Shown here in pieces: positions 1 through 64,000 of a DNA stretch of 64,000 nt (positions are counted from its first letter, which is position 1; every line of letters starts with the position of its first letter). Source of the stretch: an uncultured Phascolarctobacterium sp. Its GTDB lineage: Bacteria > Bacillota > Negativicutes > Acidaminococcales > Acidaminococcaceae. The stretch lies in assembly GCA_949285135.1 (NCBI GenBank), contig CASDXO010000004.1:1-64000 (forward strand). The letters are read 5' to 3'. The notes under the pieces were generated by a model that was not told the DNA's origin, searched no databases, and saw only the letters and a list, made by a program, of their open reading frames with translations. The position numbers and the translations under genes are program-made.

Positions 1-95
1 AATTAATTGACTTGGTCAAGCTTGCGCTCGACCCGCACATTCGCTTTGTTTAGGTTGATGTTCAGTTTTCAAGGTTCTCGCTGTATCTCAGCGAC
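1..95 (-). other. Leader of a probable rRNA operon (gene lies off the left edge)
   Basis: Read on the minus strand, this leader follows a strong promoter and contains a motif ending in CTTGAAAACTGAACA (about 61-75), which is characteristic of Firmicutes rRNA leaders and spacers. Further on, 14-33 forms an 8-bp stem (one G-U pair) closed by a GCAA tetraloop. The transcript runs leftward out of the window, so the 16S gene itself is not visible. A 5S or tRNA gene cannot be excluded. Confidence 0.6.
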
Positions 96-101
96 TTGTA
101 T

Positions 102-130
102 ATAATACCACCCCTTACTTCTTCTGTCAA
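102..130 (-). promoter_or_regulatory. Strong sigma-A promoter, probably for an rRNA operon
   Basis: On the minus strand a perfect -35 TTGACA (125-130) is followed by a 17-base spacer and -10 TATTAT (102-107). It reads toward the left edge into the rRNA-type leader. Bases 131-282 between this promoter and the next terminator are AT-rich and hold no gene I can support. Confidence 0.75.
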
Positions 131-282
131 CACCTTTTTTGCAACTTTTTTATTCTTTTTTGCTTTTTTCTTCTGATATACTTGGTGCCGTTGTATAATA
201 ATGTATGATTATATCAGCTTTTTACATAAATAATTTTCTGTGCTGTTCTCTCTAATTTTCTTAATAAAATTCTATAAAACAC

Positions 283-321
283 ATACAAGCAGCATGCCTT
301 TAAGAATCATGCTGCTTGTAT
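283..321 (-). terminator. Intrinsic terminator after the radical SAM gene
   Basis: A perfect 14-bp inverted repeat (283-296 with 308-321) with an 11-base loop lies just past the stop codon of the minus-strand gene. The following T-rich tract is interrupted, so efficiency is uncertain. Confidence 0.7.
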
Positions 322-326
322 ATAAA

Positions 327-2033
327 CTATATTCTTACTCTGAAATACACTTTTTCTGCTGAAGACACGTCTCTTAAAAGATAGAAATTATCCACCTTAG
401 CATTTTCCGGATCGGCCTTAAATAACTCTATCGGATAATATTTATTGATTTGGCGCCAGCTGCTGAATCTGTAGCCTGGCAAATATTTTTTTACAACATC
501 TTCGTTTCTCCAGAATGAAGAAACTTTATCAAAAATACGCTCTGTATTCCAATTCAGCCACTCTGGTCGCCAGCCATCAATATTGATAAATACATCATAA
601 CGCAGAATTTCTGTTAAAATCATTCTGCTTTTTTCTTCATCAATATTTTCCATGATATATTCAAATAAAATTCTGGCAATCCCTTTATTGTTATGTACCT
701 GAGGATAATAGCCTTTCTCTGTCCACCAGTCAGTAAGACGTCTGTAGAAAGAAAAAGCATTCTCTTCTTTCTTTATCAAAAAATGTAGGATATGTTGAAA
801 ACACCCACTGTTATAAGTTTGCTCGAAAATATTTTCAATTTTTTTTAGCAGCTGCATATCTTCATACGGCATATATGCAGTGGCCAGAATCTCATAGGGA
901 GGCTCATCCATATAAATTAATTTATGTACTTGTGCTTCATCATTCATCTGCGTACCCGGCAGTACTTTCAGAAAACCCAGCTGCAGCATTTGTGGCTGTA
1001 ATTCATAAACATCATTAAAAGATTTCTCAAATTCCTGTAATCCTTCGTACGGCAAACCAGCAATCAGATCAAGATGAATATGCATGTTCCCTGCCTGCAA
1101 AAGTTCTTTTACATTATATGCAAGTTTTTCCCAATTATCACGTCTGTTAATAGCATGTAATGTAGCCCTGTTTGTTGTCTGTATACCAATTTCAAGCTGA
1201 AATCTACCTTTGGGTACACTCTTTAGAAATGCCAAAACTTTAGAGGTAATCAAATCAGCCTTGATTTCAAAGTGAAAAACAGTCTTGGTATCGGCTGCTG
1301 CCAAATATTCCATAATCGGCAAAAAATATTCTTCATCAAGGTTATAAGTTCTATCAACAAATTTTACTAAAGGTGTACCAGCCTTGATAAATCGCTCCAT
1401 ATCCTGAAGCACCATATCAAGCGGACGCCTGCGCACAGACCGCGAAATACCGGAGAGACAATACGAACAATGAAAAGGGCAGCCGCGGCTGCATTCGTAA
1501 TAAACAATTTTATGTTCATTTATTACTTGCAGTAAATCCGGATACGGAAACGGCAGTATTGTTAAATCCTGAATGACCGTTACCCCACCATTGATATTCA
1601 CCCTACCGTTATCCATATAAGCAATATGCGGCGGTATCGCAGTTTTCTTTTGTAATGCATTTAACAGCTGCGCAACAACAAGCTCTCCTTCACCCTGCAC
1701 TATATAGTCAATAGCCGGCTGTTCAGAAAATATTTTAACGGCATCAAAAGCAACCTCAGGCCCGCCCACAATTACTACAGCCTGCGGGCGCAGTTTTTTC
1801 AACATGGATATAAGTCGATATACTACGAGTTTATTCCAGATATGCACTGAAAAAGCATAAACATCAGCCTGCTCCTTCATCAGCTTTTCCAACACTGTGA
1901 GAACTGGCGTATTGATAGTTTCTTCAATTAAGGCAACCTCATTCCCCTGCTGCCTGCAATACTCACTGATATAGCGAAGTCCAAGGGCTGTATGAATATA
2001 TTTACTGTTGATGGCCGCAAAAATTACCTTCAT
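327..2033 (-). CDS. B12-binding radical SAM protein (DUF4080-type)
   Basis: About 568 aa. The N-terminal ~140 residues resemble a cobalamin-binding Rossmann domain (IVGGPEVAF and a following GEGE). A radical SAM core follows, with the cluster motif CPFHCSYC near residues 182-189. The C-terminal ~170 residues match my memory of the DUF4080 tail common in Clostridia and Negativicutes. Such proteins bind a [4Fe-4S] cluster, SAM and cobalamin and often methylate unactivated carbons; the substrate here is unknown. The longest frame begins at a GTG at 2051, but GGGAGAG sits just upstream of the ATG at 2033, so I chose the ATG. It is divergent from the pepF gene and ends at its own terminator. Monocistronic by layout. 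Confidence 0.85.
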   Translation of the reverse strand: MKVIFAAINSKYIHTALGLRYISEYCRQQGNEVALIEETINTPVLTVLEKLMKEQADVYAFSVHIWNKLVVYRLISMLKKLRPQAVVIVGGPEVAFDAVKIFSEQPAIDYIVQGEGELVVAQLLNALQKKTAIPPHIAYMDNGRVNINGGVTVIQDLTILPFPYPDLLQVINEHKIVYYECSRGCPFHCSYCLSGISRSVRRRPLDMVLQDMERFIKAGTPLVKFVDRTYNLDEEYFLPIMEYLAAADTKTVFHFEIKADLITSKVLAFLKSVPKGRFQLEIGIQTTNRATLHAINRRDNWEKLAYNVKELLQAGNMHIHLDLIAGLPYEGLQEFEKSFNDVYELQPQMLQLGFLKVLPGTQMNDEAQVHKLIYMDEPPYEILATAYMPYEDMQLLKKIENIFEQTYNSGCFQHILHFLIKKEENAFSFYRRLTDWWTEKGYYPQVHNNKGIARILFEYIMENIDEEKSRMILTEILRYDVFINIDGWRPEWLNWNTERIFDKVSSFWRNEDVVKKYLPGYRFSSWRQINKYYPIELFKADPENAKVDNFYLLRDVSSAEKVYFRVRI

Positions 2034-2061
2034 ATGTTTTTTCTCTCCCACTTTCAGCGTA

Positions 2062-2070
2062 TGCTATAAT
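2062..2070 (+). promoter_or_regulatory. Extended -10 promoter of pepF
   Basis: TGCTATAAT, an extended -10 element with no convincing -35, lies 40 bases upstream of the pepF GTG start. Confidence 0.55.
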
Positions 2071-2109
2071 AATAGAGTATTAAATTTATTTTTGCAAGGA
2101 GTGATAAAT

Positions 2110-3933
2110 GTGACAGACAATATAATTCCGGAGCACGGCAGCAACACTGCTCGCTCTTTTATACCTGCAGCCTGCAAATGGCACGTAAACGATATTTACA
2201 GCGATGATAATGCCTGGAGAGCTGCCTGCGCTGAATTGCGGGAAGAACTTCCCGTTATCCAAAAATTAAAAGGTCTGCTGAACGATAAAAAAATACTGGT
2301 TGCAGTTTTAAATCTGCGCAATAAAGCAGCTCAAAATATTGAAAAAATTTATGCTTATGCACGACTGCAGCAGGATGCAGATAATACCGATCAAAAATTT
2401 CAATCTTTAACCGGAGAAGCCGAAAGCTTACTTGCTGCTTATAATAACGCCATTTCTTTTATAGAGCCGGAAATTCTTGCTTTAGATAAAGATATACTTG
2501 CTGCAATGCTGGCAGAAGAACCGGCACTGCAAAAATATGCTTTTTATCTGGAAAATCTTACCCGTCTTTCTGATCACATCTTATCAACAGCTGAAGAAGA
2601 ACTGCTCTCCCAAAGCAGACTATCCACTTCTTCTGCAGCAGCATCTTTCCGTGCCCTTGTGAGTGCTGACATGCAGTTTCCTGCGGCCAAAGACAGCAGC
2701 GGCAACGACGTCGCTGTCAGTGAAGGGGCATATCTGCTGAATATGACTTCATCTGACAGAGTGCTGAGAAAGAATACTTTTGGCAGCTTGATGAATACCT
2801 ATCATCAGTATCGCAACACTCTGGCAACAACGCTTACAGGTAACTGCCGCAGCAGTAATTTCTATGCCTGCGCCCATAAATTTTCCGATACCATGACAGC
2901 CAGTCTTGCCGAAGATAATATTCCTGTGTCCCTGTACAACGGACTTATTGATACCGTCAACAATCATCTTGAAGCGTTGCACGAATATATGCAGCTCAAA
3001 AAAGATGTGCTTGGCTATGATGAACTACATGCTTACGATATTTATGTTCCGCTTTCCACTGCCGGTGAAACGCTTGCCTGCGATTTCCATGAAGCATGCA
3101 AGAAAGTAAGTGCTGCACTTGCTCCGTTAGGCGAACAATATAATGCTGTATTGCACAAAGGCTTTAATGAAGGCTGGATTGACATTTATGAAAATAAAGG
3201 TAAGCGTTCCGGCGCTTACTCCTGGGGTGTGTATGGCGTACATCCTTTCGTACTGCTGAACTATCAAAAGCGCTATAACAGCATCTCTACTCTGGCTCAC
3301 GAAATGGGACATGCTATTCACAGCTATTTCAGCAGTCACAGTCAGGAATATATAAATTCTGATTATACTATTTTCTGTGCTGAAGTTGCTTCCACAACCA
3401 ATGAAATTCTGCTGTTGGAACACACCTTGCAGCAAGCTTCTGCTGAGCAAAAAATATTTCTGTTAAACCAATTTCTTGAAGCAGTACGCACTACTGTATA
3501 CAGGCAGGTGCAGTTTGCTGAGTTTGAAAAATATATTCACAATGAAATTACCGCCGGACGTTCCCTGCAGGCAGAAAGGCTGGAAAACTACTGGCTTGAA
3601 ATCAACAAACGTTATTACGGCGACGCACTGACTGTCGATAATGAACTGGCCAGCGAATGGTCGCGTATCCCACATTTTTATACTCCTTTTTATGTTTATA
3701 AGTATGCTACCGGCTATTCTGCTGCTACAGCATTTGCTACTGCTATCTTGAACAAAGAACCTGGCGCTGTAGAAAAATATCTTGGCTTCCTGCAGGCAGG
3801 CGGCAGTGATTATTCTCTGAATATCCTGCAAAAAGCAGGCGTAGATTTAAACACACCACAGCCTGTTACTGTTACTTTACATAAATTTGCCGAAAAGTTA
3901 GCCGAACTGAAAGCATTACTCAATAGAGCATAA
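2110..3933 (+). CDS. pepF: Oligoendopeptidase F (M3 family)
   Basis: 607 aa, the usual size for PepF. A cytosolic zinc metallopeptidase that cleaves medium-length oligopeptides. The zinc motif HEMGH is at about residues 397-401, inside the conserved LAHEMGHAIH context, and the third ligand Glu is likely in the following FCAEVAST stretch. The long all-helical N-terminal part and the C-terminal YKYATGYS motif fit the family. The open frame reaches back to 2008, but AAGGAG at 2096-2101 stands 8 bases before a GTG at 2110; the extended -10 at 2062-2070 also makes an earlier start unlikely. Single gene between a promoter and a bidirectional terminator. Confidence 0.95.
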   Translation: MTDNIIPEHGSNTARSFIPAACKWHVNDIYSDDNAWRAACAELREELPVIQKLKGLLNDKKILVAVLNLRNKAAQNIEKIYAYARLQQDADNTDQKFQSLTGEAESLLAAYNNAISFIEPEILALDKDILAAMLAEEPALQKYAFYLENLTRLSDHILSTAEEELLSQSRLSTSSAAASFRALVSADMQFPAAKDSSGNDVAVSEGAYLLNMTSSDRVLRKNTFGSLMNTYHQYRNTLATTLTGNCRSSNFYACAHKFSDTMTASLAEDNIPVSLYNGLIDTVNNHLEALHEYMQLKKDVLGYDELHAYDIYVPLSTAGETLACDFHEACKKVSAALAPLGEQYNAVLHKGFNEGWIDIYENKGKRSGAYSWGVYGVHPFVLLNYQKRYNSISTLAHEMGHAIHSYFSSHSQEYINSDYTIFCAEVASTTNEILLLEHTLQQASAEQKIFLLNQFLEAVRTTVYRQVQFAEFEKYIHNEITAGRSLQAERLENYWLEINKRYYGDALTVDNELASEWSRIPHFYTPFYVYKYATGYSAATAFATAILNKEPGAVEKYLGFLQAGGSDYSLNILQKAGVDLNTPQPVTVTLHKFAEKLAELKALLNRA

Positions 3934-3938
3934 CAGAT

Positions 3939-3975
3939 AAAAAATCCGTTGATGTAAAACATCAACGGATTTTTA
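3939..3975. terminator. Bidirectional terminator between pepF and thrC
   Basis: An inverted repeat with arms containing AAAATCCGTTGATGT and a 3-base loop, flanked by A-runs on one side and T-runs on the other, lies between two convergent genes. Confidence 0.9.
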
Positions 3976-3976
3976 T

Positions 3977-5473
3977 TTAGAGCAGATTTGCTTTTATTGT
4001 ATTTTTCATATCAGCTGCAGCAATTACGTCATTATGTATTGCAGTCATTTTTTCCAATTCAATCATTTTTACCGGAATCGGAACACCTGTACGTTCATTT
4101 AACTCATGTAACAGCGCAAAAGGCTCTTTACCTACACTGCTGCGATCATCCAGCGCTTCCAGAACACTGTCGGAAAACTTGTATGGACTCGCAGTTGAAA
4201 GAATGATACTGAACATTTCATCACTGGTAAGCAGTCGATATTTCTCCAGAGTCCTCCACGCAACAGCAGTATGAGTATCCATCAGATATTTATAATCATT
4301 ATAAATACGTCCGATAGCCTCTTTCGTTTCCAGTTCATCTACCCAGGCGCCAAAAAACTGGCTTTGGATTTTCTTTAAATCTTCAGAATCAATCTTATAA
4401 TTGCCTTCATTATTCAGGCTGGTCATATATTCAGTAACTTTTTCTGCGTTATTTTCTGTAATATTATACAGCAGGCGTTCCAAATTACTGGAAATCAGGA
4501 TATCCATAGACGGAGAAATAGTTTTATAAAACTCACGCCGACGATCATAAATGCCGGTATTAATAAAATCAGTTAAAACATTATTACTGTTAGAAGCACA
4601 CAGAAGCCTTTCAACTGGCAATCCCATTATTTTAGCATAATAGCCTGCCAAAATATTACCGAAATTTCCTGTAGGCACTACAAAATTAACTGGCTGGCCT
4701 AAGGTAATATAACCATTTTTTACTGCGTCGGCATAAGCACTGAAATAATATACAATTTGCGGCACCAAACGTCCCCAGTTAATGGAATTTGCAGAGGAAA
4801 AAACATAGCCCTGCTGTGCCAATTCATCAGCCAGTGATTTATCACTGAAAATCTCTTTTACGCCTTTTTGCGCATCATCAAAATTACCCTCAATACCAAA
4901 CACTCTGACATTTTTGCCGGTTTGGGTAATCATTTGCTGCTTCTGAATATCGCTTACACCTTCACTGGGATAAAAAACAATAATTTCAGTATCTTCTACG
5001 TCAGCAAAACCTTCCAGGGCCGCCTTGCCGGTGTCGCCGGAAGTAGCAACAAGAATAATCACCTTATTTTTTTCACCAGTTTTTGCTATTGCACGTGTTA
5101 AAAGATGCGGCAAAAGCTGCAGCGCCATATCCTTGAAAGCCGAAGTGGGACCATGCCACAGTTCCAGCACTGCAGTATTATCATTTACTTTGACCAAAGG
5201 TACCGGTTCACCGCCAAATTTTTCAGCAGCATAGGCCTGTTGCACACATTCTCTCAGCTCATCCTCGCTGTAATCAGTCAAAAACTGGCATAATATATCT
5301 ATTGCCCTTTCCGTATAAGGCTTATTTTCCATAGCTTTAATATCACTCATACGCATTTTAGGAAAATGCTGTGGCACAAATAATCCTCCGTCAGCAGCCA
5401 AACCGCGGGTAATTGCATGTGCGGAAGAAACAAGATCAGTTTTACCACGTGTACTTACAAATAACATTCTCAT
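3977..5473 (-). CDS. thrC: Threonine synthase
   Basis: 498 aa, the longer bacterial/fungal class of threonine synthase. A PLP enzyme that converts O-phospho-L-homoserine to L-threonine, the last step of the pathway. The PLP lysine is about K114 in HGPTSAFKD, and ATSGDTGKAA is the phosphate-binding loop. The N-terminal FVSTRG start is typical. Two in-frame ATGs lie at 5473 and 5467; GGTGG is closer to normal spacing from the first, though the second is possible. hom and thrB are not adjacent, so the gene stands alone. I looked for a T-box or other leader upstream and found none. Confidence 0.96.
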   Translation of the reverse strand: MRMLFVSTRGKTDLVSSAHAITRGLAADGGLFVPQHFPKMRMSDIKAMENKPYTERAIDILCQFLTDYSEDELRECVQQAYAAEKFGGEPVPLVKVNDNTAVLELWHGPTSAFKDMALQLLPHLLTRAIAKTGEKNKVIILVATSGDTGKAALEGFADVEDTEIIVFYPSEGVSDIQKQQMITQTGKNVRVFGIEGNFDDAQKGVKEIFSDKSLADELAQQGYVFSSANSINWGRLVPQIVYYFSAYADAVKNGYITLGQPVNFVVPTGNFGNILAGYYAKIMGLPVERLLCASNSNNVLTDFINTGIYDRRREFYKTISPSMDILISSNLERLLYNITENNAEKVTEYMTSLNNEGNYKIDSEDLKKIQSQFFGAWVDELETKEAIGRIYNDYKYLMDTHTAVAWRTLEKYRLLTSDEMFSIILSTASPYKFSDSVLEALDDRSSVGKEPFALLHELNERTGVPIPVKMIELEKMTAIHNDVIAAADMKNTIKANLL

Positions 5474-5539
5474 CGGCCCACCTTTACAGAAACATTCTTA
5501 AAATAGATACATTCTATTATTTTTATCACTTATATTCGC

Positions 5540-5568
5540 ATAATATCATATTTTTCAGCTGTCAACAA
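5540..5568 (-). promoter_or_regulatory. Promoter of thrC
   Basis: -35 TTGTTG (5563-5568), a 17-base spacer and -10 TATTAT (5540-5545) on the minus strand, about 67 bases before the thrC start. The -35 match is only partial. Confidence 0.5.
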
Positions 5569-5581
5569 GTAAATATTACCT

Positions 5582-6064
5582 TTAACTGTAAATCAGCTGT
5601 GCTACTGTAGCTTTTGTCGCTTTCTGTAAATCACTCGGTGCAGCAATAATCTGCATACCTCGCTGCCCTGCGCTGATAGCGATATGCTCCCACTGCTCAC
5701 TGCTGCTGTCCATGAATACCGGATAAGCCTTTTTAGCACCAAGCGGAGAACAGCCACCGCGTATATAACCGGTCAGGGGTAGTACTTCCTTCAACGGTAC
5801 CAGTTCAGCACGTTTATTACCGCTTACTCGCGCCAACGCCTTCAAATCAAGTTCTCCGTTTCCAGGAATAACTGCAAACATCACACCATTTTTATCCCCT
5901 CGAACAACCAATGTTTTGAACACCTGAGCAGCCGGCATGCCGACTGACTCTGCCACATGCACCGCATCCAGATGTTCTTCATCCACTGCATATTCAACAA
6001 GCTGATAGGATATTTTCATTTCGTCCAAAATCCTGGCAGCATTGGTTTTTTTGTTATGTTTCAC
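5582..6064 (-). CDS. ybaK: YbaK-type Cys-tRNA(Pro) deacylase
   Basis: 160 aa, full length for the YbaK/EbsC family. These trans-editing enzymes hydrolyse Cys mischarged onto tRNA-Pro and so guard proline codons. The conserved lysine is about K50 in QVFKTLV. The GNGELDLKALA and YIRGGCSPLGAKK motifs, with a Gly-Gly-Cys-Ser-Pro loop, are typical of the YbaK branch rather than ProXp-ala. The start is a GTG with GGAGGGG six bases upstream. It is divergent from nadE and 108 bases upstream of thrC, which has its own promoter. Confidence 0.93.
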   Translation of the reverse strand: MKHNKKTNAARILDEMKISYQLVEYAVDEEHLDAVHVAESVGMPAAQVFKTLVVRGDKNGVMFAVIPGNGELDLKALARVSGNKRAELVPLKEVLPLTGYIRGGCSPLGAKKAYPVFMDSSSEQWEHIAISAGQRGMQIIAAPSDLQKATKATVAQLIYS

Positions 6065-6104
6065 TTTAATCCCCTCCTCTAAAGTGGCATAAACCCTGCT
6101 TCTC

Positions 6105-6113
6105 TGCTATAAT
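6105..6113 (+). promoter_or_regulatory. Extended -10 promoter of nadE
   Basis: TGCTATAAT, identical to the pepF element, 42 bases before the nadE start and with no clear -35. Confidence 0.5.
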
Positions 6114-6155
6114 AACATCATAACTCAGCTAATGCAACTTAAAGAGGTGCCTTAA

Positions 6156-8048
6156 GTGCTCATAAAGATTATTTGCGGTCAGATGGAAATCATTCCCGGC
6201 CGTCCTGATTTAAATTATCAAAAAATCTCACAAATTATTTGTCAGGCTAAAGCAAAAAAAGCTGACATCCTGCTGCTGCCGGAAATGTGTCTGCCCGGTT
6301 ATCTGATCGGCGATTTATGGGAGCAGCAGACCTTTCTTGACGACTGTTCGTATTATGCCGGCCAGATTGCTGCCCAGTCGCAGGATATCTGCATAATTTT
6401 TGGCAGTGTAGCCACAGAAGCAGCAAAAATAAATGAAGACGGGCGCATTCGTAAATATAATGCAGCCTATATCTGCCAAAACGGTAATATGCTTCCCGGC
6501 TATCTTGGACGCAATTTCGTTATCAAAAACTCTTTGCCTAATTACCGTGAATTTGATGATGCCAGATATTTCCACAGCCTGCAAAAATTATGTGCAGAAG
6601 AAAATGTTGCTATTGCTGATGCTCTGTCACCTGTTGCTTTTACAATTAAGGGTCAGCAGATTAAACTTGGCGTCATGCTGTGCGAAGATGGCTGGACTGA
6701 TAATTACCAATATAATATTCCCAATATACTTGCAGAAAAAGAGGCTTCTTTACTATGCAATTTATCCTGTTCTCCCTATTCACTGGAAAAAAATAAAAAA
6801 CGTCATCGTTTATTGGCAGCTCAGTCCAAAACAGCTGCTAAGCCTTTAATTTACTGTAATAATGTGGGTATTCAAAATAACGGCAAAAACATCTTTACCT
6901 ACGATGGTTCTTCCTGCGTTTATAACGCATCTGGTAAGCTTGCTGCTGCGCTGCCCATGTTTACTGATGAGTTATTGGAACTTACCTGGAACACTGAAAC
7001 CAACGAAATCCATTCTGCTACTCTTCCTGCTGCTCCTCAGCAGGAAACTGACATCATCTATCATACTTTGCGTTATGGTACGCAGCAGTTTTTAAAACAA
7101 TGCGGCATTAATAAAATGACTATCGGTCTTTCCGGCGGCATCGACTCTGCAGTAACAGCAGCCATGTATACAGATATTTTAGGGCCGGAAAACGTATTGC
7201 TGCTCAATCTCCCCTCCCGTTACAATTCGGAAGCAACGAAAAATATTGCTCAGCGTCTGGCAGAAAAACTGCATACCAACTACGCAGTCATGCCCATCAC
7301 AGAAAGCTGCCAGCATACGGAACAGCAGCTTACCAGCACGCCTGTTACCAATTTTAACAGCAATACAACTTTTAATCTGCAGCTTTCGGATTTACAGCGC
7401 GAAAACATCCAGGCCCGTGACCGTGGTGCAAGGTTAATTGCCGCAGCAGCTGCAGCATTTGGCGGCGCCTTCTCCTGTAACTCCAACAAAAGCGAAATAG
7501 CTATCGGCTATGCAACCTTTTACGGTGATATTTGCGGTGCACTGGCCATGATTGGCGACCTTTGGAAGCATCAGGTATACGCTTTGGGGCATTATCTGAA
7601 CGACGAAATATTTAAAGATGAAGTTATTCCCAATGAAATCTTTACCATCCGTCCCAGTGCAGAACTGTCTGAAGAACAAACTGTCGGCGTCGGCGGTGAT
7701 CCTCTGGTTTATGAATATCATGACTATCTTTTTAAAGCCTTTATGGAACGCTGGCATAAAATTACTCCAGCTGATATTCTCCGCTGGTATAAAAATAATA
7801 CTCTTGTAGCAGAGCTTGGCTGCAGCGACAAAATAATACAGGACACTTTCCCTGATAATCATGCTTTGATTGCTGATTTGGAACGCTGGTGGAAACTTTT
7901 CAGTGGTTTTGCTGTTGCTAAACGTATTCAGGCCCCGCCTATTCTTTCTCTCAGTAAACGTTCCTTTGGCTATGACCACCGCGAAGCACAGCTTACTCCA
8001 TATTTTTCCAGAGAATATTATCAGTTAAAAGAAGAATTGCTTCGCTAA
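6156..8048 (+). CDS. nadE: Glutamine-dependent NAD+ synthetase
   Basis: 630 aa, the two-domain form. The N-terminal carbon-nitrogen hydrolase domain (about 1-280) releases ammonia from glutamine and shows the triad Glu43 (LLLPEMCLPGY), Lys124 (FVIKNSLPNY) and Cys176 (VMLCEDGW). The C-terminal synthetase domain (about 300-630) has the adenylation loop SGGIDS at 326-331 and amidates nicotinic acid adenine dinucleotide to NAD+. The GTG start at 6156 follows AAAGAGGTG. A single gene between an extended -10 promoter and a strong terminator. A shorter ammonia-dependent NadE is ruled out by the intact glutaminase domain. Confidence 0.96.
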   Translation: MLIKIICGQMEIIPGRPDLNYQKISQIICQAKAKKADILLLPEMCLPGYLIGDLWEQQTFLDDCSYYAGQIAAQSQDICIIFGSVATEAAKINEDGRIRKYNAAYICQNGNMLPGYLGRNFVIKNSLPNYREFDDARYFHSLQKLCAEENVAIADALSPVAFTIKGQQIKLGVMLCEDGWTDNYQYNIPNILAEKEASLLCNLSCSPYSLEKNKKRHRLLAAQSKTAAKPLIYCNNVGIQNNGKNIFTYDGSSCVYNASGKLAAALPMFTDELLELTWNTETNEIHSATLPAAPQQETDIIYHTLRYGTQQFLKQCGINKMTIGLSGGIDSAVTAAMYTDILGPENVLLLNLPSRYNSEATKNIAQRLAEKLHTNYAVMPITESCQHTEQQLTSTPVTNFNSNTTFNLQLSDLQRENIQARDRGARLIAAAAAAFGGAFSCNSNKSEIAIGYATFYGDICGALAMIGDLWKHQVYALGHYLNDEIFKDEVIPNEIFTIRPSAELSEEQTVGVGGDPLVYEYHDYLFKAFMERWHKITPADILRWYKNNTLVAELGCSDKIIQDTFPDNHALIADLERWWKLFSGFAVAKRIQAPPILSLSKRSFGYDHREAQLTPYFSREYYQLKEELLR

Positions 8049-8050
8049 AC

Positions 8051-8080
8051 AAAACCCCAGGTTTAAACCTGGGGTTTTAT
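8051..8080. terminator. Perfect palindromic terminator, nadE/fabK
   Basis: A 28-bp perfect palindrome (8051-8078) built on AAAACCCCAGGTTT and its complement, with T-runs in both directions, serves the two convergent genes. Confidence 0.92.
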
Positions 8081-8088
8081 TGTATATT

Positions 8089-9033
8089 TTAAAATTTAAT
8101 ACTTTTAATACGCTCTACTGCAGCCTGTGCTTCTGCCATAATACGGTCAATAACTTCCTGACAGGTCAGAATTTCGTTTAATACATTCAGGCTCTGACCA
8201 ACCATAACAGTACCGTCAACAATATCGCCTTCCATAATACCGCGTTTGTTGGTGCCGGCACCCATAGCATTTAATTCATCCTGAGAAGCACCGCTGATTT
8301 CTCTTTCGGAGAATTTCTGAGTAAAAGCATTTTTCAGGCAGCGTACACCATGACCTCTGCTGAAACCGGTAACAGTGCTGTCGGTATCGGTAGCATCAAT
8401 AATAGCCTGCTTTGCTGCCGGATGTGCCGGACATTCAGTAGTCAGCAGGAAGCGTGAACCAATCTGTACGCCCTCAGCGCCCATCAAAAGAGCTGCTGCC
8501 AATGCACGTCCGTCAGAAATCCCGCCCGCAACCAGTACGGGAATATTTTTAATCTGCGGCAGCACATTCTCCATCAAAGCCATGGTAGTCTGCTGTCCTA
8601 CATGTCCGCCGGCTTCCATACCTTCCACTACCATTGCATCTGCACCGGCTGCTTCAATACGTTTTGCCAGCTTCACATTGGGCACAACTGGAATAACCTT
8701 AATACCTGCCTGATGAAATTTCTCAATATGCGGCACGGGATTGCCTGCACCTAAAGTAACAAAGGCAACCTTTTCTTCACACAGCATGTCGATAATCTCT
8801 GCAATATTGGGGGCCATCAGCATCACATTGACGCCGAACGGTTTATCAGTAAGAGTTTTAGCCTTGCGCACTTCATCTCTGGTCCATTCGGTAGTACGCC
8901 CGCCACTGCCGATAATACCTGCACCGCCTGCATTTGAAACAGCGGCAGCCAGCACAGCATCAGAAGTCCAGGCCATACCGCCCTGAATAATCGGATATTT
9001 GATTCCCAGGAGTTTTGTAAGTTTTGTTTCCAT
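8089..9033 (-). CDS. fabK: Enoyl-ACP reductase II (FMN-dependent)
   Basis: 314 aa, standard FabK length. A TIM-barrel flavoenzyme that reduces the enoyl-ACP double bond in the last step of fatty-acid elongation; it replaces FabI and is not inhibited by triclosan in known cases. PIIQGGMAW and NAGGAGIIGSG form the FMN phosphate loop, and the catalytic-type His is H144 in EGMEAGGHVG, the same number as in pneumococcal FabK. A relative in the nitronate monooxygenase family is the main alternative, but the GGH motif and length favour FabK. The ATG follows AGAGGTG. Unlike in many Firmicutes, no other fab gene is adjacent. Confidence 0.85.
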   Translation of the reverse strand: METKLTKLLGIKYPIIQGGMAWTSDAVLAAAVSNAGGAGIIGSGGRTTEWTRDEVRKAKTLTDKPFGVNVMLMAPNIAEIIDMLCEEKVAFVTLGAGNPVPHIEKFHQAGIKVIPVVPNVKLAKRIEAAGADAMVVEGMEAGGHVGQQTTMALMENVLPQIKNIPVLVAGGISDGRALAAALLMGAEGVQIGSRFLLTTECPAHPAAKQAIIDATDTDSTVTGFSRGHGVRCLKNAFTQKFSEREISGASQDELNAMGAGTNKRGIMEGDIVDGTVMVGQSLNVLNEILTCQEVIDRIMAEAQAAVERIKSIKF

Positions 9034-9217
9034 AATTCTGGCACCTCTTTATATAAAAATAATTGTACTTCCAGTTCATATTATATAATAACCGGCCACC
9101 TTCGCGCGTGAAAAATCAATGAATTATTTTCTGTACAAACCTGTCGCATTTAATCAAGATAATAGTGTTAAATTTTTTATATTTTTAACTGCTGATTTGT
9201 AAATCATTATAGTTAAA

Positions 9218-9246
9218 TTGACATTTTTTATAAAAAAAAGTAAAAT
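9218..9246 (+). promoter_or_regulatory. Strong promoter of ilvD
   Basis: -35 TTGACA (9218-9223), a 17-base spacer and -10 TAAAAT (9241-9246). The open frame extending upstream of ilvD actually runs through this promoter, which supports the internal ATG at 9299. The 45-base leader is too short for a T-box. Confidence 0.8.
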
Positions 9247-9298
9247 TTCAATAATGTCAAAAAGCAATGTATTTTTAAGGGAAAGAGGTAGTAAAAAC

Positions 9299-10975
9299 AT
9301 GCGCAGTACAGAAGTAAAAAAAGGCTCTACACGTGCCGCCCATCGCTCCTTATTCTATGCTATGGGTTATACAGAAGAAGAATTAAAGAAACCGCTTATC
9401 GGCGTAGTAAACGCACAAAATGAAATTATTCCCGGTCATATGCATCTGGATACCATTGCGAAAGCTGTAAAATATGGCATTCTGGAAGCTGGCGGTACTC
9501 CTATCGAAGTACCGGCTATCGGAATCTGCGACGGTATCGCCATGGGGCACAATGGTATGAAGTATCCTCTGGCCAGCCGCGAACTTATCGCTGACAGTAT
9601 CGAAGCCGTAGCCAACGGTCATGCTTTTGATGCTCTCGTACTCATCCCCAACTGCGATAAAATCGTGCCCGGTATGCTTATGGCAGCAGCACGGCTCAAT
9701 ATTCCTACAGTAGTAGTCAGCGGTGGTCCCATGCTGCCCGGACGTTTAAACGGCAAAGACATCAGCGTTTCCACTGTTTTTGAAGCAGCCGGACGTTTTG
9801 AATCCGGTCAAATAGACAAAAATGAACTGGCAGAAATCGAACATGCCGCCTGCCCAGGCTGCGGCAGCTGCTCCGGTCTGTTTACCGCTAACACCATGAA
9901 CTGTCTTACAGAGGTTCTCGGTATGGGTCTGCCCGGTAACGGTACCATTCCTGCTGCATTTAACGGTGCACGCATTGCGCTGGCCAAACATGCAGGCATG
10001 ACTGTAATGGAACTGCTCAAAAAAGATATCCGTCCCCGTGATATTATGACTCTGAAAGCCTTCAAAAACGCTATCACCGTTGATATGGCTATTGGCGGCT
10101 CTTCCAACACAGCACTGCATCTTCCGGCAATCGCCCACGAAGCAGGCGTCGAACTGCCCCTTGATTTGTTCGACAAAATCAGTAAAAAGACCCCCTACCT
10201 TACTAAACTGAGCCCCGGCGGCACTCATCATATTATCGACCTCAACGAAGCCGGCGGCATCTCTGCCGTAATGCATGAGCTGGATAAGCTGAAACTTATT
10301 ACCAAATCCTGTCTCACGGTTACCGGCAAAACCATCGGTCAAACTATTAAAGATGCTGTCGTTACCCGTCCAGACGTTATCCATCCAGTCGACGCTCCCT
10401 ACCGCAAAACAGGCGGTATTGCCGTATTGAAAGGCAATATTGCTCCAGAATGCAGCGTTGTCAAAGAAAGTGCTGTAGCAGAAGAAATGCTCAAGCACAC
10501 CGGTCCGGCCAAAGTATTTAACTCTGAAGACGAAGCTATCGCTGCTATTTGCGGCAGAAAGATTGAAAAGGGTGACGTTGTCGTTATTCGTTACGAAGGT
10601 CCTAAAGGCGGCCCCGGTATGCGCGAAATGCTTAACCCCACTTCTGTTCTTGCCGGTATGGGACTCGATAAAGACGTGGCACTTCTCACCGACGGCCGTT
10701 TCTCTGGCGCAACCAGAGGCGCCTGCATCGGACATATTTCGCCGGAAGCACGTGAAGGCGGCAACATTGCACTGCTGCAAGACGGCGATATTATCGAAAT
10801 TGATATTCCGAATCGTACTCTCAATGTAAAACTTACAGATGCAGAGCTTGCTGAACGCCGTGCAAACTGGGTATGCCCGCCTCCTAAAGTAAACAGTGGT
10901 TATCTGGCGCGTTATGCTGCACTGGTAACTTCTGCCGCAACTGGTGCTGTTCTCAAAGTTCCAGAAGTAAAATAA
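9299..10975 (+). CDS. ilvD: Dihydroxy-acid dehydratase
   Basis: 558 aa. Dehydrates 2,3-dihydroxy-isovalerate and -methylvalerate to the keto acids of valine and isoleucine. Conserved iron-sulfur and metal motifs are present: [22 protein letters not shown] and [18 protein letters not shown], the last two holding cluster cysteines. The C-terminal [12 protein letters not shown] and DGRFSG motifs complete the family signature. The start MRSTEVKKG is the usual N-terminus and lies ten bases after GAGG; the upstream in-frame extension is promoter DNA. The gene is alone, without ilvB, ilvN, ilvC or leu genes nearby. Confidence 0.96.
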
Positions 10976-10983
10976 ATATTATA

Positions 10984-11020
10984 AAAAATAAACCTCCTGC
11001 TTGCAGGAGGTTTATTTTTT
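10984..11020. terminator. Bidirectional terminator, ilvD/adenosyltransferase
   Basis: Inverted repeat of AAATAAACCTCCTGC with a TT loop, bounded by A- and T-runs, between convergent genes. Confidence 0.9.
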
Positions 11021-11033
11021 ATTGATTAAACAA

Positions 11034-11543
11034 TTAAGCTACTTCTGTTTCCACCCTTGCCAGAATAAAGCACAGGTCGGATAAACGGTTCAGGCAGATC
11101 AGTACCTGAGGATTAACAGGCTCTGTCTCTGCCAGACGCAGCAGGCAGCGCTCCGCTCTTCTTGTAGTGGTACGGGCAATATCCAGAGCTGCTGCACCAA
11201 CAGTATCCCCAGGAATCAGGAAATGTGCCAGCGGCTGCAGCATAGCGTCATATTTATCAATAGTTTCTTCAAATAATTTAACATGTTCTTCTTTAATATA
11301 GGGTTCGGGCAAATTCAAGCTGGCAACATCGGCCATAACAGACATTAAAAGCTTCTGCACCTGATAAATAGTTTCCTTAACATCGTCACGCTGTACATGA
11401 GCACGCGCCAACCCCAGAGCGGAAGTTATTTCATCCACCGTCCCATATGCCTCTACACGCAGGCTCTGTTTGGGAACACGTTCACCGGTATAAAGACCTG
11501 TTGTTCCTTTATCGCCTGTTCTTGTATATACTGCTGCTTTCAT
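11034..11543 (-). CDS. PduO-type ATP:cob(I)alamin adenosyltransferase
   Basis: 169 aa. Transfers adenosyl from ATP to cob(I)alamin to make coenzyme B12. The N-terminal TRTGDKGTTGLYTGERV loop binds ATP; RVEAYGTVDE, FLIPG and the helix ARTTTRRAER are family signatures, as is LNRLSDLCFILAR near the end. It is 33 bases downstream of ndk on the same strand, so it is probably co-transcribed; no cobalamin biosynthesis or pdu genes are adjacent. It shows that the cell uses adenosylcobalamin, in keeping with the B12-binding protein at the left of the window. Ends at the bidirectional terminator shared with ilvD. Confidence 0.92.
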   Translation of the reverse strand: MKAAVYTRTGDKGTTGLYTGERVPKQSLRVEAYGTVDEITSALGLARAHVQRDDVKETIYQVQKLLMSVMADVASLNLPEPYIKEEHVKLFEETIDKYDAMLQPLAHFLIPGDTVGAAALDIARTTTRRAERCLLRLAETEPVNPQVLICLNRLSDLCFILARVETEVA

Positions 11544-11576
11544 TTGACACCATCCTTTCGTAAGAAGAAATGAAAA

Positions 11577-11990
11577 TTAATAGATTTCTTCAGCTTTGAA
11601 GAAGTTAGCAATTTCACGTGCAGCAGATTCTTCGCTGTCGCTGCCGTGAACAATATTTTCACCGATGCTCAGTGCATAGTCACCGCGGATGGAGCCCGGT
11701 ACGGAATCCAGAGGATTGGTAGCGCCCATCAGACCGCGAACAGCTTTAATTGCGTTTTCACCGGAAATTACCATAGCAGCAACAGGGCCGGAGGTAATGA
11801 AGTCAACCAGTTCGCCGAAGAAGGGTTTGCCTTCATGCTCAGCATAGTGGAATTTAGCTTGTTCTTCAGTAATTTTAACGAGTTTCAGAGCGGATACTTT
11901 CAGGCCGCGACGTTCAAAACGAGCAATGATTTCGCCAATAAGATTTTTTCTAACTCCGTCAGGTTTTACAAGTACGAGTGTTTGTTGCAT
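11577..11990 (-). CDS. ndk: Nucleoside diphosphate kinase
   Basis: 137 aa, the normal length. Transfers the gamma phosphate between nucleoside tri- and diphosphates through a phospho-histidine, visible as His115 in [17 protein letters not shown] at the N-terminus and GSIRGDYA complete the family motifs. The ATG follows AAGGAGA at good spacing. It lies between the M42 peptidase and the adenosyltransferase on the same strand; a weak hairpin precedes it. Confidence 0.97.
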
Positions 11991-12026
11991 AGTTAATCTC
12001 TCCTTAAAATTGATATAAAATTTATA

Positions 12027-12050
12027 CTAAATCGTTAAAACGATTTTAGT
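12027..12050 (-). terminator. Weak hairpin between the M42 peptidase and ndk
   Basis: Arms ACTAAATCGTT and AACGATTTTAGT pair with one bulge, followed by a short AT tract on the minus strand. It could be a leaky terminator or an RNA processing site. Confidence 0.4.
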
Positions 12051-12053
12051 CCT

Positions 12054-13130
12054 TTAAGCCTGCAGCAATTTTTTATACTGCTCACAGTCCAGTTTCTCTA
12101 CCATAGCAGTGATAAGCTTAACTGCCCCCAGATAATCATCCATATGGATTACTGACTGATGACTGTGAATATAACGAGTGGGAATACTGAAAGTAAGTGT
12201 CAGCACGCCTGAGTCATGCAGATGGATACGTCCACCGTCCGTAGCCCCGCCCTCAGAAATACTGATTTGAACAGGAATTCCCAGCTCTTTTGCTGTCTGC
12301 ATGGCAAAATCACGTAAAGCAGTATTAGGTATCATGCCAGCATCAAAAATAGTAATCGCCACGCCGCCGCCAATCTTGGCCGGAGCCACATCATCACTCA
12401 CACCAGGAGTACCACCGGCAACACAGGTATCAATTACGAGTGCAATATCAGGTTTCAGCAGATTTACACTGGTCTGCGCACCACGCAGCCCAACTTCTTC
12501 CTGTACAGTGGCAACACCATAAACAGTGCTGTTTAAAGCTTTGGCACTGATATTTTCCATAACATCGGCCATTACTGCGCAGCCAATGCGGTTATCCCAA
12601 GCTTTACCAAGTAACGTCTTGCCATCACCCATCACAGCCATTTCTGCATAAGGAGTTACCGGACAGCCTTCAAAAACACCAAGTTGCCGAGCAGCATCTT
12701 CACTTTCAGCGCCAACATCTATATACATATCTTTTTTGGCAACTACTTTCGTGCGTTCTTCTGCACTCAAGATATGAGGTGGCTTACTGCCGATAACACC
12801 AACTAAATCACCCTTGTTGCCATGTACTGTTACGCGCTGACTGAGCATAACCTGCTCCCACCAGCCGCCAAGGCAGGTAAATTTAAGGAAGCCTTCTTTT
12901 GTTATATGTTTGACCATAAAGCCGATTTCATCCATATGGCTGGCCAGCATAATTTTAGGTGCAGCTTCCGCACCTGATTTTTTAGTGAAAACCACACTGC
13001 CAAGTTTATCGTAACTTACTTCTGCAATTTCTGCAAGCCGCTCCAGCATCAAGTCTTTCATACGACCTTCAAAACCGGACACTCCGCAAGTTTCTGAAAA
13101 TCTTTTCAGCCATTCAAGTTTTTTATCCAT
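12054..13130 (-). CDS. M42 family metallo-aminopeptidase (YsdC/FrvX type)
   Basis: 358 aa. Dinuclear-metal aminopeptidases of this family form large tetrahedral complexes in the cytosol and trim peptides; some were first called endoglucanases. Metal-binding residues are visible: His in ASHMDEIGF, Asp in GKAWDNRIGC, the Glu pair in VQEEVGLRGA, Asp in VIDTC and the final His in RYIHSHQSV. The start codon shares bases with the htpX stop (TAATG), indicating translational coupling. Whether the substrate is peptide or another amide cannot be told from sequence. Confidence 0.9.
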   Translation of the reverse strand: MDKKLEWLKRFSETCGVSGFEGRMKDLMLERLAEIAEVSYDKLGSVVFTKKSGAEAAPKIMLASHMDEIGFMVKHITKEGFLKFTCLGGWWEQVMLSQRVTVHGNKGDLVGVIGSKPPHILSAEERTKVVAKKDMYIDVGAESEDAARQLGVFEGCPVTPYAEMAVMGDGKTLLGKAWDNRIGCAVMADVMENISAKALNSTVYGVATVQEEVGLRGAQTSVNLLKPDIALVIDTCVAGGTPGVSDDVAPAKIGGGVAITIFDAGMIPNTALRDFAMQTAKELGIPVQISISEGGATDGGRIHLHDSGVLTLTFSIPTRYIHSHQSVIHMDDYLGAVKLITAMVEKLDCEQYKKLLQA

Positions 13131-13987
13131 TATAAATTACCTCTTTTTTTACTGCGCATTTCCTGTGCCTGCTGACGCAGCAGCATAACACGTTCTTCTG
13201 TACTGGGATGAGTACTGAACATTTTTTGCACATTGGCAGCCGTAAACGGATTGATGATGAACATATGTGCAGTAGCTTCAGTAGCATCAGGCATGACACC
13301 ACGTCTGGAATATGCTTCCAGTTTCAGCAAGGCATCAGCCAGTGCATCCGGATTACCACAAATTTCACCGCCAGATTTATCAGCCATATATTCACGGGAT
13401 CTGGAAACTGCCATCTGGATAAGCATTGCAGCAAGCGGTGCCAGCAGCATTACAAGTATGGAAGCAATAGGGTTTCTGCTTTCACCGTCTTCATCACGGC
13501 CGCCGCCCAGAAACATGCCCCATTGAGCAATTGTAGAAATTGCACCCGCCATAGTTGCAGCAATAGTGCTGACAAGGATGTCTCGATTCTTAACATGGCT
13601 GAGTTCGTGAGCCAGTACACCTTCAATTTCTTCTCTGCTGAGCAGATCTACCAAAGAACTATTTACTGCAACTGCCGCATGCTCAGGATCCCTGCCGGTT
13701 GCAAAAGCATTGGGAATCGGGCTGTCAATAATATATACTTTCGGCATAGGCAGATTTGCTTTTTTAGCCAGTTTAGCTACAATACCATACAGTTCAGGCG
13801 CAGTGTGTTCATCAACCTGCTGCGCTTTATAATGAGCCAAAACCATTTTATCACTATTCCAGTATGCAAAAAAATTCATACCTATGGATACTATCAGCAT
13901 AAAGGTCATACCCTTGATACCGCCAAAAAAATCACCAATCAACATTAATAAGGCTGTCATCAGCGCCATCAAAAATGCTGTTTTCAT
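13130..13987 (-). CDS. htpX: HtpX membrane protease
   Basis: 285 aa M48B zinc endopeptidase for membrane-protein quality control. Two hydrophobic segments near residues 5-22 and 26-43, the active motif HELSH at 127-131 followed by VKNRD, two more hydrophobic segments (about 138-160 and 172-192) and SREYMADKSGG with the third ligand Glu. AGGAGG stands ten bases before the ATG. The promoter TTGAAA-17-TATAAT begins inside the preceding gene. Its stop overlaps the start of the M42 peptidase, so a protein-quality and peptide-trimming unit is likely. Confidence 0.95.
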   Translation of the reverse strand: MKTAFLMALMTALLMLIGDFFGGIKGMTFMLIVSIGMNFFAYWNSDKMVLAHYKAQQVDEHTAPELYGIVAKLAKKANLPMPKVYIIDSPIPNAFATGRDPEHAAVAVNSSLVDLLSREEIEGVLAHELSHVKNRDILVSTIAATMAGAISTIAQWGMFLGGGRDEDGESRNPIASILVMLLAPLAAMLIQMAVSRSREYMADKSGGEICGNPDALADALLKLEAYSRRGVMPDATEATAHMFIINPFTAANVQKMFSTHPSTEERVMLLRQQAQEMRSKKRGNL

Positions 13988-14045
13988 TAAAATTTATCCT
14001 CCTCATAAACATGAAATAATATTAAATAAAACATTTTCGCTTTTA

Positions 14046-14074
14046 ATTATAACAAGCTGTCACTTATTTTTCAA
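14046..14074 (-). promoter_or_regulatory. Promoter of htpX
   Basis: -35 TTGAAA (14069-14074), a 17-base spacer and -10 TATAAT (14046-14051). The -35 lies within the last codons of the preceding START-domain gene. Confidence 0.7.
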
Positions 14075-14498
14075 TTTGTGCTTTAATGGATGTCAACATA
14101 TTTTCACTATTTTCACGAACTTTTTTCTTCAAAATGGGGTTTAACAATCCGGCAATCATCGGAATGCCAAATTCAAAATCAACGGACAGCGTAACTTCAC
14201 AGCCATCGCCGCATGGTACTATATTCCACTCACCTTCCATTTTTTTTAAATCACCTTCTGTCTGACAGTAGGTAATTTTTAATTCTTCAGGATAGAAACA
14301 ATCTTTCTCAGTCCAGACAATCTTTCTGCCGTCAACATTGGAAACCCAATGCGATACTGTATATCCTGCACCGCGTTCCAATATTTCCACACTGACAAGA
14401 TCCTTCATAAAATCAGGATAGGCAGTCATGTTGCTGATAATATCATAAATTTTGCCGCCTTCACCTTTAATAACAGTCTTGGTTTCTACATAAGGCAT
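14064..14498 (-). CDS. START/SRPBCC domain protein (Coq10/RatA-like)
   Basis: 144 aa, a single SRPBCC (START, polyketide-cyclase-like) hydrophobic-pocket domain. MPYVETKTVIKG at the start, the YDIISNMTAYPDFM helix, VSVEILERG and VDFEFGIPMIAGLLNP match the Coq10/RatA group, whose members bind quinone-like or other lipophilic ligands; E. coli RatA was named for an effect on ribosomes. The specific role here is not known. It follows the aminotransferase by 12 bases and is almost surely co-transcribed with it. Confidence 0.75.
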   Translation of the reverse strand: MPYVETKTVIKGEGGKIYDIISNMTAYPDFMKDLVSVEILERGAGYTVSHWVSNVDGRKIVWTEKDCFYPEELKITYCQTEGDLKKMEGEWNIVPCGDGCEVTLSVDFEFGIPMIAGLLNPILKKKVRENSENMLTSIKAQIEK

Positions 14499-14510
14499 AA
14501 TAGCACTCCC

Positions 14511-15752
14511 TTACAAATCTTCGATAGCATCCGCAGTCATCTTCACTGCTGCCCTGAATTCTTCCAGCACGTGATCCACAACTTCTACAGGCATAATTAA
14601 CGGTGGCTCAATGCGGATAACTTTCGGATTATTAAGCGTATATGCAACGATAATTTTCTTATCAATCATCAGGCTCATCAACATACCGCCAGCGCCTTCC
14701 TTAGTCAGCTCTACACCCAGCATCATGCCACGTCCGCGCACCTCGGCAATAACTTCCGGGTACTCCTGCATGATTTTTTCCAGTCCTGCTTTAAAATACG
14801 CGCCGGTTTCACTGCTGCGACGCAGTAAATCCTCTTCCTGAATATATTTGATGGTAGCAATACCGGCAGCACAGGCCATCTGATTGCCGCCAAAAGTAGA
14901 CGTATGCAGAAAAGGCGCTTCAACAAGTCCCTGCCATGCCTTGGGCGTACCTATGATAGCACCTATGGGCATTACCCCGCCACCAAGAGCCTTGGCACAG
15001 GCCATAAGGTCAGGAGTTACACCGTCGTGGTTAACACCAAACCATTCTCCAGTACGCCCGATACCAGTCTGCACTTCATCAGCAATAAGCAGTGCACCTT
15101 TCGCCTCGCAGACTTCCTTTACCTTACGCAGATAACCGTCCGGAGGCACAATAATGCCGCCTTCTCCCTGCACAGGTTCCAAAATAACAGCTGCAGTTTC
15201 TTCATCTACTGTATTTTTTATAGCATCAATATCACCATATGGCACATGGGTAAATCCGTCCAACAAAGGTTTAAACGGATCACGATATAAATCACGGCCA
15301 GTTGCTGTTAAAGAACCCATGGTTTTGCCGTGAAAAGCATTTTCAGCCGCAATAAATTTAGTACGCTTAGTTGCCAGACGTGCTACCTTCAGGCAACCTT
15401 CAACAGCTTCAGTTCCGCTGTTAACAAAAAAACTGTATTGGAGGTCACCAGGAGTAATTTCTGCCAGCTTTTCAGCCAGATCAGCCATCTGCCTGTTAAA
15501 CAATACTTTGCCGCACATCGGCATGGTATGCAGTGCATCTTCTACAGCCTTTACAACGACCTGATTACGGTGTCCGACAGCAAACATACCATAGCCACCA
15601 AGGCAGTCGATAAACTTTTTGCCTTCACTGTCAGTAATAATCCAGCCTTCGGCACTCCCTTCCACACTGTCCAATCCCATAAACCTGAACAATCTTGCCT
15701 GAGAAGGGTTAATATATTTTTCATATTTGGCAATAGTTTCTTCTACAAACAT
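14511..15752 (-). CDS. Class III PLP aminotransferase
   Basis: 413 aa, fold type I omega/acetylornithine-type aminotransferase. NSGTEAVEGCLKVAR is the PLP phosphate site, AFHGKTMGSL, EPVQGEGGI and DEVQTGIGRTG (PLP-ring Asp) follow, and the Schiff-base Lys is in CAKALGGGVMPIGA near residue 255. Family members include putrescine, 4-aminobutyrate, ornithine and acetylornithine aminotransferases; the putrescine-type branch looks closest by eye, but the substrate cannot be fixed. It sits 14 bases after the deacetylase-like gene and 12 bases before a START-domain gene, with no arginine or polyamine genes around. Confidence 0.82.
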   Translation of the reverse strand: MFVEETIAKYEKYINPSQARLFRFMGLDSVEGSAEGWIITDSEGKKFIDCLGGYGMFAVGHRNQVVVKAVEDALHTMPMCGKVLFNRQMADLAEKLAEITPGDLQYSFFVNSGTEAVEGCLKVARLATKRTKFIAAENAFHGKTMGSLTATGRDLYRDPFKPLLDGFTHVPYGDIDAIKNTVDEETAAVILEPVQGEGGIIVPPDGYLRKVKEVCEAKGALLIADEVQTGIGRTGEWFGVNHDGVTPDLMACAKALGGGVMPIGAIIGTPKAWQGLVEAPFLHTSTFGGNQMACAAGIATIKYIQEEDLLRRSSETGAYFKAGLEKIMQEYPEVIAEVRGRGMMLGVELTKEGAGGMLMSLMIDKKIIVAYTLNNPKVIRIEPPLIMPVEVVDHVLEEFRAAVKMTADAIEDL

Positions 15753-15766
15753 ATCAAAACCTCTTT

Positions 15767-17029
15767 TTAGTATAGTAACTCTGTTATCGGAACAATAGTA
15801 ATTCCGCTATTTTTGATTTCATCAGCATACATATTCCACGCTTTAGCCGTATTAGGACGCGCGTGACAAATTGCTACAGCACTGCCATTTTTTTCAGCCA
15901 TCTCCATCGCTTTATAAATTTGCTTTCTGATAGCCTGCACATCACTGCTGTTATCCAGGAAAATGTCATTACGGGCAGTCGGAACACCCATCGCTACAGC
16001 TTTATCACGTGCAACAGATTTAGAGGATGTCCTGCTGTCTACAAAAAACAAACCCTGATTCTTCAGCTCCTGCAGTACGGTCATCATTGTTGCAGCATCA
16101 GCTGTAGCTTTTGAGCCCTGATGATTATTAACTCCGCTTACTCCCGGCAGACTGTTAACAGCCTTTCTGGTAAGCGAAAGAATTTTTTCCTTGCTCATAT
16201 CGGTACATATGGTACTGCTGCCTTCAGACATGGCACTCCTGTCCATTGGTTCCATAGGCAGATGCAGCATGGCAACACGACCTGCACTTTTAATCATTTC
16301 CAGTACATCACTGCTATATGTTTTATAAGGCAATACAGCAAAATTAAAAGGCAAGCCCGTATTCAGCAATGTCCGTACTGATGACATATCATAGCCGCAA
16401 TCGTCAATTATTATGGCTAATTTGCCGCTGTAACGTTTGCTTTCCGGTTTGGTCTGCTCTTTACTGACCTCTTTGACATCCTTATCTTCGCCATGCAGAT
16501 TACTGTTATGAAAGAAATATACTGTATCTGTTACAAACTGCTTTTTACCACTGCCTGCTTTCACAGCCAGGCCTATTTCAACCTTATATGCCGGCCAATC
16601 TTTATATTTACTCTCACTGCCGGAAATATTTATCAGCCCCGCTGCAACTGCTTTTTCCTGCAGCCATGAGCCGGCTGCTTGAAGATCAGTGCTGGCAGGA
16701 ATACCGACAGCCAGCTGACGCTGAGCAATCTTCACGCTTGTATTGGCACCTGTTACACGCACATCATTTTCTCCGTGTTCTCTTTCAATCAGCTGCCAGT
16801 TACTTTTCCTGAGCAAAATATTATCAAGAACTCTTTGCGCCTCTATTGATTCATCCAGCAGGCTTATTTCTTTTTTCTCCTGGCTGTCCTTGTTATCTAA
16901 AACATCCTTATCACTACGACCAAATGCATAAAACATTCCTGCCGCTACCGCCAGTACCGCTAAAATTGTTACTATTGCCAGAATCACAATATGATTTCCG
17001 GAAGATTTTTTTCTTTTTGTATTTCTCAT
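15767..17029 (-). CDS. Divergent polysaccharide deacetylase family protein
   Basis: 420 aa. One N-terminal transmembrane anchor (about residues 14-34) after a basic stretch, then a linker region of about 160 residues and a C-terminal domain from about 200 with KLAIIIDDCGYD, AMLHLPMEP, GVNNHQGSKAT, FFVDSRT and AICHARP. These are the motifs of the YibQ-like divergent polysaccharide deacetylase family, a NodB-related fold found in many envelope proteins of unsettled function. The frame opens with TTG then ATG; AGGAGA is best spaced for the ATG at 17029. It is 16 bases downstream of xerD. Confidence 0.85.
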   Translation of the reverse strand: MRNTKRKKSSGNHIVILAIVTILAVLAVAAGMFYAFGRSDKDVLDNKDSQEKKEISLLDESIEAQRVLDNILLRKSNWQLIEREHGENDVRVTGANTSVKIAQRQLAVGIPASTDLQAAGSWLQEKAVAAGLINISGSESKYKDWPAYKVEIGLAVKAGSGKKQFVTDTVYFFHNSNLHGEDKDVKEVSKEQTKPESKRYSGKLAIIIDDCGYDMSSVRTLLNTGLPFNFAVLPYKTYSSDVLEMIKSAGRVAMLHLPMEPMDRSAMSEGSSTICTDMSKEKILSLTRKAVNSLPGVSGVNNHQGSKATADAATMMTVLQELKNQGLFFVDSRTSSKSVARDKAVAMGVPTARNDIFLDNSSDVQAIRKQIYKAMEMAEKNGSAVAICHARPNTAKAWNMYADEIKNSGITIVPITELLY

Positions 17030-17045
17030 CAAAAATCTCCTTTCA

Positions 17046-17939
17046 CTAAGCTCTGGGATGGGCTTTGTCGTAAACAGCCCGCAGCCTTTTGTTAGTCAAA
17101 TGAGTATAAATCTGCGTTGTCGCTATATCTGCATGTCCTAAAAGCTCCTGCACAACACGCAGATCAGTCCCATTATCCAGTAAATGTGTAGCAAATGAAT
17201 GGCGCAGCATATGCGGCGTTATATTCTTGGTAATGCCTGCATTTTTGCCATATGCTTTAATAATTTCCCAAAACCGCTGCCTCGTCATTGGCTGTCCCCA
17301 CATACTGACAAACAGATTATCTGCCGGTTTTGCACTTTCTTTAAGTAATCGTGGTCTTATTTCTGTCAGATACTTTTCAAGATATTCTACCGCAGTACGT
17401 CCCAAGGGTATTATTCTTTCTTTTGAACCCTTACCGAATGCTATAACATATTTCATCTTTAAATTGACATTGGCTACAGGTATATTTAAAAGTTCTGAAA
17501 CACGCATCCCGGTAGCATACAGTACTTCCAGCATCGTTCTGTCACGGAAACCTTCCACTGTATGCAGATCTGGTGCATCAAGAAGCAGCTCAACCTCCTG
17601 TACACTTATAACTTTGGGCAGATGTACACCTTTATTAGCCGCTTCGATTACCTCAGCCGGATTACTGCTGATGTATCTTTCCGATGTTAAAAAACGATAA
17701 AAAGCTTTGATGGAAGCCAGTTTTCTGGCAATCGTCGCCGCCGACTTACCTTCACTTTTCAGCTGCTTTAAGTACATTAAAAGCTGTCTGCGCGTAACAG
17801 CAGCCAGTTCGTTTTCAGACTCAAGTCCCAGATACTTCTGCAGCAGATGTAAATCACGTAAATAAGCAGCACGGGTATTTTCAGACAGTCCCAGCTCTAC
17901 CGTAAGATATTCAACAAATAATTGCAGATAATTGAACAT
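17046..17939 (-). CDS. xerD: Site-specific tyrosine recombinase XerD
   Basis: 297 aa, the XerD size. Resolves chromosome dimers at dif together with XerC. The N-terminal SAM-like core-binding domain (VEYLTVELGLSENT, AYLRDL) is followed by the catalytic domain with Arg in TGMRVSELL, HMLRHSFA, LGHADIATTQ and Tyr in IYTHL, completing R-K-H-R-H-Y. I chose the ATG at 17939 because MFNYLQLF aligns with XerD N-termini; the frame extends to a TTG at 17951 that falls in a terminator region. No phage genes surround it, so it is the housekeeping recombinase. Confidence 0.92.
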   Translation of the reverse strand: MFNYLQLFVEYLTVELGLSENTRAAYLRDLHLLQKYLGLESENELAAVTRRQLLMYLKQLKSEGKSAATIARKLASIKAFYRFLTSERYISSNPAEVIEAANKGVHLPKVISVQEVELLLDAPDLHTVEGFRDRTMLEVLYATGMRVSELLNIPVANVNLKMKYVIAFGKGSKERIIPLGRTAVEYLEKYLTEIRPRLLKESAKPADNLFVSMWGQPMTRQRFWEIIKAYGKNAGITKNITPHMLRHSFATHLLDNGTDLRVVQELLGHADIATTQIYTHLTNKRLRAVYDKAHPRA

Positions 17940-17949
17940 ATCTCGCCCC

Positions 17950-17975
17950 AAAAAAGAAAAACAACGCCTTGGCGC
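17950..17975 (-). terminator. Terminator after hfq
   Basis: In the minus-strand RNA AACGGCGCC pairs with GGCGUUGUU using G-U pairs, followed by a U-rich run. The wobble pairs work only in this direction. It lies immediately before xerD, so xerD expression depends on read-through or its own promoter. Confidence 0.7.
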
Positions 17976-17993
17976 CGTTTTTTCTTTCTTTAA

Positions 17994-18242
17994 TCAGTCC
18001 CTTTTCTCCGGCTGCATAATAGTAATGTTAGCTGCAGGAGAAATAGTAGAAATAGCATGCTTGTATACCAGCTGCTGCTTGCCTTCATTTTCAATTATAA
18101 CGGTAAAGTTATCAAATCCCCTTACCAAGCCGCGAATCTGAAAACCGTTCATAAGATAAATAATAACGCCAAGATTTTCCTTGCGTACATGATTTAAAAA
18201 ACTGTCCTGTAAATTCATTGCCGGTTTTGCTGTATTATTCAC
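17994..18242 (-). CDS. hfq: RNA chaperone Hfq
   Basis: 82 aa. A hexameric Sm-like protein that brings small RNAs and mRNAs together. The Sm1 stretch ([19 protein letters not shown] to FDNFTVIIE) and the Sm2 motif [10 protein letters not shown] are complete, and the C-terminal tail is short as in Gram-positives. The frame could start at 18275, but GGAGG lies seven bases before a GTG at 18242 that gives the usual N-terminus. It sits next to miaA, the widely conserved miaA-hfq order, with its own putative promoter and a terminator. Confidence 0.96.
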
Positions 18243-18287
18243 GTAGATTCCTCCAAACCAGATTCTGTACTTCATATATTATTTATA

Positions 18288-18316
18288 ATTGTACAACAGT
18301 TTAATTCTTTATACAA
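18288..18316 (-). promoter_or_regulatory. Probable hfq promoter
   Basis: -35 TTGTAT (18311-18316), a 17-base spacer and -10 TACAAT (18288-18293) in the 104-base miaA-hfq gap. Confidence 0.45.
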
Positions 18317-18346
18317 GATTGTCCGTCAAAAATACATCATCAGCCG

Positions 18347-19273
18347 TCAATCCTGCCAGTGCTTACGCACTGCATCACACATAACATTAACTGCAGCTGC
18401 ATAGTCTGGCTTCTCCCCCAGCTCTATCCAGTTGATATACGGCATCTTTTTGAACCATGTTATCTGACGCTTAGCAAAATTTCTTGTTGCCTGTTTTAGC
18501 TTATCTACGGCAATAGCATACGGCATCTCATCCTGCAAATACCACACCATCTGCCTGTAACCAATGCTCTGCATGGACTGACAGTCTGCTGGGACTCCCT
18601 GCTGTAACAACTGCCTTACTTCTGCTTCCAAACCCTGCTGCAGCATCAAATCAACACGTGTATTTATTCGCTGATACAAAAATTCCCGCGGCATATTAAG
18701 ACCGAATACAACAGCATCATATTTCTCTGATCCTTCACTCTCGCAGGCAACTGTTTCTCCCTGCATAGCCGACTCAATGGCACGTATCACTCTGCGGGTA
18801 TTATTCATATGTATATTGGCAGCAGCTTTCCTGTCAAGCTGCAATAATTTATCATAAAGTGCTTCCTTACCATTAGCAAATAAAAAGCTTTCCAGTTCTT
18901 CACGTACTTTACTTACCTTATCCGCCTGATTAAAGGAATATCCTTCCAATAAAGCCTTGATATAAAGTCCTGTGCCACCCACAATAACAGGCAGCCTGCC
19001 TCTTGTAGTTATTTCCGTAATCAGCTGTTCAGCCTGATTTTTAAAATCAACAACATTAAATTCGGCATCAGGAGGCAGTATATTTACCAGATGATGCGGT
19101 ACCGCTGCCAGTTCAGTTTCAGAAGGTTTGGCTGTCCCGATATCCATGCCGCGATAAACAAGCATAGAATCTCCGGAAATAATCTCACCATCCAGTCGTT
19201 TGGCCATTTCAATGGCGCAATAACTTTTTCCTGTAGCAGTAGGACCAAGAACAACGACAATTTTTTCTTTCAT
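18347..19273 (-). CDS. miaA: tRNA dimethylallyltransferase
   Basis: 308 aa. Transfers dimethylallyl to N6 of A37 in tRNAs reading UNN codons. The P-loop GPTATGKS is at the N-terminus, then SGDSMLVYRGMDIGTAKP (active-site Asp), GGTGLYIKAL, and the C-terminal QSIGYRQMV and TRNFAKRQITWFKK. It is downstream of the methyltransferase by nine bases; miaB, which methylthiolates the same base, heads this operon, so both A37 steps are encoded together. Confidence 0.97.
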   Translation of the reverse strand: MKEKIVVVLGPTATGKSYCAIEMAKRLDGEIISGDSMLVYRGMDIGTAKPSETELAAVPHHLVNILPPDAEFNVVDFKNQAEQLITEITTRGRLPVIVGGTGLYIKALLEGYSFNQADKVSKVREELESFLFANGKEALYDKLLQLDRKAAANIHMNNTRRVIRAIESAMQGETVACESEGSEKYDAVVFGLNMPREFLYQRINTRVDLMLQQGLEAEVRQLLQQGVPADCQSMQSIGYRQMVWYLQDEMPYAIAVDKLKQATRNFAKRQITWFKKMPYINWIELGEKPDYAAAVNVMCDAVRKHWQD

Positions 19274-19282
19274 ATCGCAGCC

Positions 19283-20059
19283 TTACCTCCTTACAATACC
19301 GTATTTTACTTTACTGTAGCGACCTCCGCAGATTTCTGTACAGCCATATTCGCGCAGGATTCTTTCACTGCGCTCTTTAATAACAATCATTGGCGCCGCT
19401 TTCAGCGCAAGCTGCACAACATGTACTGATAAAGGCTGTGTATAAGCTACCGGACGCAACGCCTGGATTGCCGAAGAACCGTTGACAGGGAATCGAAACA
19501 TGGGATCAAAATATACTGCGTCAAAAGAATTTTCTCCGCAATGCAGCAGATATTCTTCAGCAGTCATCTGGACTGCTTCGATTCTGCGTAAAGCGTCAGT
19601 AAGATCGTTATCTTCTGCTGTATAGGTTTGCAGTCCCCGGCTCACAACAAACCAGAGCAGGAGTGATGCTTCCAGTCCCACAACTTTGCCTGCCGGGCCT
19701 GCAAGATAGCTGGCAATAGCTGCATCACTGGCAAGTCCGAGGGTAGCATCAAGAATTCGTGCGCCCTCTCTTATCTGCAGTGATGAAGCAAAATTATCCT
19801 TTTCACCATTTTTCAGGCGCTGCAAACGCAGCACTGCCATACTTGGATGATAGAAAAATATTCCCTCATCAGTTACAAGCCTCGGTCCAACAGCAGTAGC
19901 CACTAAAACTGCATCTAACTTTTTATCAGCTATCATAACGTCCAATTTGCCATATTTATCACGCGGAATATATTCAGTTGCCAGCTGACGCGCCCATCGC
20001 TGAGCCTGTCCCACAAGTTCCACCTGAGAACCACGTCCAGTCGTAACCGCAAATTTCAT
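19283..20059 (-). CDS. RsmJ-like (DUF548) SAM-dependent methyltransferase
   Basis: 258 aa. The SAM-binding motif DATLGLASD and the motif-IV-like DPMFRFP recall RsmJ (16S rRNA G1516 N2-methyltransferase) and B. subtilis YpiP-type proteins. The N-terminal ~95 residues (VTTGRGSQ, then KKLDAVLVAT) are a family extension of unclear role. The start overlaps the mutL stop in TAATG, so it is translationally coupled to the mismatch-repair genes. Its substrate is inferred, not shown: RsmJ-type specificity is plausible but these Firmicute proteins are divergent. Confidence 0.75.
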   Translation of the reverse strand: MKFAVTTGRGSQVELVGQAQRWARQLATEYIPRDKYGKLDVMIADKKLDAVLVATAVGPRLVTDEGIFFYHPSMAVLRLQRLKNGEKDNFASSLQIREGARILDATLGLASDAAIASYLAGPAGKVVGLEASLLLWFVVSRGLQTYTAEDNDLTDALRRIEAVQMTAEEYLLHCGENSFDAVYFDPMFRFPVNGSSAIQALRPVAYTQPLSVHVVQLALKAAPMIVIKERSERILREYGCTEICGGRYSKVKYGIVRR

Positions 20060-22005
20060 TAAAAACCCGTCCTTTTAAACATTTTATACAGCTGATCACT
20101 GTCAATTTCTATCATACAAGGCCTGCCATGGGGACAGGTAAAAGGATGTTCCGTATTACACAAATCCACTATCAGCTGACGCATCTGACGCATATTAAGC
20201 AGCTGCCCGGCCTTTATGGCAGCTTTGCAGGCCGTCATATGCAGCAGTTCCTGTCGCAGATCACTGTGACTTACATACCGCATTTCTTTCAGTCTTCTGC
20301 CAACTTCCAGAATGAAGTTTTCCGCATCTTCGGCCTTTATATCAGCAGGCAGGCTTGATATTCGCAGTGTCGCTTCACCGCCAGCACTGGCATCTACGCC
20401 AAGGCGCATAAATTCATCATGATATTTTTCTATGAGAGCAATCTGGTCTTCATCCATATCAATATAAAGCGGCATTAAAAGCTGCTGTGCCGGAATATTT
20501 TCTCTGGCAGCCACCAGCTTATCATATAATATCCTCTCATGGGCCGCATGCTGATCTATCAGATACAGAGTATCTTCTGACTGTGCAATAATAAAAGTGC
20601 GATCAACCTGCCCGATAGGCCAGATGATATCTACGCCATTATCAGTATTGGTGAACTCAACATTCTCCCGTACCTGCGGCTGCAGTGGTTCAGCTGCTGC
20701 AAACGCCTCACGCGTTTCATTTATCGTATGGGCAGGCATTTCCTGCGGCATGTGGTAACTATTGCTAAAACTTTTCTGCTTTTCGCAGCTAATAGCTGTA
20801 TCATCATATTTTTTATCCGCAGGTGCAGCATTGGTTACCCTTTCGGGAGTCTTAAAAATATCTGCTTGCGGGCTGATAGTCTTAAATACAGGCTCAAACA
20901 CCCATACTTCTTCCTGTTTTGTTGGAACAGACATTTCTTTTTCAGGCAGAAATACTTTTAGCTCTGAATCTGGAAGCAGAGAAACAGTTTCTGCTTTTTT
21001 AGCACTCATAGGCCGCGTCAACGCATCAGTCAGTGCTTTATAAACAGCCTTATAAACACTGCTTTCGTCACTGAACTTTATTTCACTTTTCTGCGGATGT
21101 ACATTAACATCGATGCTTGCTGTATCCACAGTAATATTGAGGACAGCAAACGGAAAGCCGCTTTTAGGTATCTGAGACTGATATGCATGGTCGATTGCCT
21201 TACCTATCATTCGATTGCTTATCATACGTCCATTAACAAAAATTGTCTGCCACTGCCGTGTACCCTTTAAAACCGTAGGCTTGCCGATATATCCGCTCAC
21301 TTTAATTTTCTCATCCGCAAAGTCTACCGCCAGCAATTCGTCTGCAACTTCTTTACCGTATAAAGCTCTGATAGCCACAGCAAGATTCCCGTCGCCAGGA
21401 GTGTTGAGCACTTCTTTATCATTGCTGGACAATTTAAAACGCACATCAGGGCGCGACAGTGCCAGTTTTGTTAACAGCTCGTTGATATACCGCCCTTCAG
21501 TACCGACAGTCTTCAAAAACTTTCTGCGTGCCGGAACATTGAAAAACAAATTTTCTACCACAACGGTAGTCCCTGCATTACCGCCTACCTGCAGACATTC
21601 AGTCTGTTCACCGCCATCAATGCGTATGGAGGTTGCAAACTCCTCCGTTTCCGGTCTGGTGATTAAATTAAAGTTGGCAACTGATGCAATACTCGGCAGC
21701 GCCTCACCCCTAAAGCCAAGCGTATGCAGCTGCATTAAATCATCAGCACTTCTGATTTTACTGGTAGCATGTCGCAGCACAGCCATTTTTGCATTTTCTT
21801 CTGTCATACCGCTGCCATTATCGACGACTCGGATATACTCTGTGCCACCAGCAAAAACAGTTACCTCAATCTTATCAGCGCCGGCATCCAACGCATTCTC
21901 CACCAGTTCTTTGACTACAGAAGCAGGCTTTTCCACAACCTCTCCGGCGGCAATCTGATTGGAAGTAGTTACGTCTAACAGTTGCACCTTATTTTCAGTA
22001 ATCAT
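20059..22005 (-). CDS. mutL: DNA mismatch repair protein MutL
   Basis: 648 aa. Links mismatch recognition by MutS to strand removal. The N-terminal GHKL ATPase has ELVENALDAGA, DNGSGM and TLGFRGEALPS. A variable linker spans about 340-440. The C-terminal endonuclease domain has DQHAAHERILYD near residue 480, ACKAAIKAG and CPHGRP, the marks of a nicking MutL as in Bacillus. The last acidic position of the DQHA(x2)E(x4)E motif is Asp here. It overlaps mutS by four bases (ATGA). Confidence 0.97.
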   Translation of the reverse strand: MITENKVQLLDVTTSNQIAAGEVVEKPASVVKELVENALDAGADKIEVTVFAGGTEYIRVVDNGSGMTEENAKMAVLRHATSKIRSADDLMQLHTLGFRGEALPSIASVANFNLITRPETEEFATSIRIDGGEQTECLQVGGNAGTTVVVENLFFNVPARRKFLKTVGTEGRYINELLTKLALSRPDVRFKLSSNDKEVLNTPGDGNLAVAIRALYGKEVADELLAVDFADEKIKVSGYIGKPTVLKGTRQWQTIFVNGRMISNRMIGKAIDHAYQSQIPKSGFPFAVLNITVDTASIDVNVHPQKSEIKFSDESSVYKAVYKALTDALTRPMSAKKAETVSLLPDSELKVFLPEKEMSVPTKQEEVWVFEPVFKTISPQADIFKTPERVTNAAPADKKYDDTAISCEKQKSFSNSYHMPQEMPAHTINETREAFAAAEPLQPQVRENVEFTNTDNGVDIIWPIGQVDRTFIIAQSEDTLYLIDQHAAHERILYDKLVAARENIPAQQLLMPLYIDMDEDQIALIEKYHDEFMRLGVDASAGGEATLRISSLPADIKAEDAENFILEVGRRLKEMRYVSHSDLRQELLHMTACKAAIKAGQLLNMRQMRQLIVDLCNTEHPFTCPHGRPCMIEIDSDQLYKMFKRTGF

Positions 22006-24563
22006 TTACCGCTCTCCTTCCTGGCTTCATCCTGCAGTTTATATAAAGCATTCATGGCTTCAATCGGTGTCATGCTCATAACATCAAGTTTCAAAATCTG
22101 TTCAGCAAGATTACTTGTAAACAGAGATTCCATCGGCTGCTGCCTGCTGTCTGACGGTTTAACCGCACTGACAGGTTCCTTGCCATTATCGTATTCGGCA
22201 AGTATTTCGTTAGCCCGTTCCACAACCTTTTTCGGCAGTCCGGCAAGTCGTGCAACATGCACGCCATAACTTTTGTCTGTTCCGCCTGGTACAATCCGTC
22301 GCAGAAAAACAATATCGCTGCCACGTTCCTTTACGGCAACGGAATAGTTTTTAACTCCTTCCAGTTCGTCTTCCATAGCAATCAGCTGATGATAATGTGT
22401 AGCAAACAAAGTTTTTGCTTTAATACGGCTGTGGATATACTCCATAACTGCCCTTGCAATACTCATACCGTCAAAAGTACTGGTGCCGCGCCCTACTTCA
22501 TCCAGAATAATCAGGCTGTCCTTAGTCGCATAGCGCAATATCTGGGCTACTTCATTCATTTCCACCATAAAGGTGCTCTGCCCTGTAGCCAAATCATCGC
22601 TGGCGCCGACTCTGGTAAAAATCTTATCAACCGGACAAATATTTGCCTGACGTGCCGGAATAAAAGACCCCATCTGCGTCATCAGCACCAGCAGCGCAAC
22701 CTGCCGCATATAGGTAGATTTCCCAGCCATATTGGGCCCCGTAATGATTATCATGCGCTCGCTGTTGTCAAGGCTGGCATTATTAGGCACAAAGATTTCT
22801 TTTTCCAGCAGCCTCTCTACTACCGGATGTCTTCCGTCTACAATCTTTATCTCACCTTTATTATTCAGCTGAGGACGCACATAATTATATTTATAAGCCG
22901 CCACTGCCAGTGATGTTAATACATCTGCCGCAGCAAGAGCACGTGCTGTTTCCTGCAGTTCTGTTATCTTAGTACGTATATTTTCACGCAGACAGCTGAA
23001 AAGATAATATTCCAGCTGCTGAATTTTTTCTTTGGCACTCAGAATTTTATTTTCAAAATCTTTGAGCTCAGGAACAATATACCGCTCCGCATTAACAAGC
23101 GTCTGTTTCCTGACAAAATAATCAGGAACACTGGCTGACTGACCTTTAGAAACTTCAATATAATAACCAAATACTTTGTTGAAGCCTACTTTCAGCGTTT
23201 TAATACCTGTTTCGTCTTTAATCTTCTGCTCAAAATTCTGCATCCATGTCTTATTATCTCGGGCAATAAGATGAAGTTCATCAAGCTCACTGTTGTAGCC
23301 ACTTCTGATCATGCCGCCTTCACGCACTGAAAACGGCGGCTCGTCAACAATAGCCTGCTGCAGTTCTGCCGCCAGTTCAGAATGCAGATACATACGTCTG
23401 CATATTTTCTGCAAACTACTGCTTCCGCACTGCATGAGAATATTTTTGATATCCGGCAGCACGGCCAAAGACGCCCGCAACGCTACCAAATCTCTGGCAT
23501 TGGCACTTCCTACCTCGATACGGGAAATAATTCTCTCAAGATCGAAAACTGATTTCAATTTTTCAGCAACAGCTTCTCGCAGTATATTTTTTTCTAACAG
23601 CTCAGCAATCGCATCCTGTCTTTGCCTGATATGACCCATATCAAGCAAAGGACATTCAATCCAGCTGCGCAGTTTGCGTGCCCCCATAGAGGTACTGGTA
23701 AAATCCAGCACATCCATCAAGGTTCCTCTTTTTGAACCATCACGCATATTTTTAACCAGTTCCAGATTACGAATTGCAGTAACATCCAGCTGCATAAAAG
23801 CATCTTTTTCAATCTCATGCAGCCTGTTAATATGGGTAAGATCCGACATCACCGTCGCATGCAGATAATCCAGCAGATATTCTACGGTCTGCTGTACCAG
23901 AGGATTTTTTACGCAGTCATCAAAATGTACTGCAAAATAGCTGCCAGCTTCCTCTGCCCACATGCTTATTACACACTCCGGCAGTTTACTGCGCAGCCAC
24001 TCCTGCAGCTTTGGCCAGCATTCCGGTTCGTGCCTGATAACTATTTCTGCAGGCTGCAGTCTGAAAAGCTGCTCTGTTATGTTAAGCAGCCTTTCTTCGC
24101 CGCCAGTCATAAACCACAGGCACTCACCTGTTGAAACATCAGCCGCTGCCAGACATAACTGTCCGTTTTCTTCATACAGAAACACCAGATAACGGTTACG
24201 TTTCTCATCCAATACCTGTTCATTAATTGCTGTACCGGGTGTAATAATCTTAATAACCTTGCGCTGCACAATTCCTTTGGCCAGCTTAGGATCCTCAATC
24301 TGCTCACAGATAGCTATTCTGTAACCTTTTTTTACCAATTTGGCAATATAGCCGTCAACAGAATGGTACGGCACCCCACACATAGGCATATTATCCATAC
24401 CGCCGGCACGCTTTGTCAAAGTTATATTCAATTCTCTGGATGCAGTAATGGCATCCTCGAAAAACATTTCATAAAAATCTCCTAATCTGAAAAACAGCAG
24501 TTCATTCTGATGTTCCTTTTTCACATCAAGATATTGCTGCACCATAGGAGTGTAATTAGACAT
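22002..24563 (-). CDS. mutS: DNA mismatch repair protein MutS
   Basis: 853 aa, full length. The N-terminal mismatch-reading domain has the Phe-x-Glu motif in GDFYEMFFEDA. The ATPase has the Walker A loop GPNMAGKSTYMRQ, Walker B in IILDEVGRGTSTFDG and the ATHYHQL switch. It overlaps miaB by eight bases and mutL by four, so the three are one transcript. Not MutS2: there is no Smr domain and the mismatch domain is present. Confidence 0.98.
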   Translation of the reverse strand: MSNYTPMVQQYLDVKKEHQNELLFFRLGDFYEMFFEDAITASRELNITLTKRAGGMDNMPMCGVPYHSVDGYIAKLVKKGYRIAICEQIEDPKLAKGIVQRKVIKIITPGTAINEQVLDEKRNRYLVFLYEENGQLCLAAADVSTGECLWFMTGGEERLLNITEQLFRLQPAEIVIRHEPECWPKLQEWLRSKLPECVISMWAEEAGSYFAVHFDDCVKNPLVQQTVEYLLDYLHATVMSDLTHINRLHEIEKDAFMQLDVTAIRNLELVKNMRDGSKRGTLMDVLDFTSTSMGARKLRSWIECPLLDMGHIRQRQDAIAELLEKNILREAVAEKLKSVFDLERIISRIEVGSANARDLVALRASLAVLPDIKNILMQCGSSSLQKICRRMYLHSELAAELQQAIVDEPPFSVREGGMIRSGYNSELDELHLIARDNKTWMQNFEQKIKDETGIKTLKVGFNKVFGYYIEVSKGQSASVPDYFVRKQTLVNAERYIVPELKDFENKILSAKEKIQQLEYYLFSCLRENIRTKITELQETARALAAADVLTSLAVAAYKYNYVRPQLNNKGEIKIVDGRHPVVERLLEKEIFVPNNASLDNSERMIIITGPNMAGKSTYMRQVALLVLMTQMGSFIPARQANICPVDKIFTRVGASDDLATGQSTFMVEMNEVAQILRYATKDSLIILDEVGRGTSTFDGMSIARAVMEYIHSRIKAKTLFATHYHQLIAMEDELEGVKNYSVAVKERGSDIVFLRRIVPGGTDKSYGVHVARLAGLPKKVVERANEILAEYDNGKEPVSAVKPSDSRQQPMESLFTSNLAEQILKLDVMSMTPIEAMNALYKLQDEARKESGK

Positions 24564-25890
24564 CCTGTACCGCCTTACCTTTCACCAACCACGTCTGTGC
24601 TGTATCTATCTTTACCAGCACCTTCTCTCCGGCATTATATATTCTGCTCTCGGCAGGCCATAATACAAGCTTATTTGTACGTGTACGTCCAGTCCATACA
24701 GCCGGATTCTTGCTTGGCCCTTCTGCCAGTACTTCTACCGTTTTGCCTATAAGCTCTTTATTCCTGTGCAGGCTGCTTAAATTCTGCACTTCCATCAGCC
24801 TGTTAAGTCTGTCTTTCTTTACCGCCAGCGGAACCTGTTCTTCCATTTTAGCTGCCGGAGTACCACTGCGTTTGGAATAGATAAACGTGAAGGCCGCATC
24901 AAAACCAACCTCTTGTACCAATGCCAGAGTATCCTCAAAATCCTGTTCTGTTTCTCCCGGAAATCCTACGATAATATCTGTGGTAATAGCTGCATCCGGA
25001 ACATAACTGCGAATCATCTTAATCAGTTCCAGATATTTTTCTCTGCTATAACCTCTGTTCATCCTGCGTAATATCTCGTTACTGCCTGCCTGAAACGGAA
25101 CATGGAAATTTTCGCAAACATGCTCGCATTCAGCTACGGCCTTAATGACTTCTTCATTCATGTCACGAGGATGACTGGTCATATAGCGGATACGTTCCAC
25201 TCCTTTAATCTCATTAACGCGCCGCAGCAGCTTGGCAAAAGCATTTTTTTCGCCAAAATCCTTACCATAAGAATTAACATTCTGTCCAAGCAGAGTAAAT
25301 TCTTTATAGCCTTCCTCAACAGCCTGCTCAATTTCCGCTACAATATTTTCTATCGCACGACTGCGCTCTCTGCCGCGCACATAGGGCACGATACAGTAGG
25401 TGCAAAAATTATTGCAGCCATACATAATTGGTATCCAGGCAGAAAAAGAACTTTGCCGCACCATCTTGCCTTCAAATTCACTTTGATGAATCGTTAAATC
25501 TGTATAATATTTACCTTTTCGTTCTGCCAAATATTCCGTTAAAATACTTTTAAAATCATTCACATAAGCAGTACCAAGCAGCAAATCTACCTGGGGATGC
25601 TTTTTCAGCAGCTTCTCGCCATCCTTTTGCGCCATACAGCCTGCTACACAGATAACCATGTCCGGATTTTTAATCTTGATATTTTTCAGCTCACCAATCT
25701 TGCCGGCAATCTTTTTTTCTGCACTTTCACGTACACAGCAAGTATTAACGACAATAACATCAGCCTTGCGAAAATCTTCCGCCGGAGCATAACCGAGTTC
25801 TTCCAGCTGCCCTGCATAATGTTCAGTATCACTGGCATTCATCTGGCAGCCGTAATTAAATATATAGTAGGTATTTTGCTTTGTTTCCAT
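24556..25890 (-). CDS. miaB: tRNA-2-methylthio-N6-dimethylallyladenosine synthase
   Basis: 444 aa. A radical SAM methylthiotransferase with two clusters that converts i6A37 to ms2i6A37. The N-terminal UPF0004 domain has cluster cysteines in YGCQMNASD, NTCCVRE and GCMAQ; the radical SAM motif CNNFCTYC is near 157-164; a C-terminal TRAM domain binds RNA. GGAGGATAT precedes the ATG. It heads the mutS-mutL-methyltransferase-miaA unit. Confidence 0.97.
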   Translation of the reverse strand: METKQNTYYIFNYGCQMNASDTEHYAGQLEELGYAPAEDFRKADVIVVNTCCVRESAEKKIAGKIGELKNIKIKNPDMVICVAGCMAQKDGEKLLKKHPQVDLLLGTAYVNDFKSILTEYLAERKGKYYTDLTIHQSEFEGKMVRQSSFSAWIPIMYGCNNFCTYCIVPYVRGRERSRAIENIVAEIEQAVEEGYKEFTLLGQNVNSYGKDFGEKNAFAKLLRRVNEIKGVERIRYMTSHPRDMNEEVIKAVAECEHVCENFHVPFQAGSNEILRRMNRGYSREKYLELIKMIRSYVPDAAITTDIIVGFPGETEQDFEDTLALVQEVGFDAAFTFIYSKRSGTPAAKMEEQVPLAVKKDRLNRLMEVQNLSSLHRNKELIGKTVEVLAEGPSKNPAVWTGRTRTNKLVLWPAESRIYNAGEKVLVKIDTAQTWLVKGKAVQDV

Positions 25891-25948
25891 ATATCCTCCG
25901 AATATTTTTCCTTAATAATCTAAAGCAATTTTTTATTCATATTATATT

Positions 25949-25978
25949 ATTATACCTAAAAAACTATCATCACGACAA
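25949..25978 (-). promoter_or_regulatory. Probable promoter of the miaB-mutS-mutL operon
   Basis: -35 TTGTCG (25973-25978), an 18-base spacer and -10 TATAAT (25949-25954), about 60 bases upstream of miaB. Confidence 0.5.
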
Positions 25979-26045
25979 GAGTCGGTTATCTATAAGGTTC
26001 ATTGTCAGAAAATTTATTTTTTTAATTAATCTATCCTTTAATATC

Positions 26046-26074
26046 TTGATGGTTAATGATATACTACTTATATA
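26046..26074 (+). promoter_or_regulatory. Promoter of the coiled-coil unknown gene
   Basis: -35 TTGATG (26046-26051), a 17-base spacer and -10 TATATA (26069-26074), divergent from the miaB promoter. Confidence 0.55.
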
Positions 26075-26099
26075 ATTTATCATAATGAGGTGTGCAGCC

Positions 26100-26588
26100 A
26101 TGGATAAAAACAGTAAAGAGCTACAGTTAAAATTTATCAGCGATAAGATTGCCCGTCTTGATATGCAGATTAAGGCTCTGGAAGCTAAAAAAACTCAGTC
26201 TCTGGAAGAGTACAAAAAAATTCTCAACTCTCTGGAAAGTACTTTCAATCCTAAAGCTGTTTTCACAAATGCTTCCCTTAAAATCTATCTTTACAGCGAC
26301 CACGTTGATATTTATGACCCTCTCCACGAATCATCCCCCCTGCGTTTCTATAAAGAAGATATCAAAGCTATTGAAATAGTTTTATCGGATAATGAAGATT
26401 TTGCCAGCTTCCGCTTTAACCCCATGGGCTCCCAGATTTTATCTGAAGCAGAATTTGAATCCAACAAAGACTGTTCCTCTGTCATCACAATCGAAGAAGG
26501 CAGAAAAATCCACAGTCTGTTTCAGGAAAACTGGCCAGATACCTCTCTTACTTTGCGCACAGGTTTAAACCAGCGCTATTATTGGTGA
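26100..26588 (+). CDS. Unknown protein with an N-terminal coiled coil
   Basis: 162 aa, not recognised. Residues about 5-45 are rich in Lys, Glu, Leu and Ile with heptad-like spacing (RLDMQIKALEAKK), suggesting a coiled coil. The rest is mixed alpha/beta with no signal peptide, no transmembrane segment and no cysteine pattern. YLYSDHVDIYDP and FRFNPMGSQ read like beta strands. The frame opens at 26085, but GAGGTG is well placed for the ATG at 26100. It has its own promoter and a strong terminator, so it is probably a real single-gene unit. Function unknown. Confidence 0.75.
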   Translation: MDKNSKELQLKFISDKIARLDMQIKALEAKKTQSLEEYKKILNSLESTFNPKAVFTNASLKIYLYSDHVDIYDPLHESSPLRFYKEDIKAIEIVLSDNEDFASFRFNPMGSQILSEAEFESNKDCSSVITIEEGRKIHSLFQENWPDTSLTLRTGLNQRYYW

Positions 26589-26610
26589 TTCTGCGCTATA
26601 TTTACTTACC

Positions 26611-26640
26611 AAGGACAAGATTTCGATCTTGTCCTTTTTT
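26611..26640 (+). terminator. Intrinsic terminator with TTCG loop
   Basis: An 11-bp perfect stem (26611-26621 with 26626-26636) closed by TTCG and followed by six T residues. Confidence 0.93.
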
Positions 26641-26781
26641 ATCCGGCATATTTCGATAAAGGCAGAATTTTTATAGCAAAAATTAGTATCAGGTATTGAA
26701 ATCTGCTTATAATACGGCTAAAATATAAACCAAGAAAATCAATATTTTTCCTTAAATTTTTTAAGTAAGGAATGAAGTACG

Positions 26782-27831
26782 ATGATGAGAAATAACAAAA
26801 AACTTTTACTTATTATCCCGCTTATTTGTATTGCCGCCGGACTGGCTTATTATTTTCTTTACTGGTGCAAAACGCCACTTTATGCTGTCAATGAAGTTCG
26901 TACAGCAGTACAGCAGCATAATGTGGAAAAATTTGAAAAACATGTAGACTTGCATTCCGTATTGGATAAAGCTTTTGAAGATGTTATCGTGGCCGAAAGT
27001 AAGATTAACAATGATGCCGTAACCGCCAATCCCTTTGCTCTCGGTATCCTGCATATGCTTAAACCTGCCGTAATTGAACTTATGGTTGACGAAGCCAGGA
27101 CCGCAGTTGCCGGTACCAGTAAGGACGAAACAGACAACAATGCAAAAAAAGAATCTGCGGCTTCCACCGTTCCACGCCGAAATCCTGTTACTGATGCAAT
27201 GCGCAGTAATATTGAAAAGAAACTCAATATTGACCAGCTCAAAATTTATGATATAGTGCTTGAAAGCACAAATAAAAATAATGCCGTTGTGGCCTTGCAG
27301 CTTCACCATAAATCTTTAAACAAAGATTTTTCTCTGAAGCTGAAAATGACAGTCAACGACCAGGGTAACTGGCAAATAAAGGAAATAACAAATCTGGAAG
27401 AATTTCTCGTCCAGCTTGACGCAGCTCAAAAAGCTGCTCAGGCAACTCAGGATAAACCGACACTGGAAAAACTGCATAGCTCACTGTCTGTTACTGACCA
27501 GAAGCTGACAATTAAAACTGAAAATGATAAACATATTCTGTCTGCTTTGATAACAGTAAAAAATACAACCAACAAAAATATTAACCGTATTTATTACGAC
27601 ATAGAAGTTTTTGACAGCAATAATAACATCATTTACTCCTATCCAGAACATTTCAACGGCATCCTTCCTCCCGGCAACGAACAAATACTGAACAATCATA
27701 AAATACTGAATAAGTCTCTTCCCGCTGATAATACACTCATGTCGCTTGATTTTAACAAGCTTAACTGGAAAATCCAGCCAACATTTATCAGCTTCGATGA
27801 CGGAGAAGTACTTGAATATTCTCATTACTAA
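26782..27831 (+). CDS. Membrane-anchored protein, DUF2939-like
   Basis: 349 aa. One N-terminal transmembrane segment (about 8-28) after a basic start, so the body is predicted outside the membrane. Residues about 29-110 (TPLYAVNEVRTAVQQHNVEKF to IELMVDEAR) resemble DUF2939, a domain of unknown function on bacterial surface proteins. The linker near 113-135 is polar. The C-terminal ~120 residues (ILSALITVKNTTNKNI, YYDIEVFDSNNNIIY) look like an immunoglobulin-like or FxLYD-type beta domain. AAGGA lies ten bases before the first of two adjacent ATGs. It is flanked by terminators. Function unknown. Confidence 0.72.
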   Translation: MMRNNKKLLLIIPLICIAAGLAYYFLYWCKTPLYAVNEVRTAVQQHNVEKFEKHVDLHSVLDKAFEDVIVAESKINNDAVTANPFALGILHMLKPAVIELMVDEARTAVAGTSKDETDNNAKKESAASTVPRRNPVTDAMRSNIEKKLNIDQLKIYDIVLESTNKNNAVVALQLHHKSLNKDFSLKLKMTVNDQGNWQIKEITNLEEFLVQLDAAQKAAQATQDKPTLEKLHSSLSVTDQKLTIKTENDKHILSALITVKNTTNKNINRIYYDIEVFDSNNNIIYSYPEHFNGILPPGNEQILNNHKILNKSLPADNTLMSLDFNKLNWKIQPTFISFDDGEVLEYSHY

Positions 27832-27836
27832 TTTAT

Positions 27837-27875
27837 AAAAAATCCCTTATACAGATACTGTATAAGGGATTTTTT
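27837..27875. terminator. Bidirectional terminator
   Basis: Perfect 18-bp arms with a 3-base loop, A-rich on the left and T-rich on the right, between convergent genes. Confidence 0.93.
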
Positions 27876-27895
27876 ATAATTACATATCACTTTAA

Positions 27896-28951
27896 TCAGC
27901 GGCATTCTCTGCACATCTGCTGATATAAGCTGCTAAACAAATCTTCACTTAAAGTGATCTTATTTAAAATAGTATACCTGTCTTTGCGCACCTGCGGCGC
28001 AAACATCCATGCTTTAACAAACTGTTCTTCAGTAACACCGTGCTTTTTAGGATTGGCAGAAACTCCATACGCAGCAAGAAAACCCAGCAGCAGTTTATAA
28101 TCGCGCTGCTGGAGCGCGCATGCTGCTATACTGCCAATTGCAACTAAAATACCATGCGGTATGTTATGGTCAAATAATTCATCCATGGCATGGCAGAATA
28201 AATGCTCTGAACCGCTGCAAGGTCGTGAATTGCCGGCAACATGCATGGCCAGACCGCTCAATACCAGCGATTCTGCCAACATCTTTACGCCAGGCACTGT
28301 ATCCAGTGATTTAGCTTCCGAATAAAGCAAAGCATTAAAGGCATTTTCAGAAAGCAGATAAGCAAAGTCATTGGGGCGATCATCATTTTCTTCGCAGCCC
28401 AGACACCAGTCATATAGCGCAGTATAATTGCTGACAGTATCTCCTACTCCAGCCTCCAATAAGATGCGTGGCGTTTTCAAAATTATGTCCGTATCAATTA
28501 ACAAACCGTCCGGTATCTTGGAAGTGAAGGAATGTTTCCCCTCATTCTGGGCAAAAAGTACGGAAACAGGCGAACATACACCATCATTACTAAGTGCAGT
28601 AGGAATAGCGATATAGGCGACATTGGCAACAAAAGCAGCATATTTTGCCGTATCTAAGGCAGTGCCGCCTCCCAGTCCGATTACAAGACCAATATTATTC
28701 ATAGATATTTTTTTGGCCACTTCTACCGCAAAATCAAAGGAACTGCGTTTAACAGTAACTACTTCATAAGTCCTCAGCTGCTCCAGAATGATTTTTACCT
28801 TACTGTCCAATGTCTGCAAAAGTCCCTCCGTAGTAAGAATCAAAGCTTTTTGTCCAGACTGTTTGGGCAGATACATTTTTAAATTTTTATGAAGATCAGC
28901 TACAGCATCAGACTTAACCTGCATAAATAAAGGCAAAGAATAACTGTTCAT
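27896..28951 (-). CDS. Glycerol-1-phosphate dehydrogenase (EgsA/AraM family)
   Basis: 351 aa, an iron/zinc alcohol-dehydrogenase-fold protein. GLGGGTALDTAK near 92-103 binds NAD(P); IPTALSNDGVCSPVSV, GVGDTVSNYTALYDW (metal Asp), SRPCSGSEHLFCHAMD (metal His) and NIPHG (metal His) match the AraM/EgsA group. Bacterial AraM reduces dihydroxyacetone phosphate to sn-glycerol 1-phosphate, the archaeal lipid stereoisomer; in Bacillus it feeds heptaprenylglyceryl phosphate. No PcrB partner is next to it here. GGAGG precedes the ATG. A glycerol dehydrogenase is the main alternative, but the SRPCSGSEH motif favours G1P dehydrogenase. Confidence 0.8.
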   Translation of the reverse strand: MNSYSLPLFMQVKSDAVADLHKNLKMYLPKQSGQKALILTTEGLLQTLDSKVKIILEQLRTYEVVTVKRSSFDFAVEVAKKISMNNIGLVIGLGGGTALDTAKYAAFVANVAYIAIPTALSNDGVCSPVSVLFAQNEGKHSFTSKIPDGLLIDTDIILKTPRILLEAGVGDTVSNYTALYDWCLGCEENDDRPNDFAYLLSENAFNALLYSEAKSLDTVPGVKMLAESLVLSGLAMHVAGNSRPCSGSEHLFCHAMDELFDHNIPHGILVAIGSIAACALQQRDYKLLLGFLAAYGVSANPKKHGVTEEQFVKAWMFAPQVRKDRYTILNKITLSEDLFSSLYQQMCRECR

Positions 28952-29055
28952 TATGTCCTCCGATTCAGTATCAGTATTATTCTGGTACTATTCTCTATTT
29001 TGAATAAAATACCTGTCAGGCTTGCACTGATTTAACCAGAATTTAACGAAGCAAA

Positions 29056-29757
29056 CTATTTTTTCTTCCGGTACCTGCTGTATGCAAAAAATATCACACC
29101 TACAATAATAATCAATACCGCCAGTCTGTCACTGTTTTGTTTAAAATTCACAATATCATGCCCAATGACAACTTCCAAAGCGGTAGAAGGAAATTTGCCT
29201 ATCAGATTGGCGATAATATAATCCCTTATACTGATAGAACTTACGGCACCTATAGCAGTGAGAATTCCGGACGGAAAATATGGCAAGGCCCTGGCAAAAG
29301 CCATCCACTCCAGACCGTGTCTGCCGCTGGCTTCGTCAATATGTTTCAGGCTGTCGCTTTTGGCAATAATTTTTTCTGCAGTGTTGCGAAAAAAGAATCG
29401 CATCAGTAAGAAACTTATTACAACACCAGTAGTTTCCGCTAACCATGAGATGAGTATGCCTAACGGCAGGCCAAAAATCAATCCGTTTGCTGTCGACAAA
29501 AAAATAGACGGAAAAACACTGCCGGCATTAATTAATACATCCAAAAGAAAGCTGATAATAATAGCCCAATTACCAAAAGAGCGCAGATATTCCACCAGTC
29601 CCTGCACGTCTCCGTTTACAGCCAGTGCCAGAGTTCTGCTGAAAAAACCTTCGGCAAAATAGTTTATCGCTGCTATAAGGATGATAAACAGAATAAAAGC
29701 CGTTACTTTGGTCAGTAAATCAGGATTTTTCAATATTTCTTGCTTTTTCAAAAACAT
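29056..29757 (-). CDS. TVP38/TMEM64 (DedA-like VTT domain) membrane protein
   Basis: 233 aa with about five hydrophobic segments (roughly 17-35, 65-85, 92-118, 170-190 and 208-225). The central SVFPSIFLSTANGLIFG and the FARALPYFPSGILTAIGAVS stretch are the VTT signature. Relatives are scramblases or lipid-carrier transporters of the DedA superfamily; the cargo here is unknown. It follows recG by seven bases, with AAGGGG close to its ATG, so it is likely translated from the recG transcript. A basic C-terminus (YRKKK) suggests a cytoplasmic tail. Confidence 0.87.
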   Translation of the reverse strand: MFLKKQEILKNPDLLTKVTAFILFIILIAAINYFAEGFFSRTLALAVNGDVQGLVEYLRSFGNWAIIISFLLDVLINAGSVFPSIFLSTANGLIFGLPLGILISWLAETTGVVISFLLMRFFFRNTAEKIIAKSDSLKHIDEASGRHGLEWMAFARALPYFPSGILTAIGAVSSISIRDYIIANLIGKFPSTALEVVIGHDIVNFKQNSDRLAVLIIIVGVIFFAYSRYRKKK

Positions 29758-29764
29758 AACCCCT

Positions 29765-31822
29765 TTAAGAATTAAAAATCATTTGAAATCTGTCATCAAA
29801 CTGCCTGTCAATTAATTCTCTGAGCAGTTCCCAGTTGTTACCATGCAGCATAAGTCTTCCTGCAAATTTCCGTGCAGTAACAATTATATCGGTATCACGA
29901 ATTATATCAGCAATCCGCAAATCAGGCAAACCGTGCTGCTTTAAGCCAAACAGCTGACCAGCCCCACGCAGCAGTAAATCCTGCTCTGCCAAATAAAACC
30001 CATCGTCACTGTCATGCAGTACCTGCAGCCGCGCCAGCGTCTCGGGATTATCTGCTCCTGTCAGCAATACGCAATAAGACTGCGCACTGCCGCGTCCTAC
30101 TCTGCCGCGCAGTTGATGCAGCTGTGCCAGTCCAAAACGTTCTGAATTTTCTACAACCATCAATACCGCATTAGGTACGTTAACACCGACTTCTATTACT
30201 GTCGTGCTAACTAAAACATCTATTTTTCCGGCAGCAAAAGCTGTCATAACATCATTCTTTTCACTGTCCTTTAATTTTCCATGCAGCAAAGCACAACGCA
30301 CATCCTTCAACACGCCCTGACTAAGCTCCTGATAGACATTTTCTGCGCTGCGTACCCCAAGGCTTTCAGACTCCTGAATCAGCGGACACACGATATACGC
30401 CTGATGCCCTTTCTGTACCTGTCTGCGCAGCCCGGCATAAACATCAGGCCGCTTTTCTTCCGTATAACAAAGCGTCTGAACTTTTTTACGTCCAGGCGGG
30501 CGATTCTTGATAAGAGAAATATCCAGATCTCCATAAACAGTTAACGCCAGTGTTCTTGGGATGGGCGTTGCTGTCATAACCAGTACATCAGGAGCATCCT
30601 GACCCTTATTAGCCAAAGCAGCTCGCTGCCCTACACCGAAACGGTGCTGCTCGTCTGTAATAACAACAGACAGTTTTTGAAAAACAACGTCCTCCTGCAG
30701 CAATGCGTGCGTACCAATCAGTACATCTATATTACCCACCGCTAATTCGTGCAGCAGCTCTTTTCTATCCTTGGCTTTTATACTGCCAGTAAGCAGTCCT
30801 GTCTTAATACCAAGCGGCGCAAAATATTCCTGCAGGGTTTGATAGTGCTGTCCTGCCAATATTTCGGTGGGAGCCATCAAACATCCCTGAAAGCCATTTT
30901 CTGCCGCCTTAGCCAAAGCTAATGCGCTGATAACTGTTTTGCCGCTGCCTACATCGCCCTGAAGGATTCTGTGCATTGGTTTAATATCCTGCATGTCCAG
31001 CGATATTTCCTGCCATGCCTGCTGCTGTCCGGGTGTCAATTTAAAAGGCAGCGACTCTATCATCCTGCATAGAATCTGTCCATCCCTGCCATGTTTAATA
31101 CCAATTTTCATGCTGTCATTGCACTGCCTGTAATACAACAGACCGCATTGCAACAGAAATAATTCCTCAAAAATAAACCGACGCTGTGCCTCTTTAAGAC
31201 TCTTCCAATCCTGAGGAAAATGAATATTTTTTAACGCCGTCAGCCTGTCTGTAAAACCACACTCTTTAATAACATAATCCGGCAAGCTTTCCGGCAAATT
31301 ATTTTCCGCTTTTTTGATACTCTCCTGGATCCACTGACGCATATTTTTCTGAGTCAGATTACCACTCAGACTGTATACAGGCCATATCCCCACCAGCTTC
31401 TGTCCGTCCTCTGCCGCCTGACAGAAAACTTCTGACACCATTTTGACTGTCCGCCCCTGTTTTACCCTGCCAGTAACCAAAACTCGTGCGCCAATCTGCA
31501 ATTTTTTAGCCATATACCTCTGATTCATAAAAAAATACAAATCAGCATAACCCGTCTCATCCTGTACTGTCACAACAGTAAACTTTCTTCCCCGGCCCTG
31601 GAAGCTGTCTCTGATTCTGAATACAGCTGCAGTAAAAATCTGTCTGGCACCGTCAATTGCAAGCTCACGTATCGTCTTCAGATGGGAATAATCAATATAA
31701 GCTTCCTGCCGCGGATAATAGCATAACAGATCGCCCAGCGTAAAAATATTCAGTTCCGCCAGATCAGCGGCCTTCTTAGGGCCAATACCTTTCAGCGAAG
31801 TTACTGACTCTTTCCACCACAT
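29765..31822 (-). CDS. recG: ATP-dependent DNA helicase RecG
   Basis: 685 aa. Branch-migrates stalled forks and Holliday junctions. The N-terminal LKGIGPKKA and an OB-fold wedge (about 60-150) bind DNA. The helicase core has GDVGSGKT (Walker A), DEQHRFG (motif II), TATPIPRTL (III) and QLRGRVGRG (VI), and it ends in the RecG-specific domain. The start ATG follows AAGGCAGG. The gene is divergent from rpmB across a 112-base gap and upstream of the TVP38 gene. Confidence 0.97.
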   Translation of the reverse strand: MWWKESVTSLKGIGPKKAADLAELNIFTLGDLLCYYPRQEAYIDYSHLKTIRELAIDGARQIFTAAVFRIRDSFQGRGRKFTVVTVQDETGYADLYFFMNQRYMAKKLQIGARVLVTGRVKQGRTVKMVSEVFCQAAEDGQKLVGIWPVYSLSGNLTQKNMRQWIQESIKKAENNLPESLPDYVIKECGFTDRLTALKNIHFPQDWKSLKEAQRRFIFEELFLLQCGLLYYRQCNDSMKIGIKHGRDGQILCRMIESLPFKLTPGQQQAWQEISLDMQDIKPMHRILQGDVGSGKTVISALALAKAAENGFQGCLMAPTEILAGQHYQTLQEYFAPLGIKTGLLTGSIKAKDRKELLHELAVGNIDVLIGTHALLQEDVVFQKLSVVITDEQHRFGVGQRAALANKGQDAPDVLVMTATPIPRTLALTVYGDLDISLIKNRPPGRKKVQTLCYTEEKRPDVYAGLRRQVQKGHQAYIVCPLIQESESLGVRSAENVYQELSQGVLKDVRCALLHGKLKDSEKNDVMTAFAAGKIDVLVSTTVIEVGVNVPNAVLMVVENSERFGLAQLHQLRGRVGRGSAQSYCVLLTGADNPETLARLQVLHDSDDGFYLAEQDLLLRGAGQLFGLKQHGLPDLRIADIIRDTDIIVTARKFAGRLMLHGNNWELLRELIDRQFDDRFQMIFNS

Positions 31823-31850
31823 AAATTATCTTACCTGCCTTAAAATTTAC

Positions 31851-31879
31851 TTGCTTTTATCGTTTGTTTATGATATGAT
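31851..31879 (+). promoter_or_regulatory. Promoter of rpmB
   Basis: -35 TTGCTT (31851-31856), a 17-base spacer and -10 TATGAT (31874-31879). Confidence 0.65.
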
Positions 31880-31934
31880 ACTTTTGTTAAATTTGATGCA
31901 ATGTGCCTTAATACGTTCAAGGAGGTGGGAATTC

Positions 31935-32126
31935 ATGGCATCTATTTGCGAAGTTTGCGGTAAAGGAAAACTCGCTGGCAACAACGTCAGCCACTCCAAT
32001 AGACACACTAAACGTGCTTGGAAACCTAACATTCAACAAGTAAGAGCAGTTGTAGAAGGTTCTGTTAAACGTATTAACGTTTGCACCCGCTGCCTGCGTT
32101 CCGGTAAAGTTAACCGCGCTATGTAA
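31935..32126 (+). CDS. rpmB: 50S ribosomal protein L28
   Basis: 63 aa. A structural protein of the large ribosomal subunit. MASICEVCGKGK, SHSNRHTKRAWKPN and VCTRCLRSGKVNR are diagnostic. It has two Cys-x2-Cys pairs (CEVC, CTRC), the zinc-binding form. The open frame reaches back to 31851, but that part is promoter; AAGGAGGTG stands just before the ATG at 31935. A single gene with its own promoter and terminator. Zinc-containing L28 is often paired with a zinc-free paralog elsewhere, not visible here. Confidence 0.97.
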   Translation: MASICEVCGKGKLAGNNVSHSNRHTKRAWKPNIQQVRAVVEGSVKRINVCTRCLRSGKVNRAM

Positions 32127-32136
32127 TGTGAAACTT

Positions 32137-32177
32137 AAAAAGAAGCCAAATACCTGAAGGTATTTGGTTTCTTTTTT
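32137..32177. terminator. Bidirectional terminator after rpmB
   Basis: The arms around CCAAATACC and GGTATTTGG with a TGAA loop are extended by AAGAAG/CTTCTT-like pairing, with A- and T-runs outside. Confidence 0.9.
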
Positions 32178-32180
32178 ATT

Positions 32181-32582
32181 TTATTTAACTTTTGTACCGC
32201 ATTCAGGGCAAAACTTAACCAAAGAGCTGATTTTCGCTCCGCATTGAGGGCATAAGATAAAAGCTCTGTATTCACGCAGCTTGTTTTCAAACAAGTCGTA
32301 GAAAAGATTTACTTCTTTGGTTTCTCTCTTCCAGTTATAAATCTGCAGTCTTTCCTTGGTAGCATCCATAATAATCTGTATGGTTTCATCATCAAGCTGC
32401 TGTACAGCTATCTGCATGATTTTCTTTTTATTATGGAAATGAATCAGTCTTTTTTCTTCATCAACAGAATCAATCGTAACTCCCATTTCATTAATAGAAA
32501 GCATAATTATATTCCAGGCAACATCAATATCAAGTTCGTAAACGCGGTTATCAAAGCAGCCGCCTGCCCCTTCAATTCTCAT
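32181..32582 (-). CDS. Unknown protein with C-terminal zinc ribbon
   Basis: 133 aa. The C-terminal ~25 residues are a zinc ribbon with CPQC and CPEC pairs. The N-terminal ~105 residues are unassigned and look like a small alpha/beta domain (YELDIDVAWNIIMLSI, RLIHFHNKKKIMQIAV) with no membrane segment. The frame begins with TTG nine bases earlier, but GGAGG suits the ATG at 32582. An extended -10 lies upstream. It shares a bidirectional terminator with rpmB. It could be a nucleic-acid-binding or regulatory protein; that is a guess from the ribbon alone. Confidence 0.7.
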   Translation of the reverse strand: MRIEGAGGCFDNRVYELDIDVAWNIIMLSINEMGVTIDSVDEEKRLIHFHNKKKIMQIAVQQLDDETIQIIMDATKERLQIYNWKRETKEVNLFYDLFENKLREYRAFILCPQCGAKISSLVKFCPECGTKVK

Positions 32583-32612
32583 ACCGTACAACCTCCAAAA
32601 ATTACTGCATTT

Positions 32613-32621
32613 ATTATAACA
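32613..32621 (-). promoter_or_regulatory. Extended -10 promoter of the zinc-ribbon gene
   Basis: TGTTATAAT on the minus strand, 30 bases before the ATG, without a clear -35. Confidence 0.5.
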
Positions 32622-32667
32622 TAATTTCAGCTATGCTTCATCAGCTGTCTGTAACTAATATGTAAAA

Positions 32668-32700
32668 AATCCCGGCAGAACATTCTGCCGGGATTTATTT
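32668..32700 (-). terminator. Terminator after rny
   Basis: The arms AATCCCGGCAGAA and TTCTGCCGGGATT form a strong stem; on the minus strand it is followed by six T residues, just after the rny stop. Confidence 0.9.
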
Positions 32701-32707
32701 TTCTATG

Positions 32708-34246
32708 CTATTTTGCGTAATCAACAGCACGAGTTTCGCGAATAATTACTACCTTAATCTGACCGGGATATTCCATCTCGGCTTCAATCTTTTTAGAAAT
32801 ATCACGTGCCAGTAAAACAGCGGAAGCATCATCAATCACATCCGGTTTTACCATGATACGGATTTCGCGGCCGGCCTGCACGGCATAGCATTTTTCAACA
32901 CCCTCAAAAGATTCAGAAATCTCTTCCAATCGAGTTAAACGTTTCAAATAACTTTCAAGAGTTTCACGTCTTGCACCCGGGCGGGCAGCAGAAACCGCAT
33001 CAGCAGCTGCAACAAGAACAGCTTCAACGCTCTTGGGCTCTACATCGCCGTGATGAGCCATAATTGCGTTAATAACCAGCTCGGATTCACGGAATTTCTT
33101 GGCAATTTCCGCACCGATTTCAATATGAGATCCTTCCATTTCATGGTCAATAGCTTTACCAATATCATGCAAAAGACCTGCACGTTTAGCCAGAACAACA
33201 TCCACACCCAGTTCAGAAGCCATAATGCCAGCCAGACTGGCAACTTCAACAGAATGATTAAGTACATTCTGCCCATAACTGGTACGATATTTTAAACGTC
33301 CCAGCAATTTGATAAGCTCAGGATGCAGTCCATGCACACCAACAGTGAAGGTAGCCTGTTCACCGGCTTCCTTAATTTTCTGTTCCACTTCTTTCTGAGC
33401 TTTTTCAACCATTTCTTCTATGCGAGAAGGATGAATTCTGCCATCATTAATCAGTTTTTCCAGTGCAATGCGTGCAACCTCACGACGTACCGGATCAAAG
33501 CCGGAAATAATAACAGCCTCCGGAGTATCGTCAATAATAAGATCAATACCTGTAAGTGTTTCCAGAGTTCTGATGTTCCTGCCCTCTCGACCGATAATGC
33601 GACCCTTCATTTCATCATTGGGCAATCCTACTACAGAAACAGTCGTCTCTGCAACATGATCAGCTGCACAGCGCTGAATAGCAAGAGAAATTATTTCACG
33701 AGCCTTTTTGTCAGCCTCGTCTTTAGCCTGTTGCTCCAAATCTTTTATGAGCATTGCAGACTCATGCTTTACTTCATCCTCCAGAGATGCCAGCAGCTCC
33801 TGCTTAGCCTCTTCACTGGTCAAACCTGATAATCTTTCCAGTTCTTCAACCTGTTTCTGATATAAAGCATCAACCTTTTCCTGAGAAGCATTGAGCTTTG
33901 CTTCCTTAGAAGCCAGTTTTTCTTCTTTTCTTTCAAAAGAATCAATCTTTTTATCAAGATTTTCTTCTTTTTGCAGCAAACGTCTTTCCTGACGCTGCAG
34001 GTCAGCACGTCTGTCTTTATTCTCACGTTCCATTTCAGAACGCATACGATGAATTTCTTCCTTTGCTTCCATCATCGCTTCTTTGCGTTTATTTTCACCG
34101 GCCTGCTCTGCATCCTGAATAATACGCAGAGCTGTTTCCTCAGCTGTAGCAATTTTCCCTTCCGCAACATTCTTGCGCACCAGATAGCCAACAGCGCCGC
34201 CGGCAATACCAACGACAACAGCAGTACCTATAAGTTCTAAAATAAT
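32708..34246 (-). CDS. rny: Ribonuclease Y
   Basis: About 512 aa. Membrane-bound endoribonuclease that starts mRNA decay in Firmicutes. It has an N-terminal transmembrane helix ([19 protein letters not shown]), a long coiled coil (about 30-195), a KH domain ([15 protein letters not shown]) and an HD domain with [12 protein letters not shown] and NAIMAHHGD. Start choice is unusual. The frame can be opened at an ATG (34282) without an SD, or a GTG (34252) that lies inside the SD. A 9-base perfect SD, AGGAGGTGA, is followed at 34246 and 34243 by ATT codons, which place the membrane helix right at the N-terminus. I list 34246 as an inferred ATT start. It has its own promoter and leader. Confidence 0.9.
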
Positions 34247-34454
34247 CCTCACCTCCTGAATACTTATTCTTTCATAAATCATTTTTGCATACTAACAACA
34301 GGCTCTTTTGCGGGCCTGTTCCAAATGTCCTTATTCCATTGAATCCTCTAATCTATATTATTTAGCATTACAAAATTCTGAAAAAGGGCAAAAAACAAGG
34401 CAACAAATACATGTTGCCTTGCCGAAAACAAGAGACAAATTAACACGATTGGAT
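34247..34454 (-). promoter_or_regulatory. Long structured 5' leader of rny
   Basis: About 200 untranslated bases between the predicted transcription start and the SD. They contain a terminator-like hairpin (34390-34421), a second hairpin with AACAGGC/GCCTGTT arms (34297-34320), and short ATG-stop minigenes. No known riboswitch class was recognised. Autoregulation of rny through its leader is possible but only inferred. Confidence 0.5.
34390..34421 (-). terminator. Terminator-like hairpin (recX end or rny attenuator)
   Basis: A 10-bp perfect stem (34396-34405 with 34412-34421), a 6-base loop and then six T residues on the minus strand. It lies 90 bases past recX yet downstream of the predicted rny promoter. 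Confidence 0.8.
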
Positions 34455-34460
34455 AATTAC

Positions 34461-34489
34461 ATTTTAATTAAATTTAACTGAAATGTCAA
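34461..34489 (-). promoter_or_regulatory. Promoter of rny
   Basis: -35 TTGACA (34484-34489), a 17-base spacer and -10 TAAAAT (34461-34466). Confidence 0.75.
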
Positions 34490-34510
34490 GATTAGCCTGT
34501 TGCTCAGACA

Positions 34511-35020
34511 CTACATATCGTCCGTAAAATGTAACTTTCCAAGGATAAAATGCACATATCTTGTTGAAAAGCCGCGTACCCCCAGAAAGCGAACCGCGGC
34601 CGCATATATTTTTTTATCTATTGGCTGCTGTATTTTTTTCGCATTACGCTGCATAAAAAGTTCACACGCTGCCTGAGCACGCTCCGCCTCTTCCTGCTCA
34701 CTGAAGCTGTCCAAGATTTCAGCCATGTACTGTTCAGGTACATGTTTGCGCTGCATTTCCGCCAGCAAATGTCTGCGCCCATAATACTTTTTAGCCAGCC
34801 AGGCTTCATAAACCCTTACAGCGTAGCGTTTTTCATCTATCAGGCCATATTCTGTCAGTTTCCTGACAGCAGCTGCAGCATATTCTGCCGGAGCTCCTTT
34901 TTGCAGCAATTTGTTCTTCATATCAGCAGCACAGTAATCTCTGTAAGAAAGCAGGCTCAGTGCATAGTCATAAACCTGCATTTCATCTTCAAATTTCTTC
35001 TTTAAAGATTGTTTCCACAT
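34511..35020 (-). CDS. recX: RecA regulator RecX
   Basis: About 169 aa. RecX binds and disassembles or caps RecA filaments. Tandem three-helix repeats are visible: [20 protein letters not shown], then [20 protein letters not shown] and further similar units. It directly follows recA, the standard arrangement. Its start is ambiguous: an ATG at 35020 overlaps the recA end by 32 bases, a TTG lies at 35044, and an ATG at 34981 begins seven bases after the recA stop with only a weak SD. I chose 35020 for its Lys-rich start; the last would give about 156 aa. Confidence 0.85.
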
Positions 35021-36044
35021 TGCCTGCTGCTTCCTCAACAGCACCTTCTGCCGGTTTTGCTATGGTCATGCTGCGAATCTTATTTTCAATTTCCTGTGCG
35101 ATCTCAGGATTTTCTTTTAAAAATTCCTTAACTTTTTCCTTACCCTGGCCTAATCGTACATCACCATAAGAGTACCAGGCACCGCTCTTATTAATAACCT
35201 CCAGGTCAGCCCCCAGATCCACAAGGCACCCTTCATGGGAAATACCCTGACCATACATGATATCGAATTCAGCCTGTTTGAAGGGAGGTGCAATTTTATT
35301 TTTCACTACTTTTACCCTTGTCCTGCTGCCTATCATATCATTACCGTTTTTCAGTGTATCAATACGACGAACATCCATACGTATAGTGGAATAAAATTTC
35401 AATGCACGACCGCCGGTCGTCGTTTCCGGGCTGCCAAACATAACACCGACCTTTTCACGTATCTGATTAATGAAAATAGTCGCACATTTAGATTTGGCAA
35501 TAAGACCTGTCAGTTTACGCAGTGCCTGACTCATAAGCCTTGCCTGCAAGCCAACGTGGGAGTCACCCATCTCACCTTCTATCTCAGCCCGCGGTACCAG
35601 TGCCGCAACTGAGTCGATAACAATGATATCAATAGCACCGCTGCGTACCAGAGCATCAGCTATTTCCAGTGCCTGTTCGCCATTATCCGGCTGAGAAATC
35701 AGCAGATTATCAACATCTACTCCCAAATGACGTGCATATTCCGGGTCCAGAGCATGTTCAGCATCAATAAATGCTGCATAGCCACCCATCTTCTGTGCTT
35801 CTGCAATCATATGCAATGCAACAGTTGTCTTACCGGAAGATTCAGGCCCGTAAATCTCAATGACACGTCCGCGGGGAATACCGCCAACTCCTAAAGCAAT
35901 ATCAAGCGATAACGCTCCTGTGGGAATTACTTCTATATTCATTTTGGCTCTGGCTTCGCCAAGACGCATAATGGAGCCTTTGCCAAAATCTTTCTCTATC
36001 TGTCGCATAGCCATATCAAGGGCTTTTAATTTTTCACTGTCCAT
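34989..36044 (-). CDS. recA: Recombinase RecA
   Basis: 351 aa. Forms ATP-dependent filaments on single-stranded DNA for strand exchange and LexA cleavage. The N-terminal [21 protein letters not shown], Walker A GPESSGKT at 66-73, [11 protein letters not shown] (Walker B) and the L2 loop near [22 protein letters not shown] are all present. AGGAGG precedes the ATG. Transcribed with recX from a consensus promoter that overlaps a LexA-like operator and the 3' end of hslO. Confidence 0.98.
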
Positions 36045-36083
36045 TCACCAAGTCCTCCTGACTTTCTGTTTTATTTATTTTAA

Positions 36084-36112
36084 ATTATACAAACAAAAGT
36101 TCGCTTTGTCAA
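36084..36112 (-). promoter_or_regulatory. recA promoter with LexA-like operator
   Basis: Fully consensus -35 TTGACA (36107-36112), 17-base spacer and -10 TATAAT (36084-36089). The spacer contains CGAACTTTTGTTTG (36090-36103), one mismatch from the Gram-positive SOS palindrome CGAAC-N4-GTTCG. LexA binding here would block the polymerase. Confidence 0.8.
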
Positions 36113-36975
36113 GGTTGCTGTTTTTCTTTTATAAGCCTGGCAATCTCCTTCTGAGTAAAAGTATAGGTGGAATTACAGAACTGACAATGTACTTCCGTTA
36201 CCTCATCCTGCTCCAGCTCGTGCAATGCTTCACTATTCAGCAGCGCCAAAGCGTCAAGAATGCGATCTCTGCTGCAGCGACATTTAAAATGCACAGGTAC
36301 TGATTCCTTAATATCGACCTCAAGACCTCTGGCAATAATCCTGATAATTTTTTCTGGGTCATAGCCTATTTCCAGCAGCTGTGAAACGTACGGCATCATA
36401 TTGATATTTTCTTCAAGCCTGGCAAGTATCTCATCATCGCAGCCTGGCATGGCCTGCACGAAATAACCACCTGATGCTATCACGTTGCCTTCTTTATCTA
36501 CCAATACTCCAAGCGCTACAGATGCGGGTGTTTGCTCTGATTCATACAGATATTTTGTCAGATCACTGGCAATCTCACCATCCTGCAGCTCGCAATAGCC
36601 TGTAAACGGCTCTGCATTCTGCAGATAACGTGTAACAATTATATTACCCTTACCAATCGCTCCGCCAATATCAAGCTTGCCTTCCTTTAAAGGCAGAAAC
36701 ACATCGTTGTTTTCCACATAACCGCGTACGCAGTTTCCTTCTGCATCAGCAACTACCTCGCCTATGGGGCCGTCCCCCTTTAAGCGTAAAGTTATGCGTT
36801 CATTATCCTTCATGGTAGCTGCCAGAAGCAGCGCTCCGTTCATGGCTCTGCCCAGCGCGGCACTTGCCAGATGCGAACATTTATGTTTCCCCGCCAGTTC
36901 ATTTACCAGTTCAGTCGTACACAAGGCATAAATACGGACACCCTCAACTGTCGCTTTAGTCAATATATCCTGCAT
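36109..36975 (-). CDS. hslO: Redox-regulated chaperone Hsp33
   Basis: 288 aa. A holdase switched on by oxidation. The C-terminal redox switch has four zinc cysteines: CRC in FKCRCSRDRI and CQFC in VHCQFCNSTY. The N-terminal domain with LGRAMNGALLLAATMK and GVLVDKEGNVIASGGY is typical. The ATG follows AAAGGAGC; the promoter TTGTAT-17-TATAAT is just upstream. The stop codon falls on the -35 of recA. Confidence 0.96.
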   Translation of the reverse strand: MQDILTKATVEGVRIYALCTTELVNELAGKHKCSHLASAALGRAMNGALLLAATMKDNERITLRLKGDGPIGEVVADAEGNCVRGYVENNDVFLPLKEGKLDIGGAIGKGNIIVTRYLQNAEPFTGYCELQDGEIASDLTKYLYESEQTPASVALGVLVDKEGNVIASGGYFVQAMPGCDDEILARLEENINMMPYVSQLLEIGYDPEKIIRIIARGLEVDIKESVPVHFKCRCSRDRILDALALLNSEALHELEQDEVTEVHCQFCNSTYTFTQKEIARLIKEKQQP

Positions 36976-37019
36976 AAAAAAGCTCCTTTCTGCAGCTGTT
37001 TTTCACAATCATACTTTCA

Positions 37020-37048
37020 ATTATATAGATTATTATCATCAAATACAA
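37020..37048 (-). promoter_or_regulatory. Promoter of hslO
   Basis: -35 TTGTAT (37043-37048), a 17-base spacer and -10 TATAAT (37020-37025). Confidence 0.65.
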
Positions 37049-37062
37049 GTTTATCTTCCAAA

Positions 37063-37090
37063 GTAAAAAGCCGGAGGCTCTGCCTCCGGC
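37063..37090 (-). terminator. Terminator of the riboflavin operon
   Basis: A 9-bp GC-rich stem GCCGGAGGC/GCCTCCGGC with a 3-base loop, followed by five T residues on the minus strand. Confidence 0.9.
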
Positions 37091-37104
37091 CCTCAAAACA
37101 AATC

Positions 37105-37566
37105 TTACATTTCTTTAAAAAGATTAACCATTTCCATAGCTGTCATCGCCGCATCAACACCTTTATTACCGGCTTTGGTACCTGCACGCTCCACAGCCTG
37201 CTGAATATTTTCCGTTGTCAGGATACCGAAAGCAACCGGCAGACCGTATTCCAGACTAACATGCGCAATACCTTTAGATGCTTCTGCACATACATAATCA
37301 AAATGCGGAGTTGCACCTCTGATTACGGCACCCAGGCAGATAATGGCATCATATTTGCCACTGTCAGCCAGTTTTTTGGCAGCAAGCGGCACCTCAAAAG
37401 CACCGGGAACCCATGCTACAGTGATGTCATCATCTGCAGCCTCATGTCTTTTCAGACAATCAACAGCACCGCTTAAAAGCTTGCTGGTGATAAATTCATT
37501 AAAACGCGCTACAACAATGGCTACTTTCATGCCTTTGGCAGTAAGTTTACCTTCTAAAATATTCAT
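37105..37566 (-). CDS. ribH: Lumazine synthase
   Basis: 153 aa. Condenses 5-amino-6-ribitylaminouracil with dihydroxybutanone phosphate to 6,7-dimethyl-8-ribityllumazine. [26 protein letters not shown] and [15 protein letters not shown] (catalytic His) are diagnostic. The frame extends back to 37683, but AAGGAGG precedes the ATG at 37566. Last gene of the rib operon, 13 bases after ribBA. Confidence 0.97.
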
Positions 37567-37579
37567 ACTTAAATCCTCC

Positions 37580-38803
37580 TTATTTATGGCAGCAGGAGCA
37601 ATGCAGCTCATGGCCCATCTTTTCTTCTTTAACATCAAGATAATGTTCGTTGTATTTATTTGGTTCAATGACCAGTGGCACACGCTCAGTAATAGTGATA
37701 CCGTATCCGGACAAGCCGATGCGTTTAGCCGGATTATTGGTAATCAGACGTATACTGGTAAGTCCAAGGTCAGACAATATCTGAGCACCGATACCATAAT
37801 CGCGCAGGTCAGGAGCAAAACCAAGTTTGACATTGGCTTCCACAGTATCAAGCCCCTGATCCTGCAAAGCATAAGCCCTGATCTTGTTGGCAAGACCAAT
37901 GCCGCGTCCTTCCTGACGCATATATATTACTGCACCGCAGCCTTCCTTTTCTATCATGCGCAATGCATTACCCAGCTGATCACCGCAGTCACAGCGCAAG
38001 CTTCCCAGAGCATCACCTGTCAGGCATTCGGAATGTACACGTACAAGTACATTTTGTTTACCGGCAATATCACCCTTGACAATAGCTACATGGCAAAGAT
38101 TATCAAGATCATTTTCATAGGCAATAATCCTGAAATTGCCGTATTTGCTCGGCAGCGCTGCTTCTGCTGCCCTGTGCACCATTTTTTCATGAGCTTTCCT
38201 GTAAGCAACAAGGTCTGCTACCGTAATAAAAACAAGCTCATGTTGACGAGCAAATTCAATCAAATCAGGCGTGCGGGCCATATGTCCGTCATCATTCATA
38301 ATTTCGCAGCAAATGCCCACAGGCTTTAACCCAGCAAGGCGGCATAAATCAACTGTTGCCTCCGTATGGCCAGTACGTACCAGCACGCCACCTTCACGCG
38401 CACGCAGCGGAAAAACATGACCCGGCCTGCGAAAATCTCCCGGCTGCGCACTTTCTTCGGCACATTTTTTCATGGTATAAGCACGTTCATAGGCGGAAAT
38501 ACCTGTAGTTGTTTCCACATGATCGATAGATACGGAAAAAGCAGTTTCATGGTTATCAGTATTTCTGCTGACCATGGCACCAAGCTGCAGTTTATCCATA
38601 ATCTCACCCGCTGCCGGCATACAGATAAGCCCGCGTGCTTCTTTGGCCATAAAATTAATGGCTTCCGGTGTGCACAGCTCAGCCGCCATAATAAGATCGC
38701 CTTCATTTTCACGATCCTCATCATCTGTTACCAGTACCATCTTGCCTGCCTTAATAGCAGCAATGGCTTCTTCAATGGTACTATATCTAAATTTTTCTTC
38801 CAC
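37580..38803 (-). CDS. ribBA: Bifunctional DHBP synthase / GTP cyclohydrolase II
   Basis: 407 aa. The N-terminal RibB domain makes dihydroxybutanone phosphate from ribulose 5-phosphate ([29 protein letters not shown]). The C-terminal RibA domain opens GTP, with zinc cysteines in [17 protein letters not shown] and the motif [10 protein letters not shown]. The frame begins with GTG AAA AAA GTG; AGAGG is adjacent to the first GTG but six bases from the second, so I chose 38803. It lies between ribE and ribH. Confidence 0.96.
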
Positions 38804-38815
38804 TTTTTTCACCTC

Positions 38816-39466
38816 TTACATAAATCCGTTTTCCAGCAAAATATTTTTATCAATTTGCTCTGTATCCTGCTTATTGACAGCAGTATGCAAGAGCCGTTCA
38901 ACATATTTACCGATGATATCCGTTTCCAGATTGACCTTATCACCAATATTTTTAAAGCCCATTGTTGTTTCTTTGGCAGTATGAGGAATAACAGCCACAG
39001 CAAAACTGTTTTCTGTTACTGCCGTTACCGTCAAGCTTATTCCATCAATAGCAATGCTGCCTTTAGGCAATATATACCGTAAAAGCCTTGGTTCCGTCTT
39101 TATTTCTACGACGTTGGCAATTCCTTCCGGCTTGCGGCTTATGATGGTTCCCAGCCCTTCTACATGACCGCTGACTATATGTCCATCCAGACCGTCGCAC
39201 AGCCGCAGCGTACGCTCCAAATTTACCCGGTCACCTGCATGAAGACTGCCGATATTGGTCAAGCGCACTGTTTCCGGCATTACGTCCGCTGTAAACGCAC
39301 TATCCTGCATCTGTACCACCGTAAGACAGGCTCCATTGACCGCCACACTGTCACCAATTTTTAAATTATGCATAACCTTAACGGCATTTACCGTCAGATG
39401 ATAAGAATCACCCTGCCGCTCAAGCCGCTGCACCGTCCCCAGTTCGGCTACAAGTCCAGTAAACAT
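38816..39466 (-). CDS. ribE: Riboflavin synthase alpha chain
   Basis: 216 aa. Dismutates two lumazines to riboflavin. Two repeated lumazine-binding halves: MFTGLVAELG with GDSVAVNGACLTVV, and a second half with GHVEGLG and GSIAIDGISLTVT. The ATG at 39466 begins two bases past the ribD stop TGA, and its AGGAGG lies within the last ribD codons; an upstream in-frame start at 39490 is unlikely. Confidence 0.96.
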   Translation of the reverse strand: MFTGLVAELGTVQRLERQGDSYHLTVNAVKVMHNLKIGDSVAVNGACLTVVQMQDSAFTADVMPETVRLTNIGSLHAGDRVNLERTLRLCDGLDGHIVSGHVEGLGTIISRKPEGIANVVEIKTEPRLLRYILPKGSIAIDGISLTVTAVTENSFAVAVIPHTAKETTMGFKNIGDKVNLETDIIGKYVERLLHTAVNKQDTEQIDKNILLENGFM

Positions 39467-39467
39467 T

Positions 39468-40568
39468 TCAGCAGCCTCCTTTATGTACAATACCTGTAAT
39501 CATAATATCATTACCCAGCATCTGCTGCTCTGCTTCCTGCAGCTGCCAGCCTGATGCAATAAGACTGCTGCCACATCCTCCTACAGGCGTCATTGCCTTA
39601 CTGCCGCCAATAACTTTGGGCGCAATAAAAGCATAAACCCTGTCCGCCAGGCCACTGTCGAAAAACGCTCCATGTACAGCGCTGCCGCCTTCCACCAGCA
39701 GGCTGGTGATACCACGTTCACCAAGATTTTTTATTACCTGTGCCACAGACAACTGCCCGTTTTCAAGCGGCAAGCAAATGACCTCAACATTTTCTTTTAC
39801 TGCCAACGCATTTATCTTTTCTCTGTCTGCCCCGGTACCAGTGAAAACAAGCGTTTTCGCCGCTTCATTAAGTACCTGAGCGTGCAAGGGAATTCTCAGC
39901 CGGCTGTCTAAAACTATCCGCACCGGATTTTTGCCGCTGACCATACGTGTCGTCAGTTCAGGATCGTCAGCCAGTACCGTACCTATCCCCACAAGTACAG
40001 CATCATGCTGCCTGCGCAGTCTGTGAGCAAATCTTCTTGCCTCTTCTCCGGTTATCCATTTGGAATCACCGGTATAACTTGCTATTTTTCCATCCAGAGT
40101 CATAGCGTATTTCATACTTATAAAAGGCCGTTTTTCTGTAATCCAGCAAAAGAATCTCTCATTAAGTCTTTTTGCCTGTTTTTCACACATTCCGCAGACA
40201 ACTTCCATACCTGCCTGCCGCAAATATTCCAGCCCCTTACCGGCAACCAACGGATTAGGGTCAAGACAGGCAACTACTACCTTGCGAACTCCCGCTTCAG
40301 CCAAGGCCTTACAACATGGGCCTGTCCGTCCATAATGAGAACAGGGCTCCAGCGTAACATAGGCAGTGGCCCCTTGCGCCTGCTCGCCTGCAGCCAGCAA
40401 AGCATTGACCTCCGCATGAGCTTCACCGGCCCTGTGATGATAACCTTCACCAACAATTATGCCCTTATCATCTACAATAACGCAGCCAACCATTGGGTTC
40501 GGACTTGTATCACCTTCTGCTCTTTCAGCCAGCATCAGCGCATGCAACATATATTTTTCTTCACTCAT
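39468..40568 (-). CDS. ribD: Bifunctional riboflavin deaminase/reductase
   Basis: 366 aa. The N-terminal deaminase (about 1-145) has the zinc motif HAEVNAL and PCSHYGRTGPCC. The C-terminal reductase (about 148-366) has SMKYAMTLDGKIA and LLVEGGSAVHGAF. They carry out the second and third steps from GTP. GGAGTGAG sets the start at the ATG at 40568 rather than 40598. First gene of the operon, directly after the FMN riboswitch and terminator. Confidence 0.96.
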   Translation of the reverse strand: MSEEKYMLHALMLAERAEGDTSPNPMVGCVIVDDKGIIVGEGYHHRAGEAHAEVNALLAAGEQAQGATAYVTLEPCSHYGRTGPCCKALAEAGVRKVVVACLDPNPLVAGKGLEYLRQAGMEVVCGMCEKQAKRLNERFFCWITEKRPFISMKYAMTLDGKIASYTGDSKWITGEEARRFAHRLRRQHDAVLVGIGTVLADDPELTTRMVSGKNPVRIVLDSRLRIPLHAQVLNEAAKTLVFTGTGADREKINALAVKENVEVICLPLENGQLSVAQVIKNLGERGITSLLVEGGSAVHGAFFDSGLADRVYAFIAPKVIGGSKAMTPVGGCGSSLIASGWQLQEAEQQMLGNDIMITGIVHKGGC

Positions 40569-40582
40569 AATACTCACTCCGC

Positions 40583-40623
40583 AAAAATAAAACCGCATTC
40601 TTAACCTCTGAGTAAGAATGCGG
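40583..40623 (-). terminator. Riboswitch-controlled terminator before ribD
   Basis: An 11-bp perfect stem (40593-40603 with 40613-40623), a 9-base loop and TTTTATTTTT on the minus strand. It ends a few bases before the ribD SD, so it may also hide the ribosome site. Confidence 0.88.
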
Positions 40624-40639
40624 CATAAATACCAGCTTC

Positions 40640-40746
40640 ACCTTTTTTCATCCAGACTATACTGTCGGTACAGGAATCTCACCTGTTCATGCCTTACGGC
40701 TCGCGGACTATACCGCCGGTAGGGAATCGCACCCTGCCCCAAAGGT
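40640..40746 (-). promoter_or_regulatory. FMN riboswitch (RFN element)
   Basis: On the minus strand the aptamer shows the conserved RFN blocks in order: GGGGCAGGGTG, TTCCCTACCGGCGGT, AGTCCGCGAGC, GGTGAGATTCC, CCGACAGTATAGTCTGGATG. The closing P1 helix pairs 40741-40746 with 40640-40645. FMN binding should favour the terminator downstream and shut off ribDE-BA-H. Confidence 0.97.
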
Positions 40747-40775
40747 TATATTATGCAATTATTAGTTCTGCCTGC

Positions 40776-40804
40776 ATTATACCGCAAACACAACTTATAG
40801 TCTA
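40776..40804 (-). promoter_or_regulatory. Promoter of the riboflavin operon
   Basis: -10 TATAAT (40776-40781) and a -35 TAGACT (40799-40804, 4/6) with a 17-base spacer. The start of transcription would be about 20 bases before the aptamer. The rest of the 310-base gap up to rpe (40805-40878) shows nothing further. Confidence 0.6.
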
Positions 40805-40878
40805 ATTATATCTGTGCGTAGATATTTTTTCAATGCTGCTGCCCAAAATTTCACAGAAATTACATCTGCGTATGTACA

Positions 40879-41523
40879 TTAGCCGCGTAAGCTGCTGATA
40901 GCCTTTTTAACATCCTCGGCTCCGTAAACATAAGAACCAGCAACAAGTATATTGGCACCTGCCTCAGTTACCAGCTTGGCCGTTTTATCATTAATGCCGC
41001 CGTCTACCTGAATATCAACTTTCAGTTTGCGCTCTTTAATCATCTCTGCCAGTTTACGTACTTTTGGCACCATAGTTTCAATAAAGGACTGTCCGCCAAA
41101 GCCAGGGTTTACTGTCATTAAGAGCACCATATCCACATAAGGCAATATCTCCTCAACCGTACTGAGCGCCGTGGCAGGATTCAGGGCTACGCCTGCTTTC
41201 ATATTGCCTGCTTTAATCTGCTGGATGCAGCGATGCAGATGTTTGGTAGCCTCAACATGCACAACAATTTGATCTGCTCCTGCCTTTTTGAAATCTTCTA
41301 TATACTTTTCAGGATTTTCTACCATCAGATGGCAATCAAAAAACAGATTCGTCACCTTTCTTATTTTCTGTACTACAGGCGCACCAAAGGTTAAATTAGG
41401 TACGAAGGCACCGTCCATAACATCAATATGCACCCAATCAGCACCAGCTTCTTCAATTTTTTTAATTTCATCAGCCAGAAACGCAAAATCAGCCGATAAA
41501 ATAGAAGGCGCTATCTTAATCAT
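40879..41523 (-). CDS. rpe: Ribulose-phosphate 3-epimerase
   Basis: 214 aa. A TIM barrel that interconverts ribulose and xylulose 5-phosphates. IAPSILSADF, HIDVMDGAFVPN (metal His and Asp), HLMVENPEKYI, MTVNPGFGGQSFI and VDGGI are the family motifs. Its ATG overlaps the rsgA stop by four bases (ATGA), so it is coupled to rsgA; it is the last gene of the long priA-to-rpe run. No clear terminator follows before the rib promoter region. Confidence 0.97.
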   Translation of the reverse strand: MIKIAPSILSADFAFLADEIKKIEEAGADWVHIDVMDGAFVPNLTFGAPVVQKIRKVTNLFFDCHLMVENPEKYIEDFKKAGADQIVVHVEATKHLHRCIQQIKAGNMKAGVALNPATALSTVEEILPYVDMVLLMTVNPGFGGQSFIETMVPKVRKLAEMIKERKLKVDIQVDGGINDKTAKLVTEAGANILVAGSYVYGAEDVKKAISSLRG

Positions 41524-42410
41524 AACTTTTTACCCTCTCTTTCCTGAAAAGTCTTTATTTCCTTTAAAATATCAAGATAAGACTGATAACGGCTCTCAGA
41601 AATGTTACCCTCCTGCACAGCCTGCTTCACACCGCACACCGGTTCATGGGTATGCGTACAGGGAGAAAACCGGCAACTTTCTTCATAAGCTGCAAACTCG
41701 CGAAATCCATTAACCAGCATCTTATCATCCAGCTCTTCCAGCATCAGATTGCCAAATCCCGGCGTATCAGCAATATAACCCTTGTCAAAAGGCAAAAGCT
41801 GAGCAAAACGTGTGGTATGCTTACCACGTCCTATTTTTTCACTTACAGCGCCAGTCTGCAGCTGAACACCTGGATCTATGGCATTAATAGTAGAAGACTT
41901 GCCTGCCCCGGAAGGGCCGCCAAACGCACATATACTCCCTTCCAGCCGCGCTTTGAGAGCAGCGATGCCCTGACGCTCTGTTGCCGAAATACAATATACC
42001 TCATAACCAATCTGACGGTAAACCTCACAAATATTTTTCAACGTATTCTCATCTGCCAGATCACATTTATTCAAAACAATTATGGCAGGTATTCTGGCTA
42101 TTGCGGCTAAAGCAAGCAATTTATCTGCCAGCAGAAAACTGAAATCAGGTGTAACGCAAGCAAACGTTACAACCAAAAGATCAAGATTGGCAATAGTAGG
42201 TCGCAGCAGAAAATTTCTGCGCGGCAGCACATTTTTAATCATTCCTTCATTGCCGGTTCCCACTTCAAAAGTAACTATATCCCCGGTAACCAGCGAAAAA
42301 CGATTTTGCTTCATCCTGCCCTTTACCTTGCAGGTGTAAATACATTCTTCGGTGCTCACATAGTAATAACCGTTATAATTTTTTAAAACTCTGCCTTGCA
42401 ATTCACTCAC
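41520..42410 (-). CDS. rsgA: Ribosome small-subunit GTPase RsgA
   Basis: 296 aa. A late-acting 30S maturation GTPase. An N-terminal OB fold is followed by a circularly permuted G domain: LNKCD (G4) precedes GPSGAGKSSTINA (G1) and DTPGFGNL (G3). The C-terminal zinc finger has Cys and His in CRFSPCTHTHEPVC. The gene overlaps pknB by four bases. The pknB-rsgA-rpe order is widespread in Firmicutes. Confidence 0.97.
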   Translation of the reverse strand: MSELQGRVLKNYNGYYYVSTEECIYTCKVKGRMKQNRFSLVTGDIVTFEVGTGNEGMIKNVLPRRNFLLRPTIANLDLLVVTFACVTPDFSFLLADKLLALAAIARIPAIIVLNKCDLADENTLKNICEVYRQIGYEVYCISATERQGIAALKARLEGSICAFGGPSGAGKSSTINAIDPGVQLQTGAVSEKIGRGKHTTRFAQLLPFDKGYIADTPGFGNLMLEELDDKMLVNGFREFAAYEESCRFSPCTHTHEPVCGVKQAVQEGNISESRYQSYLDILKEIKTFQEREGKKL

Positions 42411-44371
42411 AAAGTTTTCTCCTCAATCAGTTTATTATCGCAGTACAACTGTACTCTGGCATTATCAGAAGCATTTATTTTCTGACGCAGCCTTACGCCG
42501 CCTTTCTGAGTACCATCATAAATCAGACGTCTGCCGCGGCTGTCGGTAACATAAATCTGTACATGTTGTTCCTGCGTTCCCGGTACAACAAAATCAACAT
42601 AAATACTGTTTTGAGCATCGCTGCCACCGCTTTCTCCTGCAGATAACGTCAAGTTAATCTTCTCACCTGCAGCCACATGGCTTCCCGGAGCAGGATCAGT
42701 GCTGACTACAATATCTTTATCTGCCTGATTTTTACTGTAGCCAACATTGCCAACTGCCAGACCTTCTTTCTGCAACAATTGTTTTGCTGTTGCCAGTTTC
42801 TGACCTATTACATTAGGTACAGTTTTTTCGCCCTCGTTGACCACCAGATTAATCTTACTGCCTTTCGGAGCCTTATCCATTGCTTTTGGAGATTGCTCCA
42901 AAACTGTACCTACACTTTTACTGCTGTCAAACTTTCTGGTTATATTACCAATAGCATACCCTTCTGTTTCCAGCAGATTCTCTGCTTTTGCCAGTGACAT
43001 GCCGATAATATCAGGAACTTTTTTCAATTCAGCACCTTTACTTATGGTCAAATAAATAGTGCTGCCCTGTTTACGTTTTTCGCCGGCTTTAGGCGACTGC
43101 TCCATAACAGTACCTGGCTTGACATCATTACCGTACCTTTCCTCAAGCTCTACTTCAAAACCTTTTTCTTCCAAAGCGGCCTGTGCTTCAACAACAGTCA
43201 TCTTCACTACATCAGGAACCGGCAACACTTCCCGATTACGATTGAAAATAAAATGTGCAATTACCGAAAGTACAACCACTGCAGCAGTAATATACACCAG
43301 CACCTTGGTAAAATTCCATTTTCTTTTTACCTGTTTTCCCCTGCGTTCCGGCATTTCATCAGCCTCCTGAGTGAGCAATTCCTGACTTTCTGCATCAGCG
43401 GCATAATCATATTCACCATCTGAACTTCGCACAGGCTTCATAATCATCGTCGCTTCATAATCATTTGCAGCAGTTTCCTGATTCATGGTGCAGGCAGCAG
43501 TATCTGTAACAATGGCCTGCATGTCTTTTTTGTATTCGTCACTGCTGAAAGGATAGAGTTTCATTTTTAACGCTAACAAATCATGACGCAGTTCTTCCGC
43601 ATTCTGATACCTGTCTTCAGTTTTTTTAGCCAACGCCTTATCGATAATCGGCTGCAATCCTTCCGGAACCTCGGTCATAAAATCACTTAAAGACGGCACC
43701 GGCTTTTCTGCATGCATCATGGCAACCGATACTGCCGTATTGCCTGTAAAGGGAACCTGTCCCGTCAGCATTTCAAAAAGCACTACGCCCAATGAATATA
43801 CATCACTGCTGGCTGTAATCTTACCACCAACAGCCTGTTCCGGAGAAATATAATGCACTGATCCCATGACAGCCGCTGTATAAACTGTCGTTTGACTGCT
43901 GATCATCTTTGCTATACCAAAGTCAGTAATCTTGGGATTAAGGTATTTATCTATAAGAATATTCTGCGGTTTAATATCACAGTGAATAATATTGCGGCTA
44001 TGTGCATGCTGCAGCGCATCTGCCAGCCGCACTGCGATTTCCAGCACAGCATTCAGCGGCAGCTTATGCTCTTTCAGATAATCTTTCAGCGTTACTCCAT
44101 CCACATATTCCATAATTATATACTGGATGTCGCCCTCTGAAACAACATCATAAATATTAATTATATACGGATGGATAAGGCGGGCAGCTGATTTTGCCTC
44201 TCTGCGGAACTGCTCCAGCAATTCTTTATCCGCAAGAAACTGATCACGCAGCATTTTTACGGCAACATTTCTGTCCAACAGATTATCATGGGCCAAAAAG
44301 ACCTCAGCCATCCCTCCGCTGCCTACAGGACGGACTATTTCATAACGGTTATTTAATATCGTCTTATTCAT
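42407..44371 (-). CDS. pknB: PASTA-domain Ser/Thr protein kinase
   Basis: 654 aa. Membrane kinase sensing muropeptides or lipid II (PrkC/PknB/Stk family). The cytoplasmic kinase domain (about 1-275) has GSGGMAEVF, Lys in AVKML, IIHCDIKPQNIL (Cys replaces Arg of HRD) and DFGIAK. A linker, a transmembrane helix near 350-375 and three extracellular PASTA repeats (about 385-450, 451-516, 517-580) follow, then a ~70-residue beta-rich tail. AGGAGG is nine bases from the ATG at 44371; earlier ATGs are too close. Overlaps the phosphatase gene by eight bases. Confidence 0.95.
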   Translation of the reverse strand: MNKTILNNRYEIVRPVGSGGMAEVFLAHDNLLDRNVAVKMLRDQFLADKELLEQFRREAKSAARLIHPYIINIYDVVSEGDIQYIIMEYVDGVTLKDYLKEHKLPLNAVLEIAVRLADALQHAHSRNIIHCDIKPQNILIDKYLNPKITDFGIAKMISSQTTVYTAAVMGSVHYISPEQAVGGKITASSDVYSLGVVLFEMLTGQVPFTGNTAVSVAMMHAEKPVPSLSDFMTEVPEGLQPIIDKALAKKTEDRYQNAEELRHDLLALKMKLYPFSSDEYKKDMQAIVTDTAACTMNQETAANDYEATMIMKPVRSSDGEYDYAADAESQELLTQEADEMPERRGKQVKRKWNFTKVLVYITAAVVVLSVIAHFIFNRNREVLPVPDVVKMTVVEAQAALEEKGFEVELEERYGNDVKPGTVMEQSPKAGEKRKQGSTIYLTISKGAELKKVPDIIGMSLAKAENLLETEGYAIGNITRKFDSSKSVGTVLEQSPKAMDKAPKGSKINLVVNEGEKTVPNVIGQKLATAKQLLQKEGLAVGNVGYSKNQADKDIVVSTDPAPGSHVAAGEKINLTLSAGESGGSDAQNSIYVDFVVPGTQEQHVQIYVTDSRGRRLIYDGTQKGGVRLRQKINASDNARVQLYCDNKLIEEKTL

Positions 44372-45113
44372 TGCATCCATCCTCCTCAACAGCAGATAAT
44401 GAAATCATTATAAAGGACACATTATCACGTCCGCCATTAGCAAGCGCTTCAGCAATAAGTGTATCCGCTGCCACAACTAAATCATTATGCTGCAGAATAT
44501 CGGCAATCTCACAGTCATGCAGCATATCTGTCAGACCATCACTGCATAAAAGCAGTATATCCCCTGCTTCCAGGGCAAAATGAATAATATCTGTCCTGAT
44601 ATGCTCTTCCACACCTATTGCCTGCAGCAGCATATTTTTTTGCGGATGTGAAAAAGCTTCCTTATCAGTAAGCTTACCTTTGGCAACAAGATCAGCCACA
44701 TAAGAATGATCGTGCGTTACCTGGCTCAACGTACCGTTACGATAAAGATACAGCCTGCTGTCACCTACATGCGCAGCATAAGCTGTACTGTCGCCGGGAA
44801 GATAAAGCGCCGTCAGCGTCGTGCCCATACCGGCATAAGCCTGATTTCTGCCTGCCATGAGGTATATATGTTCATTAGCCTTGTCAAAAGCATCAGCCAA
44901 TATCTGCTCGGCATCAGCATCCTGTTCATGGCGCAGTTTATAAGTTCCAATTTCAAACGCTTTCAATGTAGCTCGGCTCGCTATTTCGCCAGCAGCATAA
45001 CCACCCATACCGTCAGCCACAGCAAACAGATACGGCTCTCTAATCAGCAGTGAATCTTCGTTGTTACTGCGCACTTTACCTACATGCGTCCTACTTGTTA
45101 CCGTTATTTTCAT
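44364..45113 (-). CDS. prpC: PP2C-family protein phosphatase
   Basis: 249 aa. Partner of the PASTA kinase; removes phosphates from Ser/Thr. Metal-binding motifs RSNNEDSLL, VADGMGGYAAGE, HVGDSRLYLYR, LLLCSDGLTDML and GGRDNVSFIM are complete. The ATG at 45113 lies inside the end of rlmN (23-base overlap) with a GAGAG just upstream; a start at 45167 would lie deeper in rlmN and add a non-family extension. Confidence 0.95.
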   Translation of the reverse strand: MKITVTSRTHVGKVRSNNEDSLLIREPYLFAVADGMGGYAAGEIASRATLKAFEIGTYKLRHEQDADAEQILADAFDKANEHIYLMAGRNQAYAGMGTTLTALYLPGDSTAYAAHVGDSRLYLYRNGTLSQVTHDHSYVADLVAKGKLTDKEAFSHPQKNMLLQAIGVEEHIRTDIIHFALEAGDILLLCSDGLTDMLHDCEIADILQHNDLVVAADTLIAEALANGGRDNVSFIMISLSAVEEDGCNE

Positions 45114-46173
45114 AGGCTCTCTTCTGCTCCTCTGCAAACTTTGCCCGCAGCTGACCGCAGGCAGCATCTATATCCTTGCCCATTTCTTTACGTACAGTTG
45201 CATTAATCCTGTTTTTCTGCAAAACACGCAGAAACTTTTCTACTGCTGCCTGCGCAGGACGTTCAAATCCTTTTTCAATGACGGGATTGGCAGGAATAAG
45301 ATTGACTGCCGCATGCTTAAATCTCAGGCAATTGCTTAAAAGCTCCGCATCTTCCGTACTGTCGTTAATATTCTTCAACAGGATATATTCATAAGTTACC
45401 TGCCTGCCGCTTTTAACGGCATACTTTTCTGCAGCAGCAATAACATCAAGATAGTTATAACCTTTATTTACAGGCATCAGACTCGTGCGCAGCTCATTTT
45501 TTACGGCATGCAGTGAAATGGCAAGGCTGACAGGACGTGCATCATTTTGCATCCTTGCAATGCCAGGTATTATACCGCAGGTTGAAACCGTCATATTACG
45601 ATAACTCATATTGCAGGTATCCTCACGATGCAGAAAATCCAGTGCACCCATGACATTATCATAATTCAGCATCGGTTCGCCGCTGCCCATAACTACAACT
45701 CTGGACACAGAAGCATTGTGAGTGCGCAGTCTGTTATTAAAAAGATACATCTGCGCAATAATTTCGGCAGTACTCAGATTTCTTATGCAGCCATTAATGC
45801 CGCTGGCACAGAACGCACAGTGCATATCACAGCCAACCTGACTGGAAACACAGACACTGTAACCGTAATCATGATGCATAAGTACTGTTTCTACCGAATT
45901 GCCATCAGGAAATTCTAACAGCAATTTACTTGTCAGACCATCAGAAGAATCCTGCTCGCGCAAAATTTTTATCTGTTCCGGAAGCACGGTAAAATTTTCC
46001 TGCAAAACAGCTATATCAGTCTTACTGATATTATGCATCTGCGCAAAATCAAATACTGCTTTTTCATACAGCCACTGATAAACCTGTTTTGCTCTGAATT
46101 TTTTCATGCCGTACTGTACAAACAGCTCCTGCAATTTTTCAATTGTCAGACCGAAAATTTCTTTTTTATTCAT
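45091..46173 (-). CDS. rlmN: Dual 23S rRNA/tRNA adenine C2-methyltransferase
   Basis: 360 aa. A radical SAM enzyme that methylates A2503 of 23S rRNA and A37 of some tRNAs. The cluster motif is CDMHCAFCASG; the acceptor cysteine is in the C-terminal DIDAACGQL; GSGEPMLNYDN is the GEP loop. Its start overlaps the rsmB stop in TAATG. RlmN rather than Cfr by family resemblance and core operon context. Confidence 0.96.
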   Translation of the reverse strand: MNKKEIFGLTIEKLQELFVQYGMKKFRAKQVYQWLYEKAVFDFAQMHNISKTDIAVLQENFTVLPEQIKILREQDSSDGLTSKLLLEFPDGNSVETVLMHHDYGYSVCVSSQVGCDMHCAFCASGINGCIRNLSTAEIIAQMYLFNNRLRTHNASVSRVVVMGSGEPMLNYDNVMGALDFLHREDTCNMSYRNMTVSTCGIIPGIARMQNDARPVSLAISLHAVKNELRTSLMPVNKGYNYLDVIAAAEKYAVKSGRQVTYEYILLKNINDSTEDAELLSNCLRFKHAAVNLIPANPVIEKGFERPAQAAVEKFLRVLQKNRINATVRKEMGKDIDAACGQLRAKFAEEQKRAYENNGNK

Positions 46174-47531
46174 TATTCTCCCTGACTTTTACGTTTTAGC
46201 GCACAAATATAAAATCCATCAGTACCGTCTTTTTGCGGTAACAGCTGTAACTCCTTTACCATAGTCTTATCTAATGGATGAAGGAATCCCGCATACTGCC
46301 ATTCTGGCTCAGCCTCCAAAAACTGCTCTATCAAATAATGGTTTTCAGCAGGTTCGATTGTACAGGTACTGTAAACAAGAAGGCCATCCTGCTTAACATA
46401 TCTTGCCGCATTACGCAGTATCTGCAGCTGCAGCGGCGGAAAAACTTTTAAATCAGCTTTTTTCTTGCGCCATCTTGCCTCAGCACGACGGCGCAGTACA
46501 CCAAGTCCGGAGCAGGGAGCATCCACCAGTACGCGGTCTGCAGTCTTCTCCAGCTCTGGTACGAACACTGTAGCATCAAGCAGTCTGGGAGTTATGATAC
46601 TGATTCCCAGTCGCGCAGCATTATCCCCGATAAGTTTGATTTTATGTTCATGGATATCGCCTGCCAGAATACTGCCCTGATTACGCATCAGCTGACCAAT
46701 ATGCGTAGTTTTGCCACCTGGCGCACTGCACATATCTATTATATTTTCTCCCGGCTGAGGAGCAACTACCCTACCGACCAGCATCGAACTTTCATCCTGT
46801 ACATAAAAAGAATCATGCAACTTGTACATAATATCGCCCAGCGCCGGTAATTTATCACATATTATCCCGTCTTCGCTCCACAAAGAAGCACGCACATCTG
46901 CTCCTGCCTGCTGCAGCTTCTGCATCAGTGCAGCTCTGTCTGTTACAAGAGTATTGACCCTCAAACATACGGAGGCCGGTGTATTGTTAAACGCGCAGAG
47001 CTTTTCCGTGTTCTCTTCACCAAACTGTCCCAGCCATCTTTTTACCAGCCAGCGCGGATGGCTGTACTTTAAAGACAGGTACCCAGCCAAATCACTTTTT
47101 TTCTCCGGAAAAACCAATGTATCCAGCTTGCGCAGCAACCCTCGCAGCACTCCGTTGACAAACTTTGCAGAACCTTCATGGCTGTAAAGACGAGTAAGTT
47201 TTACAGCTTCGTTGCAGGCAGCCGAATTGGGAATTCTTTCCAGATACAATATCTGAAAAGCACTGATACGCAAAACCGCAAGCACCATCCTGTCAATTTT
47301 ACTGAGCGGACGTGTCAGACAGCGTTCCAGATACCAGTCTACAGTGCCCGCAGCCTTGATTGTACCATAGACAAGTTCCGTAAAAAACTTACGTTCCTGT
47401 TCTTCCAGATTATGTCTGCGCAAAAAATTATTAACGGCAATATTAGTATACGCTCCGTCCTGCAAAACCTGGTCTACAACTTCAGCAGCAGCGGCACGAG
47501 CTGTGATTTTCTCTCTATTTTCCTTTGGCAT
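46173..47531 (-). CDS. rsmB: 16S rRNA cytosine-967 C5-methyltransferase
   Basis: 452 aa. The N-terminal NusB-like RNA-binding domain (AAEVVDQVLQDGAYTNIAVN to about 150) is followed by the methyltransferase with DMCSAPGGKTTHI, DAPCSGLGVLRRR and the catalytic Cys in STCTIEPAEN. Starts at 47546, 47537 and 47531 are in frame; GAGG is best spaced for 47531. Overlaps the DUF116 gene by 17 bases. Confidence 0.95.
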   Translation of the reverse strand: MPKENREKITARAAAAEVVDQVLQDGAYTNIAVNNFLRRHNLEEQERKFFTELVYGTIKAAGTVDWYLERCLTRPLSKIDRMVLAVLRISAFQILYLERIPNSAACNEAVKLTRLYSHEGSAKFVNGVLRGLLRKLDTLVFPEKKSDLAGYLSLKYSHPRWLVKRWLGQFGEENTEKLCAFNNTPASVCLRVNTLVTDRAALMQKLQQAGADVRASLWSEDGIICDKLPALGDIMYKLHDSFYVQDESSMLVGRVVAPQPGENIIDMCSAPGGKTTHIGQLMRNQGSILAGDIHEHKIKLIGDNAARLGISIITPRLLDATVFVPELEKTADRVLVDAPCSGLGVLRRRAEARWRKKKADLKVFPPLQLQILRNAARYVKQDGLLVYSTCTIEPAENHYLIEQFLEAEPEWQYAGFLHPLDKTMVKELQLLPQKDGTDGFYICALKRKSQGE

Positions 47532-48303
47532 TGACATCCTCTTCATCCAAAAAAGCTAAAATAGCAGCCTCTAATTTCTTTATATCCACTCTGGTATTAA
47601 AACATGGCCCAAACGGACGCTCATTTAATACCCCCAGCACCGGCAACGGAAATACATCCTGAATACCGCTGGTTAAATCACGTTCGCAGGCAACAGCAAC
47701 AATAGCTTTCGGACGCACCTGCATAACCATCTGCCTTGCCAGTGTGCCACCGGTAGCCACCGCCAGATGACAGCCATATTTATGAGCAAGCCCAAGCATT
47801 GCACCCACACTGCACCTGCCGCATTGATGACAGTTTTCGACATTTCTCGTTATCTTGAAAGTACAGGTATCCAACTGGATGCAATGCGGCGTCAGAATCA
47901 TAATCCTGTCCGCCGGAACCTTTACCTTATGCTGAAGCACAAGGTTGTTGCTGACCTCAATAAATGACTGTTCAATCTTGGCCCGCGGAATATTAAACAG
48001 TCTGCCAAGTACTACTGCAAAAGGAAACAGGATATTTATGGCTTTCCATGCACCAAAATAAAAAATCTTGATAATAGGTATGCCCAGCAGAGCCATTACT
48101 ATACCAAATACACCTGTAAGCATCAGCAATACAACAGCGACACCGATAACGCCCATAACTACCGGCAGCAGATGATGTATCTCAGAAAGTCCCGGAACCG
48201 TAACTTTCCAGACAACATAAATCATAAATGCTCCCAGCAGCGCACTTATAGACGTTAACGACATAAATATACGTTTTTTAGGTTTAAATACCGATTCCGT
48301 CAT
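47515..48303 (-). CDS. DUF116 membrane protein
   Basis: 262 aa. Two or three hydrophobic segments (about 15-35, 45-68 and 70-105) and then a cytosolic domain with a conserved cysteine set: PHCIQ, DTCTF and CHQCGRC, followed by ATGGTLARQMV and AVACERDLTSG and a later PFGPCFNT. The cysteines suggest an iron-sulfur cluster or zinc site. DUF116 is recurrent in the def-fmt-rsmB region of Clostridia and Negativicutes but has no agreed function. Seven bases after fmt. Confidence 0.88.
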   Translation of the reverse strand: MTESVFKPKKRIFMSLTSISALLGAFMIYVVWKVTVPGLSEIHHLLPVVMGVIGVAVVLLMLTGVFGIVMALLGIPIIKIFYFGAWKAINILFPFAVVLGRLFNIPRAKIEQSFIEVSNNLVLQHKVKVPADRIMILTPHCIQLDTCTFKITRNVENCHQCGRCSVGAMLGLAHKYGCHLAVATGGTLARQMVMQVRPKAIVAVACERDLTSGIQDVFPLPVLGVLNERPFGPCFNTRVDIKKLEAAILAFLDEEDVNAKGK

Positions 48304-48310
48304 CAGAAAG

Positions 48311-49249
48311 TTACTCCTTACCTAAAACGTCTCCTGCATGAACTCCACGCCCGTTACAGAACACCTGCGCGCTCATGCGCTTTTTAGAAGCAGGCTGCAC
48401 TTCGAGTATTTCCAGTGCCCCATTACCGCAGGCTACAACAAAGCTTTTTTTGCCAACAGCTGTAACAGTACCGGCAGCAGCATCTGCAGCGTCAGTTACT
48501 CTTGACGCCCAGATTTTCAAATTCTTGCCGTCCGGCAATGTAGTAAAGGCACCGGGATATGGATTGAAACCACGAATAAGATTATGTATTTTCACGGCAT
48601 CCTGCTGCCAGTCGATTTTTTCCATACTGCGCTGCAGTAACGACGCATAGGTTGCCAGCTCATTATCCTGCTTCCGGCGCTGCACAGTGCCTTCTGCAAT
48701 ACCATCTATTGTTTTCAGCAGCAACCGTGCACCTTTTTCCCGCAGCTCATCATGCAGCTCTCCCATTGTCATTTCGTCGCTGATGGGCACGTTGACCTTG
48801 TCCAGCATATCGCCTGTATCCATGCCGATATCCATCTGCATAATGGTAACGCCTGATTCTTTTTCACCCTGCAAAATGGCATAGTGTATGGGCGCTGCAC
48901 CGCGATATTTAGGCAGTAGTGAAGCATGTACATTAATGCAGCCATAAGCAGGCAAATCAAGTATTTCCTGTGAAAGAAGCTGCCCGAAAGCCGCAACTAC
49001 AATCAATTCAGGTCGTAAATCACGCAGTACCTGTATAAATTCCGGCGTTTTTACTCTTTGAGGCTGGTAAACAGTATAACCTTTTGCCAGCGCATATTCT
49101 TTCACAGGAGTCATCAACATCTGTCTGCCGCGTCCTTTTGGTCTGTCCGGCTGCGTAACCACACCAACTATTTCATGTTTTCCAGATTCAGCCAGAGCTT
49201 TCAGGCTGCCAACCGCAAAATCCGGTGTTCCCATAAATACAATACGCAT
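48311..49249 (-). CDS. fmt: Methionyl-tRNA formyltransferase
   Basis: 312 aa. Formylates initiator Met-tRNA with 10-formyl-THF. FMGTPDFAV, VTQPDRPKGRG, the catalytic NVHASLLPKYRGAAPIHYAI and MDIGMDTGDML are diagnostic; the C-terminal OB-like domain is present. It follows def by 18 bases, the normal def-fmt pair. Confidence 0.97.
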   Translation of the reverse strand: MRIVFMGTPDFAVGSLKALAESGKHEIVGVVTQPDRPKGRGRQMLMTPVKEYALAKGYTVYQPQRVKTPEFIQVLRDLRPELIVVAAFGQLLSQEILDLPAYGCINVHASLLPKYRGAAPIHYAILQGEKESGVTIMQMDIGMDTGDMLDKVNVPISDEMTMGELHDELREKGARLLLKTIDGIAEGTVQRRKQDNELATYASLLQRSMEKIDWQQDAVKIHNLIRGFNPYPGAFTTLPDGKNLKIWASRVTDAADAAAGTVTAVGKKSFVVACGNGALEILEVQPASKKRMSAQVFCNGRGVHAGDVLGKE

Positions 49250-49267
49250 TTTTTCACCTACACTATC

Positions 49268-49741
49268 TTACTCTACAAGCTTTTCTTTCGGCTTAGGCAT
49301 GATGCTTTTTGCCTTATCAATAAACAGCACTCCGTCCAAATGATCAAGTTCATGCTGCACCGCTATCGCCAACAACCCATCTGTCTGCAGCAGCAAACGT
49401 TTTCCGTTACGGTCGGTAAATTCGCACTCAACATATTCAGCACGCTCTACCTCCCCTTCATAATCCGGCACAGACAGACAGCCTTCGCCGCCGATGACGC
49501 TGCCCTCTTTTTTCACGATAACCGGATTAATCATTTCCAGCAGCCCTTCACCAACGTCAATAACAACAATACGTTTGGAAACACCTACCTGCGGTGCAGC
49601 CAGTCCCACACCGTCCGCTGCGTACATGGTTTCTGCCATGTCTTTCAGCAGTCTGTGCAGTTTTTTATCTATCTTCTTTACCTCTTCGGCTTTCATACGC
49701 AGGACGGGATTTCCTGCTACGACAATATTTAACTTAGACAA
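49268..49741 (-). CDS. def: Peptide deformylase
   Basis: 157 aa. A metalloenzyme that removes formyl from nascent proteins. The three motifs are GVGLAAPQVG, EGCLSVP (metal Cys) and QHELDHLDG (two metal His). The start is a TTG at 49741, with GGGAGG six bases upstream; no ATG or GTG in the N-terminal region would preserve motif I spacing. Has a possible own promoter inside the end of priA. Confidence 0.96.
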   Translation of the reverse strand: MSKLNIVVAGNPVLRMKAEEVKKIDKKLHRLLKDMAETMYAADGVGLAAPQVGVSKRIVVIDVGEGLLEMINPVIVKKEGSVIGGEGCLSVPDYEGEVERAEYVECEFTDRNGKRLLLQTDGLLAIAVQHELDHLDGVLFIDKAKSIMPKPKEKLVE

Positions 49742-49776
49742 AATAAGCCTCCCAAAATTTAAATTTAGTAAATTAT

Positions 49777-49806
49777 ATTATAACACAAAAAGTTATTTCT
49801 TATCAA
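49777..49806 (-). promoter_or_regulatory. Promoter of the def-fmt operon
   Basis: -35 TTGATA (49801-49806), an 18-base spacer and -10 TATAAT (49777-49782) with an extended TGT just before it. The -35 overlaps the priA stop codon. Confidence 0.65.
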
Positions 49807-52067
49807 ATTACGCTCAACGGGTCAACATCAAAATAAAGATTGCGCTGTTCCTTAAATTCGCTGTTCAGCAAAGCATTTTTTACCGGCTGCATATCTTTAG
49901 CCTTGAGTAGTATATTGAATCTGTATAAATCACGTACACGGGCTACCAACGCCGGCAGCGGACCCATGATAACAAGATCCTGCAGCTCTCCTTGCAGCTG
50001 CAATCCCTGCAGATAATTGACTGCCCGCTGTGCCAGCGTAAGGGCTGTTTCTTCTTTTTCATCCCATACCGTCAGTTTTAACATCTGAGCAAAAGGAGGA
50101 TAAAACAACTCTTTTCTGTCGGCAAGCTCCTGCACGGCAAAAGCATCATAATCCTGCCGAGCCGCCAGACGGATAATCTGATTATCCGCGTCATAAGCCT
50201 GAAAAATAACGTGTCCCTGCCTGCTGCCGCGTCCGGCACGACCAGCAGCCTGAGTAAGCAGCGAAAAGGTACGCTCCGAGGCGCGAAAATCCGGCAGATT
50301 AAGCATACTGTCTGCCGATAATACTCCTACCAGGGTAACATTGGGAATATCATGCCCTTTAGCTACCATCTGCGTTCCTATAAGTACGTTACGTTCACCA
50401 CCGGCAAAACGGCTGAGGATTTCGGCATGAGCAAATTTCGCCATTGTGGAATCCTGATCCATCCGCAGAACTCTTACTTCCGGCAGGGCCATTATTTCCT
50501 GCTCAGCTTTCTGCGTACCTGTACCAAAAAACTTAATCCTTTTACTATGGCATGCCGGGCATTCTGCAGGTACAGGCATAGTATTACCGCAATAATGACA
50601 GCGCATATCTTCATTACTGCTGTGATAAACCATTGCTACCGAGCAATGCGGACACACGATGGACGCACCGCAGTCACGGCACATAACAAAAGTTGAATAG
50701 CCTCGCCTGTTCAGGAGCACGATTGCCTGCTCTCCGTCTGCAGCCGTATTAACAAGCGCCTGCTTCAAAGCACGGGAAAGTACGCTGAAATTGCGTTGCT
50801 GCAGTTCAAGACGCATATCTACTATTTCCACACGCGGCAACTCACTGCCATTGGCACGTTTGGTCATCCGTAAATGAGTATATTCTCCCTGAAGTGCTTT
50901 CTGATACGTTTCTATGTCCGGTGTTGCACTGCCTAAAATAAGGACAGCCCTCGCATGGCGGCATCTTTCTACTGCCACATTACGGGCATGATAATTAGGT
51001 CTTTCTTCCTGTTTATAGCTGCTTTCATGCTCCTCATCCATAATAACAAGTCCCAATCTGGCAAAAGGAGCAAACACGGCACTGCGCACACCAATCAAAA
51101 TATTTGCCTGACCAGTACGCATCCTGTGCCACACATCACCGCGTTCATTCTGCGACAGCTTACTGTGAGCCACAGCAACTGAATCTCCGAACCAGGACTG
51201 AAATCTTTTCACCAGCTGGGCTGTAAGAGCTATCTCCGGCACCAGTACCAGTACCTGCTGACCCTGCCGAATGGCCTGTTGTGCTGCACGCAGGTATATT
51301 TCCGTCTTACCGCTGCCTGTAATTCCCTGCAGCAGGAAGCTGCCTCCACTACCTTCAGTCATCGCCGTACTTATTTGCTTAAAAGCTGCTTTTTGCTCGT
51401 CATTCAGCAATAATTCATTGCCTGGCTGCAGCATATCTGTATAGCTGTTACGCAATATGCGCTTTTTACCTTCTTCCAGCAGTCCCTTTCCTGCCAGAGT
51501 GCGCACCGTACTGCTGCTGATATTTTCGGCTGCAACTTCCTGCAAAGAAAGCCAACCCTTCTTCTCGGCAAACAGCCGCAGCGCTTCCAACTGCCGCTGC
51601 AGCTGCTTTTTATCATTGCCAGTTTGTAAAAAAGCGTATCCGTCCTGACTTATTTTATAGGCAAGAACAGTTTTTTCTTTCAGTTTTTCTTCATAACGAT
51701 AATATAAAAGTCTGCCATCTTCATCCCTGACTGCGCTGCGCCTGATACTTGTCTTGCCCGGCACAAAAAGGCGCATTGCCTCAGACAGAGAGCACATGTA
51801 ATATTCCGACAGCCACTGTGCTGTTGCCAGCATTTCCTCATCAAACCAGGGTCTGTCTCCTAACACAGCTTCCACTGCTTTAAGCTTATCCAGATTATCT
51901 GCAAGCTCTCGCCGCCTAACGACAAAGCCTTCTGTTTTCTGTGCACCAAAAGGCACAATCACCCGCCAGCCGCTGTCGAGGAAACTCATATTTTCAGGCA
52001 CACTGTAGGTAAATTGCTTAAAAAGGCTTTTCACCGGCAAATTTATCGCAACATCAACACAAAACAT
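49803..52067 (-). CDS. priA: Primosomal protein N' (replication restart helicase)
   Basis: 754 aa. Reloads the replisome at abandoned forks. The N-terminal DNA-binding domain (VAINLPVKSLFKQFTYSVP), the helicase core with GITGSGKTEIYL and MDEEHESSYKQ, and two zinc sites from CRDC, CPHC, CHYC and CPAC are all visible. GGAGGAAGC precedes the ATG. First gene of the run through rpe. Confidence 0.97.
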   Translation of the reverse strand: MFCVDVAINLPVKSLFKQFTYSVPENMSFLDSGWRVIVPFGAQKTEGFVVRRRELADNLDKLKAVEAVLGDRPWFDEEMLATAQWLSEYYMCSLSEAMRLFVPGKTSIRRSAVRDEDGRLLYYRYEEKLKEKTVLAYKISQDGYAFLQTGNDKKQLQRQLEALRLFAEKKGWLSLQEVAAENISSSTVRTLAGKGLLEEGKKRILRNSYTDMLQPGNELLLNDEQKAAFKQISTAMTEGSGGSFLLQGITGSGKTEIYLRAAQQAIRQGQQVLVLVPEIALTAQLVKRFQSWFGDSVAVAHSKLSQNERGDVWHRMRTGQANILIGVRSAVFAPFARLGLVIMDEEHESSYKQEERPNYHARNVAVERCRHARAVLILGSATPDIETYQKALQGEYTHLRMTKRANGSELPRVEIVDMRLELQQRNFSVLSRALKQALVNTAADGEQAIVLLNRRGYSTFVMCRDCGASIVCPHCSVAMVYHSSNEDMRCHYCGNTMPVPAECPACHSKRIKFFGTGTQKAEQEIMALPEVRVLRMDQDSTMAKFAHAEILSRFAGGERNVLIGTQMVAKGHDIPNVTLVGVLSADSMLNLPDFRASERTFSLLTQAAGRAGRGSRQGHVIFQAYDADNQIIRLAARQDYDAFAVQELADRKELFYPPFAQMLKLTVWDEKEETALTLAQRAVNYLQGLQLQGELQDLVIMGPLPALVARVRDLYRFNILLKAKDMQPVKNALLNSEFKEQRNLYFDVDPLSVI

Positions 52068-52153
52068 GCTTCCTCCAATAAATACACATTCTATAGATAA
52101 TATTCTCGTCAGCAGGCAGAAATCCTGTCAAACAGTGCAAAATAACGTCAAAA

Positions 52154-52177
52154 AGCCGACACCTGAAGGTGTCGGCT
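52154..52177 (-). terminator. Terminator after metK
   Basis: A 10-bp stem AGCCGACACC/GGTGTCGGCT with a 4-base loop, followed by a short T-run on the minus strand. Confidence 0.88.
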
Positions 52178-52195
52178 AAAACAAGTACAATGCGA

Positions 52196-53374
52196 TTACA
52201 GGCCAGCCTGCTCTCTTAATGCAGCAGCTTTATCAGTATGTTCCCAGGGCAGATCAACATCAGTACGTCCAAAATGTCCGTAAGCAGCAGTTTGTTTATA
52301 GATAGGACGCAGTAAGTCCAGTTCTCTGATAATGCCATTGGGACTCAGAGAAAAGTTCTTTTTAACCAGTTCAGCAATCTTATCTTCTGCAATTTTTGCT
52401 GTGCCGAAGGTTTCTACCAGTACGGAAACAGGCTGGGCAACGCCAATCGCGTAAGCCAGCTGGATTTCACATTTATCAGCAAGGCCTGCTGCGACAATAT
52501 TCTTGGCTACATAACGTGCCGCATAAGCAGCACTGCGGTCAACTTTGGAAGGGTCCTTACCGGAGAAAGCACCGCCGCCATGACGTGCCATACCGCCGTA
52601 AGTATCAACTATAATCTTGCGTCCGGTCAGACCGGAGTCCCCCTGCGGTCCGCCAATTACAAAACGGCCGGTAGGATTGATATAGTATTTTGTTTCTGCA
52701 TCCAGCATTTCTGCAGGCATAACAGGCTTGATAACCTGTTCAATAATATCTTTTCTGATTTGTTCGTTGGTAATTTCCGGTGCATGCTGAGAAGAAATTA
52801 CTACGGTATCAATACGTACAGGTTTGCCATCATCATATTCCACGGTAACCTGAGTTTTTCCGTCCGGACGCAGATAAGGCAACACACCTGTTTTGCGTAC
52901 TTCAGTAAGTCTCAGAGCAAGCTTGTTGGCCAGATAAGCCGGCATCGGCATATAACTTTCCGTCTCATTGGTTGCATAACCAAACATCATGCCCTGATCG
53001 CCTGCACCGGTTTCTTCTTCAGCAGCATGTCCTTCTTTTGCTTCCAAAGCTTTATCAACGCCCATGGCAATATCGGGAGACTGCTCGTCGATAGATACCA
53101 ATACGCCGCAGGTATTGCCGTCAAAACCATATTTTGCACGGTCATAACCGATATTGATTACAGTATCGCGGGCAATCTTAGGAATATCTACGTAGCATTT
53201 AGTAGAAATTTCGCCTACAACATGAATTTGTCCGGTAGTTACAACTGTCTCGCAGGCAACACGGCCTTTAGGATCTTTGCTCAGGATGGCATCAAGCACC
53301 GCATCAGAAATCTGATCGGCAATTTTATCAGGATGTCCTTCTGTAACAGACTCGGAAGTAAATAATTTTCTCAT
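52196..53374 (-). CDS. metK: S-adenosylmethionine synthetase
   Basis: 392 aa. Makes SAM from methionine and [58 protein letters not shown] and [16 protein letters not shown] (P-loop) are diagnostic. GAGGAGC lies before the ATG. Single-gene unit under a SAM-I riboswitch, so its own product represses it. Confidence 0.98.
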
Positions 53375-53403
53375 AAAATAGAGCTCCTCTCATTTTCTTT
53401 CAC

Positions 53404-53430
53404 AAAAAAAGCGTTCTCATACGAGAACGC
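53404..53430 (-). terminator. Riboswitch-controlled terminator before metK
   Basis: An 8-bp stem GCGTTCTC/GAGAACGC with a 4-base loop, then seven T residues on the minus strand, 30 bases before metK. Confidence 0.93.
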
Positions 53431-53444
53431 CACTACTACATATA

Positions 53445-53552
53445 GCATTCTCATCTTGCGATAATTCGCAGGACTTAGCACCGTTTACAGCAGTTACTCT
53501 GCAATGGTTGCTGCGGTTTCACAGGGCCATTCCCTCCGCCGCTCTTGATGAG
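53445..53552 (-). promoter_or_regulatory. SAM-I (S-box) riboswitch
   Basis: Conserved S-box blocks on the minus strand: CTCATCAAGAG, GGCGGAGGGA, TGGCCCTGTGAAACCGC, GCAACC, GGTGCTAAGTCC and the closing GATGAG. P1 pairs 53547-53552 with 53450-53455. The antiterminator strand GAGAATGC (53445-53452) overlaps the P1 3' strand and can pair with the terminator 5' arm at 53423-53430, giving a standard SAM-OFF switch. Confidence 0.97.
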
Positions 53553-53573
53553 TAGTATTTATTTGTCTTGTTT

Positions 53574-53602
53574 ATTATAATCTACATTATTCAAATTAGC
53601 AA
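53574..53602 (-). promoter_or_regulatory. Promoter of the metK riboswitch transcript
   Basis: -35 TTGCTA (53597-53602), a 17-base spacer and -10 TATAAT (53574-53579), about 15 bases before the aptamer. Confidence 0.75.
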
Positions 53603-53639
53603 TAGACTGATATAAAATATTACAATTTAAACACAATTA

Positions 53640-54845
53640 TTATTTACTGCTTTTAAGTTGCATAACAGTATCAAGCAGTTTTTCTGCTACGGCTGTTTTC
53701 GGCATCTGCTCCAATGAACTTACTGAACCATCGGGAAATAAGAATTTCACAATGTTGGTCTCAGCATTAAAGCCAGCACCGGCAGCCGTTACATCATTAG
53801 CAACTATCATATCAAGATTTTTCTTAACAACTTTTTCTCTGGCATTTTCCAGCAGATTCTGCGTTTCAGCAGCAAATCCTACCAGTATCTGATGTTTTTT
53901 GCGCATGCCTAATTCTTTCAGAATATCAGGATTTTTATCCATAACTACCGTCAGGGCATCGTCAGTTTTCTTTTTAATCTTCTGATCTGCCACATCATGG
54001 GGACGGTAATCAGCAACTGCGGCAGCCTTAATTACAATGTCGACGCTGTCATAGGCATCAAGGCACGATTTAAGCATTTCCGCCGTTGTTTCCACCTTGC
54101 ATGCTTGAACATTAGGCGGCAACGGCAAGGCAGATGGACCTGTTACCAGCAGTACATCAGCTCCTCGTTCTGCTGCAGCCTGCGCTATGGCATAGCCCAT
54201 TTTGCCACTGGAACGGTTGCCGACAAAACGCACAGGATCGATTGGCTCTCTTGTGCCAGCTGCAGTCACCAGTACCTTCAGACCACGCATGTCTCCTTCG
54301 CGTTTTGCAACAAAATTCTTTATAAAATCTACAATCTGCTGCGGTTCAGGCAGTCTTCCGGCACCGGCAGTACCGCAGGCCAGCATACCTACTGCAGGCG
54401 GCATTACAGTAACGCCTCGTTGCTGCAGTCTGGCAATATTTTCCTGCGTAGCCGGATTCTCATACATCCCAGTATTCATTGCCGGACAAACAATTATCGG
54501 AGCCTGAGCAGCCAGCAAAGTAGTAGATAACAGATCATCAGCAATGCCACAGGCCATTTTGGCCAGGATATTAGCAGTTGCAGGAGCAACGACAAAAACA
54601 TCAGCCCAGTTAGCCAGAGCAATATGTTCCACATTAAATTCCTGATTGCTTTCCCACATGGATACGGCAACCTTATTGCCACTGATTTCCTTGAATGTCA
54701 GCGGCGTAACAAATTCCTGTGCATGCTCTGTCATTACGACACGCACTTCCGCACCCTGTTTACGCAGACGGCTTACAAGGTCAACTGCTTTATAGACAGC
54801 AATACCGCCGGTAACACCTAAAACAATCTTTTTACCTTTCAGCAA
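53640..54845 (-). CDS. coaBC: Bifunctional phosphopantothenoylcysteine decarboxylase/synthetase
   Basis: 401 aa. Two consecutive steps of coenzyme A synthesis. The N-terminal flavin decarboxylase CoaC (about 1-185) has GGIAVYKA, PATANILAK and PAMNTGMYE with the active-site Asn. The C-terminal CoaB (about 186-401) has VTAAGTREPIDPVRFVGNRSSGKMG and KKTDDALTVVMDKNPDIL. It follows rpoZ by 18 bases. Confidence 0.97.
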   Translation of the reverse strand: MLKGKKIVLGVTGGIAVYKAVDLVSRLRKQGAEVRVVMTEHAQEFVTPLTFKEISGNKVAVSMWESNQEFNVEHIALANWADVFVVAPATANILAKMACGIADDLLSTTLLAAQAPIIVCPAMNTGMYENPATQENIARLQQRGVTVMPPAVGMLACGTAGAGRLPEPQQIVDFIKNFVAKREGDMRGLKVLVTAAGTREPIDPVRFVGNRSSGKMGYAIAQAAAERGADVLLVTGPSALPLPPNVQACKVETTAEMLKSCLDAYDSVDIVIKAAAVADYRPHDVADQKIKKKTDDALTVVMDKNPDILKELGMRKKHQILVGFAAETQNLLENAREKVVKKNLDMIVANDVTAAGAGFNAETNIVKFLFPDGSVSSLEQMPKTAVAEKLLDTVMQLKSSK

Positions 54846-54863
54846 AATTGTGTCCTCCTGAGC

Positions 54864-55058
54864 TTAAACGTTTTTAGTACGCTCGTATGTAATTACATCT
54901 TTGGAAATTTCTTTCAGAGCAGTGCTCACTTCTTTTTCAGCGGCATTCACACCCGGAACAGTCAGTTCACGAGCGCGTTTGGCAGCCAGGATTACCAGAG
55001 TATATTTGCTGTCAACCTTTTCAGCCAGATAATCAATAGACGGATTAACCATTGACAT
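54864..55058 (-). CDS. rpoZ: RNA polymerase omega subunit
   Basis: 64 aa. Small subunit that helps assemble beta-prime. PSIDYLAEKVDSKYTLVILAAKRAREL is the conserved N-terminal region; VSTALKEI follows. GGAGTG suits the ATG at 55058; a second ATG two codons on is less likely. Seven bases after gmk, in the usual gmk-rpoZ-coaBC order. Confidence 0.96.
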   Translation of the reverse strand: MSMVNPSIDYLAEKVDSKYTLVILAAKRARELTVPGVNAAEKEVSTALKEISKDVITYERTKNV

Positions 55059-55065
55059 AATTTAT

Positions 55066-55707
55066 TCACTCCTTCTGTGCATTCTTCTTGTTCTTACAAA
55101 TCTTATCAATAATGAAATATGTTCTGGCAACACGGTATCTTTCAGCATCCATGATTGTCAGTATCTTATTGGCAGCCTTTTCTACAATATCATTAACGAT
55201 AATATAGTCATATTCAGCTGCGTAGGTCAGTTCACCTGCAGCAGATGCCATTCTTCTTTTAATAACATCCTCACTGTCAGTACCGCGTTTATAGATTCTT
55301 GCGGAAAGTTCATCCAGAGACGGAGGAACAATGAAGACAAACACTCCTTCCGGAAAACGCTGCTTAATCTGCAGTGCTCCCTGAATATCTATTTCCAGCA
55401 GTACATCCTTGCCGGCATTCAATAAATCCATTACATACTGTCTGGGCGTGCCATAATAATTGCCATAAACTTCTGCGTATTCCAGCAGCTCATCCGCAGC
55501 AATCATTTCTTTGACCTGATCTACTGTTTTGAAAAAATAGTTAACACCGTCAACTTCACCTACGCGTGGCTGGCGGGTAGTTACCGATACTGAATAGCCA
55601 AGATCCGGCAGCTTTTCACGCAGCAGCTGGCAGATTGTGCCTTTGCCGGCACCCGAAGGTCCGGATACAACAAGCAGGACACCCTGCGGTTTTACAGTTT
55701 TTTCCAT
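55066..55707 (-). CDS. gmk: Guanylate kinase
   Basis: 213 aa. Phosphorylates GMP and dGMP. P-loop SGPSGAGKGT, SVTTRQPRVGEVDGVNYFF, LEYAEVYGNYYGTP and LEIDIQGA are diagnostic. 12 bases after remA. Confidence 0.98.
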   Translation of the reverse strand: MEKTVKPQGVLLVVSGPSGAGKGTICQLLREKLPDLGYSVSVTTRQPRVGEVDGVNYFFKTVDQVKEMIAADELLEYAEVYGNYYGTPRQYVMDLLNAGKDVLLEIDIQGALQIKQRFPEGVFVFIVPPSLDELSARIYKRGTDSEDVIKRRMASAAGELTYAAEYDYIIVNDIVEKAANKILTIMDAERYRVARTYFIIDKICKNKKNAQKE

Positions 55708-55719
55708 TTTCTCCCCTGC

Positions 55720-55980
55720 CTATTCTTCATCTTCGTCATCACTCTGAGCCAGACGATTAGCAACTGTTTCCGGCTGTACAGCCGAAAGAATTATATGCCC
55801 GCTGTCCGTAACAACCACGGCACGAGTACGTCTGCCATAGGTTGCATCAATCAGCATCCCTTTATCGCGTGCTTCCTGAATAATGCGTTTTATCGGCGCA
55901 GATTCCGGACTGATAATGGAAATTATCCGGTTTGCCGCCACAATATTGCCAAAGCCGATATTTATAAGCTTAATATCCAT
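55720..55980 (-). CDS. remA: RemA/DUF370 DNA-binding regulator
   Basis: 86 aa. Small regulator; the Bacillus homolog activates biofilm matrix genes and forms an octameric ring that wraps [25 protein letters not shown] and [22 protein letters not shown] are highly typical. The acidic tail (DDEDEE) is short. Lies between yicC and gmk, the conserved Firmicutes order. Confidence 0.95.
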
Positions 55981-55996
55981 TAGACCGTACCTCCTG

Positions 55997-56896
55997 CTAT
56001 TCGATATTCTGAATCTGTTCTCTGATCTTTTCTATTTCCGCCTTGATTTCTACTACTATCTGAGCCAGTGTATAATCATTAGCCTTGGAGGCAATGGTAT
56101 TAGCCTCACGATTAAATTCCTGAATCAGAAAATCCAGTTTTCGTCCCACTGGCTGGTCAGAAGCAATAATCTGTTTAAATTGTTTAATATGACTCTTTAA
56201 GCGTACAATTTCTTCTGTAATGCTGGCACGGTCAGCAAAAATGGCAACCTCCTGCAGAATTCTTTCCGGTTCTACAGTAATATTATGCTCAGCCAAAAGT
56301 CCGTTTAACCGTTCAGTCAGTTTAGCCTGATATTCTTCCACAACCTGTGGAGAACGTTCTTCAATAAGCGCCAGTTTTTCAGCAATCAAATCAGCCCGAT
56401 AAATAAAATCACCGTAAATATTATTGCCTTCCGCAGTCCGCATTTTAACCAGATTATCAACAGCCATCACCACAGCAGTCTCTACCTTAGGCCAAATACT
56501 TTCCACGTCAAAGAAACCTTCCTTGACATTAATAACATCCTGACAGCGCGCCAGATACATTACCTCAGCAGCAGTGTTGATGCCGATATCATCAACTCCT
56601 ATTGCAGTGCCTATTTCCTGCAATGCCTGATGATAAGCTGCTGCCAGTTTTTTATCAACTTTCAGCGTGCAGTTTTCGCTGCTGGTATAATCAGCTGTTA
56701 TAAAAACATCAATACGTCCGCGGTTTACTGTTTTAAGGATAGTCTTACGTATTTTATCTTCCAGCGGATTCAAAAAACGCGGCAGACGAATAGATACCTC
56801 ATTATACCGATGATTAACAGTCTTCATTTCCACCTTGATGGAAAAATCATTATCCTCATATTCACCACGACCAAAGCCGGTCATACTTTTCAGCAC
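55997..56896 (-). CDS. yicC: YicC/YloC family endoribonuclease
   Basis: 299 aa. Members are RNases involved in small-RNA and mRNA turnover. MTGFGRGE near the start, [20 protein letters not shown], and the C-terminal [20 protein letters not shown] are the family signatures. The start is a GTG at 56896 with AGGAGG six bases upstream; the ATG four codons later would cut a conserved LKSMTGFG start. First gene of yicC-remA-gmk-rpoZ-coaBC. Confidence 0.94.
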
Positions 56897-56972
56897 AGAA
56901 CTCCTCCTTACTTTTTACAAGGAATTTCTTACGATTCTTATGAAAAATACTCCACAGTTATCTTGAAAATTT

Positions 56973-56981
56973 ATTATACCA
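56973..56981 (-). promoter_or_regulatory. Extended -10 promoter of the yicC-coaBC operon
   Basis: TGGTATAAT on the minus strand, about 77 bases before yicC; no good -35. Confidence 0.55.
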
Positions 56982-57082
56982 TATTTTTCGGCTTTTTTCA
57001 GTGTTTTTACAGTTTAGCTCAAAATTTCTTCTTTGCTTTTTGCCAATCCTCACCATTTGCTTAACACATTTTATCACAGCTT

Positions 57083-57091
57083 TGTTATAAT
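57083..57091 (+). promoter_or_regulatory. Extended -10 promoter of rqcH
   Basis: TGTTATAAT 27 bases before the rqcH ATG; a TTAACA lies 19 bases further upstream. Divergent from the yicC promoter. Confidence 0.55.
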
Positions 57092-57118
57092 ATAGTCACT
57101 ATACAAAAGGAGTCTGCC

Positions 57119-58852
57119 ATGAATTTAGAAGGTCTTACATTAAGATTACTCACTGATTATTTAAATACAGAACTGCTGGGCAGCAAAATCTATAAAATAT
57201 CCATGCCTACAGCTCATTCTCTGCTCCTGATGGTTAAACGCGACCGCAGTACCGCCGCGGTGCTTGCCGACCTTGCCGGCTGCGGGCCCATTATTTACCT
57301 GCCTGACCGTCTGCCAGAAAATCCAGATATACCACCTGCTTTCTGCATGCTTCTGCGCAAGCATTTGGAGGAAGGACGCATCAACAGGATTACGCAAAAC
57401 GGTCTGGACCGAGTCATTACCTTTGAAATTGACCTGCTCGGCAGCGGCAGTAAAATTATTACCAAAAAAATTATTTTTGAGCTTACCGGTAAAAACAGTA
57501 ATATTATTCTGACGCAGGATAACATCATTCTTGACAGCCTGCGTCATGTAAATGCACAGCAAAGCAGTTATCGTACCATTTTACCCGGTAAAGAGTATAT
57601 CTCTCCACCGCCGCAGACAGGACTTGACCTGCTGGCCAACAGTGCCTCCGCCATAACAGATTATATTTGCGCCATACCCGCAGCCAACATTCTCAAAGCA
57701 CTGATCAGCGGTACAACAGGTATAGGCAAAAGCACCGCACAGGCACTACTGCAGGCAGCTGACATACTACCTGCCCAAATTGCACTGGACTCAGCAGAAA
57801 AGCTTACCCTGACGTCAGTAATTTCCTTACTGCAGCATAGCATCAGCCAGCCAGATAAATTATATGCACATATCGGTAAAACAAATCAGGTAAAAACAAT
57901 ACTGCCTCTGCCACCATTTCTGGCTGAACCGGCAGAAAAAGTAAAAGAATTTACCTGCATCAACGATGCCGTAAATTTTGCAGCAACACTTAAACCCATC
58001 CAGCTTCCCAGACATGAACAGCTGCAAAAATTGACTGCAAACGAAATCATGCGGCAGAAAAAAAAGCTGCTGGTGCTGCATGATGACCTGGCTGCCGCAC
58101 AAAATGCGGAAGAACAGAAAATATATGCCGATACCCTTATGGCAAATATTTATCAAATAAAAAAGGGTCAATCGACAGCTATGCTGCATAACATCTACGA
58201 TAATTGCCCTGTTGAAATAAAACTGTCACCAGAGCTTACACCGGTAGAAAATGCACAGCTTTATTATAAACGCTATAATAAATATAAACGTGCCCAGACA
58301 GAAATATACCAGCAAATTACCGCAGCAGAAGAATTGCTCCGATACCTCGAAAGCATTGAAGCCTCACTGCTGACTGTAAGTGCCAAAACTGAAATTGATG
58401 AAATTGCTCAGGAACTGACCGCAGCCGGTCTGCTGCATGAAAATAAAAAGAAAACCCGGCCTGCATCGTCCAGACCACAGCCGCTGCAGATACGGCTTAG
58501 TGATGACAGCAGCATCTACATAGGCAAAAATAACCGTCAGAATGACTACGTTACCTTTACTATCGGCAGCCCAGGTGATTTATGGTTCCATACCAAAGAT
58601 ATTCCTGGCTCCCATGTTATTTTAAAAACCACTTTACCTCAGCCATCCACAGAGGATATTGAAACCGCCGTGCAGCTGGCTGCACATTTCAGCAAAGCCG
58701 GTACCGGCAGTAACATTCCCGTTGACTGCACGCAGCGGCGTTTTGTTAAAAAGCCCAGTGGCAGCAAACCGGGTTTCGTTATCTTCACTAATCAGAAAAC
58801 TTATTTTACCACCCCTGATGAAGATAAAATCAGAAAACTGCTCGAACAATAA
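57119..58852 (+). CDS. rqcH: RqcH ribosome-quality-control factor (NFACT protein)
   Basis: 577 aa. Binds stalled 50S subunits and recruits Ala-tRNA to add C-terminal Ala tails (bacterial RQC); older annotation is fibronectin-binding protein A. The N-terminal NFACT-N domain has the Asp97-Arg98 pair in NGLDRVITF, matching the catalytic-type DR of Bacillus RqcH. A helix-hairpin-helix region near 190-230, a coiled coil (about 300-430) and the NFACT-R domain (IYIGKNNRQNDYVTF, GDLWFHTKDIPGSHVIL) follow. AAGGAG is six bases before the ATG. Single gene with a terminator. Confidence 0.94.
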   Translation: MNLEGLTLRLLTDYLNTELLGSKIYKISMPTAHSLLLMVKRDRSTAAVLADLAGCGPIIYLPDRLPENPDIPPAFCMLLRKHLEEGRINRITQNGLDRVITFEIDLLGSGSKIITKKIIFELTGKNSNIILTQDNIILDSLRHVNAQQSSYRTILPGKEYISPPPQTGLDLLANSASAITDYICAIPAANILKALISGTTGIGKSTAQALLQAADILPAQIALDSAEKLTLTSVISLLQHSISQPDKLYAHIGKTNQVKTILPLPPFLAEPAEKVKEFTCINDAVNFAATLKPIQLPRHEQLQKLTANEIMRQKKKLLVLHDDLAAAQNAEEQKIYADTLMANIYQIKKGQSTAMLHNIYDNCPVEIKLSPELTPVENAQLYYKRYNKYKRAQTEIYQQITAAEELLRYLESIEASLLTVSAKTEIDEIAQELTAAGLLHENKKKTRPASSRPQPLQIRLSDDSSIYIGKNNRQNDYVTFTIGSPGDLWFHTKDIPGSHVILKTTLPQPSTEDIETAVQLAAHFSKAGTGSNIPVDCTQRRFVKKPSGSKPGFVIFTNQKTYFTTPDEDKIRKLLEQ

Positions 58853-58864
58853 CTTTATTATCCA

Positions 58865-58906
58865 AAAAAATGCTCAGACGGAGAGTTTTTCGTCTGAGCA
58901 TTTTTT
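58865..58906. terminator. Bidirectional terminator, rqcH/ydcF
   Basis: 16-bp arms AAAAAATGCTCAGACG and complement with a 10-base loop. Its right edge runs into the stop codon of the minus-strand gene. Confidence 0.93.
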
Positions 58907-59666
58907 ATAATATTTTTCTGGCTGCCAGGCCCAGATATTCATGTAAAGCGAGATAACTGACAGTAAATGCTTCCTGCCGTGGTACAAAGCTGAAAATATC
59001 TGTTATTGCAGTTTCATTACACTGATAATCACAAGGGTATGGCAGCAGGATAAACTGTCCCGCATCATTTTCTCTCCTAAAATTCAGCATACTGCGTGTC
59101 ATATGAAAAGCAGAAGTTACCAGACAGATATGCTTAAAGCCTCGCTCCCGGCAAAGAGCAATTGCCAGAGCAGCATTTTCTTCCGTATTTCTTGCCCTGT
59201 CTTCAACAATAATCATATCGTCTGCAATACCAAGATTAAGCAGCGCTATACGACCTATTTGCGCTTCATTACCAGAGCCGGCAAACACCTTACCGCCGGT
59301 AATAAGTATCGGTACCTGCAATCTGTGCTGCAGCTGTGCTGCTGTCAGCAATCTGTTGGCAGAATATCCTCCCGGCTCGCCTGCTTTATTAAGAGGCCCG
59401 CTTCTCAAAGATGCTCCTCCGCCAAGTACCAGAATAACATCAGCATTCTTCATTTGAGCTGTATACATATTTTCCAACGGCCGCATCAGCATTCCTGCTG
59501 CCCAGCCCGTAGAAAACAAATATAAGCTGACTGTTATTACGATAGCCAGATAGCGCCCTCGCTGTTTACTGTAAAACATATATGCTGATAAAACCAACAG
59601 CAATACGATAAATATACCTGGTGGCAGTAATAAGTCGGCAACTATTTTTTGTATATACAACAGCAT
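58905..59666 (-). CDS. YdcF/ElyC-like DUF218 membrane protein
   Basis: 253 aa. Two N-terminal hydrophobic segments (about 2-30 and 37-57), then the DUF218 domain: VILVLGGGASLRSG, SANRLLTAAQLQH, ILITGGKV, ARNTEENAALAIALCRERG, LVTSAFHMTRSMLNFRRE. Family members such as ElyC and SanA act in envelope or peptidoglycan-carrier metabolism; enzymatic activity is not settled. The open frame starts at 59711, but AAAGGA and the hydrophobic start favour the ATG at 59666. Confidence 0.87.
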   Translation of the reverse strand: MLLYIQKIVADLLLPPGIFIVLLLVLSAYMFYSKQRGRYLAIVITVSLYLFSTGWAAGMLMRPLENMYTAQMKNADVILVLGGGASLRSGPLNKAGEPGGYSANRLLTAAQLQHRLQVPILITGGKVFAGSGNEAQIGRIALLNLGIADDMIIVEDRARNTEENAALAIALCRERGFKHICLVTSAFHMTRSMLNFRRENDAGQFILLPYPCDYQCNETAITDIFSFVPRQEAFTVSYLALHEYLGLAARKIL

Positions 59667-59740
59667 AACGTGTTCCGTCCTTTCCTTTATCCAGATATTA
59701 ACGTTAATCATTCATAAATAGCTTGCTGCCAGATAAAAAA

Positions 59741-59765
59741 TGCTGCCAGAAACTATCTGGCAGCA
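59741..59765 (-). terminator. Terminator after the nitroreductase gene
   Basis: A 10-bp stem TGCTGCCAGA/TCTGGCAGCA with a 5-base loop, then six T residues on the minus strand. A further copy of the arm (CTGCCAGATA) lies just beyond. Confidence 0.9.
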
Positions 59766-59783
59766 TTATAACACCTGTTCAAC

Positions 59784-60593
59784 TCACTGAAAATCTACTT
59801 TCAGATGCTGACGTTCAGGCATTCTTCTAAATTTATATTTTGGATAACCTACCATCAACGCTCCCGCAACCTTATGTTTTGGGGGGATATTTATCAAATC
59901 AAGCAATGGCTGATACCCTGCAATGCCACACGACTGGATAAAACCGGCAATAGTCGTTCCCAACCCTATGGTAGGAGCAAACAGCTCCGCATAAGCCCAG
60001 CATTGCTCTGCATTGCTGACGCCAGTAACATTCAGCCTTCTGGCCAGCGCAAAAATCAATACTGGCGTATGGCGGGCAATAATATCCTGCCCACGTTCAC
60101 GATAAGCACGCAAGACAGTCATAAAATAGCGCTTGTTCTCGGTGCCGGCAGCTATTTCTTCCTCCATCCAGTCAGCTACAGCATCAGCAATAGCCTGAAT
60201 TTTTTCTTTATCTCTAATCACTATATAGTACATTCCCTGAGAGTTACCTGCTGTAGGTGCATAACGACAAATATCCAGCAGTCTTGTAAGCTCCTCTTCC
60301 GTAGGAACTGCATCTTTAAATACACGAACACTCCTGCGCATACGCAGAAACTCATATGCTGTATCAGCATCAAGTACAGGCTGTGTTATCGGGCGCTGCT
60401 TTTCTAAAGGAGTATACTTATTATCCAGCGCTCCAACCGGGCAGACTGCCACACAATGGCCACAACTCATGCAGCCACGGTCAAAATGGCACTCCGGCCC
60501 TTTTTCTCCCATAGTAAGAATGCAGGATGGACAACATTCCACACAAATTCCGCATTTCAAACATTTTTCCTGATCAACCTGCAGTAAATCCAC
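59784..60593 (-). CDS. Nitroreductase with N-terminal ferredoxin domain
   Basis: 269 aa. The first ~60 residues hold two [4Fe-4S] motifs (CLKCGICVECCPSC and CMSCGHCVAVCPVG). The remainder is an FMN nitroreductase domain with RRSVRVFKD, APTAGNSQ and a C-terminal VAGALMVGYPKYKFRR. Ferredoxin-nitroreductase fusions pass electrons directly to flavin and are common in anaerobes; substrates may be nitro compounds, quinones or others. It follows the 130-aa unknown gene by ten bases, under a promoter with a palindromic box. Confidence 0.92.
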   Translation of the reverse strand: MDLLQVDQEKCLKCGICVECCPSCILTMGEKGPECHFDRGCMSCGHCVAVCPVGALDNKYTPLEKQRPITQPVLDADTAYEFLRMRRSVRVFKDAVPTEEELTRLLDICRYAPTAGNSQGMYYIVIRDKEKIQAIADAVADWMEEEIAAGTENKRYFMTVLRAYRERGQDIIARHTPVLIFALARRLNVTGVSNAEQCWAYAELFAPTIGLGTTIAGFIQSCGIAGYQPLLDLINIPPKHKVAGALMVGYPKYKFRRMPERQHLKVDFQ

Positions 60594-60603
60594 TTAAAAC
60601 ACC

Positions 60604-60996
60604 TCAGTCTTCAAATCGAATAAATTCCAGCCCGCCAAAATCTGTCATATACCGGGCATCCTTATAAGCCTTGGAAGTCAGCCCTTTGTCGCCTTTTTCA
60701 ACACCCTCAGCATTAGCAAGACCCAGATAGGCACAGGCTGATTGAGCATTAAAATTCTTTGCCTGCTCCAGCAGCGCGGCTTTATCGGCATCGCTGATTT
60801 TGCCTTTGTTCGGATAGATATCTGTAGCAGCTATAATAAAAGTCAGCTGATCGCCGCTTTTAGCAACAACATGCGGCAAACTGGCCTTATCAGGCTGTGC
60901 AAAATCAATCTCATATCCTTTATTTTGCAGATACTGTATCAGTACCTGTAAACCGAACTCATGAATTTCCTGTTCATTCATCAATTCTCTGCTCAT
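60604..60996 (-). CDS. Unknown 130-aa protein upstream of nitroreductase
   Basis: 130 aa, not recognised. Soluble by composition, no signal peptide, no cysteine pair. An N-terminal helix (EQEIHEFGLQVLIQYLQNKGYEI) is followed by strands (PHVVAKSG, LTFIIAATDIYP) and a helix with AALLEQAKNFNAQSACAYLGLANAEG. The helix-strand-strand-helix order is loosely like a small nuclease or alpha/beta fold, but no catalytic set is obvious. AGGAGT precedes the ATG. Probably co-transcribed with and translated before the nitroreductase. Confidence 0.7.
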   Translation of the reverse strand: MSRELMNEQEIHEFGLQVLIQYLQNKGYEIDFAQPDKASLPHVVAKSGDQLTFIIAATDIYPNKGKISDADKAALLEQAKNFNAQSACAYLGLANAEGVEKGDKGLTSKAYKDARYMTDFGGLEFIRFED

Positions 60997-61022
60997 AATT
61001 CTACTCCTGTAACTATATTATT

Positions 61023-61051
61023 ATTTTAATCGCATCTGACTAATCAGTCAA
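61023..61051 (-). promoter_or_regulatory. Promoter with palindromic box, nitroreductase operon
   Basis: -35 TTGACT (61046-61051), a 17-base spacer and -10 TAAAAT (61023-61028). TGACT-N4-AGTCA (61037-61050) overlaps the -35, an ideal place for a repressor. Confidence 0.65.
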
Positions 61052-61067
61052 CCTTTACTGTCTCATA

Positions 61068-61113
61068 AAAATAAACCCATCGGTATAGAAAAATTCTATC
61101 CTCCGGGTTCATC
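61068..61113 (-). terminator. Terminator after murB
   Basis: An imperfect stem built from AACCC...TTCTA arms, followed on the minus strand by TTTATTTTT. Mismatches lower the confidence. Confidence 0.6.
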
Positions 61114-61124
61114 AGAATATAAAT

Positions 61125-62036
61125 TTACTCCTCGCCTATTACCAGTACCTCAGGCTGCAGCAATACTCCATGCGCCGCAAGCACACGATCCTGAACATCT
61201 TTGATGAGACCAAGGACATCGGCTGCAGTAGCATTACCTGTATTAACAACAAATCCGGCATGTTTCTCTGAAATCTGCGCTCCGCCTACTGAATAGCCTT
61301 TTAAACCAGTCTGCTCAATAAGCGTACCTGCAAAATATCCCGGCGGCCTTTTAAACATACTTCCGGCACTGGGAAGCTCTAAAGGCTGTTTACTTATACG
61401 TCGCTGACTGAAATCATCCATTTTTGCCATAATTTTCTGTTGCTCTGCTTTTTGCAAAACAACAGTTACAGAAGTAACAATAAGACCACTTTCCTGTAAA
61501 GCTGTCTTTCTGTAACCAAACCGTAGTTCTTCTGCTGACATAATCGTAACCTTACCTGTGGCATCCATTACCCGTACTGCAGCAACAACATTAGCCATTT
61601 CGCCATCATAGGCACCGGCATTCATATACACAGCACCACCGATACTGCCGGGAATACCTACTGCAAATTCCATACCGGAAAGAGAATTTTCAGCAGCTTT
61701 TCTGGAAGCAAGTGCCAAAGAAACACCGCTGCCAAAAGTTATCTTATTTCCTTCAACCAAAATTTCATTGAGCATATTGCCCAATTTTATTACAAGACCG
61801 CGTATACCTTTATCGCGTACCAGCAGATTAGACCCGTTGCCAATCAATGTAACCGGAATATTATTGGCAGCAGCTTTTTGCAGCAGATTACTCAGTTCAG
61901 CTTCATTTTTGGGCATGGCCATCATATCAGCTGGGCCGCCAATCCGAAAAGACGTATGCCTGCTCATCGGTTCTTCAAGCAACAGAGGTCTGTCAGTACA
62001 GCCACTGAAAATATCCTGCAATTTGAGGCCCTTCAT
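61125..62036 (-). CDS. murB: UDP-N-acetylenolpyruvoylglucosamine reductase
   Basis: 303 aa. A FAD/NADPH enzyme that makes UDP-MurNAc. TSFRIGGPADMMAMP and GNGSNLLVRDKGIRG bind FAD; GIPGSIGGAVYMNAGAY and PSAGSMFKRPPG (active Ser) and the closing LQPEVLVIG motif mark MurB. Its ATG overlaps the ylbF stop in TAATG. Last gene of nitrilase-vanX-like-ylbF-murB. Confidence 0.97.
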   Translation of the reverse strand: MKGLKLQDIFSGCTDRPLLLEEPMSRHTSFRIGGPADMMAMPKNEAELSNLLQKAAANNIPVTLIGNGSNLLVRDKGIRGLVIKLGNMLNEILVEGNKITFGSGVSLALASRKAAENSLSGMEFAVGIPGSIGGAVYMNAGAYDGEMANVVAAVRVMDATGKVTIMSAEELRFGYRKTALQESGLIVTSVTVVLQKAEQQKIMAKMDDFSQRRISKQPLELPSAGSMFKRPPGYFAGTLIEQTGLKGYSVGGAQISEKHAGFVVNTGNATAADVLGLIKDVQDRVLAAHGVLLQPEVLVIGEE

Positions 62037-62377
62037 TATTTTTCACCAACAACTTCTTTCACTACATCGTTAATAGATTTAGTAATATCAGCCATCATCA
62101 TCTGAAAACGCATAAACGCATTAAGATATTCCATTGCTTCACTTTTCAGAGCCAGCAGATTATAGAGATTTTTAATTTTTTCAGTTTTTTCTGCCGGTAC
62201 TTCCTGACCCTGATACTTGGCAATTTCTACTTCCTGGTTCAGCTGCAGAAATTCATCAACCAATTTCTTAGTCTCAGGTTCTTTTGCTAACACAGCATTC
62301 GCTTCTTTTAATTTTTTAAATTCATGGCTGTCACGCATTGCTTTAGCCAGCTCATTGGCACAATCATATACGTTCAT
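62036..62377 (-). CDS. YlbF/YmcA family protein
   Basis: 113 aa, mostly helical. Resembles YlbF/YmcA (DUF964): VYDCANELAKAMRDSHEFKKLKEA, then a charged helix and a C-terminal MMMADITKSINDVVKEV. In Bacillus, YlbF, YmcA and YaaT form a complex that helps RNase Y process RNA; rny is also in this window. The frame starts with a GTG inside GAGGTG, so the ATG at 62377 is more likely. Coupled to murB. Confidence 0.83.
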   Translation of the reverse strand: MNVYDCANELAKAMRDSHEFKKLKEANAVLAKEPETKKLVDEFLQLNQEVEIAKYQGQEVPAEKTEKIKNLYNLLALKSEAMEYLNAFMRFQMMMADITKSINDVVKEVVGEK

Positions 62378-62397
62378 TTCATTCACCTCAACAAATA

Positions 62398-63450
62398 TTA
62401 TTGTATAGACTCAAATGGAATATTAAGATGAGCATATTCATTGCTATTGCCATATTCAAAATGCCACCATTCCATTTCAATGCCTGTAAATCCGTATTTT
62501 CCCATCGTTTCACGCAGTAAGGCACGCAGATATCGCTGTCTTTCCGTACCGCCGGCATATGATGAATACTGTCGCATGGAAGGTTCATCAAAACCGCTGA
62601 TCATTTCTGCAGGCTCTCCCGTCTGTACATCAAACAGGCTAACATCCACTGCTATACCAGTATTATGCACGCTGCCCTTCAAATCCGGGTCTTCTAACAT
62701 AAATTTCTTGTTTTCCGGCAAAGCCAGATAGGCCAGCTTGCTTACAGACCAAGGCCTGTAGGCATCCCATACCTGCAGTCCATAACCCCAGCTATTAAGC
62801 TCTTTATTCACTTTTTCCAAAGCAGCCGCAGCATCAACCGAAAGATACAAGCCTTGAGATTGATACAAAGGGGCTCCAAAACAATTCTCGCTTCCTGCAT
62901 AGACAGAGTCCAGTTTAAGCCCGGGAACCGAAGCTAAATTTATCAGTTCCGCCTGCTTACCTGCAGCAAGAGCAGCAGGCATTACTGCCTGTTCAGCTTC
63001 ATTGCGTAGCGTTTCCCAGTCACTTACAGCAGGAAATCTGAACGGAATGGCATTTTCTCCATTACCAGTCCCAAAAAAGTATCTGCTGTAACGATGTCCG
63101 CCCACCTTACAGGTAATACCGTAACCATCTTTATCTCTTTCAAAGCTTACATTAGCTTCAGACCCTATAATAGGCCCGGCTTCATTCATCAGATAAGAAT
63201 CAAAATGCTCCTTCTGTAAAGGAAAAATGTTAGCTCTGGCAAAGCATTTATCCTCATTCAAAGTGCGATATAACAGTTCAAGTCCGCCATTATTCTCTCT
63301 GATAAGGATATTTTCTCCATTACCGTAATAAAATCCTAAAATATATTTTACATCTTTTGGTACATCTGCCGGCACTCCTGCCATTGCCATACCCTGAAAG
63401 CAGAAAATCAGGCCGGCACATACGCCGGCCAAAAATGTCCCAATCTTCAT
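62398..63450 (-). CDS. Exported VanX-like D-Ala-D-Ala dipeptidase
   Basis: 350 aa. A signal peptide (hydrophobic 6-20, likely cleavage after AMA at about 24) predicts export. Residues about 30-160 form an unassigned domain. The C-terminal 175-345 region is a VanX/M15D peptidase: Arg232 in DAYRP, zinc ligands His262 and Asp269 in SVHNTGIAVD, catalytic Glu327 and zinc His330 in EMEWWHFEY. These enzymes split D-Ala-D-Ala. No vanH or vanA partner is present, so wall turnover or recycling fits better than glycopeptide resistance. The start overlaps the nitrilase stop in TAATG. Confidence 0.86.
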   Translation of the reverse strand: MKIGTFLAGVCAGLIFCFQGMAMAGVPADVPKDVKYILGFYYGNGENILIRENNGGLELLYRTLNEDKCFARANIFPLQKEHFDSYLMNEAGPIIGSEANVSFERDKDGYGITCKVGGHRYSRYFFGTGNGENAIPFRFPAVSDWETLRNEAEQAVMPAALAAGKQAELINLASVPGLKLDSVYAGSENCFGAPLYQSQGLYLSVDAAAALEKVNKELNSWGYGLQVWDAYRPWSVSKLAYLALPENKKFMLEDPDLKGSVHNTGIAVDVSLFDVQTGEPAEMISGFDEPSMRQYSSYAGGTERQRYLRALLRETMGKYGFTGIEMEWWHFEYGNSNEYAHLNIPFESIQ

Positions 63451-64000
63451 TATTGAATCAGCTCCCTGCGTATATCTGCCAAAGCATTAATACGCTGACG
63501 CGTCCTGTCAACGTCTGCAAGATCAATTGTACAGGATATAACTTCTTCTTCCATCCCTGCTTCTGCCAGAATTTCACCACTGGGAGCAATAATCATCGAG
63601 TGTCCGTAAAAAGGCGCTCCCTTGAAATAACCCGAACAGTTTACAGCCAGAATAAAAATATTATTTTCAACAGCTCTGGCCTGCGCAAGTAAACGCCATA
63701 TATCTCCTCTTGATTCAGGCCATTCTGCCGGACAAACTATAATTTTCGCACCTTGCAAAGTAAGATGTCTGTACAATTCAGGAAATCTTAAATCATAGCA
63801 GATAGTTGACGCACAACATATCCCATCCAGCAAAAAACTCTGAAAATTATTTCCGGGAGCAAAGAAGTCTTCTTCATTGAAAAGTCCAAACAAATGCACT
63901 TTATCATAAAGACTTACTATATCTCCGTCTCTGTTTACTGTTACAGCTGTATTATAAATCTTACCATCATGCAGCATCGGCACTGAACCGGCAATAATAT
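63450..64000 (-). CDS. Carbon-nitrogen hydrolase (nitrilase family), partial at the right edge
   Basis: At least 183 aa are visible; the N-terminus lies beyond the window, reading in frame to the last bases (IAGSVPMLHDGKIYNT). The catalytic Lys is in YDKVHLF and Cys in STICYDLRFPE; the Glu is off the edge. The motifs resemble omega-amidase (NIT2-like) and YafV-type enzymes that hydrolyse keto-acid amides or related substrates. A short GTG-start frame at 63983 is not the true start. Coupled to the VanX-like gene. Confidence 0.9.
   Translation of the reverse strand, partial: IIAGSVPMLHDGKIYNTAVTVNRDGDIVSLYDKVHLFGLFNEEDFFAPGNNFQSFLLDGICCASTICYDLRFPELYRHLTLQGAKIIVCPAEWPESRGDIWRLLAQARAVENNIFILAVNCSGYFKGAPFYGHSMIIAPSGEILAEAGMEEEVISCTIDLADVDRTRQRINALADIRRELIQ

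Follow-up and report, generated by a model that had tools for sequence, protein, structure and literature searches.

The predicted 5' end of rny mRNA is complementary to late codons of the same gene in many Negativicutes, beside a conserved leader hairpin and a probable AUU start

The first transcribed bases predicted for the RNase Y gene rny, (A)UCCAAUCGUGUUAA, are complementary to the gene's own codons 436-441 (window 32938-32923) in an uncultured Phascolarctobacterium sp. The window is the whole stretch of DNA analyzed here, 64,000 nucleotides of contig CASDXO010000004.1 (GenBank assembly GCA_949285135.1). Judging from the comparisons with other Negativicutes laid out below, we regard it as highly probable that this self-pairing is real and that the complementarity has been selected. 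The sequence data support the pairing well. The original prediction for this locus had pointed to a promoter, two hairpins and a long leader in front of rny; the self-complementarity of the 5' end to the late reading frame goes beyond it as a new result, and a start codon that appears to be AUU, AUC or AUA is the second. The features are collected in Table 1.

Table 1. Positions of the features of the rny locus in the window.
Feature	Position	Strand	Basis
rny promoter, TTGACA-17-TAAAAT	34461..34489	-	sequence reading, promoter scan, relatives' leaders
5'-terminal leader segment AUCCAAUCGUGUUAA, seed complementary to rny codons 436-441	34440..34454	-	genome search, complementarity, fold
Terminator-like hairpin, 10 bp (12 with G-U) and T6	34390..34421	-	sequence, folding, conservation in 42 leaders
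Second hairpin, within the second conserved block of long-leader genera only	34297..34320	-	folding, 13 long leaders aligned
Shine-Dalgarno sequence AGGAGGTGA	34249..34257	-	sequence; strong Shine-Dalgarno sequence in most relatives
Probable rny start codon ATT (AUU)	34241..34243	-	8 nt after AGGAGG; conserved ATT/ATC/ATA
rny (RNase Y), 511 codons from ATT, and stop	32708..34243	-	translation, homologues
Coding-region partner TTAACTCGATTGGAAG, codons 436-441 from ATT; core CGATTGG 32932-32926	32923..32938	-	antisense search, silent-site scans

Read on the minus strand, the locus runs from the recX stop (34511) through the promoter, the hairpin with its six T, the second hairpin and the Shine-Dalgarno (SD) sequence into rny. 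The promoter is present as originally predicted, with TTGACA at 34489-34484, a 17-nt spacer, TAAAAT at 34466-34461 and 11 of the 12 consensus bases. A scan of positions 31500-37500 returned 19 promoter-like sites, compared with 12.0 ± 3.4 in shuffled sequence; one site reached a score of 12 and two, the rny promoter included, a score of 11. Among the 42 aligned leaders of the window's family, the Acidaminococcaceae, a TTGAC/TANNNT promoter-like pair lies immediately 5' of the 5' motif in 40, none being found before L018, which is cut off, and L131. The rny promoters of other Negativicutes are similar to that of the window. From the promoter spacing, transcription would start at about 34454, giving a leader of 211 nt up to the start codon, in line with the roughly 200 untranslated bases that had been counted ahead of the SD sequence. 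Elsewhere on the minus strand of the window, a perfect TTGACA-17-TATAAT (12/12) is located upstream of recA (36112-36084), and an FMN riboswitch (40636-40750, 111 bits) and a SAM riboswitch (53448-53554, 79 bits) both lie above their gathering scores.

Directly 3' of the -10 element, the leaders of most family members have CCAATCGTG or a sequence close to it, TATCCAATCGTGTTAA in the window. This seed is mostly unpaired in the predicted leader fold. In the window it is complementary to its coding-region partner at 13 of 16 positions, position 8 forming a U-U mismatch, and the same place matches in many relatives. The calculated duplex energy is about -16.5 kcal/mol versus -12.0 ± 1.6 for codon-shuffled reading frames, one of 200 being as strong. 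For five other genomes, 5, 67, 2, 3 and 1 of 200 codon shuffles were as strong; with the value of 67, the pairing in L026 is unexceptional by energy. Within the window's own genome, the seed 16-mer is found once exactly, once with two mismatches and 14 times with three. A regulon of the leader motif was rejected on this total of 16 matches with up to three mismatches, compared with 11 for the reversed pattern, and on the lack of a clear excess in the family. The complementary 10-mer occurs 107 times in the 59 family genomes, 40 of these at rny by hand count, and since the remaining 67 matches compare with 54 for the control, the partner seems to be rny itself. A local role of the seed was considered as well, with CGUG pairing to CACG before the hairpin or CCAAU to AUUGG in Acidaminococcus; such pairing is found in some genera and absent in others and is therefore not its general role.

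The codons that make up the core of the partner vary very little at their synonymous sites. In 35 motif-bearing reading frames, two more of an initial 37 having been left out because they did not translate, R438 is encoded by CGA in 33 and L439 and E440 by TTG and GAA in all 35. With a mean synonymous entropy of 0.048, R438-L439-E440 ranks lowest among 137 three-codon windows, and the nearest value of a non-overlapping window is 0.458. Under a wider definition comprising 64 motif-bearing genomes, the same codons again rank lowest, here of 191 windows (0.22; next non-overlapping 0.511). They rank first of 188 in the family alone (39 genomes) and second of 209 outside it (25 genomes), behind the overlapping TRL window. 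The pair CGA-TTG occupies codons 438-439 in 55 of 64 genomes with the leader motif and in none of 71 without it (135 Negativicutes), even though 38 of these 71 also encode Arg-Leu at the site. Elsewhere in the same genes CGA accounts for 6.4% of arginine and TTG for 23% of leucine codons, which gives an expectation of 1.5% for CGA-TTG. The synonymous constraint at the site was absent in 40 motif-free Negativicutes and 56 non-Negativicutes.

Motif and site also tend to occur together. In a table of 132 genomes, both are found in 52, the motif only in 11, the site only in two and neither in 67, the respective numbers within the family being 33, 6, 0 and 9. Four motif-only genomes (G115, G142, G205 and G087), which show apparent chance matches outside the transcription start, are counted in this table and were taken out of the duplex and permutation set. 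Genus g2 is mixed, with CGATTGG or CGGTTGG in five motif-bearing genomes and neither in four motif-free ones. Kinship was taken into account with a FastTree phylogeny of 135 genomes built after removal of the site columns, one of 136 reading frames being too short and left out, and with two motif rules, a plain one allowing at most one mismatch and a G-U-tolerant one chosen after seeing the data. Under the plain rule (54 both, 15 motif only, 1 site only, 65 neither), the site follows the motif in 5.4 of 10 independent pairs, with the opposite in 0.0 on average, namely one in a few of 200 pairings, and a median p of 0.0625. The G-U-tolerant rule (55, 9, 0 and 71) leaves no genome with the site alone; on average, 6.5 of eight independent pairs show the site following the motif, the opposite occurs in 0 of 200 pairings, and the median p is 0.0156. 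The reverse test on pairs differing in the site gave median p values of 0.0625 (plain) and 0.0312 (G-U-tolerant). The complementary arms are kept or lost together with a tree p of 0.0156 or 0.0625 according to the definition. The exceptions are G075, in which the site is lost although the motif is intact, four g6 genomes with one mismatch, and three f16 genomes and Pelosinus with a poor match. Cognate leader/site pairs have only a modest advantage over permuted ones, 126 of 5000 permutations being equally good when kinship is ignored. Position 8 covaries in G005, G040 and G041 but is mismatched in many genomes, the window included.

The leader downstream of the seed contains the perfect 10-bp hairpin followed by six T that the original prediction had placed at 34390-34421. 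Its arms CAAGGCAACA (34421-34412) and TGTTGCCTTG (34405-34396) enclose a 6-nt loop, TTTTTT follows at 34395-34390, and the fold reaches -18 kcal/mol (z -5.5; none of 200 shuffles equally stable). With its stable G+C-containing stem and immediate U-run it has the sequence features of an intrinsic terminator. It was seen by reading and folding and is absent from the output of a terminator scan of the window, probably because the G-U extension of the stem leaves too few T to be counted. The second hairpin predicted at 34297-34320 is present too, but its 7-bp stem is much weaker (-11.3 kcal/mol, z -2.5; 4 of 200 shuffles equally stable). That no riboswitch family fits this leader had been noted before, and an Rfam covariance-model search at gathering scores found no family in the rny leader of the window, while a search of the leaders of 12 relatives with E values up to 1 yielded a single, sub-threshold match. 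A known riboswitch as the identity of the leader was rejected on the basis of these searches.

The gene rny is present in 55 of the 59 genomes of the family. Fifty family loci entered the hairpin scan, of which 45 leaders remained after the motif-less L011, L024 and L025 and duplicates had been dropped, and 42 distinct segments from these 45 form the family alignment. A gapless hairpin with at least five T among nine positions was found in 35 of the 45 leaders, L023 being matched via a different, distal hairpin; in the remaining 10, all of genus g18, the hairpin has a bulge or mismatch. In the alignment, the 8-bp core is paired in 91.6% of 335 cells as opposed to 89.6 ± 0.6% with shuffled partners (one of 500 as high), and pairing falls to 28-56% when the arms are slid by one to three columns. 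Changes on both sides affect three of the eight pairs (1.0 expected; 21 of 500 shuffles as many) and 15 cells (1.0 expected; 0 of 500 shuffles). A contrary measure on the same alignment is the number of pair types, which at 9 is lower than the 10.6 of shuffled partners. The hairpin is poorly matched by L023 and L114, and genus g16 (L117, L123, L133) has a hairpin of other sequence in the same place. Conservation before rny across the family together with compensatory changes indicates that the hairpin belongs to the rny leader. Moreover, the distance between hairpin end and SD sequence in 31 short leaders is 20-65 nt and does not exceed 25 nt in 14 of them, which leaves no room for a second promoter and places the hairpin in the rny mRNA whichever promoter is used.

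By its sequence, then, the hairpin in the rny leader is conserved and resembles an attenuator. The original prediction had made its case depend on conservation of the hairpin beside rny in relatives, which is what the 42 family leaders show, and had left a choice between a terminator of recX and an attenuator of rny. Conservation of the element before the SD sequence favors the latter, termination being a step that we infer. Transcripts reading through from recX could also stop at the hairpin. Genera g1 (that of the window), g9, g15, g10 and g5 carry a second block in the stretch separating the hairpin from the SD sequence; of 13 aligned long leaders, 10 have in common ATTCAATGGAATAAGGACAT or something close to it with a hairpin nearby, whereas L023, L024 and L025 have diverged. 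In the window this arrangement common to the long-leader genera, ATTCAATGGAATAAGGACAT with its hairpin, spans 34344-34297. Outside the Negativicutes, the Firmicutes loci L045, L046, L060, L063, L068, L071 and L098 have a hairpin of the CCGAGU-CUCGG type shortly before the rny SD sequence, mostly then T, and terminator-like hairpins in rny leaders may be widespread. Leaders of the Sporomusaceae type (L037, L041, L042, L058, L168-L170 and others of 29) mostly begin with CCAATCGTG and continue with a different conserved region of 100-130 nt, CTTTTAGGAGAGC ... GGGGAGC ... AAAAGCCGAGT-ACTCGGCTTTACCC, that ends near the SD sequence and is possibly another structured attenuator with an alternative CUUUUA/UAAAAG pairing.

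Behind the SD sequence at 34257-34249 no in-frame ATG, GTG or TTG is found at a normal distance, and no SD-like sequence was seen before the ATG at 34282 that opens the program-listed reading frame. Among 150 distinct Negativicutes contexts, the start position holds ATT in 57, ATC in 45 and ATA in 31 (133 ATH in total), and ATG in 10 or TTG in seven (17 in total); within the family, ATH is found in 47 of 48 distinct contexts and ATG in one. A first count with a crude rule had covered 207 contexts, some without an SD sequence, and left 12 of the SD-bearing ones uncalled. For the count of 150 the SD rule was widened afterwards and takes the ATH nearest to 8 nt, so that the spacing of 7-9 nt arises partly by construction. 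Going upstream from the start position to the first stop, 40 of the 133 ATH contexts lack any in-frame ATG, GTG or TTG, 64 contain only a GTG inside the SD sequence, and 29 contain another such codon, which in the window is the ATG at 34282. The codons flanking the start position vary among relatives, and genus g18 loci with 15-18 open nucleotides have an in-frame stop codon inside the SD sequence. Family f30 uses TTG and family f6 an ATG a few bases further on, and these switches, together with those in single genomes, support the ATH position as the start. Most likely, rny of the window starts at AUU 34243 and not at AUG 34282, and AUU, AUC or AUA would be the rny start in most of the Negativicutes.

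Starts of the infC type likewise have a conserved AUU, AUA or AUC with ordinary spacing from an extended SD sequence. For S. aureus, the available text of PMC13009471 describes an extended SD sequence with AUA in infC, AUU in cvfC1 and AUA in ccpN, non-canonical codons that lower initiation, and infC of B. subtilis starts with ATT according to the available part of PMC6097659. The likeness extends to conservation among relatives, with the difference that the gene here is rny, which is unmentioned in the main text of PMC13009471 on non-AUG starts, as far as available. In the window's own genome, infC (L256:1466-1482) likewise seems to start at a non-AUG codon, an ATA (1480) located 9 nt from GGAGG; the case is ambiguous because an ATG two codons upstream is only 3 nt from GGAGG. 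Outside the Negativicutes, AUU, AUC or AUA is found at the rny start position behind an SD sequence in L046, L063, L066, L068, L077, L080, L089 and L090.

As the function of the pairing we tentatively prefer a clamp in cis that hides the 5' end of the mRNA, a reading to which we give slightly less than an even chance. The rny gene would use a promoter of its own immediately after recX. Its mRNA would start near 34454; a free tail, (A)UCCAAUCGUGUUAA, would come first, then the terminator-like hairpin, the remaining leader, a strong SD sequence and the AUU start. Pairing of the tail with codons 436-441 of its own mRNA would shield the extreme 5' end of the full-length transcript from 5'-end-dependent decay, and ribosomes passing codon 438 would open the clamp. 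The hairpin would end a share of transcripts after about 65 nt by attenuation and the AUU start would hold translation low, so that clamp, attenuation and start codon together would limit RNase Y and make its level depend on how intact and how heavily translated its own mRNA is. A preference of RNase Y for a 5' monophosphate and the 5' exonuclease activity of RNase J1 are described in the available parts of PMC3542257 and PMC10303841, respectively.

In favor of the clamp, both leader types have the paired bases at the very start of the predicted transcript. Furthermore, the predicted probability that nucleotides 2-11 are unpaired is 0.438 in genomes without the site (n=84; 0.58 shuffled) and 0.540 in genomes with it (n=54; 0.572 shuffled), the difference between the groups having a p of 0.004 that is uncorrected for kinship; the shuffled values come from simple base shuffles. 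Local 5' folds in L048, G188 and L219 range from -8.0 to -12.4 kcal/mol. This tendency of site-less genomes to form a local 5' hairpin instead favors sequestration of the 5' end. A rough penalty for the loop of about 1.4-1.5 kb leaves a net energy of about -8.8 kcal/mol of the -16.6 kcal/mol calculated for the window duplex, which in this estimate would be enough for it to form and easily opened by ribosomes; given the costly loop of about 1.4 kb and the opening by ribosomes, the cis clamp may be short-lived. Against the clamp, several family members also show local UCGUG/CACGA pairing at the 5' end. It is conceivable, if less likely than not, that the rny mRNA of several Negativicutes groups is self-sensing: only a complete, lightly translated mRNA would close the clamp on codons 436-441 and thereby report integrity and ribosome load, with AUU start and terminator setting the baseline and site-less lineages using the local 5' hairpin.

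Long-range pairing within one mRNA has a precedent in icaR of S. aureus, where the 3' UTR pairs with the 5' UTR, covering the SD region and affecting the fate of the mRNA; in rny, by contrast, it is the 5' terminus that would pair with the coding sequence. A pairing site inside a reading frame, conserved at wobble positions, is described in the available text on FtsO, a small RNA within E. coli ftsI that sponges RybB (PMC7815308), the partner in rny being the 5' end of the same mRNA. The B. subtilis rny gene resembles that of the window in its own sigma A-type promoter, its long 5' UTR and a very strong SD sequence, there among the strongest of the organism, and is controlled at the RNA level (PMC10303841, available part). 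According to the same text, RNase Y of B. subtilis cleaves the rny mRNA at numerous positions, both in the 164-nt 5' UTR and within the initial 100 nt of the reading frame, and the leader has a stem-loop within its first 50 nt as well as a structure covering the ribosome-binding site; unlike in the window, this account, as available, contains no terminator, no contact of the 5' end with late coding sequence and no natural AUU, AUC or AUA start, AUC being an engineered mutant. The available text of PMC11077062 reports an approximately 64-fold enrichment of rny RNA on RNA polymerase, with full-length rny mRNA there, and neither it nor that of PMC10303841 describes a contact of the rny 5' end with the reading frame. 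The original prediction had compared the leader with that of E. coli rne, in which a stem-loop is needed for feedback on RNase E (PMC10303841, available part). Both genes encode a main decay-initiating endonuclease and have a leader stem-loop; enzyme and RNA differ, and the likeness is one of function only. Autoregulation of rny on the pattern of RNase E is plausible, RNase Y being autoregulated in B. subtilis (PMC10303841). Our limited literature search found no description of self-pairing between the rny 5' end and reading frame or of a non-AUG rny start; the available parts of PMC8632094 on structured RNAs mention neither RNase Y nor rny or recX, and those of PMC2965389 on premature terminators neither ymdA, RNase, recA nor recX.

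The most serious rival to the clamp in cis, which we consider somewhat unlikely, assumes that the terminated leader of about 65 nt, comprising 5' seed, hairpin and U-run, works in trans as a small RNA, pairing with codons 436-441 of rny mRNA and stimulating its cleavage, with negative feedback as the result. It shares all the pairing evidence with the cis model, and the leader has the anatomy of a small RNA in sequence and fold, with its own promoter, a mostly unpaired 5' seed and a terminator-like hairpin. Leader-derived small RNAs exist, as with Rli51 of Listeria, where premature termination in a 5' UTR frees a short RNA (PMC11394854, available part), whereas the only recognizable partner of the rny leader is its own coding sequence, and family genomes show no clear excess of other targets. 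However, the pairing is conserved in Sporomusaceae-type leaders, of which most of the 29 aligned keep the 5' motif, and in which the downstream leader is quite different and the one consensus hairpin GCCGAGU...ACUCGGC lies far downstream, mostly followed by UUUACCC and no long T-run. In addition, the hairpin is retained in all six aligned family leaders that have no seed (L007, L008, L127, L128, L129 and L131), so that seed and hairpin are separable.

A DNA site, with an operator at the transcription start and a second copy inside rny bound by a DNA-looping repressor, is improbable in our view. Joint retention or loss would also be expected of two copies bound by one protein, the motif covers the predicted transcription start, and most of the conservation of motif and site is plain identity. 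On the other hand, the motif is non-palindromic, and its lack of enrichment in its own genome (16 versus 11 for the reversed pattern) and of clear enrichment in the family speaks against a regulator. Leader-core variants in site-keeping genomes are mostly A to G and C to U, which still pair as G-U, with the exception of G068 (ACAATCG), and the changes at position 8 are linked, with leader C and reading-frame G in G005 and leader A and reading-frame U in G040 and G041.

There is equally little to be said for the ordinary arrangement, the other choice in the original prediction, in which the hairpin ends recX transcripts and the rny promoter lies below it. Some long-leader genera (e.g., L004) have a -10-like TATAAT with a poor -35 below the hairpin, the window having only TGTAAT there, and this box was rejected as a promoter. 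The arrangement fails generally on the promoter-like pair above the hairpin in 40 of 42 leaders and on the 14 of 31 short leaders with at most 25 nt below it, and it leaves the self-complementarity unexplained. Least probable is a coincidence maintained by codon usage and kinship: the genomes are related and the tree tests rest on just 8-10 independent pairs, but the synonymous scan places the site first or next to first both within the family and in the separate set outside it, CGA makes up 6% of the other arginine codons, and the site is unconstrained where the motif is absent.

To our knowledge, how bacteria lacking RNase E set the level of the nuclease that initiates decay is largely open outside B. 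subtilis. The approach taken here, combining a 5'-end motif, an antisense search in the gene's own reading frame and a scan for synonymous constraint, is applicable to any leader. The conserved AUU, AUC and AUA codons suggest that rny starts in Negativicutes are likely to be placed wrongly in many automatic annotations. If the proposed pairing is true, silent changes at three late rny codons should alter the fate of the whole mRNA. If the non-AUG start is true as well, rny would join the short list of genes with conserved AUU, AUA or AUC starts, tying the capacity for mRNA decay in these bacteria to initiation factor 3.
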